Position numbers and translations under genes: made by a program
Source: Flavobacteriia bacterium
GTDB lineage: Bacteria; Bacteroidota; Bacteroidia; Flavobacteriales_D; Crocinitomicaceae
Direction of reading: 5' to 3'
Assembly: GCA_009924735.1 (NCBI GenBank)
Contig: RFQZ01000010.1
Location: 1-64,000 of the forward strand
DNA length: 64,000 nt
Notes under the pieces: generated by a model
What the model saw: only the letters and a program-made list of their open reading frames with translations
Told to the model about the DNA's origin: nothing
The model's database searches: none
Shown here: one piece after another, positions 1-64,000 of the stretch
Layout: every line of letters begins with the position of its first letter
Numbering within the stretch: position 1 is the stretch's first letter

Positions 1-61
1 TTTTTACGATTTGGACTTCTGAGAATTTTGATTTTTTCATAACTAAAACAATTTAAATTTA

Positions 62-1237
62 ATGATTTTAAATTGTCTGAAAAACGGGGAAGTTTACCAT
101 TGGAATAAAGAACGGTTCAAAGCTTCAATAAATTTTTCTTGGATTGCAGAAGATGGAAATTTGTTTCCTGCACCAAATGCACAACTTATACTCTACCCTA
201 AATATCCCGAAGTTAGATTTTCAGGATTTTTGGCGAGATGCCAAAATCCACCGTCAGCATTAATGACACAAAGACTTGCTGACAGGCTTTTATTCTTTTC
301 AGTAGCAAAAAACGGAACTATTTTGGGTTACGTTGCAGACCCAAATTCTGAAATTGCAAATGAATTTGCAAACCAACAAAATATAACAAAACACGGAGTT
401 TTTGAAATTATTGAATTGCCACAAATAGCAAACAATAAAGCTGATTTAATTAATGAATTGCTTCGTATTCATCAATTGGGTTGGATAAAATCAAAACGAC
501 TTGACCGACTTGGAAATATTATGGATTGTGAAGCACCAAATTGTGGCGGTTACACTTTAGAAGCTGAATTAGGAATTACACCAAATGGATATTCAGAGCC
601 TGACTTTTTAGGATGGGAAGTAAAACAATTTGGCGTTGCCAATTTTGCAAGAGTGAACTCTGCAATTATAACTTTAATGACACCCGAACCAACTGACGGA
701 ATTTATCGAACTGAAGGAGCTGTAGCCTTTTTAAGGCAATATGGTTATGCAGATAGAACAGGAAGAGAAGACCGAATAAATTTTGGTGGTGTTCACAAAA
801 CAGGTATTCGACACCCATTGACAAATTTAGAAATGCAATTAATTGGTTTTGACGCAGAAAGTGGTAAAATCAGAAACACAAATGGACGCATTTCATTGGT
901 TGATATAAAAGGAAATGAAACGGCATCTTGGAGCTTTGCATCATTGCTTTTACATTGGAACAGAAAGCACAATCAAGCTTGTTACGTTCCTTCACTTTCT
1001 GAAACGGTTAACGAAAGACAATACAAATACGGAAACAATATAATTTTAGGAACAGGAACGGATTTTCAACTTTTTCTCGGACAAATGGCGAACGGTAACA
1101 TTTATTACGACCCAGGTATAAAAATGGAAAATGCTTCAACAAAGCCGAAAATTAAAAAACGAAGTCAGTTCAGAATTAAGTCACAGGATTTACCAAACTT
1201 GTATAAAGTAAACGAAGTTTTAGACATAACGAAATAG
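62..1237 (+). CDS. MvaI/BcnI-family type II restriction endonuclease
   Basis: 391 aa ORF; LGNIMDCEAPNCGGYTLEAELGITPNGYSEPDFLGWEVKQFG resembles the MvaI/BcnI catalytic region (E...D-x-EVK, PD-(D/E)xK-like). Confidence 0.85.
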   Translation: MILNCLKNGEVYHWNKERFKASINFSWIAEDGNLFPAPNAQLILYPKYPEVRFSGFLARCQNPPSALMTQRLADRLLFFSVAKNGTILGYVADPNSEIANEFANQQNITKHGVFEIIELPQIANNKADLINELLRIHQLGWIKSKRLDRLGNIMDCEAPNCGGYTLEAELGITPNGYSEPDFLGWEVKQFGVANFARVNSAIITLMTPEPTDGIYRTEGAVAFLRQYGYADRTGREDRINFGGVHKTGIRHPLTNLEMQLIGFDAESGKIRNTNGRISLVDIKGNETASWSFASLLLHWNRKHNQACYVPSLSETVNERQYKYGNNIILGTGTDFQLFLGQMANGNIYYDPGIKMENASTKPKIKKRSQFRIKSQDLPNLYKVNEVLDITK

Positions 1238-1266
1238 ACAAAATAACCGAAAAATAAAGGGCGAAG

Positions 1267-1396
1267 GCATAACACGGGTTTGGCAAAAGTGGCGGTTCAG
1301 TGCTCCGCAGACACATTTGTGGTTAATCAAAGTTTGGTTCTCCGCATCAACATTTGTGGTGAAAATCGCCACCTTCGCCAAGCCCGAAACCGTTAA
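1267..1396. repeat. Imperfect palindrome with attC-like layout (outer TAAC/GTTA, unequal spacers, GGGTTTGGC/GCCAAGCCC and GTGGCGGTT/AATCGCCAC stems) enclosing a 37-bp-period direct repeat
   Basis: Left arm 1267-1297 gcataacacGGGtTTGGCaaaaGTGGCGgTT; right arm 1364-1396 AAtCGCCACcttcGCCAAgCCCgaaaccgttaac. Loop repeats CTCCGCAnnnACATTTGTGGT at 1303-1323 and 1340-1360. Confidence 0.7.
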
Positions 1397-1397
1397 C

Positions 1398-1484
1398 AGT
1401 GGCTTAGCTGAAGATTTTGATCCAGAAGAACATTTGAAAATGTTAAAGGCCCGCCCTTCGGTCGGACAGGTAAAAAGAAAGTAA
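1398..1484 (+). pseudogene. Possible C-terminal remnant of a truncated gene (SGLAEDFDPEEHLKMLKARPSVGQVKRK*)
   Basis: 28 coding-like codons ending in TAA with no good start; begins immediately after the palindrome. Confidence 0.4.
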
Positions 1485-1556
1485 ATGGGAATAACAACAG
1501 AGAGAAACGTAGTTTTATACATTTCAATGAGTTTAGTCAGCGATGTTGCGTTTTAA
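1485..1556 (+). pseudogene. Possible N-terminal remnant of a dihydrofolate reductase/RibD-C-like gene (MGITTERNVVLYISMSLVSDVAF*)
   Basis: RNVVLYISMSL resembles the (R)KVVLYIAMSLDG start of DHFR/RibD-C family proteins, then terminates after 23 aa. Confidence 0.35.
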
Positions 1557-1601
1557 AAACTCGGTTAATCAATAAAAAATAACCACCTAATTTCAACCCC
1601 C

Positions 1602-2033
1602 TCACCCACAAGCAATCTTCCCTACACGCGTAGCGTGTCTTCCCCCTTCAAATTCGGCAGATAGAAATGCATGTAAGATGTCTATAGCGAGTTCTTCACT
1701 GATAAAACGCGCCGGTAACGACAAAATGTTCGCGTCGTTGTGCTGACGGGCTAAACTGGCAATTTCTGGGGTCCAACACAGGGCACATCGAATGCCTTGG
1801 TGCTTGTTGGCTGTCATGCTAATGCCATTTCCTGAACCACATATGAGTATGCCATAATCCACATTTTTTAATTCAACTGCGCTGGCTACAGGATGGGCGT
1901 AGTCTGGATAGTCAATACTGGCCTCGCTGTCGCAGCCGAAGTCTTTTACCTGATGACCGTTGGATTCTAAAAATGTGATTATTTTTGTTTTCAATGCAAA
2001 ACCTGCATGATCAGACCCTATTGCTATTTCCAT
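1602..2033 (-). CDS. rpiB: Ribose 5-phosphate isomerase B
   Basis: MEIAIGSDHAGFALKTKI...CGSGNGISMTANKHQGIRCALC is typical RpiB. Confidence 0.95.
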   Translation of the reverse strand: MEIAIGSDHAGFALKTKIITFLESNGHQVKDFGCDSEASIDYPDYAHPVASAVELKNVDYGILICGSGNGISMTANKHQGIRCALCWTPEIASLARQHNDANILSLPARFISEELAIDILHAFLSAEFEGGRHATRVGKIACG

Positions 2034-2219
2034 TGTTTTTATGGTAAAATTAATAAATCAATGGACTTTGTAAGCGGTTTTTATGGCCAAAACATATGTT
2101 TACAACTTGGTTAAAACATGGGTGAAACTTTTTATAAAAAGGACTCGGTAAAATCAGATTTTTTTTGCAACCACATTTAGAATGATTAAGACCTAATTTT
2201 TTGTCGGGTATTTCTCGGG

Positions 2220-2480
2220 TTGATATGAACCGCTTATGAACAAAATTTAATTAACATTTTAGGGTTTTACATGTGCATTTTGGGTTATGAACTAAAAAAT
2301 TGCAATCGGTTATTTACCTATGTTCTTATAGGTTTGAGCGCGTTACAATTGTTAACTTTCTTTTCATAAGTCGTTCATAAGTATTGGTTTTTATTTTCAC
2401 GTACTACTTATCAACTTATCAACACCCTTAGTAGTTATAATAAAGATTTATTTTAAAAAAAGATTATTTATTTTAATTAA
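2220..2480. other. oriC: Candidate chromosomal replication origin (oriC)
   Basis: DnaA-box-like motifs TTATGAACA 2234-2242, TTATGAACT 2285-2293, TTATGAACG (minus) 2372-2380, TTATCAACT 2408-2416, TTATCAACA 2416-2424; then AT-rich GATTTATTTT 2445-2454 and GATTATTTATTTT 2462-2474. Lies in a ~520 bp gap between divergent genes. Confidence 0.6.
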
Positions 2481-2551
2481 CATGTTTGCGTAAAACTTGT
2501 CTAGGGAGATTGTTTTTGATTAATTACCTTTAATGCCTAATAAAGCGCCTC

Positions 2552-5500
2552 ATGTTCGAAAAAGACAACTTGTTGGAATTACATAGAGAAATAGACCAAT
2601 ACATTAAAAAGTATTATCTAAACTTAAGTCTCAAAGGTCTTTTCTTATTTCTTTCTTTTCTATTAGCATCTTATCTGTTTTTCGTACCATTGGCTTTTCT
2701 ATTTGAATTAGGAACATGGGTTAGGCTGGTATTCCTGATGCTTTTTATAGGTTTCAATGCATTGTCTTTCTCCTACCTCATTGCCCTTCCACTACTTCGC
2801 CGTAGTAAACTTATGAAAAGAATGAGCAGGTATGAAGCAAGTACATTGATAGGGAACCATTTTCCGGAGATTGCAGATAGGTTGTTGAATACACTGCAAC
2901 TGTGTGATGCATCCGAACAAAACAATGTAAGCGTTTCCCTTTTAAAAGCATCCATCGCGCAAAAAACGAAAGAGCTTAAAGTATTTACTTTTAGTAAAGG
3001 AATCGATTTAAAACTGAATCGTAAATATGCAAAGTATTTCCTTCCTTTCGCTCTCACGCTCCTTCTATTAGGCGTTTTCATTCCTGGAATGCTCACACAA
3101 GGAACCATACGTATCTTAAATTTTAACGAAACTTTTTTACCCTTTACATTCATTAACCAAGTAACAAACAAAAGCATCGAAGAAGGTAAAAACCTCCCTG
3201 TTTCGGTAAAGCTGAAAGGAGATAAGCTGCCTGATAAGGTTTACTTGATTTCAGACCAAGGCAAATTTCTAATGACAAAAGTACGTCGCAATGAATTTGA
3301 AGGGATCATCAAAAAAGTAAAAAACAATGGCAGTTATTATTATGAAGCCAATGGGTACAAAAGCAATTCATACACTTACAGCGTAACCGGTAAAAGTGTT
3401 CTGGGTAATATGAAACTTGCAATTCACTATCCCGCTTACCTCAACAAGAAAGACGAAGTTATCAATAACATTGGCGACGTTACGGTACCTGAAGGTTCTA
3501 AACTTACCTGGACGGCAGTCGCTAAAAATACTGCTCGCGTAGAGGTAAGCAGCCGAGGCCTACTTAAATCTTTTTTAAACAATGGTCTGCGATTCACAAT
3601 GGTACCCAGAAACAATGAAAAACTCAAATTTGAACTTGTCAATGCATTTTCAGGTAAACACGATTCAAGTTTCCATAACATTTCCGTGCTAAAAGATGCT
3701 TATCCAGTGATTCAAGTAGCGGAGGAAAGCGACAGTATACAAGAAGGCACAAGGTACTTTAACGGAAGCGTAAGCGATGATTACGGTTTAAACACCCTGT
3801 CCTTTCATTATCAGATTCAACGCAACGGAAAAACAATTAAAACAGAGCGAATTCCTATAACTCTCCAAAAAGGTTCCAAGAGTACTTTTACGTTTGCAGT
3901 AGACTTCAGAAGGGAAAAAGTACAATTGGAAGACAAAGTTTCTTATCACTTTACAATTACAGATAACGATGGTGTAAATGGAAGCAAGGCAACAAAGAGC
4001 TACATCGGACAATATGAACTTCCCACTTTAAATGAATTAAACGAAGTTCGTGAGGAACAGCAGACCCAAACCAAGACCGATATCGAGAAAATAATTCAAA
4101 AGACCAAACAGTTTGAAAAGGACATCGAAAAGCTTAAGAAGAATATAAGTGATTCAAAGTCAAGTGATTGGAATAAAAAACAACAAATACAACAACTCAA
4201 GGAAGATCAAAAAAACCTGGAAAAAGAGCTGTCTGACATCAAGGAACAAATGGACCAATCCACCAAAGAAAAAAATGAATTATCGGAAATCGATAAGGAA
4301 ATTTTAGAAAAACAAGAAATGATTGAGAAGATGCTAGAGAAGGTGATGGATGAAGAGTTAAAAAAACTCCTAGATGAAATTGAAAAACTCTTTGATAAGC
4401 AGCAAAAGAATGACTTATTAAAAGACATGGATAAATTGGATAAGTCAGCAGAAAACATGAGTAAGCAATTGGACAGAACCTTAGAAATGCTTAAAAAACT
4501 TCAGGTAAACGAAAAGATTGATGACATTGAGAAGGAGCTTAAAGAAAACGCAGAACAGCAAAAAGATTTAGAGAAAAAGTTAGAAGAGGAGAAAATCAGC
4601 AAAGAAGAAGCTACCAAAAAACAAGAAGAAATCAACAAGCGTTTTGAAGAAATACAGAAAAAACTAGCCGAAACAAAAGAGCTAAATAAAGCTTTAGAAT
4701 CTCCGCTAAATCTGGAAAGCACCGATGCCTTGGAAGAATCAATAAAGGAGCAATTGTCCGAGGCAAAGGAAAATGTGAAAGAAGGTAAGAAAAGCAAAGC
4801 GAAAGAATCGCAAAAGGAGGCGGCAAGCGAAATGGAAGAGTTGGCAGAAATGCTAGACAACCAACAACAGGACGCTAACCAACAACAAAATGAAGAAGAC
4901 ATGGAAATGTTAAGGCAAATATTGGAAAGTTTAATGAAACTAAGCTTTGACCAAGAAAGTCTGATGAACAAGTTTTATAAAGTGGCGACTACGGATCCTA
5001 AGTATAAAAGATTAGGAAGAGAACAAATCCGAATTAACAATGAAACCAAAATCGTTAAAGACAGCTTATTGGCTTTAGCAAAAAGGCAACCGAAGGTCGC
5101 GACCTTCATAGACAAAGAACTTAACAACATTGATTTTGCGCAAGCTGCGGCCATTGAAGCCATCGACGACCACGATAAAAATGACATCTTCCAAAACGAA
5201 CAGCAAACCATGACGGGTTATAACAACCTTGCGCTCCTACTCAATGAATCGCTTCAACAAATGCAGGCCCAAAGCCAGTCACAAATGAAAAGCTCCGGAA
5301 GTTGCAGTAAACCAGGTAATGGAAAGCCTAAACCAGGTAGCAGTATGAACAATGGTGACATGAAAGAAATGTTGAAAAAGCAACTTGAAAAAATGCAAAA
5401 AGGAATGAAGGAAGGGGGAAAGAAACCAGGAGATAAACCGGGGGATAGTCCGGGACAAAAGCCTGGCGGACAGCAGGGCATGGGAATGCTTGGTTTAGGA

Positions 5501-5920
5501 AGCAAAGAGATTGCTAAAATGGCCGCGGAACAAACAGCAATCAGACAACGATTGGAACAACTGAAAAATGAATTGAACAAAGATGGAAATGGCAAAGGAA
5601 ACCAACTGAATCCCCTGTTGAAAGAACTAGAAAAACAAGAAAAAGACCTCATTAATAAGAATTTCAATCAAGAGATGATCAATCGTCAAAAAGACATCAT
5701 GACAAGGCTCTTGGAAAGTGAAAAAGCCCTTATGGAAAGAGGTTTTGAAGAGAAGCGCGAATCAAAATCCGGAACAGACCCGATTAAGAGTAACCTTATA
5801 GAATTACCCTCGTACCATAAAACCAAATTGCAACAAATAGAATTGCTTCGCACCGTAGACCCTGCTTACAACAACTATTATAAAACCAGGGCAGAAGCAT
5901 ATTTTAATTTAGTTGATTAA
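2552..5920 (+). CDS. DUF4175-like large membrane/coiled-coil protein
   Basis: 1122 aa; N-terminal TM segments, Ig-like middle, long K/E/Q coiled coil, PGDKPGDSPGQKPGGQQG low-complexity stretch. Confidence 0.75.
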   Translation: MFEKDNLLELHREIDQYIKKYYLNLSLKGLFLFLSFLLASYLFFVPLAFLFELGTWVRLVFLMLFIGFNALSFSYLIALPLLRRSKLMKRMSRYEASTLIGNHFPEIADRLLNTLQLCDASEQNNVSVSLLKASIAQKTKELKVFTFSKGIDLKLNRKYAKYFLPFALTLLLLGVFIPGMLTQGTIRILNFNETFLPFTFINQVTNKSIEEGKNLPVSVKLKGDKLPDKVYLISDQGKFLMTKVRRNEFEGIIKKVKNNGSYYYEANGYKSNSYTYSVTGKSVLGNMKLAIHYPAYLNKKDEVINNIGDVTVPEGSKLTWTAVAKNTARVEVSSRGLLKSFLNNGLRFTMVPRNNEKLKFELVNAFSGKHDSSFHNISVLKDAYPVIQVAEESDSIQEGTRYFNGSVSDDYGLNTLSFHYQIQRNGKTIKTERIPITLQKGSKSTFTFAVDFRREKVQLEDKVSYHFTITDNDGVNGSKATKSYIGQYELPTLNELNEVREEQQTQTKTDIEKIIQKTKQFEKDIEKLKKNISDSKSSDWNKKQQIQQLKEDQKNLEKELSDIKEQMDQSTKEKNELSEIDKEILEKQEMIEKMLEKVMDEELKKLLDEIEKLFDKQQKNDLLKDMDKLDKSAENMSKQLDRTLEMLKKLQVNEKIDDIEKELKENAEQQKDLEKKLEEEKISKEEATKKQEEINKRFEEIQKKLAETKELNKALESPLNLESTDALEESIKEQLSEAKENVKEGKKSKAKESQKEAASEMEELAEMLDNQQQDANQQQNEEDMEMLRQILESLMKLSFDQESLMNKFYKVATTDPKYKRLGREQIRINNETKIVKDSLLALAKRQPKVATFIDKELNNIDFAQAAAIEAIDDHDKNDIFQNEQQTMTGYNNLALLLNESLQQMQAQSQSQMKSSGSCSKPGNGKPKPGSSMNNGDMKEMLKKQLEKMQKGMKEGGKKPGDKPGDSPGQKPGGQQGMGMLGLGSKEIAKMAAEQTAIRQRLEQLKNELNKDGNGKGNQLNPLLKELEKQEKDLINKNFNQEMINRQKDIMTRLLESEKALMERGFEEKRESKSGTDPIKSNLIELPSYHKTKLQQIELLRTVDPAYNNYYKTRAEAYFNLVD

Positions 5921-5929
5921 CTTTAACAC

Positions 5930-6343
5930 ATGAAGCAAAGCTTACAACTTATACACGAAGTAAACCTACCCTCAACAACCACATCGATTACGGAAGTTGA
6001 AACGTTAATTGACAAAGCTTGTGCAGAGTTGAACCTCCACGAGGACCTCTATGGCAACATTTTAATAGCAGTTACTGAGGCCGTAAATAACGCACTCATC
6101 CATGGCAATAAAATGGATGCAAGTCTTATGATTCATGTAGGTGTGTTCGATAACACTGAGTGGGTATGTTTCTCTGTTAAAGACCAGGGGCAAGGTTTTG
6201 ATCCTCTTCAAATTCCAGACCCTACAGCTCCAGAGAATCTTATGAAAGAAAATGGGAGAGGCGTTTTTCTCATGCAAAACTTAGCAGATGAAATGGATTT
6301 TGAAGAAAACGGCACACGGGTAAATATTTACTTTAAGAAATGA
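5930..6343 (+). CDS. ATP-binding protein, RsbW-like anti-sigma factor (HATPase)
   Basis: AVTEAVNNALIHGN (N box) and VKDQGQGFDP...NGRGVFLMQNLADEM (G boxes). Confidence 0.85.
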   Translation: MKQSLQLIHEVNLPSTTTSITEVETLIDKACAELNLHEDLYGNILIAVTEAVNNALIHGNKMDASLMIHVGVFDNTEWVCFSVKDQGQGFDPLQIPDPTAPENLMKENGRGVFLMQNLADEMDFEENGTRVNIYFKK

Positions 6344-6768
6344 TAGACTTTACTTACTTTAATCCTGAGAAGGAGGCAGAGACAAACCTTTTTTTAGTTA
6401 AAACAATCCCATCTTTACTGGCCGAAGAAAACAAAGAAGAAGGAGAGATTTCATTGGTTTTTTGTACCGACGAAGAGTTGTTACAGGTGAACAAAGACCA
6501 TTTAAATCACGATTTTTACACAGACATTATAACGTTTGATTATTGCGAGGGAAATACAATCAGTGGAGATTTGTTTATTTCAACGGAACGCGTAGCTGCA
6601 AACGCAACTGAGTTTGGGGTCGAATTTGAAGAAGAATTGGCACGTGTTGTCTTTCATGGTTTGCTCCACTTATCGGGCTATAACGATAAATCAGAAGAGG
6701 ATAAAGCAATCATGCGCTCAAAAGAAAACCACTACCTAAACAAATTGTTTCACGTGAAACAAGCATAA
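6340..6768 (+). CDS. ybeY: rRNA maturation RNase YbeY
   Basis: DIITFDY...[11 protein letters not shown]...[25 protein letters not shown]. Confidence 0.9.
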
Positions 6769-6790
6769 AAACACCCAACAAAAACTTCTT

Positions 6791-8659
6791 ATGTTACAAA
6801 AATATGACATTATCGTCGTGGGTGCTGGTCACGCTGGCTGTGAGGCTGCTTTAGCTGCAGGTAAGCTTGGAAGTAAGGTGTTGTTGGTGACAATGAATAT
6901 GAACACCATTGCACAAATGAGTTGTAATCCAGCCATGGGCGGAGTGGCAAAAGGACAAATTGTTAGGGAGATAGATGCTTTGGGCGGCGGGTCTGGCATC
7001 GTGAGTGACAAAAGTGCAATTCAATTTAGGATGCTCAATATGTCTAAGGGCCCAGCCATGTGGTCACCCAGAACCCAAAATGACCGGATGATGTTCGCGT
7101 CGGAATGGCGCCTGTTATTAGAACAAAACCAAAACGTTGATTTTTGGCAAGACATGGCAACAGACCTTTTAATTGAAAACAACCGAGCAATTGGCATAAA
7201 AACAAGTTTAGGTATTACCATTTTAGGGAAATCCATAGTATTAACCAATGGCACCTTTTTAAATGGAATTATACACCTGGGAGATAAGCAGTTTGGAGGG
7301 GGACGTGCCGCAGAAAAAGCATCAACCGGTATAACAGAAGCGCTGGTCTCTTTAGGTTTCGAGGCAGGAAGAATGAAAACAGGGACACCTCCCCGTGTGG
7401 ATGGCAGGTCTTTGGATTATGGTAAAATGGAGGTGCAATGGGGAGATGAAAACCCGACAAAATTTAGTTATTGGGACACAAATCCGCTCGTTAAACAGCG
7501 TCCTTGTCACATAACCTATACCAATGAGAAAACACACGACGTACTCCGAACTGGATTTGATCGCTCACCCATGTTTAACGGTGCGATTAAAAGTGTGGGG
7601 CCTCGCTATTGTCCAAGCATTGAAGACAAAATAAATCGCTTTGCAGATCGGGATAGACACCAGGTTTTTGTAGAGCCAGAAGGATGGAGCACCATAGAGA
7701 TTTATGTGAATGGTTTCAGTACTTCGCTACCAGAAGATGTTCAAATGAAAGGACTTCAAACGATCCAAGGTTTTGAAAACGCAAAAATGTTTCGTCCTGG
7801 ATATGCCATTGAATACGATTATTTTCCACCTACCCAACTCAAACATACCCTCGAAACGAAAAACATTGAACACCTCTATTTTGCAGGTCAAATTAATGGT
7901 ACGACCGGTTACGAAGAAGCGGCTTGTCAAGGACTAATGGCTGGAATCAATGCGCACCTGAAAGTTGTTGAAAAAGAACCGTTTATACTTCAAAGAAGCG
8001 AAGCGTATATTGGAGTGCTCATTGACGACCTCATCACCAAGGGAACCAATGAACCTTACAGAATGTTTACAAGCCGGGCTGAATTTAGAATTCTCCTTCG
8101 ACAAGACAACGCGGATCTAAGACTTACCCCAAAGGCATTTGAGTTGGGGATGGTAGGTGAAAATCAAATGAATCAAGTGATGAACAAACGCACAGCTACG
8201 GCCGGGTTAAAAGACCTATTGCGTAAAACAGGAATCACACCTCAATCCGTAAATCCCTTGCTAGAAGGCATAGATTCAGCCCCCATTTCACAGCAAGTAA
8301 AACTAACCAGCATCTTGGTGCGACCCTTTGTTAAGTTAGAAAATCTTGTGGCGCTTTCACCCACACTCGAAGCATATATATCCCAAAACGACATCAATGA
8401 GGAAATTTGTACCCAAACAGAGATACAGTTAAAATACGAAGGCTACATTGAACGGGAAGAGGAAATCGCGATGAAGATGAGTAGATTGGAAAATTTAGCC
8501 ATTCCAGAGGATGTTGTTTATTCCCAGTTGAAAAGTTTAAGTACAGAGGCCGTTGAAAAACTAACAGCCATCGTACCGAAGTCCATTGGACAGGCTGCAA
8601 GAATTTCTGGGGTCTCTCCAAGCGACATTGCGGTATTGTTAATCTACCTGGGGAGGTAA
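6791..8659 (+). CDS. mnmG: tRNA uridine-5-carboxymethylaminomethyl(34) synthesis enzyme MnmG
   Basis: [23 protein letters not shown]...[22 protein letters not shown]. Confidence 0.97.
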
Positions 8660-8810
8660 ATTGCGTTTTTAGACGTTTTCAGCGCGTTTCACTTGTTTCA
8701 AGGTGTAAACACTAAGACAACATCAAGAAACCCCGAGAAAACAAAACTATAAAAGCCGTTTTTTTCACAAAATTACATTTAAGCGTATTTTATGGCTATT
8801 TTCGTAAAGC

Positions 8811-9764
8811 ATGAAAAAGCAGAAAATTTATTTTTTAGATAAGGTGCATTCCGTTCTCGAAAGCCGTTTGGTGAAATCTGGGTTTGAATGTGTTGATGCA
8901 ACCCATTTTAATTTTGAGGATTTGCTCGAACATAAACAAGATGTTTTTGGCATCGTGCTAAGGTCAAGGTTTGTTTTAGATGAAGAGAGACTGTTGCCTT
9001 TGTCAAATTTGAAATTTATTGCCCGCTCAGGATCTGGACTCGAAAACATTGATGTTAATTACTGCAAGCAAAAAAACATCATGGTTTTTAATTCACCTGA
9101 AGGAAATAGGAACGCTGTTGCTGAGCACGCGCTTGGCATGTTGTTGTCTCTGTTGAATCATTTAAACTTTGCTGACCAACAAGTTCGAGAAGGTCTCTGG
9201 CGAAGAGAAGAAAATAGAGGGGAAGAATTGGATGGCAAAACCATCGGGATCGTTGGGTTTGGAAATACAGGAAGTGCTTTTGCAAAAAAACTACGAGGCT
9301 TCGACGTAAAAATACTGGTCTACGATAAGTACAAAACAGGCTTCGGGGATTCCTATGTACAAGAAGCCACCATGGAAGCCATTTGGAAAGAAGCAGATGT
9401 AATTTCATTTCACATCCCTCAAAACAAAGAAACAAAAGGATTGGTCAATAAGGAATTCATCAGAAATTTTAACAAACCCATCATTCTTTTGAATTTGTCT
9501 AGGGGAAAAATCGTCGATACAACTGACGTAATAGAAGCATTGGAATCAGGGAAAATAAAATCGGCAGGGTTTGATGTACTGGCTTATGAATCTAAAGATT
9601 TCGAAAACTTATTTTCACAAACGCTCCCTGCCGATTTTATTAAATTAACCCAAATGAAACAGGTTATACTGTCTCCTCATGTAGGCGGGTGGACCAAAGA
9701 GAGTTATTTCAAACTCAGCAATGTTTTGGCAGATAAAATTTTAGAATGGTCTGATAATCAATGA
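8811..9764 (+). CDS. D-2-hydroxyacid dehydrogenase (phosphoglycerate dehydrogenase-like)
   Basis: TIGIVGFGNTGSAFAKKL Rossmann motif; LLNLSRGKIVDTTDVIEAL; LSPHVGGWT. Confidence 0.88.
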   Translation: MKKQKIYFLDKVHSVLESRLVKSGFECVDATHFNFEDLLEHKQDVFGIVLRSRFVLDEERLLPLSNLKFIARSGSGLENIDVNYCKQKNIMVFNSPEGNRNAVAEHALGMLLSLLNHLNFADQQVREGLWRREENRGEELDGKTIGIVGFGNTGSAFAKKLRGFDVKILVYDKYKTGFGDSYVQEATMEAIWKEADVISFHIPQNKETKGLVNKEFIRNFNKPIILLNLSRGKIVDTTDVIEALESGKIKSAGFDVLAYESKDFENLFSQTLPADFIKLTQMKQVILSPHVGGWTKESYFKLSNVLADKILEWSDNQ

Positions 9765-12721
9765 ACTATGAGCTTTTTAACCACGCAGTCATTCGATTTT
9801 TTAACCCACACCTGATAAAACCCATTGGCCAAAGAGATTGGAATCCCATCGTTTTGTTGCAGTTTTGATGACATTACGCATTTTCCGTTGGCATCGTATA
9901 CCTCAATTTGAATGGGTTCCGTTACATTGTTAAAGTACAATACAGAACCGTCATTCGGATTCGGATAAATCTCTACATTGTTTAATGAATGGTCTTCTTG
10001 TAAACCTGCGTTTAGGATCAATTTTTGCCCATCCGTAGAGTAAGTGGCAGTAAGCGAGGCATTGTTAAAAGCGCGATTGTTAATGTAATATGTGGTATTA
10101 TAAACCGGCGAAGCGAGCGTATGGCTATATGAGTTGCCATTGTTTACACCCACCCAATTGCTGATGTTTGTACTTCCCGCACTTGTTCCAACGGATACAT
10201 CAAAATAGGAGATTCCAGAATGAGGATCAACGATGTTCCAATTGGAATTAAGGGTAGAAGTGTATACAGTATCAATGTCATTGCCTGCTCCATCGTTGAT
10301 GGCATTTAACTGTGGAGCGGTCCAATCTACTTGTACCAATTGGGATGAGGGAGCGGACCAGTTTCCAGCTGAATCAATGGCAATCATACGAATGTCACCA
10401 GACTGTATTTGTTGATCACTTTGGTACCGGATTTCTTTATTAGCCCCAACAGAAACAATTTCCGTAGGTGAATTTGCCTTGTATACAAAGATGTCATCAA
10501 AATCTATTGTACAGCCTCCAGACCGCAAAGAAACAGAGTTACCGGTAAGCAGAGGGTTCGCATCTTGCCACTGTGCTATGGCAACACCATCTAAATACAC
10601 CTTAATCCATCCATTAGAAGGATTATAATGCGTGTAAACTTTATACCAGACATTTGGCGCCATGATAGCCGTGTCCTCAAATACTACTGTAAATGCGTCA
10701 TTGATAACCTTGTAAATTTGTACCTTATTCGTCTCTTCTCTGAAAAACACGAAATAGGAATTTCCTCTATTGGGTAAGATGGGATCGCTGCAAAAAAAGT
10801 GCATTCCTGCTCGCTGGTTAGCGTTGCTAGAGGTCATGCGTTGTCTCCAGGTGTATAAATAAATGGAGCCGGTGTTTTGGGTTAATTGGGCATACGCATT
10901 GGAGTTGTTTTGGCTTGCATCGTTTAAGGAGAATACTCCAGCGTTTACTTGAAAGGCCCCTGTTTGATTTGTCCATTGAAGGTTGTTTAAGGTAAATTCA
11001 TCTCGTAAAAAGCCATAACTGGGATTACTGTAGAATTTTGCATTCATCGAAGAACGGTCTGAGACATTGTAGTAAGATTTTAAAACACCTGACTGTGCAT
11101 CTGTCGATTGTAACGTGGCAGTGAAATCCTGGGTATTCCAAACTTGAGGCACCGTTGCCACACAAGATGGAGGGGTATTGTCGATGTTGTTTTGAGAGGA
11201 CACATACGTAGCGCTCCAACCGGTTTGGTTGGTAGCACAATCCGAACGAAATTCAATGGTTAAGGCTCCTGTTGTAGAGGTTGCTGTTGCGGGCAAGGTA
11301 CTTCCTGAATAGGACCCAATAATAGGGGCATTAATGTTCGCTCCGTCATAGATAATCATTTTATCAAATACCGGTTCCACATTGAATTGCGTAAAAGTGA
11401 GGGTAATGTTGCTTGCGCCAACGGGTTGTATCACCCACACTTTTCTTTCGTCGTTTGGATAATTTGCACCTGCTCCTCCGGTGTCAAAAAAGCTTCCGCT
11501 GGCGTTCGTGATGAGGGTTGGTGTGTAGGTGTTGTTTATGAGACGGTAGTATTTTTCCCAATTCCAATTAATTCCTGGGTCGGTATGTAATTGACTTGGG
11601 TAATGCTGGTGGCCTTTTATTTTTAAGCAATTCCCAAGCGTTTGGGTGGTTGTTGAGGATGCCCCATGATAGGTCCGAAGGGGGTTAATTCCATAGCCAC
11701 TCTGTGTAATGTCTTTCACTAAGTTGGCGGATCCTTGGTACATAGCGTTGGTATACCATGTCGCATTTGAAACATACCCTTCATGTTCTATTCCAATGGT
11801 GTAAGGATTCTCTGTACCTACATGCCAAGCCTTGTTTGTTTCTAATACCATTTGTGTGGTTTGTCCATCAGAACTTCTTACCACATAATGATAAGAAACC
11901 TGTGAATTACAATTTAAGCCCCAAGAAATTGCTCCGGAATAGGTTCCTTGTACGGTGTGAACGGTAACCGCAGAGATTGCTGTTCCATTTCGCGAACTGT
12001 AATTACAGGTTGGTGCTGCTGTCCACAAGGCAGGACCGTAGTCAGCCGACTTGAGTTGAGCGATTTGAGCATCGTATTTAACACCATCCACATTGGTTAT
12101 GCCCTCGTCAGATAAGGTTAGTTTTTGGGATGAAAGCACAGCATAATTCTTTTCACCAAATTGGGCCTTCATATCTAAAGCATATTGTGGGAATTGATAC
12201 ATAGCGGCATAATACTCATCGTTTAAAAAGGAATAGACTTCGTAAACGCTGCTTTGAAAGGCATATAAGTTGCCTTCATTGTTTTGGGGGAATTCAGTCA
12301 AAACAGCCATGAGACCATATATTTTTTCCGCCTCTGTTTTATGGGTATTTTGGCTTGTTTCCCAAAAGCGTAAAAGCGAATCGCAGGCCTTTGCAAAGGC
12401 AAATATTTGCACAGAAACCTGATCTTTTTGTTCATTTATCCCAATTCGACTGAGTTTTCCAATGAGTTTTCCGTTCTCATTGAAATACCCTTTTCCATCC
12501 GCGAACACCCCCATGATGCCATAAGGCAAAGGCATACCAGAACAAGGCGTTGTTTCTTGCGCATCGATGGGCACCATACGCGTATGTGTATAGGCGTAGG
12601 CCTCCAGGAACCCCTTGGGCACAGAAGGAAACTGTTGATAAGCATGGTTGAAAGATACCGATTGTGCTGTAGTGAAGCCAACAGCAAAAGTAGAGAACAG
12701 AATAAACAAGAATAATCGCAT
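9758..12721 (-). CDS. Secreted N-acetylmuramoyl-L-alanine amidase with CUB-like and LamG-like regions and a T9SS sorting domain
   Basis: Signal peptide; TVHTVQGTYSGAISW...YHYVVRSSDGQTTQMV...IGIEHEGYVS...GHQHYPSQLHTDPGINWNW (Amidase_2-like); C-term VEIYPNPNDGS...NGFYQVWVKKSNDCVVKKLIVH. Start MRLFLFILF chosen within the longer ORF. Confidence 0.85.
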   Translation of the reverse strand: MRLFLFILFSTFAVGFTTAQSVSFNHAYQQFPSVPKGFLEAYAYTHTRMVPIDAQETTPCSGMPLPYGIMGVFADGKGYFNENGKLIGKLSRIGINEQKDQVSVQIFAFAKACDSLLRFWETSQNTHKTEAEKIYGLMAVLTEFPQNNEGNLYAFQSSVYEVYSFLNDEYYAAMYQFPQYALDMKAQFGEKNYAVLSSQKLTLSDEGITNVDGVKYDAQIAQLKSADYGPALWTAAPTCNYSSRNGTAISAVTVHTVQGTYSGAISWGLNCNSQVSYHYVVRSSDGQTTQMVLETNKAWHVGTENPYTIGIEHEGYVSNATWYTNAMYQGSANLVKDITQSGYGINPLRTYHGASSTTTQTLGNCLKIKGHQHYPSQLHTDPGINWNWEKYYRLINNTYTPTLITNASGSFFDTGGAGANYPNDERKVWVIQPVGASNITLTFTQFNVEPVFDKMIIYDGANINAPIIGSYSGSTLPATATSTTGALTIEFRSDCATNQTGWSATYVSSQNNIDNTPPSCVATVPQVWNTQDFTATLQSTDAQSGVLKSYYNVSDRSSMNAKFYSNPSYGFLRDEFTLNNLQWTNQTGAFQVNAGVFSLNDASQNNSNAYAQLTQNTGSIYLYTWRQRMTSSNANQRAGMHFFCSDPILPNRGNSYFVFFREETNKVQIYKVINDAFTVVFEDTAIMAPNVWYKVYTHYNPSNGWIKVYLDGVAIAQWQDANPLLTGNSVSLRSGGCTIDFDDIFVYKANSPTEIVSVGANKEIRYQSDQQIQSGDIRMIAIDSAGNWSAPSSQLVQVDWTAPQLNAINDGAGNDIDTVYTSTLNSNWNIVDPHSGISYFDVSVGTSAGSTNISNWVGVNNGNSYSHTLASPVYNTTYYINNRAFNNASLTATYSTDGQKLILNAGLQEDHSLNNVEIYPNPNDGSVLYFNNVTEPIQIEVYDANGKCVMSSKLQQNDGIPISLANGFYQVWVKKSNDCVVKKLIVH

Positions 12722-12799
12722 AATTAAAAATTTTGTTATCAAACGCAAAGTTCAAAAGAAAAATTTTATTTCGACAATAAATGATTGTTAAGTTCTGGT

Positions 12800-14518
12800 T
12801 TAGAAACGTGCTGTAATTCCTGCAAGAAATTGAATGGGAAGCACGGGATAATTATAAAACCGCAAATACCTTTGAGAGGCAACGTTGTTCACGTTTATAA
12901 AAGCTGACAAACGAGGATTGTAACGGTATTCTAAACCAATGTTTCCATCCACAATGGATCCTATTGAGGTGTAATATTGACCGTTTTCGGCGACCACACC
13001 TTGACCGGGTGCATACATTTTTGCGAAGCGGTTAAAGGACATTTCTAACTCCACATTAACAATAAACTTGTGATAAAGATTATAAGACCCATTTAGTAAA
13101 AACTCAAATTGGGGGAGGTTCCATGCTTTTGCTTCATTTAGGAGCGTATAGGAATGGTAGCGAAGCGTGGTGGCAATGTTCAGTTTGTCGGATTGTTGAT
13201 AAGCAAAGTTCCCTTCAATTTTGGCGTAACTTAAAGAGTCGTAAATCACCGTGAAACGATTTCCCGATGACAATAAAGTGTCGGTAACAAAAAATGCTTT
13301 TTGATTGATTTTACTGAAGTTGGCCATGACACCATAAGAAATGCGTTTGCCCGCCACACCCTTAAAACCTAAGGTAATGTCATAGGGTGCGACTTCGTTT
13401 TTTACAGAAACATTGGTAAGGATGTATGGGTTTACATTGTATAAGGCATACAATGAATTTTGTTTTACCCCGCCACTGATTTTTGCGTAAGGGATAAAAG
13501 CATCGTTGAAGGCCGAAAACTGCATGTAAATGTTCGGAAAAAAGTACGCTTTTGTGGTGCTCCCAACGTCGATGCTCAGTCCAAAACCAACATCTACCAA
13601 TAATTTATTTGCTAACAAATGGGATTTGATGCCGGGAACAAAATCCACAATGGTGTTCTTAACCAACAAACCACTGTCTCCCAACTGAACCATAGAATCC
13701 ATTAATCCATAGGCGTAGTTGTTGTGCCTTACCCCAATGGATGCATAATACAACTCGTGGTTTTTACGATAGTAACCCATGGTACGAAGTGAAAAAGCAC
13801 TTTCTTTAGCGCGCCAATCGACCAAGCTGTCATAGAAGGGTTTTGCATGGTTTAGAAAACGAAAATCCAGCGCAGTTTTGAGGTTAAATACGTTGGTATC
13901 TGCGCGATGATAATCAAATTGAAGGTTCGTGTTAAGCACTTGGAAACGTTGTTTTAAGGAATCGGCATTTGCATTTGGGTTGGTTAATCCATAATAATGG
14001 AATCCATGATTCAGGTAGCTTACGTTAGCACCGAAATCATAGGTTTTTTGAAAGGTGGAAAAGTATCCAAATACATTTGTTTTATCGAAGGTAGCAGGAG
14101 CCATTTTTTGTTTTTCTCGATTTTTCAAAGAACCAAAAAAACTGACATGTTTTACATGAAAGCCGAAGCAATTGTTGCGCGAACGTGTAGAATTCATGTA
14201 AAACTCTCCTAAAGGCATTAAAGAAGAGCCCATTGCGGCTTTTAAGTAGAATGGATAGTATTTTTCCAACAAGGTTTCTGTTTCTATGACCGCGGCTTCT
14301 ATGGTGTCGCTGGTGGCATGGGTTTCGGTTTTCAAACTTAACAGTGGCCGATGGGTCACGGGTGAGGTTTGTATAGAATCATATATTTTTGGGAAAGAAA
14401 CGATGCGGGTAGCACGCTCTATCTCCCGATTGCCCTTTCCATCGGTTTCAAAAACATCAGATTGCGCAAAATGCATTTGCAAAAGAAAAAAGCAGAAAAG
14501 GGAAAAAAGGAATCTCAT
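12800..14518 (-). CDS. Outer-membrane beta-barrel protein (TonB-dependent-receptor-like, no plug seen)
   Basis: Signal peptide MRFLFSLFCFFLLQMHFAQS; alternating beta pattern; C-term AGITARF. Confidence 0.6.
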   Translation of the reverse strand: MRFLFSLFCFFLLQMHFAQSDVFETDGKGNREIERATRIVSFPKIYDSIQTSPVTHRPLLSLKTETHATSDTIEAAVIETETLLEKYYPFYLKAAMGSSLMPLGEFYMNSTRSRNNCFGFHVKHVSFFGSLKNREKQKMAPATFDKTNVFGYFSTFQKTYDFGANVSYLNHGFHYYGLTNPNANADSLKQRFQVLNTNLQFDYHRADTNVFNLKTALDFRFLNHAKPFYDSLVDWRAKESAFSLRTMGYYRKNHELYYASIGVRHNNYAYGLMDSMVQLGDSGLLVKNTIVDFVPGIKSHLLANKLLVDVGFGLSIDVGSTTKAYFFPNIYMQFSAFNDAFIPYAKISGGVKQNSLYALYNVNPYILTNVSVKNEVAPYDITLGFKGVAGKRISYGVMANFSKINQKAFFVTDTLLSSGNRFTVIYDSLSYAKIEGNFAYQQSDKLNIATTLRYHSYTLLNEAKAWNLPQFEFLLNGSYNLYHKFIVNVELEMSFNRFAKMYAPGQGVVAENGQYYTSIGSIVDGNIGLEYRYNPRLSAFINVNNVASQRYLRFYNYPVLPIQFLAGITARF

Positions 14519-14519
14519 A

Positions 14520-17500
14520 TTATTCTGGCTTGATTTCAATGGTTTTCTGTGGTTCGTCAACTACTTTTTTCGTTGGGTTTTGAAGTACTTTAATTTGTTC
14601 TGCCAAGGCTTTTGCTTCGACCAGAATTCCGTCTGTTTCTTTTGTGGGATAAAAATCAATTACCGAGGATATGGTTTGTTCCGCTTCAACATAATTCTGT
14701 TGATCTATTTGGATTTTGGTTTGAAGAATTAGGCTTTTTGCAACCCAATAATTGTAACTCGGTTTCATTTTCAACAGCTGCTTGATGTGGGTTAATGCGG
14801 AGTCCATTTCCATCTGGGCATATTTAATATCAGCCAGCGCATATTTTGCCTCTGAAGCCCTCACCGTGGTGGTGTTTTTTACCAACCAACGGAGCGAAGG
14901 ACCCGCATCGTCATAACTTTTTACATAATAAGAACTCATACCCAACACATATTCAGCCTCAATGCGCAAGGGCTGTGTCAATGCGGGATTGTTTTTAACC
15001 TGCAAAGCATGTGTTTTTGCGTTGACATGGTTTTTAAGCAGAAAAGAGCAACGCATCAAACCTAACTTAGCTGCAAATTGATTCGTGGGCTTCTCGGCAA
15101 TTTGATCTAATTTCTGATAGTACTCCAAGGCTTTTTCGAATTGTTTATGATCATAGTAATAAGTTGAAATACGGTAGTACACCCCTTCAAAATATAGCGA
15201 CACAGGACCACTTACATAGGTTTCATAATATTGGATGGCTTGAACGGTATCCTTGGTTTTTAAGAAACTGTTTCCTAAGTAAAAGTTTGCATCTTGAAAG
15301 AACCGGCCTTCGGGAAATTTATTAATGTACTGTTTAAATTTAGGAATTGCATCCTGGTAATTGCTATCTACATAACTCTGTAGGGCAGGGTTGTAATACA
15401 AATTTTCCTTCTCATCAGAGGAGAGATCCGCACAAGCGTATTCGTTTGCCACTGCCTCTGCTTTTTCTGGGCTTTTCATGGCAACATAGACATCCATAAG
15501 TCCCTTTGCGGCCAAGGCACAAATGTCATTTTTATTGCTGAATTCTAGCAAGATGCCTCTATATGCGGATTCGGCTTTAACATAGTTCCATTGTTTGTAA
15601 TACAAATCCGCAATTTCGATTCTACAATTTAAAATTTTAGGAGATTTAGGATAGGTAGAAACAAAGTTTTCAAAAAGTTGAAACGCTTTCTCAAATTCTG
15701 ATTGAGACTTGTAGCTCATGGCAAGCTCAAAACTTGCATTTTGTAGGTATTTGGATCGCGTATATTTTTTTAGCAAGCCTTCCAGCGTATTGATTTTTAG
15801 TGAAGGTTGTTTGTTATAACCATAAGACTTGGCTAAGTAATACGTTGCGCGGTCTGACAAAGCAGAATTTAATTGAAGGATTTGCTTGTAGTATTGTATG
15901 GCTAACTCATCCTTCCCTTGGGCATAATTTCCATCCGCAAGTTGAAACATTGCATCCAAAGATTTCTCTTTATTCAAAGGGTTGGATTGAAGGTAAATTC
16001 CAAAATATTCTAAGGCATCGGTTGCTTGATCCAATTGTAAATAAGCATAACCGATGTTATAATAGGCCTCTGATTTTTCTTCCAAAAGGTTGGCTGAAGG
16101 TGAGCTTAAAAAGGTTTTATACGCAGTAATCGCATTCTTGTAAAGGCCTTTTCGATAATACAATTCCGCTTTCCAAAACTTGGCTTTTGCCATGAGTTCA
16201 GGTTCAAGGTCATATTTATCTACCAATCCAAAAGCGTTCAAAGCGGAGTCTAATTCCGATTTTTGAAACAATTCTACGCCAAAATTATAGGCTACTGTTT
16301 GGTAAACACGCTTTAATTGAGCATCCTTATTGGCAAGCTTGTTTAACGATTCTAAGGCTTTAGCATAGTTGCTTGTGGAGGCGTAAACATTCACTAAGTA
16401 TTGAAAAATATCTTGCTTTCTTTTGGAATTTGGGTACATCGAAAGGTAATGTTCAAAAGCGCGTACCGATTCATCATAGGGATTGATGTCAATGTCAAAT
16501 GAAATTACAGCAAACTGATAGAGCGCATCTTCGGATACGTTGGGCAGGGACTTCATCCGAGAAGCTTTTTCAAATGCATTGCGCGCCGGAACGGGCTTTC
16601 CAAGACTTGAATAACAGGTCCCAATTTGATACATGGCGGTTTGTCCAAGGCTGTCATCTATCCTTGCCACTTTGTCCAAATAGGCAATGGCAGCTTCATT
16701 TTTTTTAGACATCATGAAGGAAAATCCCAATTGATAATCATCCATCCGTGTGGTGTTGGATTTCTCGTCATATTGTGAAAGATACTTTGCTGCGTTTTCA
16801 TAATCCCCAGTCTGGTAATAGGAATCGCCTAACAAATGAACAATGTCTTGGTAATTACTGTATTCAAGCGTATCCACCTGAAGGAGGGCATTGGCGTACA
16901 CAATTACACTGTCGTAAAGTCCCTGTTTGTGATTGATTTGAACAATGTAATAGGGCGCAATTTCAGCATATTCAGCCTTTGATTTAAGTAAATGAAAACC
17001 TTCTTTTGCCGTTTGTAAAGCACCTTTTAAATACCTTAAATGGGAAGCATAATATAGGGCAATAGGGCCATAAGGGTTGATTGAATAGGTAACATTTTGA
17101 AAGTGTTGCAACGCCTTTTCATTGGAGCCCCCTTGGTAATATCCGTACCCCATTTTAAAGTTTACGCTTTCTTTTTCAATACTGTCCAACGCATTTACAT
17201 CCACCTTATCAAACGATAGGTTGGCGTTTTCATAGTCTTCATTTTCAAAATAGCTGTTGCCAATTTCAAAGTAAATGATGTTTTTATAAGTGTTTTCAGG
17301 GTAGGTTCGATTGAAATCATCCAACAAAGCAATCGCATCGGAATGGTATAAGTGCAGCGCGGCCATCCCTCGGTGGTAGGTTGCCATTAAGACAATGGGG
17401 TCATTTTTATCGAGTTTTTGAGCCAAAAATCGTTCATACTCAATCCTCGAGGCAGCAAACTGCGACTTCTCGTAGAGGTCCTCCGCACGGTGATAATCGG

Positions 17501-17591
17501 CATAAACACTTTCAAACTTTTGGGTGTTTTGTGACCATGCGCTGGTAAAAGCAACAGAAGAGAGGATAAAAATGAGCAATCGAGTATACAT
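14520..17591 (-). CDS. Tetratricopeptide-repeat protein, periplasmic/exported
   Basis: 1023 aa with many TPR-like units (e.g. ALEYFGIYLQSNPLNKEKSLDAMFQLADGNYAQG) and a signal peptide. Confidence 0.88.
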   Translation of the reverse strand: MYTRLLIFILSSVAFTSAWSQNTQKFESVYADYHRAEDLYEKSQFAASRIEYERFLAQKLDKNDPIVLMATYHRGMAALHLYHSDAIALLDDFNRTYPENTYKNIIYFEIGNSYFENEDYENANLSFDKVDVNALDSIEKESVNFKMGYGYYQGGSNEKALQHFQNVTYSINPYGPIALYYASHLRYLKGALQTAKEGFHLLKSKAEYAEIAPYYIVQINHKQGLYDSVIVYANALLQVDTLEYSNYQDIVHLLGDSYYQTGDYENAAKYLSQYDEKSNTTRMDDYQLGFSFMMSKKNEAAIAYLDKVARIDDSLGQTAMYQIGTCYSSLGKPVPARNAFEKASRMKSLPNVSEDALYQFAVISFDIDINPYDESVRAFEHYLSMYPNSKRKQDIFQYLVNVYASTSNYAKALESLNKLANKDAQLKRVYQTVAYNFGVELFQKSELDSALNAFGLVDKYDLEPELMAKAKFWKAELYYRKGLYKNAITAYKTFLSSPSANLLEEKSEAYYNIGYAYLQLDQATDALEYFGIYLQSNPLNKEKSLDAMFQLADGNYAQGKDELAIQYYKQILQLNSALSDRATYYLAKSYGYNKQPSLKINTLEGLLKKYTRSKYLQNASFELAMSYKSQSEFEKAFQLFENFVSTYPKSPKILNCRIEIADLYYKQWNYVKAESAYRGILLEFSNKNDICALAAKGLMDVYVAMKSPEKAEAVANEYACADLSSDEKENLYYNPALQSYVDSNYQDAIPKFKQYINKFPEGRFFQDANFYLGNSFLKTKDTVQAIQYYETYVSGPVSLYFEGVYYRISTYYYDHKQFEKALEYYQKLDQIAEKPTNQFAAKLGLMRCSFLLKNHVNAKTHALQVKNNPALTQPLRIEAEYVLGMSSYYVKSYDDAGPSLRWLVKNTTTVRASEAKYALADIKYAQMEMDSALTHIKQLLKMKPSYNYWVAKSLILQTKIQIDQQNYVEAEQTISSVIDFYPTKETDGILVEAKALAEQIKVLQNPTKKVVDEPQKTIEIKPE

Positions 17592-17729
17592 ACCGCGGTA
17601 AAGGTATTGTGGTTAAATGCGCACGAAGGGCATTGGTAACAAAAGTTTTTAACGAAAATTTGTTAAGTAAAAGTTTCGATTTCCATCCATGTAAAGAATG
17701 CCTTTGTCATCTTTGTAAAAAAGAAACGG

Positions 17730-18401
17730 GTGGATAAAATAATTAACCTTAGTGGCGTAAACCTCTATCAGAGTGGTAAGCTTATTCTCGGCGACGTCAA
17801 CTTTGAAATGGAAGAAGCTGAATTTGTTTATTTAATAGGCAAAACGGGAAGTGGTAAAAGCACGCTATTAAAATCCCTCTATGGCGAAATTCCATTATCA
17901 GAAGGTACTGGCGAAATTGCAGGGTACAACTTACGCAGCATAAAAAACAAAGAAATTCCTTACTTGCGTAGAAAGTTAGGGGTTGTTTTTCAGGATTTTC
18001 AATTATTGATGGACCGCACAGTAATTCAAAACTTGTACTTCGTGCTAAGCGCAACGGGATGGAGAGAAAAGGCGGAGATTCACAAAAGGTCAATGAGTGT
18101 TTTACAATTGGTGGGAATAGAACAGAAGGCGGACAAAATGCCTCACACCTTATCTGGAGGAGAACAGCAAAGGGTATCCATTGCCAGGGCCTTGTTAAAT
18201 GAACCTAAGATCATTCTTGCGGATGAACCCACAGGAAACCTAGACGTTGAAACATCGGAGGAAATCATGGAGCTATTGATGGCTTTGTCAAAGGAAGAGA
18301 AAACAGCTGTATTGATGGCAACCCATGACAATCAAATGGTACAGAAATTTCCATCCAGAACCATACGGGTCATTGATGGCAGTTTAAAGCCACAACTATA
18401 A
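17730..18401 (+). CDS. ftsE: Cell division ATP-binding protein FtsE
   Basis: ABC ATPase: GKTGSGKSTLLKSL, LSGGEQQRVSIARALL, ILADEPTGNLD; GTG start. Confidence 0.88.
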   Translation: MDKIINLSGVNLYQSGKLILGDVNFEMEEAEFVYLIGKTGSGKSTLLKSLYGEIPLSEGTGEIAGYNLRSIKNKEIPYLRRKLGVVFQDFQLLMDRTVIQNLYFVLSATGWREKAEIHKRSMSVLQLVGIEQKADKMPHTLSGGEQQRVSIARALLNEPKIILADEPTGNLDVETSEEIMELLMALSKEEKTAVLMATHDNQMVQKFPSRTIRVIDGSLKPQL

Positions 18402-19721
18402 TAAATCGTTGGCTAAGTTCGCCAATTCAGACCGTTCACCTTTTTCTAACCGAACATTCGCAAACAAAGGTTGATTGCTAACCTTTTGAATCAAATAGGC
18501 CAAGCCATTACTAAATTCATCCAAATAAGGAGTGTCTATTTGTCTAACGTCGCCCGTAAACACGATTTTAGTATTTTCTCCTGCCCGCGTAATGATGGTT
18601 TTTACTTCATGAGGGGTAAGGTTTTGAGCCTCATCAATGATAAACATGATGTTTGAAAGGCTTCTTCCTCGAATGAAAGCCAAAGGAGTGATGATGATTT
18701 TTTTGTTCTGTTCCATTTCTAAAATGGCCTTGTGCTTTTTCTCATTTTCTCCATATTGGGATTTAATAAATTTCAAATTGTCCCATAATGGCTCCATATA
18801 CGGACCGATTTTGTCGTTTGCATCTCCAGGAAGATAGCCAATTTCTTTATTGGACAATGGAACAATGGGTCTGGCTAAAATGATTTGATTGAATTTTTTC
18901 TCTTGCTCCAATGCGGCCGCCAAAGCCAAAAGGGTTTTCCCTGTCCCTGCCACACCTTGGAGGGCAACCAATTTGATGTTTGGGTTTAGCAAGGCATGAA
19001 AAGCAAAGGCTTGTTCAGCATTTTTAGGTTTAATTCCGTACACAAATTCTTTCTCAATACGTTCCAAGGTATTTTCAAGGTGATTGTAAAAAACCAACGA
19101 AGAGCTCTTCCCGTTTTTAAGGATATAATGACCGTTAATGGTTTTTAAATCCCCTAATATCCCGTTTTCTTCACAAGAACCACGGGTGAAAACTTCACGA
19201 ATGACATCGCTTTCCACTCCGTCAATGACGATTGTAGATTTAGGTTTATCATCAATTTCATACACCTTACCCGTTTCGTAATCTTCAGCAGGTACGCCAA
19301 GCGCCTTTGCTTTGATTCTTAAGTTGATGTCTTTGGTAACTAAAATCACATTTCGACTAGGGTTTTGTTCTTTTAAAACAAGTGCTGAATTAATGATTTT
19401 ATGGTCGTTTTTAGAGGAAGCGTAGACTGTTTCAGCATTAATTCCTTTGAGATCGTGGTCCATTACCACCTTAAAATTACCCAATCCCTTTTCGATGTTC
19501 ACCCATTCCTGTAAACTTCCGCCGCCCGCCATTCTGTCGATGAATCGGATAACCTCCCTTGCAGAAAAGTTTTTCGTATCGTTTCCAATCTTAAACTTGT
19601 CAAGCTCTTCTAACACAGTGATGGGAATGGCAACATCATGAATTTTAAAGTTTATGATCGCTTGATGGTCATGCAGAAGTACAGATGTATCGAGAACAAA
19701 GATTTTTGTTTTTTTCTTCAT
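18396..19721 (-). CDS. PhoH family protein with N-terminal PIN domain
   Basis: FVLDTSVLLHDHQAI (PIN); VALQGVAGTGKTLLALAAALEQ, ILARPIVPLSNKEIGYLPGD, FIIDEAQNLTPHEVKTIITRAGENTKIVFTGD. Confidence 0.95.
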   Translation of the reverse strand: MKKKTKIFVLDTSVLLHDHQAIINFKIHDVAIPITVLEELDKFKIGNDTKNFSAREVIRFIDRMAGGGSLQEWVNIEKGLGNFKVVMDHDLKGINAETVYASSKNDHKIINSALVLKEQNPSRNVILVTKDINLRIKAKALGVPAEDYETGKVYEIDDKPKSTIVIDGVESDVIREVFTRGSCEENGILGDLKTINGHYILKNGKSSSLVFYNHLENTLERIEKEFVYGIKPKNAEQAFAFHALLNPNIKLVALQGVAGTGKTLLALAAALEQEKKFNQIILARPIVPLSNKEIGYLPGDANDKIGPYMEPLWDNLKFIKSQYGENEKKHKAILEMEQNKKIIITPLAFIRGRSLSNIMFIIDEAQNLTPHEVKTIITRAGENTKIVFTGDVRQIDTPYLDEFSNGLAYLIQKVSNQPLFANVRLEKGERSELANLANDLL

Positions 19722-19723
19722 GG

Positions 19724-20599
19724 TTATTGTTTGAAAAGGGTGTCGGTCATTTCTTTAAATTCTAATTCAAAAGGCAGGGCATATATTTTTTGGGTGGAAA
19801 CCATTAAGGATTTGGTTAATAATTCGCTGCGCTCACCCAAAATAAGTTGTAAAGCAAAAGCCGGCAAATTGGGCAACCTAATTTTTCTTTGTAAGGAGGT
19901 GGCCATTGCGACCATTAGTTCCCTTTGCGTGCAACAACCCGCCACACCATGAACAACACTTTTTTGAGGTTGTTGGCTTAGAAAACATATGAGATTTGAT
20001 ACATCGTCTAAGTGAATCCAAGGGACGTATTGTTCTCCGCTTCCAGGCACTGCGCCTAGGCCTTTTTTAAGGAGGGGTGACAATGATTCATATGCGCCCC
20101 CTTTGTTTGATAAGACCATGCCTAAGCGGATCATGTGAAAACTTGGAAGAAATTCAAAGTCGCGGTGCGCCGATTCCCATTTTTGGATAAGTTGCGAAAG
20201 AAAATCGGTGCCGAAGGCATCTGACTCGTCTCGTGTGATGGTGTTAGAATATCCATAGGCATTCACACCTGAAATCCCAATGTAAGAAGTGAGTTTTGGA
20301 CAATGTTCCTTGCACAAATCAAAGAGGTAATGTGTGGTTTCCACCCGCGATTGGGTTAGCGCTATTTTCCTTGATTCGGTCCACCGTTTGGTTGCAATGC
20401 TCTCTCCCATCAAATTCACAACGTGGGTTACCTCTGAAAGCCTGTCATCACCCTTAAACGGAGCGGAGGGGTTCCATAAAATGTGGTTGGGTTTTGTGGG
20501 GAATCGGCTCAAAACCAAGGACTTAAATCCATGAGCCAAGAACGCTTGTTCTGTTGCTTTTCCTATAAAACCAGTACCCCCTGCGATTAAAACCACCAT
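19724..20599 (-). CDS. TIGR01777-type SDR39U1-like epimerase
   Basis: VLIAGGTGFIGKA; VNLMGESIATKRWTESRKIALTQSRVETT; WIHLDDV. Confidence 0.9.
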   Translation of the reverse strand: MVVLIAGGTGFIGKATEQAFLAHGFKSLVLSRFPTKPNHILWNPSAPFKGDDRLSEVTHVVNLMGESIATKRWTESRKIALTQSRVETTHYLFDLCKEHCPKLTSYIGISGVNAYGYSNTITRDESDAFGTDFLSQLIQKWESAHRDFEFLPSFHMIRLGMVLSNKGGAYESLSPLLKKGLGAVPGSGEQYVPWIHLDDVSNLICFLSQQPQKSVVHGVAGCCTQRELMVAMATSLQRKIRLPNLPAFALQLILGERSELLTKSLMVSTQKIYALPFELEFKEMTDTLFKQ

Positions 20600-20693
20600 T
20601 GCTCATTTCTGTTTTCGCGATGAAATTAGGTAAATTATGCAATCATAATTCACTCGTGTAAAAAATTAATATCTTGTTTAAAAACCACTTGAT

Positions 20694-22175
20694 TTGTGGG
20701 GATTTCTATTTTTGTACCTTACCATGTATAGATTAACATCACTTCTTTTCCTGTTTGTCTGTAGTCATTGCTTTTCCCAAAACTGCAGTTCTTTCGTATT
20801 ACGAACAAAAACAGATGTAATCCAGGAGATGATTTGTCCGGAGTTAATGGTTGAAGACCTAAAAGCGTTATATGCTGAACTCAAATCAACCCATCCAGAC
20901 TTGTATAGAAACGTGGATGTAAAACAACTCGACTCTGCCTATTTTGTGGCCATTTCAAAAGCAACCCAGCCCAAGCGTTTAATAGAATTTACCTTAATTA
21001 TTAATGATTTTCTATCCGAAATCAAAGACTCTCACACCTTTTTAAACTTTAAAGAACTGTTTTACTTTCAACGGTCAAAAAGACATTATCTGCCATTTGA
21101 TTTATATACCGTTGACGGAAAAAAGACAATTACCAGAAGCGGGCTAAACAAACTTCCGATTGGGGCAGAATTACTCAGCATCAACGGTAAATCTCTGCTT
21201 TTTTATGACTCGTTGGTTTACAGATTGACCCCGCAAGAATCATTTGTGGTGGAGGCGAGGAAGGAAATGGCTGATTTAATGTTGGCAAACCTTGTCAATT
21301 TATACCATCCCGCAAAACGAAATGAATATTGTTGGACGCTGGATTCCGATACGCTGCGAAAAACGATAGAAGGCGAAAAGTTTTCACGTTTCACAGATGA
21401 TACAGGAACCGGACACCATAGTCCTGAAATTAACTTTGAGCGTATAGGCCAGCAAGCATTGTTAACCATTTCGACCTTTTCCGCACGCTCTGTAAACCAA
21501 TTTAAACATAAATTGGACGATGTTTTTGAAGCCTTAAAATCAAACCCAGCCCAAAACCTAATCATTGATTTACGCAACAACACAGGAGGGTACATTCTTT
21601 TGCAAGAATACCTAATGAGTTTTTTGAATGTTTCAAACGAGCGTTATGCGGCGAACTATGTGTATAAAAGAAGTAAAAACGACCGTTTTGAACAACTCGG
21701 GAAATGGCAGTTGTGGCGATTTAAAAAAACGGCCGAAAAATTCTATCCAAACGGCGCAATCGCACAAGAATTCGATTTTTATAGAAGCCCCGAAGGAACG
21801 GTAGATACCGTGTTAAATGACGTCAAACTGCACAACCGCAACAATCTTTTGTACGAAGGTCCTTGTACGGTTTTAATTAATGGTATGTCAATGTCTGCTG
21901 CGGTTAATTTTACGGCGTGGTTTCAACAGTCGAGTAGAGGTACGGTATTGGGCACCACGGCCATGGGCACAAATGCTGGGACTTTTGCAAATCCCATCAC
22001 GGTTTTTTTAAAAAACACCTCACTCCCGGTGATGATTTCGACCATGAAAATCAATCCCGTTTGGAACGAAACAGAACCAGAAAAAGCCGTTAAGCCAAAG
22101 GCAAACCACGTCATTTTATTAAAAGACATTAAAGCATCTAAAGACGCATTGTTGGACCAATTATTAGCCCACTAA
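20694..22175 (+). CDS. S41 family peptidase
   Basis: NLIIDLRNNTGGYILLQEYLMSF; VLINGMSMSAAVNFTAWFQ; predicted signal peptide. Confidence 0.8.
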   Translation: MWGFLFLYLTMYRLTSLLFLFVCSHCFSQNCSSFVLRTKTDVIQEMICPELMVEDLKALYAELKSTHPDLYRNVDVKQLDSAYFVAISKATQPKRLIEFTLIINDFLSEIKDSHTFLNFKELFYFQRSKRHYLPFDLYTVDGKKTITRSGLNKLPIGAELLSINGKSLLFYDSLVYRLTPQESFVVEARKEMADLMLANLVNLYHPAKRNEYCWTLDSDTLRKTIEGEKFSRFTDDTGTGHHSPEINFERIGQQALLTISTFSARSVNQFKHKLDDVFEALKSNPAQNLIIDLRNNTGGYILLQEYLMSFLNVSNERYAANYVYKRSKNDRFEQLGKWQLWRFKKTAEKFYPNGAIAQEFDFYRSPEGTVDTVLNDVKLHNRNNLLYEGPCTVLINGMSMSAAVNFTAWFQQSSRGTVLGTTAMGTNAGTFANPITVFLKNTSLPVMISTMKINPVWNETEPEKAVKPKANHVILLKDIKASKDALLDQLLAH

Positions 22176-22177
22176 CC

Positions 22178-23305
22178 ATGAAAGAAACCCCGAAAAAGCA
22201 AGAAACAAGCATCTTTACCAAAATGTCGATGTTGGCAAATGAATACAAGGCCATCAACCTTGCCCAAGGATTTCCTAATTTTCCTATAGACCCTAAGTTA
22301 ATTGAAAACATAAGGGCCTCGGTGGAAAAAAACACCCATCAATATGCCCCTTATCAAGGATTACCATCTTTACGTGAATCCATTTCTTCATTGCTGCTTC
22401 GACATTCGAAGGTTGATGTTTCGCCTGAGAATGTTTTGGTTACAGCGGGAGCCACCCAAGCTATTTTTACCATCATTCAAGCGCACGTTAAAAGAAACGA
22501 CGAGGTCATTTTGCTTGACCCGTGTTATGATTGTTATGAAACCCCGATTTTATTGGTCGGAGCACTGCCTGTTCATGTACCCTTACAAGAAGATTTTACA
22601 CCCAATTGGGACTTGATTTTTGAAAAGACGACCTCGAAAACAAAAATGATCGTTATCAACAGCCCACACAACCCCAGCGGAAAAGTTTGGGATGTAGATT
22701 CCTTTGAAAGACTTATCGAATTGACCCAAAAACACCCAGAATTATTGGTGCTTTCGGATGAGGTCTATGAATATTTATCCTACGAAAAACCCCATTTGAG
22801 CGTGCGTTGTTTTCCCGCCCTCCAAGACCGAGCGTTTGTGGTTTCCTCCTTCGGAAAATCCCTTCAGGCTACGGGATGGAAAATCGGATACGTCACCGCT
22901 TCAACGGATCTATTGAAAGCGGTGTTGAACATTCATCAATACCTGGTTTTTTCTGTAAACTCCTTTCTTCAAGATGCCATCGCAAATTTTCTTCCACAAT
23001 ACAATCCAACAGAAACCCAAAGGCTTTACCAAACAAAAAGAGATTTGTTTGCAATGGAGCTTTCAAACTCTAGGTTTTCCCTGTTGCCTTGTGAAGGAAC
23101 CTATTTTCAGACCGTAAGCTACGCAGGAATTAGTTCAAGATCTGATGTGGATTTTTGTGATTGGATGGTTCAGGAACATGGAATTGCGGCAATTCCCCTT
23201 TCAGTGTTTTATCAAAACAAGACAGACCGAAACCACATTCGGTTGTGCTTTGCAAAAGACGACCACACCCTTGTAAATGCTTTAGAAAAACTATGCAAAA
23301 TTTAA
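22178..23305 (+). CDS. Methionine/glutamine-type PLP aminotransferase (YbdL-like)
   Basis: INLAQGFPNFPID; YQGLPSLRESIS; VTAGATQAIFTIIQ; SFGKSLQATGWKIGY. Confidence 0.9.
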   Translation: MKETPKKQETSIFTKMSMLANEYKAINLAQGFPNFPIDPKLIENIRASVEKNTHQYAPYQGLPSLRESISSLLLRHSKVDVSPENVLVTAGATQAIFTIIQAHVKRNDEVILLDPCYDCYETPILLVGALPVHVPLQEDFTPNWDLIFEKTTSKTKMIVINSPHNPSGKVWDVDSFERLIELTQKHPELLVLSDEVYEYLSYEKPHLSVRCFPALQDRAFVVSSFGKSLQATGWKIGYVTASTDLLKAVLNIHQYLVFSVNSFLQDAIANFLPQYNPTETQRLYQTKRDLFAMELSNSRFSLLPCEGTYFQTVSYAGISSRSDVDFCDWMVQEHGIAAIPLSVFYQNKTDRNHIRLCFAKDDHTLVNALEKLCKI

Positions 23306-24069
23306 CCGTCGCCCTTTTACAATGTGATTTGCATTGGGAAAACCCAACGAAGAATTTCACAACAATAACGCAATGTTTGGCATCCAACACTGCGTCGTTT
23401 GATCTTTTGGTATTGCCCGAAATGTTCAGCACAGGTTTTACCATGAATTCGGAGGATTTTGCCGAACCGTGGAATCAATCAAAATCCGTTGCTTTTTTAC
23501 AATCACTATCCTTGAAACACAACGCGGCGATTTATGCATCGGTTCCGATATCTGAAGAGGGAAATCATTATAATCGAGGGGTTTTTGTTGAAAACGGAAA
23601 GGTAAAAGCGTATTATGACAAACGAAAATTATTTGCTTTCGCGGGGGAAGAGTTGGCTTATAGCGCAGGCAGTAAAAAGTGCATCGTCAACTGTAAAGGA
23701 TGGAAGATAAACCTGCAAATTTGTTTTGATTTAAGGTTTCCAGAAATTTCCAGAAATACTTTTGACTTCGAAAATGGATACGAACAGGACCTTACCGTTT
23801 ATGTTGCCAATTGGCCTTCCTCACGCATCTCACACTGGAATGCTCTATTGAAAGGGAGGGCAATAGAAAACCAAGAATTTGCAATTGGGGTCAATCGCAT
23901 TGGAACGGACGGGAAAGGCTACGGTTATTCAGGTTCGACTCAAGCGATTCATCCTGGAGGGGAAGTGTTAATGAAAGCCAATGACCATCAAATGGCGTTG
24001 TGTGTTTTAGCGCTTGACTACAAAGACCTTTATGCATATCGATCAAAGTTTCCTTTTTTGAAAAGCTAA
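23293..24069 (+). CDS. Nitrilase-family amidohydrolase (omega-amidase-like)
   Basis: LLVLPEMFSTGF; YDKRKLFAFAGE; LQICFDLRFPE. Start MQNLTVALLQ overlaps the aminotransferase end. Confidence 0.88.
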   Translation: MQNLTVALLQCDLHWENPTKNFTTITQCLASNTASFDLLVLPEMFSTGFTMNSEDFAEPWNQSKSVAFLQSLSLKHNAAIYASVPISEEGNHYNRGVFVENGKVKAYYDKRKLFAFAGEELAYSAGSKKCIVNCKGWKINLQICFDLRFPEISRNTFDFENGYEQDLTVYVANWPSSRISHWNALLKGRAIENQEFAIGVNRIGTDGKGYGYSGSTQAIHPGGEVLMKANDHQMALCVLALDYKDLYAYRSKFPFLKS

Positions 24070-24071
24070 AG

Positions 24072-24102
24072 TTTGTGTATTGTTCCATTTTAAGTATATT
24101 TA
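24072..24102 (+). promoter_or_regulatory. Candidate Bacteroidota-type promoter (TTTG-N19-TATATTTA)
   Basis: TTTG 24072-24075 and TATATTTA 24095-24102 fit TTTG / TAnnTTTG, upstream of ATG 24125. Confidence 0.4.
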
Positions 24103-24124
24103 CTACCCACAAAAAAAATATTTC

Positions 24125-25945
24125 ATGAAAAAAATTTTATTCAGTCTTTTTATGTTGGCAAACCTTATGGTTTTTGGCCAAAGAAACCCTGTGATTCAAA
24201 ACAGTAACATGTTAATGCCTTCTATTCAAGAGGCGCATCAAAGCACAATGGAGCAAACCAAAACATTGGGCGTTACCCTTTGGTCGGATAACTTTACAAA
24301 TGCAGCGAACTGGACCATTGACAACGATGGACAAGCAGGAATCGATTTTGGTTGGAACATTAACAATGTTTCTGACGGATGGTGGGCTGCAAATGGCATT
24401 CTTTCAACAGGCGGTGGAAATTATGCGGAAGTTGTGAACGGAGACCCAACGGTTACACCAGGAACACAAGCATTAGGTGTAACGTATACCATGACCACTG
24501 CAAGCCCGATTAACATTACTGCGCTGGGAGGAAGTAACCAAGTTACCCTTCAGTTTGAGCAATACGGAGCAAGATTCAACGACCTTCAAGAAATCCTAAT
24601 CAGTACAGACGGTGTAACTTTTCAAACCGTTGGAAACAACCTTGACAAAACCGTTTTGTCCCAATCAGGAGGATCGGCATACAACAATCCAGAATTAAAA
24701 AGCATAAACCTTGCAACCATTTTAGCCGCAAATCCAGGAAACGTTTGGATTCGTTTCAGCTGGACGACAAACTATCCTGCCCAAGCAGCAAATGCAAATG
24801 TTTGGATTACCTATGGTTGGTATATTGACAATGTTAAAATTGTTACAAATCCTACAAACGACTTAAGTGTTACGTCAAAATATTGGGGAACAGCAGGTCT
24901 GCCTTACTACCAAATTCCAATTACCCAAACCGCACCTGTTGATTTTCAAATCAAGGCGTTTAATGGCGGAATCAATCCACAAACCAATGTGCAATATAAC
25001 GTCAATGTAAATGCTGGTGCGTTTACGAGTTCAAGTGCAAGCACAAGCATTCCTTCATTGGACACAATGACTTTGACTACCGTTAATTCATTTACCCCAG
25101 CTGCATTGGGAGCGTATACGGTTGTTCATACTTTAACGGCCGATTCAACGGATGACGTCCCTTCGAACAACGCCTTTACCAATACCGTCTTCAATGTAAC
25201 CAATTATGTGTATGCAAGAGACAATACAACCCCAGCCGGATCAACATCAAACGGGACAGATGGTTTTGAAACCGGAAACTTGTACGACATCTGGAATGCA
25301 CAAACGTTAAAAGCAATCGACGTAAGATTGTTAGGGGGTGCCAGTGGTACAACCGTAGGAACTGAAGTTTTTGTTAAATTGTATTCTGTCGATACAACAA
25401 CAGGTGATTTTGTTTTCGAATCTGAATCAGACCCAATCATCGTGGTAGCGGGAGATTTGAATGTTAACAGAACCGTTGCATTGAACGTACCTGTGAACCT
25501 AGTGCCAAACACGACTTACCTGGCGGTTTGTGGAGCGTATTCTCAAGGGTTAAAAGTGGTAAATGCAGGCGCATCTGAGGTGCAAACATCTTTCTTCTTC
25601 GATATGTTTGACAACACATGGTACTACCAAACAGCAACACCTTACGTTCGTCTTAATTTTGACCCAACCATTGGACTTAATGAAAACAGCAATGAAATTC
25701 AAAGCCTTGTGTATCCTAATCCAGCGAACGAAGTTCTTTACATTAAAATGGAAACAAACACGGTTTCAAATGGTACCATTACCTTGTTAGACTTGGAAGG
25801 GAAAGAGGTTAAAACCACAACCATCCAATCAGGAAATGGAATCCAACAATTTACTTTAGACATCGCGTCATTAAGTGCAGGAATGTATACCGTAAGAATA
25901 CAAACCAATGAAGGAATTTCAACACGTAAATTCGTTAAAAAGTAA
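24125..25945 (+). CDS. Secreted T9SS-sorted surface protein
   Basis: Signal peptide MKKILFSLFMLANLMVFGQ; C-term LVYPNPANEVLYIKM...LSAGMYTVRIQTNEGISTRKFVKK. Confidence 0.85.
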   Translation: MKKILFSLFMLANLMVFGQRNPVIQNSNMLMPSIQEAHQSTMEQTKTLGVTLWSDNFTNAANWTIDNDGQAGIDFGWNINNVSDGWWAANGILSTGGGNYAEVVNGDPTVTPGTQALGVTYTMTTASPINITALGGSNQVTLQFEQYGARFNDLQEILISTDGVTFQTVGNNLDKTVLSQSGGSAYNNPELKSINLATILAANPGNVWIRFSWTTNYPAQAANANVWITYGWYIDNVKIVTNPTNDLSVTSKYWGTAGLPYYQIPITQTAPVDFQIKAFNGGINPQTNVQYNVNVNAGAFTSSSASTSIPSLDTMTLTTVNSFTPAALGAYTVVHTLTADSTDDVPSNNAFTNTVFNVTNYVYARDNTTPAGSTSNGTDGFETGNLYDIWNAQTLKAIDVRLLGGASGTTVGTEVFVKLYSVDTTTGDFVFESESDPIIVVAGDLNVNRTVALNVPVNLVPNTTYLAVCGAYSQGLKVVNAGASEVQTSFFFDMFDNTWYYQTATPYVRLNFDPTIGLNENSNEIQSLVYPNPANEVLYIKMETNTVSNGTITLLDLEGKEVKTTTIQSGNGIQQFTLDIASLSAGMYTVRIQTNEGISTRKFVKK

Positions 25946-25956
25946 TCATTCTTCTT

Positions 25957-25990
25957 AATCGTTAAGGCCGGGCAACCGGCCTTTTTTTAT
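25957..25990 (+). terminator. Rho-independent terminator
   Basis: ggccgggcaaccggcctttttttat hairpin plus T-tract just after the stop at 25945. Confidence 0.7.
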
Positions 25991-26423
25991 GGACTGGATT
26001 CACTGGGGTTATTTGGGATTGTTTGTGGCAAGTTTTCTTGCCGCTACCGTTTTGCCAATTACTTCGGAAGCGCTGCTTTTGAGTATGGTTGCCTATCATT
26101 ACGACCCCTACTACTGCCTTCTTATTGCCACGATAGGAAACAGCGCAGGAAGTTATTTGAATTATTTTATTGGAATGGCAGGAAAACCTGAATGGTTGTC
26201 TAAAATTCGCGTGAAACCTCATCAAATTCTGAAATGGGAGGGTCGGGTGAAAAAACACGGTGTCTATTTAGCCTTCTTTGCTTGGCTGCCCTTCATTGGG
26301 GATGTACTCTCTGTTGCATTGGGTTTCTTTCGGGTGAATTGGAAAGCCTCTTTTCTGTATATTTTTATAGGTAAATTTGTTCGCTATTTGGTCATTTTAG
26401 CCTTCTATTATTATGTTAAATAA
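25989..26423 (+). CDS. YqaA/DedA-like small membrane protein
   Basis: WGYLGLFVASFLAATVLPITSEALL...GNSAGSYLNYFIG...WLPFIGDVLSVALGFFRV. Confidence 0.85.
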   Translation: MDWIHWGYLGLFVASFLAATVLPITSEALLLSMVAYHYDPYYCLLIATIGNSAGSYLNYFIGMAGKPEWLSKIRVKPHQILKWEGRVKKHGVYLAFFAWLPFIGDVLSVALGFFRVNWKASFLYIFIGKFVRYLVILAFYYYVK

Positions 26424-28128
26424 AATCAAAAACCACTGGTTTTTGGGATTGATTTTCTTGCTGGGATGCTGGTTTACCCTCTTTCAGTTTTCTAACCATG
26501 AGCCTTATCCAACGGGGGATGGCATCGAATACATTTTAACCACAGAAGCATGGTTAAACCACGGGTCTCCCGATATTCGCGTCTCGGATTACAACTCCTT
26601 CAAGAAAGATTTTTGTAACCATCAATCTTGGGCTTCAAATTACAAAAGCACTGCGTTTGATGCAATTGAAGCATTCCTTAATCAAAAAAACCAAAAAGAG
26701 TTTGGGGGTTTTTACAGAAATGCTAAAGGAGATGTTTACGGCTATCATTTTCCGTTTTATTCCTTGCTAAACGTCCCCGCGCGAAAACTTTGTGCGCTGA
26801 GAGACGTCCATCCAATGCTCGGATTTACTTACACAAATATTTTCCTTCTGGGGCTGTTTTTATTTGTCGGTTTGTTCCTTTGGAATTCAAGCCTAATGGG
26901 AAAACTCTTCGGTGTGGCTTGCGTTTTTTTTAGTGGGTTGTTTTACTATACAAACTGGACGCACCCAGAATCCTTTACGGCCATTTTCATTGCAATCGCT
27001 TTGATTTTTTGGTGGAATAAACAAATGTATTTAGGCCTTCTCTTTTTGGCCCTTGCTTCCTTGCAGAATCAGCCCTTGGTTTTTTTATTGGGCTGGATGG
27101 CACTCTGCATCTGTATTGATCATCGCTTCCATTGGAAAACCATTCTTAAGGTAGCCGGGGTATGTTCGCTTTTTTTATTTCCCTCATTCTACTTTTTATA
27201 CCTATTCAATACCACAAGCTTAATAAAGGACGCGGGGTATTTAGACCCTCAAAACATCAACTTCCAAAGGGTTTTCGGGTTCTTTTTTGACTTCAACCAA
27301 GGTATGGTTATTGGTTTGGGGTTATTAATGCTCTTTTATGTGCCGCTGTTGGCCGTTCGGTATTACAAAGCAATTAAATTCAAATCTTTCAGCCATTGGG
27401 ATCTTTTACCTTTGGTTATTCTGGCCATGACCCTGATGGTTTCCGCAATGAGCAATTGGAACCATGGCATGGCCATTGTCAATCGTTATTCGGTCTGGAT
27501 TGCCATGCCTCTAATCTTTCATTCGATGAAAATGCTTTTTGAAACCACATCGAAACCTATGTTCATAGGGTTTTGGGCTCCGGTTGTTTTGTCTCAACTT
27601 TTGTTGATAAACATACACCAACCCTATAATCGTTTTGATTGGTCTAATTTAAGCCACATGCCGATTGCAATTTGGTTTTTAGATAACCATGCTGGGTATT
27701 ACAATCCCGACCCTCAAATTTTCATTGGAAGAACCGCTCGACTCTTTAATTTCACCCAACAATCGTCCCCCGTTTTTTACATCTCAACTAAAAACAAGAA
27801 GGTTACCAAAGTTGCCGTTCATCAAAACAACCTAGACACCTTGCGATTTTTTGGTTATCCAGAGACATCATTGCATAAAGCAAAGGTCGTTTACTCGGGA
27901 ACAGAAAAGTGGTATTACATTGATGATTTTGAACAAAAAGCTGCGCTTAGTGGAAAAAAAGTGCTCTCTTTGGTGCGAAAACAGAAGATCGAAGTATTCA
28001 AAAAAGAAATTTTAGAAAACCCTCAATGGATGATCATCGTGAAGGAAAAAGCCAAAAAGGCAGCGATTAAATGGGAGGACCAGGTCTTGCTAGAAGCAGA
28101 ATATTGCTACTATCAGTCGATAAAATAA
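26413..28128 (+). CDS. Polytopic membrane protein, possible GT-C-type glycosyltransferase
   Basis: 571 aa, many hydrophobic segments, acidic residues after TM1 (EPYPTGDGIEY). Confidence 0.5.
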   Translation: MLNKIKNHWFLGLIFLLGCWFTLFQFSNHEPYPTGDGIEYILTTEAWLNHGSPDIRVSDYNSFKKDFCNHQSWASNYKSTAFDAIEAFLNQKNQKEFGGFYRNAKGDVYGYHFPFYSLLNVPARKLCALRDVHPMLGFTYTNIFLLGLFLFVGLFLWNSSLMGKLFGVACVFFSGLFYYTNWTHPESFTAIFIAIALIFWWNKQMYLGLLFLALASLQNQPLVFLLGWMALCICIDHRFHWKTILKVAGVCSLFLFPSFYFLYLFNTTSLIKDAGYLDPQNINFQRVFGFFFDFNQGMVIGLGLLMLFYVPLLAVRYYKAIKFKSFSHWDLLPLVILAMTLMVSAMSNWNHGMAIVNRYSVWIAMPLIFHSMKMLFETTSKPMFIGFWAPVVLSQLLLINIHQPYNRFDWSNLSHMPIAIWFLDNHAGYYNPDPQIFIGRTARLFNFTQQSSPVFYISTKNKKVTKVAVHQNNLDTLRFFGYPETSLHKAKVVYSGTEKWYYIDDFEQKAALSGKKVLSLVRKQKIEVFKKEILENPQWMIIVKEKAKKAAIKWEDQVLLEAEYCYYQSIK

Positions 28129-28130
28129 GC

Positions 28131-28730
28131 TCATATCTGTGTGATTGTATCCCCTTCGATAAAATAGCCAAGGCTTGCCGACTTTAACAGGGGTAGGTCA
28201 TCTAAGTTATCAGAGTAGGCAGCACGCAGCGCGTATGACTCAAAATGTGAAGTGAGTCGCTTGATTTTTATTTCGCCCCTACAATTTTCATGAATTTGAT
28301 AGCGTAATTTGCTAGGAATGAGTTCCGTTCCAAGCAGCACATCGGCACCTAGCAGTGAGACGACGGGTTCTAAAAAAAGGGATGGAGAGGCACTCACGAT
28401 GGCAAGTATAACCCCCTCTTGCTTCCAACGAGAAAATTCATCCACTACGTTCGAATTGAACTTTCTTTTACCTGCCCAAAACAAATGTGCAATGCGCAGG
28501 ACCTCTGATTGAGAATCAGAATGAAGGAAACCAATAAAAAGGGATTTGAAACGGGTGGTGGAAATCACCCCCATTTTCCAAACAAGAAATCCAAAACACT
28601 GTAAAAAAACAAACCAAATGCGAAGGGGTTTTTTACGGTAATAAAAAAGACAGAAATCAAAGAGAGAGTCGCCAGCGTAGAGGGTGCCATCAAAGTCAAA
28701 TACGACCACATTCTTGGCTTCAACAGACAT
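28131..28730 (-). CDS. HAD-superfamily (SerB/HAD-IB-like) phosphatase
   Basis: VVVFDFDGTLYAGDS; AIVSASPSLFLEPV; AYSDNLDDLPLL. Internal start MSVEAKN preferred; overlaps the upstream UbiA stop. Confidence 0.85.
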   Translation of the reverse strand: MSVEAKNVVVFDFDGTLYAGDSLFDFCLFYYRKKPLRIWFVFLQCFGFLVWKMGVISTTRFKSLFIGFLHSDSQSEVLRIAHLFWAGKRKFNSNVVDEFSRWKQEGVILAIVSASPSLFLEPVVSLLGADVLLGTELIPSKLRYQIHENCRGEIKIKRLTSHFESYALRAAYSDNLDDLPLLKSASLGYFIEGDTITQI

Positions 28731-29601
28731 AAATCGCGACAAATAAATAAACAAGCCAGCCCGCAATCGTTCCTTGAATAAACCGGTCCTTGTACAAAAT
28801 GGTTGTCGGATCGCCTTCTCCGTCATAAGCTTTTAACTCGCTAATTTGTATAAAGCGCAGGACTCCTAGAAACACAAAAAGGGTACTGTAAATCAAACGA
28901 TTGGTGTGGAGGGTGTCAATCACCTTTGGGTCTATGGAATAAAGTAAATATGCCGTAATCGTAACAGTAGCAGAGATATAAACCAACATGTTTAAAAACG
29001 GAATTGAGTAGCTTGCAAGAACCTTTCGATGCTCAACCGCCTTTTTTTCAAGCATTTGTAATTCAGACTTCCGCTTCACCGAAACCATCAGAAACGACAA
29101 GAAAAAGGTCACCACTAAAATCCAATTGGAAGGCGTGACGCCAATAACAAAACAACCGGCAAGTACCCGCAGTACAAAATTGATAGCAACCACCATTAAC
29201 TCGATTAATGAAACTTGTTTTAACCCAAAAGAATAAGCCAGGTTCAGTAAAAAATAACCAGAAAAAATCCCCATAAACCCAAGGGGTAAACCACTGACAT
29301 ACGAGAGAATAAATGCACTGGCCAAACACAAGACACCAATGAAAACCGCCAGCTTTTTTGATATTTTCCCACTGGCTATGGGACGGTGTTTTTTTCGTGG
29401 ATGCAATGCATCTGAAGCCGCGTCCATGCAATCATTTAAAATGTAAACAGAAGAACTGGTAAGGCAAAAAACAACCACACCTAACAAAGCTTGTATTACA
29501 GAATTTAGGTCCGTTAGTTTGAAGGAGAAAAACAAAGGCAACAGGATGAAACCATTTTTAACCCAACTTTTGACCCTTAATAATTGTGTAAAGGTTTTCA
29601 T
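28720..29601 (-). CDS. UbiA-family prenyltransferase, decaprenyl-phosphate phosphoribosyltransferase-like
   Basis: LLRVKSWVKNGFILLPLFFS; YILNDCMDAASDALHPRKKHRPIASGKIS. Confidence 0.85.
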   Translation of the reverse strand: MKTFTQLLRVKSWVKNGFILLPLFFSFKLTDLNSVIQALLGVVVFCLTSSSVYILNDCMDAASDALHPRKKHRPIASGKISKKLAVFIGVLCLASAFILSYVSGLPLGFMGIFSGYFLLNLAYSFGLKQVSLIELMVVAINFVLRVLAGCFVIGVTPSNWILVVTFFLSFLMVSVKRKSELQMLEKKAVEHRKVLASYSIPFLNMLVYISATVTITAYLLYSIDPKVIDTLHTNRLIYSTLFVFLGVLRFIQISELKAYDGEGDPTTILYKDRFIQGTIAGWLVYLFVAIYVC

Positions 29602-31265
29602 TCTTTTTTGGGGATTACGTATTGCCAATTTGTGCAGTCGTCCCCTGCAAATTTAACCAAGCTATCTTTCGCATCCAATTGATAAACAGGCGAGATGTGA
29701 AATGATTTCAATTTTACTTCGAAAGATTGCATCCAACCCCGACGGATTTTTACCTTTTGATGAGAAAGGGATCGTAAGTCTTTTGTCAACCACTCGTTTT
29801 TCTCTCGAACCCACTGCAGGTTTTTGTATACAACGACGGTTTCGTTAAATATAAAACAGAGGGTAAACAGCACTGTAAAACCCTGAAGAATGCGGTTTTT
29901 GCGCGTGAACATTTCCAAACAGACCAAACCAAAAACCAACATGAGTTGAGGGGCATAGCGAAAATTCCAAAACTCAGGCTGTATAACCATGGTTGCTATG
30001 ACAAGAAAAAAAGCGCCAATGGACCAAGGTTTTTTATTTTTCCAGAAAAAGAGCAGTAAAAACCCAAAGAAAAACAACCACAACTCAGCTCCATACGGAC
30101 CAAGGGGGCTCATTGCAACGGGTTGATGGTTTCTGTAATAATCCCAGTTTTCTTTGCTGTGGTATAGGTTAAAAAGGGGTTTGGCAATGGCGTTGTGGGT
30201 ATGGTCAGTGTACATCGGAATGGCTTGATGCGCAGCATAGAACTTTTCAAAACGGTTCATTTTGAAGAAATTACCAGCATATTGTACCTCAGAAATGGAT
30301 TTCCCCTCGTTGTTTTTCCCCATCAAAGGAAAGAAGGGATGTCCTTTTTCTACAACATTTCGCACATATGTAGGGTATCCGAGCATCCCCACGCCAACGA
30401 ATAAAACAATCACCCACCCAACCACGTAGGGCTTGATAAAGGTTCGTTTGCGCAAGAGGAGGTATAAAAAAACACCAAAGATGAACAGCCCGGCATAAAC
30501 CAATGCAGTGAATTTTAGGTTAATTAAAAAGATAAAACACGCACCCAAAACAATCCAAGAATGTTTTTGACGAGGGTCCATAACCAGCTGAATCAAAAGG
30601 AGAAAAAACAAAAACAGAAAACTCCCAACGAGTCCATCTACATAGAAACTAAACCATTGACCTGAAATAACAGGCGATAAGGCAAGCATCATGACCACCA
30701 ATACACACTGAAACCAAGCAATATTGTACCACCGACGCAGTAAAGGGATTGCCATGAACACCCATGCAAAAAAAGCAATGAAGTGAATCGCTTTTCCTGT
30801 TTCAAGGTTGTGGGTAAGCTTGTAGACAATCGCAGAAACCATCCAAGATGCTTTGGGATAATGGTTTACATAATTGGCATTTAACCCCGAAACCTCTGCG
30901 TTTTTCAGCAAAGGATCATAAAAAGGATTCCAGCCACGGTCTAAAAACAAGATGGCGTCTTGGTGATACCATTGTCCGTCAAAAGAACAATCAAAATACA
31001 ACGAGGACAATTGCAAACAAAGAAAAACAAGAGCAATCGAAAATCCGACAACGAAGAGTATCCAACGATAGTTTCTATCGGCTTTTTTATCCAGAAAAAA
31101 CAAGATAAAGGTTGCAGACAGAATGGCTAAGTAGAAATACACTTGATGGATTGGAAATCCCATTAAAAAGCCTACATTTCCTAGGGCAAACATTGAAAAA
31201 AGAAAAAGCAACAAAAAGGAACCAATTCCGTAAAGCGTTTTGGAAAAAGGGATGGTTGCTGACAT
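29598..31265 (-). CDS. Polytopic membrane protein, possible GT-C-type glycosyltransferase
   Basis: 555 aa, multiple TM segments; CSFDGQWYHQDAILFLDRGWNPFYDP; ATGA overlap with the UbiA gene. Confidence 0.5.
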   Translation of the reverse strand: MSATIPFSKTLYGIGSFLLLFLFSMFALGNVGFLMGFPIHQVYFYLAILSATFILFFLDKKADRNYRWILFVVGFSIALVFLCLQLSSLYFDCSFDGQWYHQDAILFLDRGWNPFYDPLLKNAEVSGLNANYVNHYPKASWMVSAIVYKLTHNLETGKAIHFIAFFAWVFMAIPLLRRWYNIAWFQCVLVVMMLALSPVISGQWFSFYVDGLVGSFLFLFFLLLIQLVMDPRQKHSWIVLGACFIFLINLKFTALVYAGLFIFGVFLYLLLRKRTFIKPYVVGWVIVLFVGVGMLGYPTYVRNVVEKGHPFFPLMGKNNEGKSISEVQYAGNFFKMNRFEKFYAAHQAIPMYTDHTHNAIAKPLFNLYHSKENWDYYRNHQPVAMSPLGPYGAELWLFFFGFLLLFFWKNKKPWSIGAFFLVIATMVIQPEFWNFRYAPQLMLVFGLVCLEMFTRKNRILQGFTVLFTLCFIFNETVVVYKNLQWVREKNEWLTKDLRSLSHQKVKIRRGWMQSFEVKLKSFHISPVYQLDAKDSLVKFAGDDCTNWQYVIPKKE

Positions 31266-31366
31266 TGGAAACCGAAGTTAAGGGCTTTTTAAAGAACATT
31301 TATGTTAAAAGTGTTTCATATCATCCCATTTGCGAATATTTTTACATTCAAATCGTTACGAAATTG

Positions 31367-33694
31367 TTGAAAAAACTACTCTTATTTCTCGCCATTGTTA
31401 GCGTGTCAATCTCCATGACTGCGCAAATTCAAACGGGTTCGTGGCGGCTACATGTAGCCACAATGCGGGCAATTGATGTGGCAAAAAATGACGAATTCAT
31501 TTTTACAGCCTATGAAAATGGGTTAATGAAATACCATATCGATTCGAAAGAAAAAAAGTTATTGACTGTTATCAATGGGATTTCAGACATCTTCATTTCA
31601 AAAATCTTTTACGACACACTGACTGAAGCCTTGTTTATTGGGTATAAAAATGGCAACATTGACAAATTGATAAATGACAAAGTCATCAACATTCCAGCAA
31701 TTAAGATGGCCGCCATTTCAGGCTCAAAATGCATTAATAGATTTTACAGAACCGCTAAAGGCCTATATATAGCTACAGATTTTGGGTTGGTTTTGTTAAA
31801 TCCTGAAAAGGAAGAAATCATAGATACGTATTACCCAACCAACGCATTGGAAGGGGTGGTTGATTTAGAAGTAAAAGATGGAATCATCTATGCATTAACA
31901 CCCACAATGATGCTTTTCGCACCTGAGAACTCCGCGCTGTTGCCCGCACCTGAAACCTGGTTGCAAGACCATAGGGTTCCTCCTTTTGCTTTTGGGAAAT
32001 ATGCCGCCATAGAACAAGCCAGCGACACTTTGTTTGTTTTGGCAAAATCTACTGCATTTGGTACTGATTCTGTATATAAGCTCCTCCCTACTGAGCCGGT
32101 GTTTTTTTCCAATTATCCAAGCGATTTGGAAATTAGTAACTTAACCAATCACAATGGATACATCGACGTCCTGGCCGACGGAGCCCTTTTAACCTATAAT
32201 GTTTCAGGCCAAGTGGTTGAAAGCGCCCTTTCCTTCTATTTGGGTTTTTATTTTCGGCCCAATCAAATGGTCATCGCAAACCAATCAAAATGGGTAGCGG
32301 ATGATCTAGGGGGACTGTTCCGGGTGATTGAAAATTTTTCATATCAAAAAATAAATTACCCAGGACCACCAAGCAATGACAGCTATGCGTTGGATTGGCA
32401 AAAAGGGAAATTGGCTGTTGCAAGTGGAAGACTTGAATTTAAAAGCCCTGGTTTTTTGAAAAACGGATACTACATCTTGGAAGATGAAAACTGGATTTAT
32501 GGAAACAACATGACCATTCCCCAATGGCAAGGCATTGATATACACGATTTTATTGACGTATCTATTAATCCTAAGAACCCTGACGAATTCGCGGTTTCTA
32601 CCTATTCGGCCTATCCCGTTTCTGTTTTGAATGCCAAGGAAAACACCTGTACAGTGTACGATAATTCAAACTCATTTCTACAACCCTCATTGGCAGGGAA
32701 TGGCTGGTACTTAGCCTCAGATGTTTGTTATGATGGAAAAGGAAACTTATGGGTGCTTAATGGTTGGACCGACCGCCCCCTGGTAGTTAAAACGTCAGAA
32801 AATGTTTGGTGGGCTTATGATTGTGGGACATCGGCCAGGAACAAATACACAACAAAAATGACATTGGACCAAAACAACAATGTTTGGTTTGCAACAGAAA
32901 CAAGTGGCCTTTTTGGCTATAACTATGGAGGAACCTTTGACAACCTTGGAGATGATAAGATGGTTAATATTTCATCTGCTGAGCTTAATAGTATTGATAT
33001 AAACTCTTCCAATATTACAGCCATTGCCGTTGATTTGGACAATAAAATTTGGATAGGCACCGATGCTGGGTTTGCCGTTTTATACAATCCGTCCGCAGCG
33101 TTTGATGCATTAGCAGGAGAATATAACCCACAACGAATAAAAGTTAATTTCGAAGGAAATGTTGAATACGTGTTAGGCAGCACCCATATTACAGACATTG
33201 AAGTGGATGGAGGCAACCGAAAATGGATAGCCACTGCGAGTGCGGGAATTGTTTTACTTTCTCCGGATGGTTCAGAAGTCATCCAACAGCTTACCACTGA
33301 AAACTCACCACTGCTTTCAAACAATGTGTATGACCTTAAGTTAAATCACGACACCGGAGAGCTTTTTATCATTACAGACAAAGGGCTTGTTTCTTATAGA
33401 ACAGATGCCACGATGGAAGACCCTAATTATGCCACGACGAAGGTTTTTCCAAATCCCGTACGACCTAATTATGAAGGGGTTATTACCATACAAGGCATCC
33501 GTTATGATTCCGATGTAAAAGTAACCGATGCAGCAGGAAATTTGGTTTACAAAACAACCTCCAACGGCGGAACGGCCACATGGGATGGGAAAAACCTGAA
33601 TGGCACGAAGGTGACTTCAGGCGTTTACCTTATTTGGACGGCAAACAACCTTGGGACGGCGAACAAAGTAGGAAAGGTTGTTGTTGTTAATTAA
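31367..33694 (+). CDS. porZ: PorZ-like beta-propeller protein of the type IX secretion system
   Basis: SWRLHVATMRAIDVAKNDEFIFTAYENGLMKYHIDSKE; repeated propeller motifs (NVWFATETSGLFGYNY, KIWIGTDAGFAVL); C-term T9SS-like domain. TTG start inferred. Confidence 0.8.
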   Translation: MKKLLLFLAIVSVSISMTAQIQTGSWRLHVATMRAIDVAKNDEFIFTAYENGLMKYHIDSKEKKLLTVINGISDIFISKIFYDTLTEALFIGYKNGNIDKLINDKVINIPAIKMAAISGSKCINRFYRTAKGLYIATDFGLVLLNPEKEEIIDTYYPTNALEGVVDLEVKDGIIYALTPTMMLFAPENSALLPAPETWLQDHRVPPFAFGKYAAIEQASDTLFVLAKSTAFGTDSVYKLLPTEPVFFSNYPSDLEISNLTNHNGYIDVLADGALLTYNVSGQVVESALSFYLGFYFRPNQMVIANQSKWVADDLGGLFRVIENFSYQKINYPGPPSNDSYALDWQKGKLAVASGRLEFKSPGFLKNGYYILEDENWIYGNNMTIPQWQGIDIHDFIDVSINPKNPDEFAVSTYSAYPVSVLNAKENTCTVYDNSNSFLQPSLAGNGWYLASDVCYDGKGNLWVLNGWTDRPLVVKTSENVWWAYDCGTSARNKYTTKMTLDQNNNVWFATETSGLFGYNYGGTFDNLGDDKMVNISSAELNSIDINSSNITAIAVDLDNKIWIGTDAGFAVLYNPSAAFDALAGEYNPQRIKVNFEGNVEYVLGSTHITDIEVDGGNRKWIATASAGIVLLSPDGSEVIQQLTTENSPLLSNNVYDLKLNHDTGELFIITDKGLVSYRTDATMEDPNYATTKVFPNPVRPNYEGVITIQGIRYDSDVKVTDAAGNLVYKTTSNGGTATWDGKNLNGTKVTSGVYLIWTANNLGTANKVGKVVVVN

Positions 33695-33745
33695 AAAGAA
33701 AATCTACTTTTCTGCATTCCTTTCTTATTTTTGTAAAAAAAAACT

Positions 33746-34162
33746 ATGTATCCTTTAGAACTTGTACAACCAATGAAAAACGACCTAATTCAGGTTGGAT
33801 TCAAAGAATTATTGAACGGAAAAGAGGTGGTTGATGCCATTTCTTCCTCGAAAGGAACCATGATTCTGGTGGTGAATTCTGTATGCGGTTGCGCTGCAGG
33901 AAACATGCGTCCCGGGGTTAAAAAATCATTGACCCATACCACCATTCCCAATGAGATGTATACCGTTTTTGCCGGCGTAGACGCTGAAGCCGTAAACCAA
34001 GCTCGACAATACTTTTTACCTTATCCTCCTTCCTCTCCTTGCATCGCCATCTTTCACGACGGTGCTTTGGTTCATTTTCTAGAAAGACACCACATTGAAG
34101 GGGCAACTGCAGATATGATTGCAGATAATTTAAGGGCGGCATACGACGAGTTTTGCAAATGA
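33746..34162 (+). CDS. BrxA/BrxB family bacilliredoxin
   Basis: MILVVNSVCGCAAGNMRPGVKKSL; PPSSPCIAIFHDGALVHFLERHHIEG. Confidence 0.93.
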   Translation: MYPLELVQPMKNDLIQVGFKELLNGKEVVDAISSSKGTMILVVNSVCGCAAGNMRPGVKKSLTHTTIPNEMYTVFAGVDAEAVNQARQYFLPYPPSSPCIAIFHDGALVHFLERHHIEGATADMIADNLRAAYDEFCK

Positions 34163-34518
34163 AAAAACTATTCTACTTAAGCACGTGCTCAACCTGTCTA
34201 AAAATTATTAAAGACATTGAGTTTCCTGTTGACATAGAAAAAATAGATATTAGAAACAATCCCATAGACGAGGCTTCTCTAGCCGTTTTGTTTGAACACA
34301 CACAATCCTATGAAAGTTTGTTTTCAAAAAAGGCGCGGAAGTTTCAAGATCCAAACCTTAAAGAAAAGATTCAATCAGATGTCGATTACAAAGGATTGTT
34401 GACAACAGAATACACTTTTTTAAAGCGCCCGGTGGTAATCTATGAAGATTTTATAAGCGTGGGAAGTGAGAAGGCAACCGTAGAAAAGTTAGCCGCTAAG
34501 TTCAACGGATTGGTTTAG
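34159..34518 (+). CDS. ArsC/Spx-family thioredoxin-fold protein
   Basis: KKLFYLSTCSTCLKIIKDI; YTFLKRPVVIYEDFISVG. Confidence 0.85.
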   Translation: MKKLFYLSTCSTCLKIIKDIEFPVDIEKIDIRNNPIDEASLAVLFEHTQSYESLFSKKARKFQDPNLKEKIQSDVDYKGLLTTEYTFLKRPVVIYEDFISVGSEKATVEKLAAKFNGLV

Positions 34519-35983
34519 TAATAACCGTACGCTCGTTCAAATAAACATATACGAGGTAAGCGACAGCCATTCCATTTCCCATAAAAAATAGCAAGGGATT
34601 AAAATCTTTGATCGATACTGACATGCTTTGTCTTACCAAACTGAAAACCGAATAAATCGCAATGGCTCCGCCGATGTAAATGAAAAATTTTCGTGTATCA
34701 TAAGGAATGGGATTCTTTTTTTGTCCCCAGTAATACGACAACACCATTTGGATGAAGTAGGCAAAGAAAGTTGCCCACGCACTTGCCATGTAACCGTACA
34801 TAGGTATAAATGCCAAATTGATGAGGATGGTGATGGAGGCGCCCACCAATGAGATGTAGGCCCCATATTTTGTGTTGTTACTTATTTTGTACCAAACACT
34901 TTGGTTGTAATATATACCCAAGCAGACATTAGCAAACAAGAGAATGGGGACCACCTTCAACCCAACCCAATAGGCTTCCTTTCGGATAAAAAACTTAAAC
35001 AAACCTAAATTCATCGAGACGAATAGAAAAGCAAGGCAAACCACTGCCACAAAAACATTCATAACCTTTACAAAGACAACATTTCTATCCTGGTTTTTCA
35101 TTTGCGCAAAGAAAAACGGTTCTGCAGCATAGCGATATGCCTGCAGTAAAATCGTAACCAACATTGCCAATTTATAGCAGGCACTGTAAATACCGACTTG
35201 TGAAGTTGCCTTTTCTAAGGAATCAGCTACGTTTGGGTCGTAAAGAATTTGTTTTAAAAGGATGCGGTCTAAGGTTTCGTTTATGATTCCTGCAAATCCT
35301 GCAATGACAAGGGGAAAGGAATAGAACAGCATTTGTTTCATCAATAGAAAGTCAAATTGAAAGGAAATGGTTCGGATGATGTCAGATACCAAAATCAATT
35401 TTAACGAAGAAGAAAGAATGTTAGCAATAAGGATAAATAGGATACCCTCTTCAGGTCTAGAAGGATCAAAAAAGCCGAGTAGAAAAATCAGATTAAGCAA
35501 GATGTTTAATAAAATCGAACTCATTTGTATCCAAACGAATCTTTTCGATTGGTTTTCTGCCCTAAGTTTTGCCAACGGGAGAGAGGCAATTGCATCTATG
35601 CATACAATTCCACCAATCATCATTATAAACTCGCTGTGGTCCTCATACAACATCCAGCTGGCGATGGTTGAATTCCCTACGAAAAGCAAAAGATAGAAAA
35701 GAATGTTTATGAAGACAATGGGTAGAAGACTGTTCCTAAAGACATGTTCTTTGTCGTCGCTGTTTTGAATAAATCGAAAATACGCCGTCTCCATTCCAAA
35801 AGTCAGTAGTACGACAAAAAAGGCAACGTAGGCATAAAGATCTGAGAGCACGCCATAATCTGCCGTTTTAGCGAAAACATCCGTGTACAATGGAACCAGA
35901 AGGTAATTCAACATCCGCCCAAGAATACTTGGCATTCCGTACATTGCCGTTTGACCGAACAAACGTTTTAATGGAGAGGTCAT
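34502..35983 (-). CDS. Polysaccharide flippase (MVF/Wzx-like)
   Basis: 493 aa polytopic; LLVPLYTDVFAKTADYGVLSDLYAYVAFFVVLLTFGMETAYFRF. Confidence 0.9.
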   Translation of the reverse strand: MTSPLKRLFGQTAMYGMPSILGRMLNYLLVPLYTDVFAKTADYGVLSDLYAYVAFFVVLLTFGMETAYFRFIQNSDDKEHVFRNSLLPIVFINILFYLLLFVGNSTIASWMLYEDHSEFIMMIGGIVCIDAIASLPLAKLRAENQSKRFVWIQMSSILLNILLNLIFLLGFFDPSRPEEGILFILIANILSSSLKLILVSDIIRTISFQFDFLLMKQMLFYSFPLVIAGFAGIINETLDRILLKQILYDPNVADSLEKATSQVGIYSACYKLAMLVTILLQAYRYAAEPFFFAQMKNQDRNVVFVKVMNVFVAVVCLAFLFVSMNLGLFKFFIRKEAYWVGLKVVPILLFANVCLGIYYNQSVWYKISNNTKYGAYISLVGASITILINLAFIPMYGYMASAWATFFAYFIQMVLSYYWGQKKNPIPYDTRKFFIYIGGAIAIYSVFSLVRQSMSVSIKDFNPLLFFMGNGMAVAYLVYVYLNERTVITKPIR

Positions 35984-36762
35984 TAATCCCTAAAGTTAGG
36001 CTTTTGTTTGCTTAAGAAGGCTTGTGTTCCTTTTGCGAAGTCCAATGTTCCAAAACACTTAGCAAATTCCTCAATTTCTACTTCAAAGCCATTTTGCATC
36101 GGATTATATCCTGAATTAACGCAACGAATTGCGGCAGATAGGGCCGAGGGACTGTTTTTAAGAATTTTTTGTGCCATTGTCTCGCAAACTGAGGTCAATT
36201 CTGTCAATGGAACGACATGGTTTACCAAGCCCCAAGCCAGCGCATCTTGCGCAGGAATCATCTCTGCAGTAAAAATCATTTCATTGGCCTTCCCTTTTCC
36301 AACCAACTGGGGCAATCTTTGTGTACCTCCATATCCCGGGATAACGCCAAGGGAGACCTCGGGAAGTCCCATTCTGGCATTTTCTGATGCAACGCGTATG
36401 TGACAAGACATGGCAAGCTCAAGACCCCCTCCTAAAGCAAAGCCATTTACGGCGGCAATGACTGGTTTTGAAAGATTCTCTATGTAATTAAATAATTTTT
36501 CTTGTCCCGAAGCGGCTAATTCCCCTCCTTGCGCAATGGTGAATTCAGAAAACTCTTTGATGTCTGCCCCTGCGACGAAAGACTTTTCTCCACTTCCTGT
36601 AAGGATGATTACGCCAATTTGTGCATTTTCATTTAACGATGAAAAAGCGTTGTGTAATTCTTGGATGGTCTCTTTGTTTAAGGCATTTAAAAAAGAGGGT
36701 CTGTTGATGGTTACCCAAGCAATTTGGTCCTTTTCCTCAACTAAAATATTCGTATACATGGC
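35983..36762 (-). CDS. Enoyl-CoA hydratase/isomerase family protein
   Basis: FVAGADIKEF; VNGFALGGGLELAMSCHIRVAS; LPEVSLGVIPGYGGTQRLP. Confidence 0.93.
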   Translation of the reverse strand, partial: AMYTNILVEEKDQIAWVTINRPSFLNALNKETIQELHNAFSSLNENAQIGVIILTGSGEKSFVAGADIKEFSEFTIAQGGELAASGQEKLFNYIENLSKPVIAAVNGFALGGGLELAMSCHIRVASENARMGLPEVSLGVIPGYGGTQRLPQLVGKGKANEMIFTAEMIPAQDALAWGLVNHVVPLTELTSVCETMAQKILKNSPSALSAAIRCVNSGYNPMQNGFEVEIEEFAKCFGTLDFAKGTQAFLSKQKPNFRD

Positions 36763-36960
36763 CATAAAATTTGAATGATAAAGGTAATCCAATTTCTTTT
36801 AACCCCGATCAACCCACCCATTTCTATTCAATAAACGACAACAAACGAAAGACATTCGAAAGTAAGTGGAATTTTACCGATTCAATGAAAGTGCCTGATA
36901 GAATTTTGCGGTGTGATTTGGTGACAACGAACCGATCATTTAACCTTAATAACTTAAAAA

Positions 36961-37314
36961 ATGAATACGTTAAAAAACAAGATCAATTTAATTGGCAGAT
37001 TGGGTGTGCAGCCTGAAATTATGAACTTTGATTCAGGCAGAAAGCTCGCCCGATTCACCCTAGCCACCACAGAAAGGTATAAAAACAAGCAAGGTGAATG
37101 GCAAGAGGAGGTAAGCTGGCATGTAATTAACACCTGGGGAAAAACAGCAGAACGCGTAGAGAAAATCCTACAAAAAGGACAAGAAATTCTATTGGAAGGA
37201 AAGCTTGTGTCTCAAAACTATAAAACATCAGAAGGGGTAAAAAGAAATGCCATCATCATTGAAGCGAGTGAATTTATTTTGTTAAATAAACCCTCCACGG
37301 AGGCAAAAAAATAA
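36961..37314 (+). CDS. Single-stranded DNA-binding protein, paralog 1
   Basis: OB-fold SSB: NKINLIGRLGVQPEI...KLARFTLATTERYKN...WHVINTWGKTAERVEKILQKGQEILLEGKL. Confidence 0.92.
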   Translation: MNTLKNKINLIGRLGVQPEIMNFDSGRKLARFTLATTERYKNKQGEWQEEVSWHVINTWGKTAERVEKILQKGQEILLEGKLVSQNYKTSEGVKRNAIIIEASEFILLNKPSTEAKK

Positions 37315-37324
37315 TATTAAAGGA

Positions 37325-37636
37325 ATGAATTACGTTACACTCATCGGAAAAATGGCAACAAATCCTGTTTTTACAACCACCTCCAAAGGCATGAATTTAG
37401 CACGTTTCAAATTGGTTACCATTGACAAAACAGTCAACCAAGAAGGTAAAGTCAAAAGTAAAATTGAAAAGCACGAATTGTTCGCTTGGGGAAAGTGGGA
37501 ACAAGTTTTAAGAGCCTATGGGACGGAGGGGCTGCAGCTTGCCATCGAAGGAAAATTGGTTTATCGATTCTGTTCTAACCAAGGAAAACCCATAAAAATA
37601 GCTGAAGTAGAAGTAAATGATCTGATCATTATGTAA
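37325..37636 (+). CDS. Single-stranded DNA-binding protein, paralog 2
   Basis: NYVTLIGKMATNPVFTTTSKGMNLARFKLVT...HELFAWGKWEQVLRAYGTEGLQLAIEGKL. Confidence 0.88.
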   Translation: MNYVTLIGKMATNPVFTTTSKGMNLARFKLVTIDKTVNQEGKVKSKIEKHELFAWGKWEQVLRAYGTEGLQLAIEGKLVYRFCSNQGKPIKIAEVEVNDLIIM

Positions 37637-37645
37637 AACCAACGA

Positions 37646-37686
37646 GGGTTGTCCAAAATGTGCACCTCGAATTATCCGGACAACCC
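37646..37686. promoter_or_regulatory. Inverted repeat GGGTTGTCC-N23-GGACAACCC between ssb paralogs 2 and 3
   Basis: Perfect 9-bp arms at 37646-37654 and 37678-37686. Confidence 0.55.
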
Positions 37687-37706
37687 CACACTATAAATCA
37701 AAAACC

Positions 37707-38024
37707 ATGAATAATTATGTAACCATCGTCGGGAGTATATCCCGAAATCCGAAAATAACGGAATTTGAAAACGGAAATAAGGTCGCCCGTTTCGCCATTA
37801 CAACCCCTAAAGTTTATAGAAAAAACGACGGGAAGTATACTTCTAAACTAGATTGGCATCGTGTCTTTGCCTGGGGCAATATGGCCTCGTTTGTGCATGA
37901 AAATGCGGAACTGGGTAAAAAAGTCGCCATACATGGAAGAGTTGTTCAACGTACCTACCTAGACAAGGAAGGGAAGAAACAGAGCCTTACCGAATTAGAG
38001 CTTCGTCAAATTATTGGTTTGTAA
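37707..38024 (+). CDS. Single-stranded DNA-binding protein, paralog 3
   Basis: NYVTIVGSISRNPKITEFENGNKVARFAITTPKVYR...WHRVFAWGNMASFVHENAELGKKVAIHGRV. Confidence 0.9.
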   Translation: MNNYVTIVGSISRNPKITEFENGNKVARFAITTPKVYRKNDGKYTSKLDWHRVFAWGNMASFVHENAELGKKVAIHGRVVQRTYLDKEGKKQSLTELELRQIIGL

Positions 38025-38029
38025 TACAT

Positions 38030-38056
38030 TAGCCCGGGCAACCGGGCTTTTTTATG
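38030..38056 (+). terminator. Rho-independent terminator after the ssb cluster
   Basis: agcccgggcaaccgggcttttttat: GC hairpin plus T-tract. Confidence 0.75.
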
Positions 38057-38098
38057 GCCCCTAGAAATAATATAGGTATGTTTGAGAAAATTTAAGAT

Positions 38099-38614
38099 TT
38101 GAAACAAAGAAACGCTATAATTTTAGGAACAATCCTCTTGCTTATAGGTTTAGTCTTTAACCGTTGCGGTGAAGAAACAGACCAACGAAAGGCATTTGTG
38201 GACGCAAGGTCCTACAATGATTTCATCACAAAAGAAGTGGTTAAAATTGATTCTTTATACCTCCAAGCGATGATGTACCAAAATGAAAAAGTAAGCAGGG
38301 AAAAGACCAAAACCTTAGCAAAGCAAACTGCCATTTCGTTACGACGGCTCAACATTCAGCCCTTTAAAGGTGACAGTACTTTGTGCGTTGCTGCGAAAAA
38401 ATTCATTTTACATTTTAACCGAATTACCGAAAAAACGATGCCCGAATTCTTTCATCTTTGCTATTCGATGTGCCAAAAGGATGCGTTTTCTAAAAGAGCG
38501 TCCCAAATAAACCTTTCAGCAACCTATTTAGACGATGAATATGGCAAACAGTGGAAGGAACTCAGTGCAACACAAAGAAACTTTTCTAAAAAGTTTAACC
38601 TCAAACTTAAATAG
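38099..38614 (+). CDS. Hypothetical lipoprotein
   Basis: Hydrophobic N-term followed by Cys (LLLIGLVFNRCGEE); TTG start. Confidence 0.5.
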   Translation: MKQRNAIILGTILLLIGLVFNRCGEETDQRKAFVDARSYNDFITKEVVKIDSLYLQAMMYQNEKVSREKTKTLAKQTAISLRRLNIQPFKGDSTLCVAAKKFILHFNRITEKTMPEFFHLCYSMCQKDAFSKRASQINLSATYLDDEYGKQWKELSATQRNFSKKFNLKLK

Positions 38615-38619
38615 AAACT

Positions 38620-40023
38620 TTAATAATTTCTATAATCATTCCAAAGAAAGGTTCGAATCCCGATGAGGGGGGACAGAGTGAAGCTTGAACCCAATGAGTT
38701 TTTCGAGGCCCGCAGAAGAATTTCAGCAAATATTCCAAGGTTTTCAAATCGTTTGAATTGATACCCCAGTTGTAATTGGACATGTATAAAACGGGTGCTC
38801 ACCCCCTGGAAAAAGTACACATTGTAATCTTGCGGTCGCGTTGTATACGGAAGTAAAATGTTGTTCCCATAATTAATGAAGGTGGAATCAACTCCTTTTT
38901 GCCCCACGATAACTGTGGCATTGTAAAAAACAGATTTATACGTTCCTTTTGACTCGAGCAATCCTTCCAGAAAATTAGACCCCATCGGATGGGCAAGCGC
39001 CATGGAACCGTGACTATAACTTAGTTGATCCCCAATATGGGAATACGTATATGGACGTACACCGTTCGTTTCTATACGGTAAAACATTTTCCATTTCCCC
39101 TTGTTTGTGGCGATTTTGTATCCAAGTTGAAAGCCATATTTATTTCCCCAATAGTGGCTATTGTTTTTTAACGCAGAAAGTAAAAACTCATCTAAAACGA
39201 ATTGTGAATACATCAATCCCTTGCCGATTTTCACCGTACCACCTATTCCCATAATCACATTATCCCCAGAGCCAATGGCATATTCCTTAGGACGAATGAA
39301 GGCCAGGGGATTTAAATAGGAGACCTCAAACGGTCGGTTAGAAAGGGTGTCGTGGGAATTAAACACAACGGATTCAAAGAATTGAAAATGAATGCTTTTT
39401 GTGATTTTCCAATCTAAAAAATGCGAAAAATTGAATTTATATTGGAAAGAGGTCGTTTTTAACAGCAGCGCCATTGCCTGATACCTAAGGGGGCCAGCAC
39501 TAAATTTTGTGGAAACAAAAGGACAGGAACGTCCATAATCCGAAAGAAAAAGGGAGCGAAGCCCTTCACCATAAAAATTTCGGTCCCAGCCCATCTGTAC
39601 ATTTAAATAGGTATTTGGTTGGTAGCTAAAGCGGACCATTGGGTCTATCGAAAAACGGGATTTTTTAACAAGCCAATCATTTTGATGGTATAAACTGTCA
39701 AAGGGTGAAAAACCGGCAAGAAACCCTGCCCGAAGGCATCTTTTTTTTGAAGACCTGTAGAAGTTGATTCCCCCTCGTCCTTTATACACAAAGGCGCTTG
39801 TGCCTCCCCCAACCACATCTACCAAAGGAACCAATCCCGATTTTGTTGTGATTTGTTGCAATGGACCTGTAACGGGATAGATAATGGCAGGGGTGCTCGC
39901 AAGGAGGGTGTCCCCGGGAAGGTCTTTGACCAAATAGCCAATGTGGGTTTGCGCATTAAAGCCATAGCTTGCGAAGAGAATTGCAATAAAAAACAAATTT
40001 TTAATATGCATTGTGGGATTCAA
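38620..40023 (-). CDS. Hypothetical outer-membrane beta-barrel protein
   Basis: Signal peptide and barrel-like alternation; tail LSPLIGIRTFLWNDYRNY. Confidence 0.5.
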   Translation of the reverse strand: MNPTMHIKNLFFIAILFASYGFNAQTHIGYLVKDLPGDTLLASTPAIIYPVTGPLQQITTKSGLVPLVDVVGGGTSAFVYKGRGGINFYRSSKKRCLRAGFLAGFSPFDSLYHQNDWLVKKSRFSIDPMVRFSYQPNTYLNVQMGWDRNFYGEGLRSLFLSDYGRSCPFVSTKFSAGPLRYQAMALLLKTTSFQYKFNFSHFLDWKITKSIHFQFFESVVFNSHDTLSNRPFEVSYLNPLAFIRPKEYAIGSGDNVIMGIGGTVKIGKGLMYSQFVLDEFLLSALKNNSHYWGNKYGFQLGYKIATNKGKWKMFYRIETNGVRPYTYSHIGDQLSYSHGSMALAHPMGSNFLEGLLESKGTYKSVFYNATVIVGQKGVDSTFINYGNNILLPYTTRPQDYNVYFFQGVSTRFIHVQLQLGYQFKRFENLGIFAEILLRASKNSLGSSFTLSPLIGIRTFLWNDYRNY

Positions 40024-41482
40024 ATAGTTTTGTTTTTAACCCAAAGTTCAAGATTGAATTCGTAACAGTGCCAGGGGCATTTCTCCAACCATAGGAAGTA
40101 AAAACTTGCAGATTGCTCATTTGATTGACCACAAAACCAAGCTCCACAACACTTTGAAAGACGGTTTCAAAATCGTTCACATACGAAGGTTGCAACAGAA
40201 TTTGCTCCGGTGACCCAACAGAAAAGACATGGGTAAAACTTGAGAGCGTCCATCTATGATAATTCATCATCAGGATAAAAACACCCTCTTTTGTACCATT
40301 CCCCAAAAGACTTCCCATTGGGAGATTGGCATTGCTAAAAGCCAAGTCAAAGGAATTTCCATACAAGGATTCACCCGTGTAATTGAATTCTGAAGCAATG
40401 GTTAGGTTCAACAAGGGTTTGTGTAATGCGTGGCATTTCACGCCCAACTGCGCACCCTGTCCCTTGGCTTGAAATCCCCGCGAAACACATTGCCCATAAA
40501 CAGAGAAGAAGGTATTGATGGAAGTTTGGAAAGTCATCCCAAACATAGGTTTTGAAGCATTTGCATTTTTGAACGCGTCCATGCCCGCAATGGGAATCCA
40601 AAAAAGGGAACTAACCGGTTGATTTCGAACCACGCTTCCCATGGACCAAATGTTTTGGTAGAAAAATCCAAAGGAGGATTTAGGTGTTTGAAAAGTCAAT
40701 AATTGTAAGGAATACGCTTTTGAATAATAATTACTTTCCACACCGGAATAGTAGGGTTTACGTATCAGGTCGAACAAGGCCCCTCTGAGGGTTAACAACT
40801 GCCAATGTTTAGAAATCCGAAGTTGAAAGCCCAGATGTGGAAAGTTCCCAACATCTGACAAGGCGAGCCCCCTATACCCATCACCTAAAAACAGAGAGCC
40901 ATTTCCACCGATAAATGACACCGATTCATTCGGGGAATAGGACATTTCACCGCGCGCATATGCAAAATCGAATGCTTGAGAGAGAAAGGGTTTGGTTCTA
41001 GCGGCACCGGGAATAAACCCATTTTGTTGGTTGAATCCATTGGCCGACGGATAGAATTCCCCATGACTTTTGATAAATTTTGTTTCATAGGTTGAAAACC
41101 TCGCTTGATTCTCACTGATTAAGGCATAGCAGTTAAATTTTTTTGTTTTTGCTAAGAATAGAATTCCTCGGGTGTTTTGAAACAACCTACCTGAATGATT
41201 GAAGTCCTTACCTCCTGAAAAATTCACAAGTGGACAAATACCTAAATGAACCCCTGTGTCTTGGTAATTTAAGAGGTAGCGCTGGTCAAATTTCCGCAAC
41301 AGTTTGTTATTTCTTGTCAAACTTTGTGTGCTGTCTAATTGTAAAAACCCATTCTTCAACGGTTGTGAAGTTGATGCGCTGGTCATTCTTGTCTCAAAAG
41401 AAGTTGCATGATACAAGGTTTGCGCAGCGCTGTTAAACGCATAGAGCAGACAGAGCACCCATAAATACTTGGGGTTTGTCAT
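40001..41482 (-). CDS. Hypothetical outer-membrane beta-barrel protein
   Basis: Signal peptide ...YAFNSAAQ; barrel-like strands; overlaps the start of the downstream barrel gene. Confidence 0.5.
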   Translation of the reverse strand: MTNPKYLWVLCLLYAFNSAAQTLYHATSFETRMTSASTSQPLKNGFLQLDSTQSLTRNNKLLRKFDQRYLLNYQDTGVHLGICPLVNFSGGKDFNHSGRLFQNTRGILFLAKTKKFNCYALISENQARFSTYETKFIKSHGEFYPSANGFNQQNGFIPGAARTKPFLSQAFDFAYARGEMSYSPNESVSFIGGNGSLFLGDGYRGLALSDVGNFPHLGFQLRISKHWQLLTLRGALFDLIRKPYYSGVESNYYSKAYSLQLLTFQTPKSSFGFFYQNIWSMGSVVRNQPVSSLFWIPIAGMDAFKNANASKPMFGMTFQTSINTFFSVYGQCVSRGFQAKGQGAQLGVKCHALHKPLLNLTIASEFNYTGESLYGNSFDLAFSNANLPMGSLLGNGTKEGVFILMMNYHRWTLSSFTHVFSVGSPEQILLQPSYVNDFETVFQSVVELGFVVNQMSNLQVFTSYGWRNAPGTVTNSILNFGLKTKLFESHNAY

Positions 41483-42276
41483 AGCGTTGGGAAAGAATGA
41501 ATTTTTGCGACAAAAGCGGGGTTAACGAGTTCTTCTTTATTGTAGGACAAAGGAGACCCATTGTCAAAGTTGATAACTTCACCCCCAACAGCTTCGAGTA
41601 AAGCTTGACCTGCGGCAATGTCCCATTCCATGGTCGGTGAAAACCTTGGGTAAATTTGTGCATCTCCTAATACCAGGTCAATGAATTTTAGCGATGATCC
41701 CCGTTGGATAAATTGAAGATTGGAATCAGCCCCTTTGAGGGTTTGAATCATGGTTGAAACGGCCTCTGAATGGTGACTTTTCGAACCAATCATTCTAAGG
41801 GGGTAGTCAAACGGTTTTGGCACAATCAAAGGCCATGTTTTCGCGGAGTCAAAATCTGAAAAAGAAATGTAAAAAACACCAAGGCCCTTGCCTCCAAACA
41901 TTACACGTTGGGAAACGGGCGCTGCAATAATGCCAAAAATCGGTTTGTCTTTTTCAATAAGGGCAATGTTTACGGCGAATTCACCATTTTTCTGTACAAA
42001 CTCTTTGGTGCCGTCCAGCGGATCAACGCACCACCAATGCGCCCAGTTTTTACGAACGGAAAACGATGCGTTTTCACTTTCCTCGTCAACAATGGGGTGC
42101 GGTGTTTTATTGAGATAGGAACGAATGGTTTGCGAGGAACGTAAGTCTGCTTCCGTTAGGGGAGAAGAATCTGATTTGGTAAAAGTTTCGAACGGTGTAT
42201 TATAAATTTCCATGATGGCATTTGCGGCATGAATACTGGCTTGAATGGCCAAATGATATTCAGACGGAAGCCTCAT
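41479..42276 (-). CDS. cysQ: 3'(2'),5'-bisphosphate nucleotidase CysQ
   Basis: KSDSSPLTEADLRSSQTI; WCVDPLDGTKEFVQKNGEFAVNIALIE; MEWDIAAGQALLEAVGG. Internal start MRLPSEYHLA preferred. Confidence 0.93.
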   Translation of the reverse strand: MRLPSEYHLAIQASIHAANAIMEIYNTPFETFTKSDSSPLTEADLRSSQTIRSYLNKTPHPIVDEESENASFSVRKNWAHWWCVDPLDGTKEFVQKNGEFAVNIALIEKDKPIFGIIAAPVSQRVMFGGKGLGVFYISFSDFDSAKTWPLIVPKPFDYPLRMIGSKSHHSEAVSTMIQTLKGADSNLQFIQRGSSLKFIDLVLGDAQIYPRFSPTMEWDIAAGQALLEAVGGEVINFDNGSPLSYNKEELVNPAFVAKIHSFPTL

Positions 42277-42932
42277 GCAAGTACCATTTCTGGAACGATG
42301 TCTGGAACAATCAAAGTTCCTTCGGTTTTTTGTATGATTTCCTCCACAGAAACACCTGGAGCCCTTTCTACTAAGTGAAAGGCGCCATTTTTTATTTCCA
42401 GTACGGCGAGTTCTGTGACAATTTTTTTCACGCAACCCACACCTGTCAAGGGTAAGGTGCAAGTTTTCAGTAATTTAGACTCACCAATCTTGTTGCTATG
42501 CATCATGGCTACAATGATGTTTTCTGCGGATGCCACCAAATCCATTGCTCCCCCCATTCCTTTCACCATTCTCCCTGGAATTTTCCAATTTGCGATGTCC
42601 CCATTTTGAGAAACCTCCATGGCTCCTAAAACGGTCAGCTGAACATGTTGACCGCGGATCATGGCAAAGGAAGTTGCAGAATCGAAAAAGGAGGCGCCTG
42701 CCTTTGCCGTAATGGTTTGTTTTCCGGCATTTATTAGATCTGCATCTTCTTCCCCTTCAAAAGGAAAAGGCCCCATTCCCAACACACCATTTTCAGATTG
42801 GAACTCTACACTCATCCCTGCCGGGACATAGTTGGCAACCAAGGTGGGAATTCCTATTCCTAAATTCACATACCATCCATCCTGAAGTTCTTGGGCAATT
42901 CTTTTTGCAATCCCTATTTTATCTAAACCCAT
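42273..42932 (-). CDS. scoB: 3-oxoacid CoA-transferase subunit B
   Basis: IAKRIAQELQDGWYVNLGIGIPTLVANYVP; QSENGVLGMGPFP; CoA-transferase family I. Start MGLDKIG preferred. Confidence 0.92.
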   Translation of the reverse strand: MGLDKIGIAKRIAQELQDGWYVNLGIGIPTLVANYVPAGMSVEFQSENGVLGMGPFPFEGEEDADLINAGKQTITAKAGASFFDSATSFAMIRGQHVQLTVLGAMEVSQNGDIANWKIPGRMVKGMGGAMDLVASAENIIVAMMHSNKIGESKLLKTCTLPLTGVGCVKKIVTELAVLEIKNGAFHLVERAPGVSVEEIIQKTEGTLIVPDIVPEMVLA

Positions 42933-42933
42933 A

Positions 42934-43632
42934 TCAATTGCGTTTTCTAACGGTTCTTTGCTCAATTCTTTTTTCAAACACCTCTCCTTGAAAGATGCGT
43001 TGTACAAAAATCCCCGGCGTATGAATGTGATTGGGATCTAAGGTACCCAAAGGGACAATTTCTTCAACTTCGGCGATGGTGATTTTTCCTGCCATGGCCA
43101 TCATTGGGTTAAAATTCATGGCTGTTCCTTTAAAAACAAGGTTTCCAGCAGCATCTCCTTTCCATGCTTTTACAATGGCGAAGTCTGCATACAAAGCGGT
43201 TTCTAGCAGATGCGGTTTACCATTAAAAACACGTATTTCTTTCCCTTCAGCTACTTCTGTCCCATAACCCGCGGGCGTAAAAAACGCCGGGATTCCTGCG
43301 CCAGCTGCTCGACAACGTTCAGCCAATGATCCCTGCGGAATTAAATCAACCTCCAATTCTCCCGAGAGCATTTGACGCTCAAATGTATCGTTCTCTCCAA
43401 CATATGAGCTGATCATTTTTTTTATCTGTCTACCTTGAAGCAATAGTCCCAAGCCATAATCATCTACCCCGGCATTGTTGGAAATACAGGTTAGGTTATT
43501 CACCCCCATTTTTACCAATTGTTTTATCGCATTTTCAGGGATTCCACATAAACCGAAACCGCCAAGCATGATGGTCATTCCGCTTTCTATGCCTTCCAAG
43601 GCCTGGGCAACATTTTTTACAGTTTTATTCAT
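42934..43632 (-). CDS. scoA: 3-oxoacid CoA-transferase subunit A
   Basis: [45 protein letters not shown]. Confidence 0.92.
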
Positions 43633-43634
43633 AG

Positions 43635-46124
43635 CTAAAGACCTTCAAAGGGGACATCGGTTTCATCTGCTTCTTCGGGCAAAATGGCTTCGTTACAGTC
43701 ATAGGTTTTTGCGTCATAATCTGCAGGTTCAGGGAAATCAAGTGTGGAAAGCGCTAAAAAATGGTCTTTGTAGGCTTGTTGCATGTAATAACCATAAATG
43801 GGAAGAGCCATTCTTGCACCTTGTCCCCAATTCATTGATTTGAAACGTACGGAACGGTCTTCGGCTCCTACCCAAACCCCGGTAACTAAGTCAGGGGTAA
43901 TGCCAATGAACCAACCATCCGAATTGTTTTGTGTCGTACCCGTTTTTGCTGCTGTAGCAGGCATAGGGCCATATTTTCCGCTTCTAAGACTTCCGGCGGT
44001 ACCTTGAGAGACGACCATTTTCATCATTTTCAAGATTTCATAGGAAACGGTTGAGTTCAGTGCTTGATCACTGTGTTGCATGGCTTCGTAGATAATCTTT
44101 CCATTTCTGTCCTCAATGCGTTCAATGGTTGTAGGACGAATGTAAATCCCATTGTTTGGAAAAATACATTGCGCAGCAACCAATTTAAACAGTGAGAGAT
44201 CCATACTTCCTAAGCACATAGATGGAACGACATCATTTGGGTTTAAGGTGATTTCTGTTTTGTTAAGCAGTTTCTCAATTTGGTAGGGACCCCCCGTTTT
44301 GTTCACAGGATTAAAAGAGCCCATTTTCGCCATGACGGCTACGGTGGTTGGATTTGAAGACAGTGCCAATCCCATTTTTACATTGCTGGCAACATTTCCT
44401 TTTGGACAATATTGTCCAACAACTTTGTTATTGGGGTCTACAAGGTCCACGCAATATTCACCAGAAGAAAAGGACGTGCATGGATTTACAACTTTCATCG
44501 ACAAAGCGGCGGCATACACAAAGGGTTTAATCGTGGAACCCACCTGTCTTTTTCCTTGACGTACATGGTCATAGGCAAAGTGTTTAAAATTCACGCCACC
44601 AACCCATGCCCTGACAAACCCGGTTTGAGGCTCGATGCTCACAAGTCCCGCGTGTAAGAAAGCTTTATAGTATCGAATGGAGTCATTGGGTGTCATCACC
44701 GTATCAATTTCTCCATGCCAAGAAAAAACACGCATTTGCGTTGGCGTATTAAAAGACTTAAGAATTTCATCCGAAGTATAACCGGCCTCCGTCATGGCTT
44801 TGTATCTTCCAGAACCGACCCGAGCCGATTGCATAATTTGGTTGACGGTTTCCTGCTTAATGTCATTGGAGAACGGATAGTTTTTTAAATTTCGGTTGTT
44901 GCTGTTAAATGCGGGCTGGAGTGATTCTTTAATGTGTTTTTCTACGGCCGATTCGGCATATTTTTGCAGACGCGTGTTTAAGGTGGTGTATATTTTTAGC
45001 CCGTCTCTGTAGATGTCGTAAGGTTGACCATCTTCACGCATGTATTTTAGGGTGCCGTCCTCATTTTTCTTCAAGAGGATGTTGGTTACTTCTTGTCGCA
45101 ATGCTTCTCTAAAATAAGGAGCCATTCCTTCTTTGTGGTCAACCGATTGGTACTTAACTGCCACGGGTTTCAAAATCAGGCGGTCGTACTCTTCTCTGGT
45201 CAGTGTGAATTTAAGGGCATCGCTGTTTTTCTCGCTGTTTTTCAACCATTGAAACAACACCTGGTTTCTCCTTGAAACTGCGCGAAGGGAATCTTTCGCT
45301 CTTGCTTCTAAAATTTGTGTTTTGGTAACCGCGGCGACTTGAATCCCTTCTTGGTCAGCGATGACCCGTCTGTAATTTTTAATTTTGAAAGTGTAGGGGT
45401 TGTACAGCGCGGGGTTTTTACACATACCAATAAGCATGGCGGCTTCTTCCTTTTTTAGATCTTTTGGACGTTTATTAAAATATACTTTTGAAGCATTTTC
45501 AATTCCCACGGCATTGTAGAGAAAATCGAACTGGTTCAGGTACATCGTTATGATTTCTTCTTTGGTATAACGTGATTCTAAGCGGGTGGCAATTATGTTT
45601 TCCCGAGCTTTTTCATTTAAGCGGCGAAATTTTCCAATGATTCCTCCTCTGTTTGAAAGCAACGTTTCGCCGTTTGCTCGGGCAAGTTCTTCGCGTTGCC
45701 TTTGTTGTAGGGTAAAAAGAAGTTTAGCCAATTGTTGCGAAATGGTTGAAGCGCCGCCGGAACGTCCCAAAGAAGAAAAGGAACGTGCGATGGAGCGAAA
45801 ATCAACGCCTGAATGATCCATGAATCTTTCGTCTTCCGTAGAAATCAAGGCATCAAAAACAAAGGGAGAAATGTTTTTAAAAGAAGCGCTGGTCCGATTC
45901 ACTTGCCAATAACGCCCTATGGTGTCGCCCGTTTGACCAAGAATCAAAGATGCTTGAAGTTCGGGTGGATTGTCCAACATTGAAACGGGCGGTAAGTCGT
46001 CTTCCGACTGCAGGACCAAAAGGCCAGCTACAAAAAGAAAAGGCAACAATGAAAATCCCCAAAAGATGCGCGTGAATTTTTTCTTTTGGTCTTCGCTTAA
46101 CTCCATGTTAGTGCTTTTATTCAA
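43635..46124 (-). CDS. Class A penicillin-binding protein (PBP1A-like)
   Basis: [22 protein letters not shown]...[15 protein letters not shown] (transglycosylase); [13 protein letters not shown] and [17 protein letters not shown] (transpeptidase). Confidence 0.93.
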
Positions 46125-46134
46125 AATTAATCAA

Positions 46135-47529
46135 TTATCTGAGAACATCTTTACGTTGGCTGTCCAGTTTTAACAGAATGAAGAGCATTATGGTAAAGGA
46201 CAACAAGGAGGATCCTCCATAGCTCATAAAAGGGAGGGGAATTCCAATTACAGGGGCAAGCCCTATGTTCATTCCAATGTTAATCGCAAAATGATAAAAC
46301 AAAATCATTCCCACACAATAGCAATACACCCTAAAGAAGACAGAGCGTTGACGTTCTGCAATAAAGAAGATGCGAAAAAGCAAGAACAAATAAAGTAAGA
46401 CCAGCACCAAAGACCCGACAAACCCCCATTCTTCTGCGAATGGACAAAAGATAAAATCGGTTTCGCTTTCAGGGACATGATTCGTTTTCACACTGGATAC
46501 GGAAGCTTTTTTGTATCCTTTTCCAAGAAATTGTCCCGACCCAACCGAAGCCATCGCTCTGTTTCGGTTGTAATCAGAACCGTTGGGGTCTTCTTTAAGA
46601 CCCAGAACCAATTCGATGCGGTTTTTTTGGTGGGGTGCAGCAAGTTGGTTAAAGAAAATGGAAACGCTTGAAATCAAGAGTACAGCAAATAAGTAGCTGC
46701 CCAGTAAAATAATCAAGTTTTTTACCCTAAACCTTTTAAAACCCCAAAGGAAAACAGCGCCCAGAACCAAAAGCGCCAAACCCGTAACAGCGAAAATCAT
46801 ACCTGCCGTACCTGAAACGACAACGTTTTCTCCAAGCTTCAGGCTCGATTCGCTGGTATATAAGCTGAAGACGCAGAGGATGACCATAAAAAACAAAAGG
46901 GGAATGAAATGGGTACCCACCCACGTAGAAGTAAATTTGAATCGGGTTACGAGCCTTAACAGCCGAAAAACAATTGGGTCGAAAGAAATCCCTTCACGGT
47001 ATAAAACGAAAAGAAAGGAGGTAAAAACGAGCAGCGTACCTGCATCGGGTTGAAGGGCCACAAGGAGAGAGGGAAGCAGAATGATTCCAACCGTTTCTGA
47101 AACCGTTCTCATGTTTTGAAGCTTTATGTTGGTTTGTGCGACCCATTTTGCCATAAGTAGCGCGGTGGAGATTTTCGCGAATTCAGCAGGTTGAATCCCC
47201 AGTCCCCCGAACCCTAACCAAGCCCGTGCGCCGTGCACAGGGGGCATGAACAGCACCAAGACAAGCATTAGAATCGTAAAGACAAAAAGGTATTCAGCAT
47301 ATTTTCTATAAATTTCTGAATTGATTAGCAGGATAAGAAAACCAACAAACAACGATACGCATAACCAAATAAACTGCTTACCATATTTTTCACTTGGGGC
47401 GAACAGCAAGGGATGGTTTGGATTAAAGGAGACCGAATAGACCGTTGCAATGCCAAAAATCATTAGAAGAATCATTGCAAAAAACAAAGGCAAATCGATG
47501 TTCGTAAACACATTTTCGTTCTGTCTCAT
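46135..47529 (-). CDS. rodA: Rod shape-determining protein RodA
   Basis: GARAWLGFGGLGIQPAEFAKI; ALQPDAGTLLVF; ETDFIFCPFAEEWGFVG; IGIPLPFMSYGGSSLLSF. Confidence 0.94.
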   Translation of the reverse strand: MRQNENVFTNIDLPLFFAMILLMIFGIATVYSVSFNPNHPLLFAPSEKYGKQFIWLCVSLFVGFLILLINSEIYRKYAEYLFVFTILMLVLVLFMPPVHGARAWLGFGGLGIQPAEFAKISTALLMAKWVAQTNIKLQNMRTVSETVGIILLPSLLVALQPDAGTLLVFTSFLFVLYREGISFDPIVFRLLRLVTRFKFTSTWVGTHFIPLLFFMVILCVFSLYTSESSLKLGENVVVSGTAGMIFAVTGLALLVLGAVFLWGFKRFRVKNLIILLGSYLFAVLLISSVSIFFNQLAAPHQKNRIELVLGLKEDPNGSDYNRNRAMASVGSGQFLGKGYKKASVSSVKTNHVPESETDFIFCPFAEEWGFVGSLVLVLLYLFLLFRIFFIAERQRSVFFRVYCYCVGMILFYHFAINIGMNIGLAPVIGIPLPFMSYGGSSLLSFTIMLFILLKLDSQRKDVLR

Positions 47530-49410
47530 CTATGGATTTGGTTTTGGTTTTGAGATCAAATGCGCAGCTTTCACATAGGCTTCTTTTTCTTTGTTTTGTA
47601 CCAATTTATGAAGGTATTTGTCAATCATAAGTCCAGAAATCGGTGCCGCCCACTCACCGCCAGCACCGGCGTTTTCAACAAAAACAGCAAGGGCGATTTT
47701 AGGGTTTTCCATGGGTGCAAAAGCAATAAAAACAGAGTGATTTTTTTTGTTTTTCCCATTTTGTACGGTTCCGGTCTTTCCACAAACCATAACATTTGAA
47801 AGTCGCGCTTCTTTTCCTGTCCCCCCGGCTTCATTTACTACGCGACGCATGCCTTCAATCACAGGATCGAAGTGTCGGGATTCAATTTTGGAATACTGTT
47901 TTTGTCTATACAAAGGCAAGGGACCCTGTTTGCCTATGGATTTTACGAAATGCGGAAGGTAATACCAACCTCGGTTTGCAATAAGGGCTGCAATGTTGGC
48001 CATTTGAATGGGGGTAAGTTTAATTTCTCCTTGTCCAATTGAGATGGAACGAATGGTCGAAAAAGCCCACTGATGAGGACCTAAATAATGATCGTAATAC
48101 TTTGAATCCGGGATTAAACCGCTTCTTTGCGCATACGAATCAATGTCAACTTCGGGTTTTCTTCCAAGCCCAAATCGCAACATGTAGTCGTGCCAGGTAT
48201 TCAGTCCGATTACAGCGTCTTCATTTAGGTTTTTTCTTTTATTGGGCTGAATTACACGCCGAACTGCTGCATAGAAATAAGGGTTGCAAGAGTATTGAAT
48301 TGCTTTGGTTACACTGGAAGGAGATGGGTGATTGTGGCATCCAACCACCGATTTATTGCAAGAAAAACCAGTATTTGGGGTAATCTTTTTTTCTTGTAAG
48401 CAGATGAGTGCTTGAAGCAATTTAAAAATTGATCCTGGTGGATATTCCGCTTGAAGAGGTCGCGCGAAAAGCGGTAGGTTAAGGTCTGTGGCAAGTTTGG
48501 GGTAGTTTGCGCGAATGTTTTTTCTTCCAGACAAAATGTTAGGGTCATAGCTTGGGGCGGAGATCATGGCGAGGATTTCTCCTGTTTTCGGTTCGATGGC
48601 AACAATGCATCCTTTTTTGTTTCGCATGAGTTCTTCTCCATATTCCTGCAGTCGGATGTCAAGGCCTAGTTTTAATTTAGGGGAGGGCTTTGCAATGGTG
48701 TCATACTTTTTATCTGCGTAGGGCTCAACTTCATTATTCGTAGCGCTGGTTACAATGTACCTAACGCCCTTTTTGCCCCTAAGCACACTTTCATAAGATC
48801 GTTCGAGGCCAGACCTTCCAATGTTCATACCCGGTTTGTAGAATCCATCCGCTTCAATTTCTTCCTGAATAACCTCATTCATGTAACCCAACACATTCGC
48901 ACCATTTGGATAAGGATAAAAACGTGTGCTGGTAGGCTCTTCATAAAATCCAGGGAAATCACCAAGTTTGGCAGCAATTAAACTGATTTCGTCTAATGAC
49001 AATTCCTTCACGAACGGATAAGGGCGATCTTTTCGATAATTTGAAGTGGTAATTCCGGTACTCCTATTTTTGTACTTTCCCTCTTTGTGAATGATTTCTT
49101 TGAAGCGAGCGCGGATTTTTTTTGGACTCCATCCAATAAGTTCTGCAAAGGCAACGGTATCTAGGTGGGTTATTTTGTCCTCTACCATCATGAGGTTATA
49201 AGAAATCTTATTGGTCACGATTTTCTTTCCGGTTCTATCCAGAATTACGCCGCGAGGAGGCAAGATTTCTCTTCTTCTTTCAGCAATCTGTCCAGCGCGA
49301 AGACTCCAGGAATCATCTAAAATTTGCATGTAAAAAAGCCTTCCAAGGTAGACCGAAAAGGTGGCAATTACCAATGCAAAAAGAATGTATTTTCTGTTTT
49401 CGTAGTTCAT
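47530..49410 (-). CDS. mrdA: Penicillin-binding protein 2
   Basis: RREILPPRGVILDRTGKKIVTN; YPPGSIFKLLQAL; VCGKTGTVQNGKNKKNHSVFIAFAP. Confidence 0.94.
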   Translation of the reverse strand: MNYENRKYILFALVIATFSVYLGRLFYMQILDDSWSLRAGQIAERRREILPPRGVILDRTGKKIVTNKISYNLMMVEDKITHLDTVAFAELIGWSPKKIRARFKEIIHKEGKYKNRSTGITTSNYRKDRPYPFVKELSLDEISLIAAKLGDFPGFYEEPTSTRFYPYPNGANVLGYMNEVIQEEIEADGFYKPGMNIGRSGLERSYESVLRGKKGVRYIVTSATNNEVEPYADKKYDTIAKPSPKLKLGLDIRLQEYGEELMRNKKGCIVAIEPKTGEILAMISAPSYDPNILSGRKNIRANYPKLATDLNLPLFARPLQAEYPPGSIFKLLQALICLQEKKITPNTGFSCNKSVVGCHNHPSPSSVTKAIQYSCNPYFYAAVRRVIQPNKRKNLNEDAVIGLNTWHDYMLRFGLGRKPEVDIDSYAQRSGLIPDSKYYDHYLGPHQWAFSTIRSISIGQGEIKLTPIQMANIAALIANRGWYYLPHFVKSIGKQGPLPLYRQKQYSKIESRHFDPVIEGMRRVVNEAGGTGKEARLSNVMVCGKTGTVQNGKNKKNHSVFIAFAPMENPKIALAVFVENAGAGGEWAAPISGLMIDKYLHKLVQNKEKEAYVKAAHLISKPKPNP

Positions 49411-49412
49411 GA

Positions 49413-49922
49413 TTAAACCCCTCTTTTAAGGAAGAAAAGTTGTATTATGGTTACAAACACTAAGGTGATAAGCAGCGAACTTAATATGTTTCTCAGGATT
49501 AACAGAATTTCCGATAGCCTAAAAAACTCAAGCGTAAAATACCACAAAAGATAAGCGCCGAGCAAAGTAACGAAGGCGGCGTAGAACCAAGAGGTTCCCA
49601 TGTCTTTGATGGTCGGGGTTTTTAAAGAATCATACCCGTCTCGGGGCCGAAACAAATTGAACACTAAGGGACGCAAAAAAGCAAAAAAGACCAAGGAAGA
49701 GGCATTCAAGCCCATCGTATTGGAAAGAACATCTACAGAAATTCCAAGGCCAAAAGCAATGGCCATGAGCACGAGCACATTGGTTTCAAACGGAAGTAAA
49801 AAGAGGTAAAGAGGCAATAAGAAGACCTGTGCACCAAATCCTAAGTCCAGTTTATTAAGTATAAACGTTTGGGCAAGGGAAAAAACAATAAATCGAAAAA
49901 CATGGGTTAGGATGGGATTCAT
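49413..49922 (-). CDS. mreD: Rod shape-determining protein MreD
   Basis: 169 aa polytopic protein between mreC and mrdA. Confidence 0.8.
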   Translation of the reverse strand: MNPILTHVFRFIVFSLAQTFILNKLDLGFGAQVFLLPLYLFLLPFETNVLVLMAIAFGLGISVDVLSNTMGLNASSLVFFAFLRPLVFNLFRPRDGYDSLKTPTIKDMGTSWFYAAFVTLLGAYLLWYFTLEFFRLSEILLILRNILSSLLITLVFVTIIQLFFLKRGV

Positions 49923-50767
49923 TACAATTCAGGTTCTAAGGGTATGCTTCGCTCCAAGGCCTGCGTTTCTTTCAAAAATAAGGCATTCACAATATAGGCA
50001 ACTTGAAGCGAACGATAATCTTCGCTGTATTTAATGGTGATGTCCCACAACGCTTGATTTTCTACACGCTTGATTTTGTATACGCTGCCTATAACAATTC
50101 CTTTTGGAAAAATCCCTGATGCCCCAAGTGTTTTTACTTTACTCCATTTTTTAACAACCAAATCATTTGAAACACCGGTTATGGTTCCAAATTTTGCGTG
50201 TTTTCCGCCCCACTTCAAGATTCCATGAATCCCCTTGTTTCCGATGGAAACATCTGTGTTAATGTCTTGACTCAACACACTTTTAACCAATGAAAAGTGT
50301 TTCCCAGATTTAAAAACCACCCCTAATATTCCATTTGGGGTTATGACGCCCATCCCTTTTTTTATCCCTTGTTGATACCCAACATCCACCGTGAAATAAT
50401 TGTCTCTTTTGTTTAATGTGGAATTTACAACTACGCAAGGCGTATAGGTGTATCGCTGAAGAAAGGCCGTGTCGTCTATCGTGAATTGCCCACGTTGTAC
50501 TTTATATGCATCAGAAAAAACGCGCTTCCTTAATTGTATGTTTTCATATTGAAGTTTGCGATTGGTTTCTTGCAAATGCAATTGTTCGGTGAGTGTGTTT
50601 TCAAAAGAATGGAAGGATCCGGAAATTTGATTTGCAGACGAAAGGTATACACTTCTCGGATAATTCATGAATTGAACATAGATAAAAAGGCAGACCAATT
50701 GAAGAAACAGAAAAAAGATGAAAACTCGGAATCTACGCAGAAAAGCGAATAAATTTTGCATAGACAA
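49922..50767 (-). CDS. mreC: Rod shape-determining protein MreC
   Basis: N-term TM, coiled coil, DVGYQQGIKKGMGVITPNGILGVV. Confidence 0.93.
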   Translation of the reverse strand: MSMQNLFAFLRRFRVFIFFLFLQLVCLFIYVQFMNYPRSVYLSSANQISGSFHSFENTLTEQLHLQETNRKLQYENIQLRKRVFSDAYKVQRGQFTIDDTAFLQRYTYTPCVVVNSTLNKRDNYFTVDVGYQQGIKKGMGVITPNGILGVVFKSGKHFSLVKSVLSQDINTDVSIGNKGIHGILKWGGKHAKFGTITGVSNDLVVKKWSKVKTLGASGIFPKGIVIGSVYKIKRVENQALWDITIKYSEDYRSLQVAYIVNALFLKETQALERSIPLEPEL

Positions 50768-50804
50768 AAATAAGAAAGTCCAATCGAAATGTAACGATCA
50801 GAAA

Positions 50805-51830
50805 TTAATCTCTGATCAAGAATTGATATTTGTCAATGTTCTTCAAAGCAATGCTTGTCCCAAGCGCGACACAGCGCAAAGGGTTTTCCGCAATGTGAAC
50901 AGGAAGTTTGGTTTTATCCGAGATTCTTTTATCCAATCCCCTAAGCATAGAACCTCCACCGGCAAGGTAAATCCCGGTTTTAAAAATATCTGCACTCAGT
51001 TCTGGAGGAGTCATGGCAAGCGCGGAGAGAATGGCCTCTTCGATTTTTGCAATGGTTTTGTCCAGTGCCGCTGCAACTTCGTCGTGTGTAATGTATATTT
51101 CTTTTGGAATCCCCGACATTAAATCTCTTCCGCGTACAGCGAATGGCGGCGGCGGGTCTTCAAGGTCTACGATGGCAGCGCCAACTTCAATTTTAATTTG
51201 TTCTGCAGTACGTTCACCCACCAAGATGTTGTGTTGTCGACGCATGTACTCTTCAATTTCATTTGTAAAGTCATCTCCAGCGATTCGAATGGATTTGTCG
51301 GAAACAATACCACCCAGGGCGATTACTGCAATCTCTGAGGTCCCCCCGCCTATGTCGATGATCATGTTTCCCATGGGTTCTTCAACGTCAATGCCAATTC
51401 CGATGGCGGCTGCCATAGGCTCATGAATTAAGTATACTTCTTTTGCACCTGCATGTTCTGCGGAATCACGCACGGCTCTTTTTTCTACTTCTGTAATCCC
51501 TGAAGGTATGCAAATTACCATGCGCAAGGTTGGGCGAAATAGGGTCCTGCCCGGATTGATCATTTTAATCATCCCGCGAATCATTTGCTCTGCGCTTTGG
51601 AAGTCTGCGATTACGCCGTCCTTTAGAGGCCTAACGGTTTCGATAAGACGGTGCGTCTTTCCATGCATTTGTTGCGCTTTTTTTCCGATGGCAACAATTT
51701 GTCCAGTTTGAATGTCTCGAGCGACAATGGAGGGTTCGTCCACCACAACTTTGTCGTTCCAGATGATGAGCGTGTTTGCTGTGCCCAAGTCAATTGCAAT
51801 TTCTTGCGTTAAAAAGCTGAATAAGCCCAT
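50805..51830 (-). CDS. mreB: Rod shape-determining protein MreB
   Basis: EIAIDLGTANTLIIWNDKVVVDEPSIVA; MIIDIGGGTSEIAVIALGGIV. Confidence 0.97.
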   Translation of the reverse strand: MGLFSFLTQEIAIDLGTANTLIIWNDKVVVDEPSIVARDIQTGQIVAIGKKAQQMHGKTHRLIETVRPLKDGVIADFQSAEQMIRGMIKMINPGRTLFRPTLRMVICIPSGITEVEKRAVRDSAEHAGAKEVYLIHEPMAAAIGIGIDVEEPMGNMIIDIGGGTSEIAVIALGGIVSDKSIRIAGDDFTNEIEEYMRRQHNILVGERTAEQIKIEVGAAIVDLEDPPPPFAVRGRDLMSGIPKEIYITHDEVAAALDKTIAKIEEAILSALAMTPPELSADIFKTGIYLAGGGSMLRGLDKRISDKTKLPVHIAENPLRCVALGTSIALKNIDKYQFLIRD

Positions 51831-51888
51831 TCTTAAAGGTGATTAAAAAAGCGTAATGAATTCCGAAGGTATGTAAAAACTTTCAAAA

Positions 51889-53409
51889 TTAATGTTTAAA
51901 ATGTCGAAATCCCGAAAAAACCATCTTTAAGTCATGCGTGTTGCAGTAATCAATAGAAAGTTGGTCCTTAATGGAGCCTCCAGGCTGTATAATGGCGGTG
52001 ATTCCCGCTTGATGTGCAATTTCAGCACAATCAGGAAAAGGAAAAAATGCGTCGCTTGCCATGACGGCTCCCGCTAAATTGAATCCGAATGATTTCGCCT
52101 TATGAATGGCTTGTTGCAGAGCATCAACCCGAGAGGTTTGTCCCGTTCCGCAGGCAAGCAATTGGTTGTTCTTCACGAGGGCAATGCCATTGGATTTTGT
52201 ATGTTTCACCACTTTATTTGCAAAAATTAAATCCTCCAACTCTACTGGGCTGGGCGCCGAGTTTGTTCTTACGGTAATGTCATTTACCCCTACGCATTTT
52301 TCATCGCTGTCTTGCAACAAAAATCCATTTAGGGCACTTCTGACTTTTTTGTTTGGAAATGAAAAGGTCAACTGTTTAAGAAGGATGCGGTTCTTCTTTT
52401 GGGTTAACAATTCAATGGCTTCGGAATCGAATTCAGGTGCAATGAGTATTTCAAAAAACAAATCGTTTAACAAGGTAGCGGTGTCTAAATCAATGCTTGC
52501 GTTGGCAATCAAGACGCCTCCAAAAGCGCTTACAGGATCGGCCGCAAGTGCCAGAGAATAAGCCTTTGCTACAGAATCCGCAATGGCAATTCCACAGGCA
52601 TTGTTGTGTTTTAAAATCGCGAAGGTACATTTAGATTTGTTGAAGTCGCTCATTAAATGAACGGCGGAATCTACATCCAATAAATTATTGTACGACAATT
52701 CCTTTCCAGAAAGTTTGTCAAAAAAACCTGCTAAATCTCCAAAAAAGAAGCCTTGTTGATGTGGATTTTCTCCATATCTTAAGGTGTGTTTGTTTGCATT
52801 GTGAATGCTAAGGGAGGAAATTTCACCCGTGTGTAGGTAATTCTGAATGGCGGAATCATAACCAGATGAAACGGAAAAAGCTGCGGCAGCAAGTTGCTTT
52901 CTTTGGTCTGCGTTCAAAGCCCCCTCTTGGTTACCAAAGTTCTCCAAGAACGAGCTGTATTGGCTCTTTGAAGAAAGCACCGCAACATCGTTATGGTTTT
53001 TGGCGGCAGCACGAATTAAGGAAATGCCACCGATGTCAATCTTTTCAATGATTTCTTTAGCGTCCTGGGTTTGTTTAACGGTTTCTTCAAAAGGGTAGAG
53101 ATCCACAACCACAAGGTCAATGGGAGGGATGTTGTGTTGTGTAACCGTTTCTGTGTCAGTGGGTAGGTCGCGTTGAAACAAAATACCACCAAAAATTACA
53201 GGGTGCAGTGTTTTGACACGTCCGCCCAAAATTTCAGGAAATTGCGTAAGTTCCTCAACCGGTACAGCGGGTATGCCGATTTCTTTAAGGTGTGTTAAGG
53301 TTCCCCCTGTGGAATAGATTACAACCCCTTTGTTTATGAGGGCTTGCGCAAGTTCTGCCAGGCCTTCTTTGTTATAAACGGATAAGAGTGCGGAATGAAT
53401 TTTTTTCAT
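51889..53409 (-). CDS. purH: Bifunctional AICAR transformylase/IMP cyclohydrolase
   Basis: ALLSVYNKEGLAELAQALINKGVVIYSTGGT; LRYGENPHQQG; ILKHNNACGIA; ASDAFFPFPD. Confidence 0.96.
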   Translation of the reverse strand: MKKIHSALLSVYNKEGLAELAQALINKGVVIYSTGGTLTHLKEIGIPAVPVEELTQFPEILGGRVKTLHPVIFGGILFQRDLPTDTETVTQHNIPPIDLVVVDLYPFEETVKQTQDAKEIIEKIDIGGISLIRAAAKNHNDVAVLSSKSQYSSFLENFGNQEGALNADQRKQLAAAAFSVSSGYDSAIQNYLHTGEISSLSIHNANKHTLRYGENPHQQGFFFGDLAGFFDKLSGKELSYNNLLDVDSAVHLMSDFNKSKCTFAILKHNNACGIAIADSVAKAYSLALAADPVSAFGGVLIANASIDLDTATLLNDLFFEILIAPEFDSEAIELLTQKKNRILLKQLTFSFPNKKVRSALNGFLLQDSDEKCVGVNDITVRTNSAPSPVELEDLIFANKVVKHTKSNGIALVKNNQLLACGTGQTSRVDALQQAIHKAKSFGFNLAGAVMASDAFFPFPDCAEIAHQAGITAIIQPGGSIKDQLSIDYCNTHDLKMVFSGFRHFKH

Positions 53410-53472
53410 GTAAAAAGAATAAATGGCTTAAAAAAAGCAAGCCCCAAAGGTAAAGTTTTAGTTGCGTTCTAC

Positions 53473-53505
53473 TACAAAAAAAAGCCGGCTTTTTGGCCGA
53501 CTTTT
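53473..53505 (-). terminator. Probable intrinsic terminator of nrdA
   Basis: Minus strand aagtcggccaaaaagccggctttttttt: hairpin plus T-tract after the nrdA stop. Confidence 0.6.
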
Positions 53506-53525
53506 CGAGTTTTTGGAGGACGGTA

Positions 53526-55886
53526 CTATCCTGAGCAGCTTTCGCACGCATCAGGGTTGTCCAACGAACAAGCGATTTCAGCCTGACGTGTAGCGATTAA
53601 GTCTTCGGGCTTTTCATCAACAATTGACTTGTCTAAGGTAAATTTGATGGCATCCGTAGCTGCTTTTGTTCTTAGGTAATACATGCCTGTTTTTAAACCT
53701 TTCTTCCAGCCATAAAAGTGCATGGACGTAAGTTTGGCAAAATTTGCGTTTTCCAAGAAAATGTTAAGCGATTGGCTTTGGCAGATGAATGCCCCACGAT
53801 CTGCGGCTTGGTCAATGATTGCACGTTGTGGAATTTCCCACGCCGTTTTATAAAGTTCTTTTAGTCTTTTTGGTATTTCAGGTATTTGTTGAACGGAACC
53901 ATTGGCGGACATGATTTTTTGACGCATCCCCATGTTCCATAAGCCTTCTTTAACCAAATCTTTCAGTAAGTGTTTATTCACAATGATGAATTCACCTGAA
54001 AGTACCCGGCGGGTATAAATGTTAGATGTGTAGGGTTCAAAACACTCGTTGTTTCCTAAAATCTGTGCGGTGGAAGCCGTTGGCATAGGGGCCAACAATA
54101 AACTGTTCCTCACACCGTGTTTCTTAACTTCAGATTTAAGTTCGCTCCAATCCCAACGTTTGGATGGCGTAACCCCCCACATGTCAAATTGGAAAATCCC
54201 TTTTGAAACGGGAGAGCCTTTAAACGTTGTGTAGGCTCCAAGCGTTTTGGACAAGTCTTTGGACGCGGTCATCGAAGCGAAGTAAATGGTTTCGAATATC
54301 TCCTGGTTTAAGGTTGCCGCCTCTTTGGATTCAAATGGATATCCCATTAAAATGTAGGCGTCTGCCAACCCTTGTACACCCAGTCCAATCGGTCTGTGAC
54401 GAAGGTTTGAGTTTTTCGCTTCTTCAACAGGGTAGTAGTTTTCGTCAATGATTTTATTTAGGTTCAACGTTGCTTGATACGTGACTTCAAACAGTTTTTC
54501 GTGGTCAAAAGTACCTTTATCCGTTACATATTTTGGCAAAGCCAAAGAAGCCAAGTTACAAACAGCAACTTCATCAGGGGCTGTATATTCAATGATTTCT
54601 GTACACAAGTTCGATGACTTGATGGTTCCGAGGTTCTTTTGGTTTGATTTTGAGTTTGCAGCATCTTTGTATAACATATACGGGGTGCCTGTTTCAATTT
54701 GCGACTCCATAATTTTAAACCAAAGGTCTTGCGCTTTAATGGTTTTACGTCCTTTTCCTTCAGATTCGTATTTTGTATACAAGGCTTCAAAAGCTTCGCT
54801 ATGTGTATCAGCCAATCCAGGACATTCGTGTGGGCACATGAGGGTCCATAAACCATTTTCTTCTACCCGTTTCATGAACAAGTCTGGTATCCAAAGTGCG
54901 TAGAAAAGGTCACGCGCTCTTTGTTCTTCTTTTCCGTGGTTTTTCTTTAGGTCAAGAAAGTCGAATACATCTGCATGCCAAGGCTCAATATAGATGGCAA
55001 ACGACCCTTTTCTTTTTCCTCCTCCTTGGTCAACGTATCTTGCGGTATCATTGAAAACACGGAGCATTGGAACGATGCCATTGGAAGTTCCATTCGTTCC
55101 TTTAATGTAAGTTCCTGTTGCGCGGATGTTATGAATAGACAAGCCTATTCCTCCTGCCGATTGAGAAATTTGTGAGCAAGATTTCAGTGTATCATAGATG
55201 CCTGAAATACTGTCCTCTTTCATGGTTAGCAAGAAACATGAAGACATTTGTGGTTTTGGCGTACCTGCATTGAATAGCGTCGGAGTTGCGTGGGTAAACC
55301 ATCCTTCAGACATTAGGTTATAGGTCTCAATGGCAGATTTCACATCGGTTTTATGGATACCCAAAGAAACACGCATAAGCATGTGTTGAGGTCGTTCTGC
55401 GATGTTGTTTTCAAGCTTCATTAGGTAGGACCGTGTTAGGGTTTTAAATCCGAAGTAATCGTATCTAAAATCGCGGTCATAGATGATGCTAGAATCTAAC
55501 AGTTCTTTGTTTTCTTGTATGATTTGGTATACATCATCAGCCAATAAAGAGGCTGGCTGTCCTGTCTTTGGGTCAATGTAATGGTAAAGATCAGCCATCA
55601 CATCAGAAAACAGCTTTTTGGTTTCTTTATGAAGGTTAGAAACAGCGATGCGGGAAGCAAGCAAGGCATAGTCTGGGTGCTCAATCGTTTTTCCTGCCGC
55701 TACCTCAGCCGCCAAATTGTCTAAATCCGTAGTAGAGACACCATCATAAATTCCTTCAATTACCTTCATCGCTACCGCTTCTGGAGAAACCAAAGGGTCT
55801 AAACCATAACACATTTTAATAATCCTAGCGGTGATTTTGTCAAATTTTACCGCTTCTTTTCTTCCATCTCTTTTTACAACGTACAT
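53526..55886 (-). CDS. nrdA: Class Ia ribonucleoside-diphosphate reductase, alpha subunit
   Basis: [22 protein letters not shown] (ATP cone); [37 protein letters not shown]-term redox CESC. Confidence 0.96.
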
Positions 55887-55909
55887 AATTACTCCTAAAT
55901 TAAAAATTC

Positions 55910-56887
55910 TTAAAACTCTTCATTCAAACTAAACGTTTGGTCTTCCTTGCTGGAAAGAACCCCCGCTTTTTGATACTCACCAACCCTTCTTTCAAAGAAA
56001 TTTGCCTTTCCTTGAATAGAAATCATCTCCATAAACTCAAATGGATTGGAAGCGTTATACAAACGGTCGTTTCCAAGTTCCAGCAACAAACGGTCAGCAA
56101 CAAACTCTATGTACTGTGCCATGAGGTCGCTGTTCATGCCAATTAGTTTTACGGGCAATGCATCTAAAATAAATTCCTTCTCTATTTCTACCGCATCCAT
56201 GATAATGTTCTGAACCTGTTCTTTGGAAAGTTTGTTCACCAAGTGCTGCGTATATAACAAACATGCAAAGTCACAATGTAAACCTTCATCGCGCGAAATC
56301 AATTCATTCGAAAATGCAAGACCAGGCATAAAACCTCTTTTCTTTAACCAGAAAATCGAGCAAAAAGAGCCTGAAAAGAAGATTCCCTCTACCGCTGCAA
56401 AAGCAACCAAACGCTCAGCAAATGAACCGTTTTCAATCCAACGCAAGGCCCAATCCGCTTTTTTACGGACGCAATCCATCGTATCAATCGCATTGAAAAG
56501 GCTGTTCTTGTCAGCCGTATCCTTGATGTATGTGTCAATTAGCAGGGAATATGTTTCGGAGTGGACATTCTCCATGGCAATTTGAAAACCATAAAAGAAT
56601 TTTGCCTCCGTATACTGTACTTCCGAAAGGAAATTTTCCGCAAGGTTTTCATTAACAATGCCATCAGAAGCAGCAAAAAATGCCAAAACATGTTTGACAA
56701 AGTGACGCTCGTCGTCGTTTAATTTACTCTCCCAATCAATTTGATCCGCAGACAAATCTATTTCTTCTGCGGTCCAAAAACTTGCCTCTGCTTTCTTGTA
56801 GAATGACCAAATGTCGTCATGTTGAATCGGAAATAAAACAAATCTGTTTTTGTTTGGATTTAAAATAGGTTCAATTTGCTTACTCAT
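55910..56887 (-). CDS. nrdB: Ribonucleoside-diphosphate reductase, beta subunit
   Basis: [71 protein letters not shown]. Confidence 0.96.
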
Positions 56888-57228
56888 ATGATTTAGTTTT
56901 AAAATTCTATCCGTAAAAAATGCTTGCGCTATATTTTACATAACGTGTTCATTTTCTTTAAAAAACAATGTTTCCTTTCCTTAATGGGAGCAACTTTCGT
57001 GGTTCACGTGCCGCTTGTTTCAGTGTAAAAAGGCCTACAAATTTTGTCAAAAAAAAGCATCCTACACAATTAAAGAAATTAACAATAAACACCCGTTTTC
57101 AACATCCACAATCTATACCCCATGTCAGCGTTGATATGCACTAATTATCAACACCGTTTAAAAGTTATTAATATAACAGTAACAATTTGTTTACCCGCTT
57201 GATTTTCAAAGCTTTGAGTAATAAACAA

Positions 57229-58038
57229 ATGTTATGGAATAAAGGTACATCGAAACGCACCATGCAATTTTTTAAAAGTCAATTCCTTTTTAACAAGCAA
57301 GTGTTTAATACCTCCCTCAACCTTTATGCGTCGGGGTCAAGATCTTGGCATCAAATAAAAAAATCATTTTATCATTGGGTGTATCCGTCACGTTGCACGC
57401 ATTGTGGCCTCGAGCTAATCGAAAGTGAATTGTTTATATGCGGATTTTGTGAAGCAGACATAAAACATACCCATTATGAAAACTTCCCAATGAACAGTGA
57501 ATTAGATGACAAATTCAACCCTACCTTCGATCGAAAGATTCGAGCCTTTGCTTTGTTTTATTATTCTGTTGACAACGTTAGTCAAGCCATTTTACATAAC
57601 CTAAAATACAAACACAACCAAGCCATCGGGCACGTGTACGGATTTAAGATGGCGGTTACATTTACCCATCATTCAAAAGACATTGAATGTCTAATGCCTG
57701 TTCCCATTCACCCAAGGAAAAAATTTAAGAGGGGGTATAATCAAAGCGAGTGCATTGCCGCTGGAATGAAAAAAGCATGGGGGGTTCCGGTAGACTTAAA
57801 CTGTATTACCCGAACAAAGCACACAGAAAGCCAGACAAAAAAGAACAGCTTGAATCGTCGGGAAGCGGTCAAGAATGTCTTTCAAGTAAACGCCAACCAA
57901 CTTCGCAAATACCACCACATTGGCTTAGTTGATGACGTCATAACCACAGGAGCCACCTTAGAAGCCATCGTTTCCCGCATTAAGGAGGTACACCCAGAAG
58001 TCCGAATTACTATATTTGCCCTCGGATACACTGCTTAA
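57229..58038 (+). CDS. ComF-family phosphoribosyltransferase
   Basis: YPSRCTHCGLELIESELFICGFCE zinc-like motif; VPIHPRKKFKRGYNQSE; HIGLVDDVITTGATLEA (PRPP loop). N-terminus uncertain. Confidence 0.9.
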   Translation: MLWNKGTSKRTMQFFKSQFLFNKQVFNTSLNLYASGSRSWHQIKKSFYHWVYPSRCTHCGLELIESELFICGFCEADIKHTHYENFPMNSELDDKFNPTFDRKIRAFALFYYSVDNVSQAILHNLKYKHNQAIGHVYGFKMAVTFTHHSKDIECLMPVPIHPRKKFKRGYNQSECIAAGMKKAWGVPVDLNCITRTKHTESQTKKNSLNRREAVKNVFQVNANQLRKYHHIGLVDDVITTGATLEAIVSRIKEVHPEVRITIFALGYTA

Positions 58039-59081
58039 TGAACAAAGAACAAGTTTCCCCCAAAAAAATATTAATTGTAGGTGCTGGCATAGCAGGGATT
58101 ACCTTGGCCCATCAACTTAAGCGCAAAGGTGCCGTTTGCACTTTAATCGACGACCAAAAAAACGCATCGTCTATGGTCGCCGCGGGAATGGTGAATCCGA
58201 TGTCTTTTCGAAGAACCCTCTTCTCATGGAACGCAGATCAGTATTTTGATTATGCCCACGATTTCTACAAGGGACTCGAATCAGCGCTTTCGGTTCGGTT
58301 TTTAAATGAGCTTGTCATTCGTAGGTTATTCACCACCGTTGAAGAAGCAAGCAATTGGCAGTCCAAATGTACCCAAGTACCTTTTCGAGATTTTTTCCTT
58401 CAGCAAACAGAGGCAGATAAAAACCACCCTCCTTTTGGAGCGGGTCGTTTGCGTGGATTTTGGATAGAAGCAAAGACTTTTGTACTCGAAAATCAACGGT
58501 TTTTTCAAGAAAAAGATGCGCTCATCTCTTCGCCCTTTTGCGATGAATTGTTTTCCCCTGAAACCGGAACCTATCATGAAAAATCCTACGACGCCATCGT
58601 TTTTTGTACAGGTTACAAAAACAAGGAACAACCGTATTTCCGAGATGTGCCCGTTGATACAACAAAAGGTCAAACACTGACCGTGAAATGGGACAAGGGA
58701 ACGGAGGAACATTCACTGCATCAAAAGTGTTTTGTATTGCCCATTGGGGAGAAACATTTTCGTGTAGGTGCTACCTATGAATGGAAGAATGACAGCTTAG
58801 ACATCACAGAAAGCGCTAGAGATAACCTCTTGGAAAGATTTAAAAACCTAACAAATGACGAGGCCATTGTAGTGGACCAGGCCGCGGGGATACGTCCTAC
58901 AACACCCGACCGAAAACCGCTGATGGGACAGCATAAGGACTACAAGAAACTTTATTTGTTTAATGGTCTGGGTGCTAAGGGTTATTTAATAGCGCCCAAT
59001 GTATCGTTGCTTATGGCCGATCTTATCCTAAATGAAACCCAATTACCCAAGGAACTGGACCTATATCGTTTTTCGAATTAA
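58038..59081 (+). CDS. FAD-dependent oxidoreductase (DAO family)
   Basis: KKILIVGAGIAGITLAHQLKRKGAVCTLID; QAAGIRPTTPDRKPLMGQHKDYKKLYLFNGLGAKG. Confidence 0.87.
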   Translation: MNKEQVSPKKILIVGAGIAGITLAHQLKRKGAVCTLIDDQKNASSMVAAGMVNPMSFRRTLFSWNADQYFDYAHDFYKGLESALSVRFLNELVIRRLFTTVEEASNWQSKCTQVPFRDFFLQQTEADKNHPPFGAGRLRGFWIEAKTFVLENQRFFQEKDALISSPFCDELFSPETGTYHEKSYDAIVFCTGYKNKEQPYFRDVPVDTTKGQTLTVKWDKGTEEHSLHQKCFVLPIGEKHFRVGATYEWKNDSLDITESARDNLLERFKNLTNDEAIVVDQAAGIRPTTPDRKPLMGQHKDYKKLYLFNGLGAKGYLIAPNVSLLMADLILNETQLPKELDLYRFSN

Positions 59082-59090
59082 ATTTGTACC

Positions 59091-59528
59091 ATGTATGATT
59101 TAGAAAAACAAGCTAGGTATGACAGGGCTTACCTGCGACTGGCGAAAAGTTGGGCCATGTTATCCCACTGTGCCAGAAAAAAAGTAGGGGCAATCATTGT
59201 CAAAGACAAAGTGATTATTTCTGATGGATACAATGGCACGCCAACAGGGTTCCCAAACCAATGTGAGGATATAAAAGGGGAAACGATGTGGTATGTGCTT
59301 CATGCTGAGGCAAATGCAATCTTAAAAGTTGCTAAGTCAACCAATAACATGGAAGGAGCCACGCTTTATCTTACCCATTCCCCTTGCAAAGATTGCAGTA
59401 AACTCGTTTTACAATCGGGAATTAAAAGATTGGTTTTTCAGGAAAATTATAAGGACCAAAGCGGTGTGGATTTTTTAAAAAGTGCTGGAATCATTATTCA
59501 ACAAATAGAAAACATAGACGATGTCTGA
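59091..59528 (+). CDS. dCMP deaminase family protein
   Basis: HAEANAIL and SPCKDCSKLVLQSGIKRLVF zinc motifs. Confidence 0.92.
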   Translation: MYDLEKQARYDRAYLRLAKSWAMLSHCARKKVGAIIVKDKVIISDGYNGTPTGFPNQCEDIKGETMWYVLHAEANAILKVAKSTNNMEGATLYLTHSPCKDCSKLVLQSGIKRLVFQENYKDQSGVDFLKSAGIIIQQIENIDDV

Positions 59529-61074
59529 AAAAAATAAATTTTTAATTCCCATAGGTGTTTCTTTGGTCTTTATTCTTGGATTGATTGGCGGCTATGTCTT
59601 TCATCCCGATGTTCCAGCAGGTCGATCTCAAAAACTTGAAGAAATACTTTCCTTGTTAGACAAAAATTATGTTGATACCATCAACAAGGAGGAAGTGTTC
59701 ATAGGGTCGATTCAAGAAATGCTTCATCAATTAGACCCCCACTCAAGGTACATCACACGCGAAAGCCTAGCCCAGGAAAACGAATCCATCAATGGCAGTT
59801 TTGGAGGGATAGGAGTGCGTTTTCAGCTCATTAGAGATACCATTTGCATAACCCATGTCATTGACAATGCGCCTGCCCGGACTTCTGGTGTGTTAAGTGG
59901 CGATAAAATTGTTGCCATAAACGGAAAGTCATTTGTTGGAAAAACGGTTACCAACGAAAAAATCATGAAAAATTTGAAGGGGGAAATGGGAACCGAAGTC
60001 TCGGTCACCTTGTACAGAAACCATTCAAAAAAAGAAGTAACGATTACCCGTGATCAAATTCCTGTTGCGACCATTTTAGCCGCTTATATGATACAGCCAA
60101 AAACGGGATTTATTAAAATAGAGCAGTTTTCTGTTCCTACCGCTGATGAGTTTCACATTGCCGCTCAAAAGCTCGTTGGCCAAGGAATGACTAAGCTTAT
60201 CCTAGACCTTAGGGGAAACCCAGGTGGGGTGCTCGAGTGTGCTACTAAAATTGCAGATGAATTCATAAAACCCGGAAAAACCATCCTGACAACGAAGGGA
60301 AAAAACGTAGGGACAGAAGTCATAAAATCCACCGATTTTGGGATCCTTGAAAATGTGGAATTGGTTGTGTTGATTGATCAAGGTTCTGCTTCCGCAAGTG
60401 AAATTCTTGCAGGTGCATTGCAAGACAATGACCGAGGAACCATTCTCGGAAGGAGATCCTATGGAAAAGGATTGGTACAACAAGATAAAATTCTGGCGGA
60501 CGGAAGCAGTGTTCGGATGACCATCGCGAGGTATTATACCCCAAGCGGGCGTTGCATTCAACGCGAATACAATGGAGATTACCAAGCGTATTTAAGGGAT
60601 GAAGAACGCTATGAAAAAGGAGCCCTCTTTCACGAGGAAACACAAAAAAACGACCCGAAACAAAGATTTAAAACCGTTAAAGGAAAAACAGTCTATGGCG
60701 GCGGCGGAATTTCCCCTGACGTCTTTATCCCTTTGGACACCGCCTTTAATTATTTTTATTACCAGAATTATAATGTAAATGAAGCCATCAGCTCCTTTGG
60801 GTTTGATTACCTAGAACATACCCGTAAAAAATGGAATAAAATAAGTGATTTAAAAAGGCTGGAGATTAATGCTCAAATGATGTTGCAATTTCAGGCGTAT
60901 GCAAAGAAAAACCACCAAATGAACATGGATGAAGCTGCGTGGCTGAAATTCTCACCCCACTTAAAACACCGCATCAAGGAAGAAATTGCCCGACAATTGT
61001 TTCAAGAAGAAGGGTATTATGAGGTTGCGAATGAATATGACCAGGAAGTACAAAAAGCCTTGAAAATCCGATAA
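59521..61074 (+). CDS. S41 carboxy-terminal processing peptidase with PDZ domain
   Basis: DPHSRYI; SFGGIGVRFQL (PDZ); LILDLRGNPGGVLECA; LIDQGSASASEILAGALQDNDRGTILGRRSYGKGLVQ. Confidence 0.94.
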   Translation: MSEKNKFLIPIGVSLVFILGLIGGYVFHPDVPAGRSQKLEEILSLLDKNYVDTINKEEVFIGSIQEMLHQLDPHSRYITRESLAQENESINGSFGGIGVRFQLIRDTICITHVIDNAPARTSGVLSGDKIVAINGKSFVGKTVTNEKIMKNLKGEMGTEVSVTLYRNHSKKEVTITRDQIPVATILAAYMIQPKTGFIKIEQFSVPTADEFHIAAQKLVGQGMTKLILDLRGNPGGVLECATKIADEFIKPGKTILTTKGKNVGTEVIKSTDFGILENVELVVLIDQGSASASEILAGALQDNDRGTILGRRSYGKGLVQQDKILADGSSVRMTIARYYTPSGRCIQREYNGDYQAYLRDEERYEKGALFHEETQKNDPKQRFKTVKGKTVYGGGGISPDVFIPLDTAFNYFYYQNYNVNEAISSFGFDYLEHTRKKWNKISDLKRLEINAQMMLQFQAYAKKNHQMNMDEAAWLKFSPHLKHRIKEEIARQLFQEEGYYEVANEYDQEVQKALKIR

Positions 61075-61078
61075 CCGC

Positions 61079-63709
61079 TTACTCCCCGATTGCTTTGATG
61101 ACTTCCACTTGAAGTTTTTCGGTGTCATAATCCGTCTCTTCATCAAAAATCTCGAAGAAAGGCTCCTCGAAAGATTTAGACATTACCCTTTTTTGTAAAG
61201 AAAGCAGTAAAGCAGGCAAAACGACTAAGTTGGTAACCATCCCAACGAGAATGGTAATGGAAACCAGCAGCCCCAATCCTTTTGTTCCTCCAAATTGAGA
61301 AAAAACAAACATGATGAACCCAAAGAAAAGGATCACGGAAGTATAAAAAATACCCAGTCCTGTTTCGCGCAAAGATTTTAGGATGGCATAATTCATATCG
61401 TGGGAATGTAGTTTTAACTCCTGACGATACTTCGCTAAGAAGAGAATGGCATTATCTACAGTAATACCAAGGGCAATTCCAAAAACCAATAGGGTAGAAG
61501 GCTTCAATGGTATTTTAAAATACCCCATAATTCCGGCGGTGATCAATAAAGGAATGATGTTGGGAATCATCGATATAAGAATAATCTTTAACGATCTGAA
61601 AAGAACGGCCATTAGCAATGCAATGGATAATATGGCAAAGATTAAGCTTTGTATCAAATTGATGAACAGGTATTTGGTTCCTTCAGAAACCACGACCGAG
61701 ACCCCCGTAAATGTTACATCATAGTATTGTTCGTCTATGGCTTTTCGTATTTTTTGCAGTGTTCCCTGTTTGTTTTTGTATTTGAGCATAAAGCTTTGAT
61801 CTAAATCAAATTGATACAGCATCGCGGTGTCTCCTTTTGAGATTTGCTGTGCAAGTGAGTTGTAAATCGCAGGGTTCTCCATTACGATTGAGTCAAACAT
61901 CCCTTTTTTCCCATTCTTTAATTGCGCAAATTGTCTTTCCATTATTCCTTTGTCCGGATTCATGATCTGGTCCACTTTGAAGCGCAAAGTATCCACCTTT
62001 TGAGAAACACTGTAGGACCCTAAATCTTTCATTTGGGTTCTAATGCGCAAGGTTGTGTGGGAAGTATCAATCAAATCTTTTAAAGAAATATTGCCCCCGT
62101 TCACAGAACTAAAATCGAACTTATCCATGTAGGATTTTAATCGAAGTTTGTCTCTTTTGTTAATCAGTTTGTAATAATTTGGATCGTTTCCATGGTAAGC
62201 CATGTTTATGGTTTTCAAGAAATCGAGGTAGGTTAAACTTTTGGAGAACAAGGTGTCGTGTTCAAAGGTTTCTTGAACGGCCTCAACTCGTTCCATGGTT
62301 GTTTGGTCAAAAAGATTCCCTGGTTTTTTATAATTAACGGTAATTTCAAAAGGAATGGATCCACCAAAGTTTTTTTCTAAAAACCTCAAATCAACAGCAA
62401 TAGGGTCGTTCTTAGGAATGTCTCCTGTTACATTTCCTGTCGCAATGATTTTTGTCATACCATAAAGCCCAACAATAACCAAGACAATCGAAACTGAATA
62501 AATCAAAGGTCTATGCTTCGAGATAATTTTTATTATTCCCTCGATAAATCCTTGGGAATAAACCCTGTTTAGGTGTCGTAAATGTCTCTCAAGGGGCGGT
62601 TTACTAAACGAAGCCATGATGGGCACGATGCATAAAGACAACACAAAAACCACCATGATGTTAATGCTGGAAATAATTCCGAATTCAGCAAGGCGCTCAC
62701 TGCTTGTAAAGGTTACGAAACCTACAGCCGTTGTGAGGTTTGTAAGAAAGGTTACCGGGCCAATCCTACGAATCATCGTGAACAATGCCTTTGTTTTGTT
62801 TTGTAAACGCACATATTCCTGGTGGTATCGGGTCACGATAAAAACGCAGTTCGGCACCCCAATTACGATGAGTAACGGTGGGATTAGAGCCATCATGACG
62901 GTCAATGAGTAATTGAACAAAGCAACCATTCCCAAGGCCCAGATTACGGAAATGAAAACCACTAAATTACATTGGAAAACAATTCGTAAGGAACGGAAAA
63001 AGATATACAACAAAAGAGAGGATGCCAATACAGATAATCCTAAAAAGATGTACATCTCGTTAAGGATACGTTTGGCAACAAGTACGCGAATGTGTGGCAA
63101 TCCCGCGAAGTGTGGTTTGCCAAAATATTGCTTGTAGTTTTCCGCGATTTCTTCTATTTCGAATACAACTTTGGATTTTTTTCGGTCTTCCAATATCTTT
63201 TCATCCAGGCCAATCATTAACAGCGAAACCTTACTGCTGTCGTTAAACAAAACCCGATTGAATAAAGGATTTATTTTTATTTCCTTTCGAATGGAGTCAA
63301 TGCCTTTTTCCCTAAAAGTCGTGTCATAAAAAATGCGATGAACTTCAAATTTCTCCTCCTGCTTGTTGTTGCTAATTGAAAATAAAGTGGCTTCAGAGAT
63401 GACATTTTGAACTCCTTTACAAGCTAAAATTTTATTGCCTAACTCCTTCCATTTTTTAAAATTACGCTCCGTATACAAAGAGTCCGAATGAATGGCTATG
63501 ACCAAGGTAGAGCCATCTTCGCCAAATTGTTCCTTAAATTTATGGTAGTCTAATTGCGTTGGGTTGTCCTTTGGCAACATAATGCCAAAACGATTGTCAA
63601 CCCGTAAAGATGTTACAGCAAAATACCCAAAAAACAACGTAATTAGAAAAATTAAGGTTAAAATATATAACCGATTTCTAAGAATTATACTTGCAATTTT
63701 ACTCCACAT
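61079..63709 (-). CDS. RND/MMPL-family transporter
   Basis: 876 aa, two TM clusters with large exported loops; LLVFGIALGITVDNAILFLAKYRQEL and LIPPLLIVIGVPNCVFIVTRYHQEY. Confidence 0.9.
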   Translation of the reverse strand: MWSKIASIILRNRLYILTLIFLITLFFGYFAVTSLRVDNRFGIMLPKDNPTQLDYHKFKEQFGEDGSTLVIAIHSDSLYTERNFKKWKELGNKILACKGVQNVISEATLFSISNNKQEEKFEVHRIFYDTTFREKGIDSIRKEIKINPLFNRVLFNDSSKVSLLMIGLDEKILEDRKKSKVVFEIEEIAENYKQYFGKPHFAGLPHIRVLVAKRILNEMYIFLGLSVLASSLLLYIFFRSLRIVFQCNLVVFISVIWALGMVALFNYSLTVMMALIPPLLIVIGVPNCVFIVTRYHQEYVRLQNKTKALFTMIRRIGPVTFLTNLTTAVGFVTFTSSERLAEFGIISSINIMVVFVLSLCIVPIMASFSKPPLERHLRHLNRVYSQGFIEGIIKIISKHRPLIYSVSIVLVIVGLYGMTKIIATGNVTGDIPKNDPIAVDLRFLEKNFGGSIPFEITVNYKKPGNLFDQTTMERVEAVQETFEHDTLFSKSLTYLDFLKTINMAYHGNDPNYYKLINKRDKLRLKSYMDKFDFSSVNGGNISLKDLIDTSHTTLRIRTQMKDLGSYSVSQKVDTLRFKVDQIMNPDKGIMERQFAQLKNGKKGMFDSIVMENPAIYNSLAQQISKGDTAMLYQFDLDQSFMLKYKNKQGTLQKIRKAIDEQYYDVTFTGVSVVVSEGTKYLFINLIQSLIFAILSIALLMAVLFRSLKIILISMIPNIIPLLITAGIMGYFKIPLKPSTLLVFGIALGITVDNAILFLAKYRQELKLHSHDMNYAILKSLRETGLGIFYTSVILFFGFIMFVFSQFGGTKGLGLLVSITILVGMVTNLVVLPALLLSLQKRVMSKSFEEPFFEIFDEETDYDTEKLQVEVIKAIGE

Positions 63710-63874
63710 GAATCATCGTTTACCTAAAAAAATCGAAGCAAAGTTACAAAAATCAATGGGTTTAGAGGTTTCTCATTGGAAGTTGCGCTGAATACAAGTT
63801 TTTTAGGGAAACAAATGAGCAATGAGGTTGACCTAAAGTTTAACCAGGGAAAGAAAATGTGTGGATAAGAGAAA

Positions 63875-63925
63875 AAAAACCAGAGTTCGGGACCTTGCAT
63901 TCGCGTGGTATCTTCTCTGGTTTTT
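63875..63925 (-). terminator. Terminator-like perfect inverted repeat after tRNA-Leu
   Basis: AAAAACCAGAG (63875-63885) ... CTCTGGTTTTT (63915-63925), abutting the tRNA 3' end. Confidence 0.65.
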
Positions 63926-63926
63926 G

Positions 63927-64000
63927 TACTCGAGGCGGGACTTGAACCCGCACGGGCTAATGCCCACAGGATTTTAAGTCCGGCGTGTCTACCATTCCAC
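63927..64000 (-). tRNA. tRNA-Leu (anticodon UAA), 5' end truncated by the window edge; no encoded CCA
   Basis: Minus strand ends CCGGACTTAAAATCCTG (anticodon TAA), variable arm, GCGGGTTCAAGTCCCGC T-arm. Confidence 0.92.

Follow-up and report, generated by a model that had tools for sequence, protein, structure and literature searches.

The stretch of DNA analysed here, referred to as the window, comprises 64,000 nucleotides, and its first base is base 1 of contig C74 in a genome of 2.50 Mb (G000, 99% complete). An open reading frame at positions 62-1237 of the plus strand had been assigned to an MvaI/BcnI-like restriction endonuclease (REase) in a first-pass annotation, and a match of its product to the Pfam family MvaI_BcnI (PF15515, E 2.3e-47) confirmed this assignment. 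The gene proved not to be intact. Bases 1-98 constitute the right end of an IS3-type insertion sequence, missed in the annotation, within which the contig starts; across 101 nt it is 99% identical to the terminus of an IS copy on contig C1. The first 12 codons of the listed frame belong to the IS, and the REase proper begins at about position 99 as the 3' part of a gene that is split by the element. The copy on C1 is of the IS3 type with rve and HTH_Tnp_1 open reading frames, and a 4-bp target duplication, ATTG, is found on both sides of the element, with C1 reading GGAGATTG/IS and the window IS/ATTGGAAT.

Ahead of the IS on C1, at 116.6-117.9k, we found a cytosine-5 methylase gene (66% to the methylase partner of a Runella REase) and the start of the REase gene, the N-terminal part of which showed 58% to residues 1-57 of the Runella enzyme. 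Methylase and REase start sit behind a further attC-like site at C1:118125-118209. Judged by these sequences, the REase cassette is larger than its part in the window: it is a methylase-REase cassette now broken by an IS3-type element. The C1-C74 junction is deduced from the reading frame and ATTG duplication, because C1 continues into other DNA past its IS copy. Within G000:C1 about 115.3-119.4k and window 1-98, contig breaks fall at the IS; in several genomes they coincide exactly with the GTT of the attC-like site. On Runella and Spirosoma plasmids, REase homologues are organised as methylase-REase operons with no attC-like site beside them; therefore, the site is no fixed part of this restriction-modification (R-M) family.

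The imperfect palindrome described earlier downstream of the REase gene is real and spans 1270-1395 (TAAC A CGGGTTTGGCAAAAGTGGCGGTT ... AATCGCCACCTTCGCCAAGCCCG AAACC GTTA). Its 5' box (TAAC, 1270-1273, plus strand as all parts of the site), a YAAC or R''-like element, lies about 33 nt past the REase stop. The 5' arm of the stem (1275-1297) starts 1 nt after YAAC and contains two positions that are A.C on the top and G.T on the bottom strand, as is typical of the family. A variable loop region of 66 nt (1298-1363) separates it from the 3' arm (1364-1386), and the arms, each of 23 nt, are 83% complementary. The stretch 1387-1395 comprises a 5-nt spacer, AAACC, and the R'-like box G^TTA (GTTA at 1392-1395), with which cassette edges in other genomes coincide; crossover is predicted between G1392 and T1393. 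The reported asymmetry of the spacers held, but inclusion of the basal C-G pair in the stem shortens them from 2 and 6 nt to 1 and 5 nt. A motif-plus-stem scan of the 64 kb window gave the site a score of 28, and shuffled sequences gave none. The bare DNA fold of the site was mildly unusual (z -1.55); a single fold as proof was dropped at this value, and significance was therefore drawn from the family. An Rfam search of the palindrome yielded no match, which is non-decisive for a reading as RNA element.

Downstream of the palindrome, a remnant of 206 nt (1396-1601) is followed by rpiB (1602-2033, minus strand; PF02502). This gene is a fixed chromosomal flank, found as the same neighbour in relatives with other cassettes or none. 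In three genomes (G007, G067, and G079) hemW abuts the 3' end of rpiB without any cassette, and in the closest relatives, G001 and G061, the hemW-rpiB locus contains a 584-aa ORF plus site and a 141-aa ORF plus site. The 584-aa ORF had no Pfam match and appears helicase-like by eye. The REase cassette and the 206-nt remnant occupy the locus in G000; the remnant is missing in G001, where the end of rpiB itself comes straight after GTT, and it is probably the residue of a further cassette. Within it, window 1396-1490 contains an open stretch (VNSGLAEDFDPEEHLKMLKARPSVGQVKRK, then a stop), which may be the last part of a cassette gene that was lost. Thus, the presence/absence polymorphism named in the first-pass annotation as a mark of a mobile cassette was seen at an orthologous locus.

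Cassettes were also exchanged between species with exact boundaries. A 737-bp cassette with a 207-aa ORF is 99.7% identical in two species, G067 and G068. On its 5' side G067 reads GGGTATAGGCTA/GTTATC, which is of the attI type, and G068 reads GCTGCAAAAC/GTTATC, which is of the attC type; both copies stop at CGTTA and then diverge. Likewise, a ParDE cassette follows attI in G020 and an attC-type end in G030, and additional cassette pairs (82-97%) share the same exact 3' edge. As far as can be read from sequence, these exact-edge pairs are what an exchange of cassettes by site-specific recombination would be expected to produce.

Copies of the site were searched for in the own genome by BLAST and a covariance model. 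Divergent copies were located on C42 (two), C57 (several), C68, C3, and C1, and a half copy on C12. As anticipated for a cassette system, they lie 3' of unrelated accessory genes, comprising a TonB-type outer-membrane receptor, an NAD-binding protein, lipoprotein-like genes, an MNT/HEPN pair, and a PLD-like nuclease; the site on C3 is followed by a RelE-type pair with an HTH partner. On C42, at about 4003 and 398 of the minus strand, two sites have exchanged halves, such that one site's 5' arm is complementary to the 3' arm of its counterpart, as if recombination had taken place through their similar loops. The PLD-like nuclease gene (6764-7504 of its locus, with the half site behind) shows 84% identity over 765 nt to the first cassette (9041-9781) of a Sphingobacteriales MAG array.

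A first high-threshold motif scan missed most copies and was replaced by a scan for the geometry YAAC[A/G] ... A[AC]CGTT[A/G] plus stem, which gave 120 distinct sites in the loci examined. Their common layout is YAACA, 0-2 nt and stem, then stem, 5-6 nt and G^TTR. YAACA is present in 120/120 scanned sites; the 5'/3' spacers measure 1/5 nt in 52 sites, 3/5 in 27, and 3/6 in 21. Site lengths form two groups of about 48-77 and 120-125 nt, the latter including the window site, with a few longer ones, and the stem sequence is free to vary. The deviation of the boxes from the consensus RYYYAAC/GTTRRRY, mentioned before for the window site, turned out to be a family-wide trait: only 5/120 and 8/120 sites match, with YAACA and GTTR in their stead. 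Stem statistics are biased in that sites were mostly found by a stem scan, except in a stem-free sample of 127 candidates selected by sequence only; among these, a stem was present in 81/127 as compared to 3.6 with arms re-dealt. Covariance models were built from loop-truncated arms and often missed long-loop sites, the window's own included; their counts are therefore lower bounds.

The stems are strongly strand-asymmetric. Top-strand mismatches comprise 209 5'A.3'C and 19 C.A, i.e. 228, as compared to 27 G.T/T.G, and the A.C mismatches occupy the fixed stem positions 7/8, 11/12, and 14. This bias persists in the stem-free sample (152:25). Since each conserved A.C of the top strand corresponds to G.T on the opposite one, folding favours the bottom strand, which was the more stable one in 104/120 sites, by a mean of -2.7 kcal/mol (P 5e-17). 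In classical attC sites the active bottom strand is marked by two extrahelical bases (PMC3053210, PMC4792948); here, a bulge within the first 18 bp clearly helps in 23/92 sites only. A hint comes from a plasmid of Chryseobacterium sp. SNU WT5 (NZ_CP041688.1, about 15480-17480), on which an attC-like site is interrupted by a group II intron (ltrA) in antisense orientation that separates the YAAC box from the stem. The bottom strand there would read TTGT/T, which group IIC-attC introns are known to target (PMC7923331); the intron position thus independently hints at recognition of the site in the form of its folded bottom strand.

With their location always 3' of genes and on the sense strand, the palindromes could be regarded as RNA elements, terminators, or REP-like repeats behind genes instead of recombination sites. 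Terminators and sense RNA structures are ruled out by the strand asymmetry, the sense strand folding worse than the antisense strand in 104/120 sites; furthermore, the sites are tightly linked to a recombinase, and in different genomes they coincide with cassette edges. We consider this explanation practically negligible.

The sites are arranged as expected for the ends of cassettes. In 104/111 sites, a same-strand ORF lies directly upstream, as compared to 275:271 for random intergenic points; the stop of this ORF lies a median of 11 nt ahead of the site, and the next ORF starts a median of 36 nt past it. The strand bias expected of cassettes was complete: 38 adjacent site pairs are on the same strand and 0 are opposed, with a spacing of about 1 kb. 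The complete chromosome of G036 contains an array of at least 10 sites in about 20 kb. Cassette contents include R-M systems, toxin-antitoxins, PLD and NERD nucleases, and a STAND-type NTPase. In an array of Flavobacterium aciduliphilum (9064-11092 of its locus) the first cassette consists of a complete HaeII-type methylase and restriction enzyme. A plasmid of Flagellimonas marinaquae (NZ_CP092416.1, 6904-7739) carries a dihydrofolate-reductase-family gene between two attC-like sites; this gene directly adjoins erm(F), and the plasmid is mobilizable.

No integrase had been visible in the first-pass annotation, which holds for the window but not for the genome. A search with the integron-integrase model TIGR02249 identified a tyrosine recombinase at C49:3911-4729, and relatives carry similar ones. 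These C49-type recombinases match the model on both sides of a gap at 180-236, and its cut-off was reached by no recombinase in 58 genomes. An alignment of C49-type recombinases scanned against named genomes gave 80 loci picked by recombinase alone. A blind site scan of these loci revealed 35 sites as compared to 2.0 in shuffles, with 33/35 located downstream on the recombinase's strand; covariance-model hits on this strand amounted to 33/34 and 9/9. Among loci with at least 3 kb downstream, 15/17 from Bacteroidota had sites as compared to 0/23 others, which include eight with true IntI (Fisher 3e-9). Maps of the order recombinase-ORF-site-ORF-site were obtained for Algoriphagus ornithinivorans, F. 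aciduliphilum, Algibacter onchidii, Seonamhaeicola aphaedonensis, Winogradskyella ursingii, and Flavobacteriaceae S0862. At the sequence level, cassettes of one or two genes, each ended by a site and all in one orientation, are thus located downstream of a recombinase gene and an attI-like sequence.

In sequence, the recombinase resembles XerC/XerA, and it lacks a region present in IntI. Between KDR and HxLRH it has 57-59 residues (with few outliers of up to 67 in the whole patch-less set) as compared to 100-101 in ten IntI, and IntI forms its own clade in a recombinase tree calculated without Xer sequences. The I2/patch region of ~41 residues is absent, residues 185-242 of VchIntIA being faced by 16 residues only. 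VchIntIA residues K209, Y210, W219, P232, H240, and H241 contact the extrahelical bases of attC (PMC3053210), and all of them fall in the stretch missing from the patch-less enzymes. The patch residues are missing and extrahelical bases are mostly missing as well; enzyme and site therefore lack corresponding features. A predicted structure (pLDDT 85) contains no helix between 184 and 202; among the PDB matches listed, its top TM-score was 0.75, to VchIntIA 2A3V.

Behind the recombinase gene an attI-like region with inverted boxes was found, which ends e.g. in TATAAGTAA/GTT or CAATT/GTT. Three genomes of the same genus (G017, G026, and G033) are identical at 44/45 positions behind the recombinase up to ACGTT; past it, G017 and G026 are unrelated and the contig of G033 stops. 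In the own genome, no attC-like site was detected within the 3.9 kb of the contig carrying the C49 recombinase; type I R-M genes, apparently the first cassette, follow the attI-like GTT at about C49:3813. Two ORF6N-domain genes precede the C49 recombinase and are likewise found beside the recombinases of same-genus relatives.

Narrow covariance models detected sites in 29/58 same-genus genomes, in 42/148 of the same order, and in 30/248 genomes sampled across the Bacteroidota; sites are present in named isolates and on the SNU WT5 plasmid. According to IntegronFinder 2.0, integrons are near absent in Bacteroidetes, with one complete case, Salinibacter, named (PMC9024848), and attC models for source tracking include no Bacteroidota (PMC8352920). 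The I2 insertion was called essential for integron function, yet its conservation within the group of integron-like recombinases is incomplete (PMC8138268). In the open-access literature (PMC), we came across no account of patch-less integrons bearing sites of this kind. Apparently, standard searches missed the system because its recombinase is without the domain thought essential for integrons.

Two readings had been offered for the window, a CALIN-like cassette or an unrelated Bacteroidota-specific family. The array logic, the G^TT cut, and the attC length range are shared with an ordinary CALIN, i.e. classical attC cassettes moved in trans by a classical IntI. However, only 5/120 and 8/120 sites have the classical boxes, and the spacers of 1-3/5-6 nt differ from the symmetric ones of classical attC, as compared at a true IntI locus. 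Furthermore, the sites adjoin a different, patch-less recombinase, TIGR02249 remained below its cut-off in all 58 genomes, and the family model R2 matches 0/30 genomes from outside the Bacteroidota, among them Vibrio and Nitrosomonas, which possess a true IntI. An ordinary CALIN is thus very improbable, and a Bacteroidota-specific family in the form of a non-standard integron fits better. Of the two or more sites in a row that make up a CALIN, the window contains one, and the next, at C1:118125-118209, is connected to it solely via the IS-split REase.

A double-stranded transfer of modules in the style of Xer/dif or pdif, with an incidental hairpin, would agree with the XerC/XerA-like recombinase lacking the ssDNA module and with the inverted boxes of the attI-like sites. 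It would leave unexplained the 228:27 asymmetry of A.C over G.T, and every cassette retains a palindrome of 50-190 nt with variable stem sequence and fixed geometry; we regard it as unlikely, though slightly less so than a CALIN.

Very probably, then, window 1270-1395 is an attC-like site that closes a mobile cassette of an integron-type system that is widespread in Bacteroidota, with strand choice via G.T pairs. The proposal that a gene with a terminal folded site forms a mobile cassette is supported by the copies, the strand bias, the polymorphism, and the exact-edge exchange. The bottom strand of the site would fold into a hairpin, and the recombinase would join the G/TT end of the hairpin to attI or another site; replication would then resolve the recombination product. 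The strand would be picked by the conserved G.T pairs and not, as in classical attC, by extrahelical bases, which agrees with the absence from the recombinase of the I2/patch region that holds these bases.

On balance, we favour the view that Bacteroidota possess a second, I2-less class of integrons, capturing cassettes as folded single strands without the IntI patch and with strand choice laid down in conserved wobbles; this class may predate IntI or be independent of it. If this is true, much of the integron biology of a major phylum is invisible to current detectors. It also raises a testable question, namely whether single-strand recombination of cassettes depends on the I2 helix in general or only where the sites have extrahelical bases. 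The cassettes carry R-M systems, toxin-antitoxins, nucleases, and a STAND-type NTPase, and would therefore provide an exchange route for defence genes in a dominant phylum.

With known integrons (class 1-3, the Vibrio superintegron, and CALIN) the system shares a recombinase gene with adjacent attI, one-orientation arrays of one- or two-gene cassettes, a hairpin site at each cassette 3' end, insertion at G^TT, a better-folding bottom strand, and a content of accessory and TA/R-M genes. It differs in its recombinase without I2/patch, in R boxes shrunk to YAAC/GTTR, in asymmetric spacers of 1-3/5-6 nt, in conserved G.T wobbles replacing the two extrahelical bases in most sites, and in a recombinase gene oriented as the cassettes. 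By its sequence features, the system would be an integron in working principle but would stand outside the integron family by the I2 domain, R boxes, and extrahelical bases, possibly as a separate class. The "integron-like" simple tyrosine recombinases (Smyshlyaev et al. 2021, PMC8138268) and Xer are likewise simple two-domain enzymes; as far as searched, cassette arrays or attC-like sites are not described for the former in that work. The XerCD-dif (pdif) modules of Acinetobacter resemble the cassettes in being small, in relying on Xer-type enzymes, and in having no transposase. The pdif sites are short and double-stranded, whereas the cassettes described here each have a long strand-asymmetric palindrome and are associated with a dedicated recombinase.
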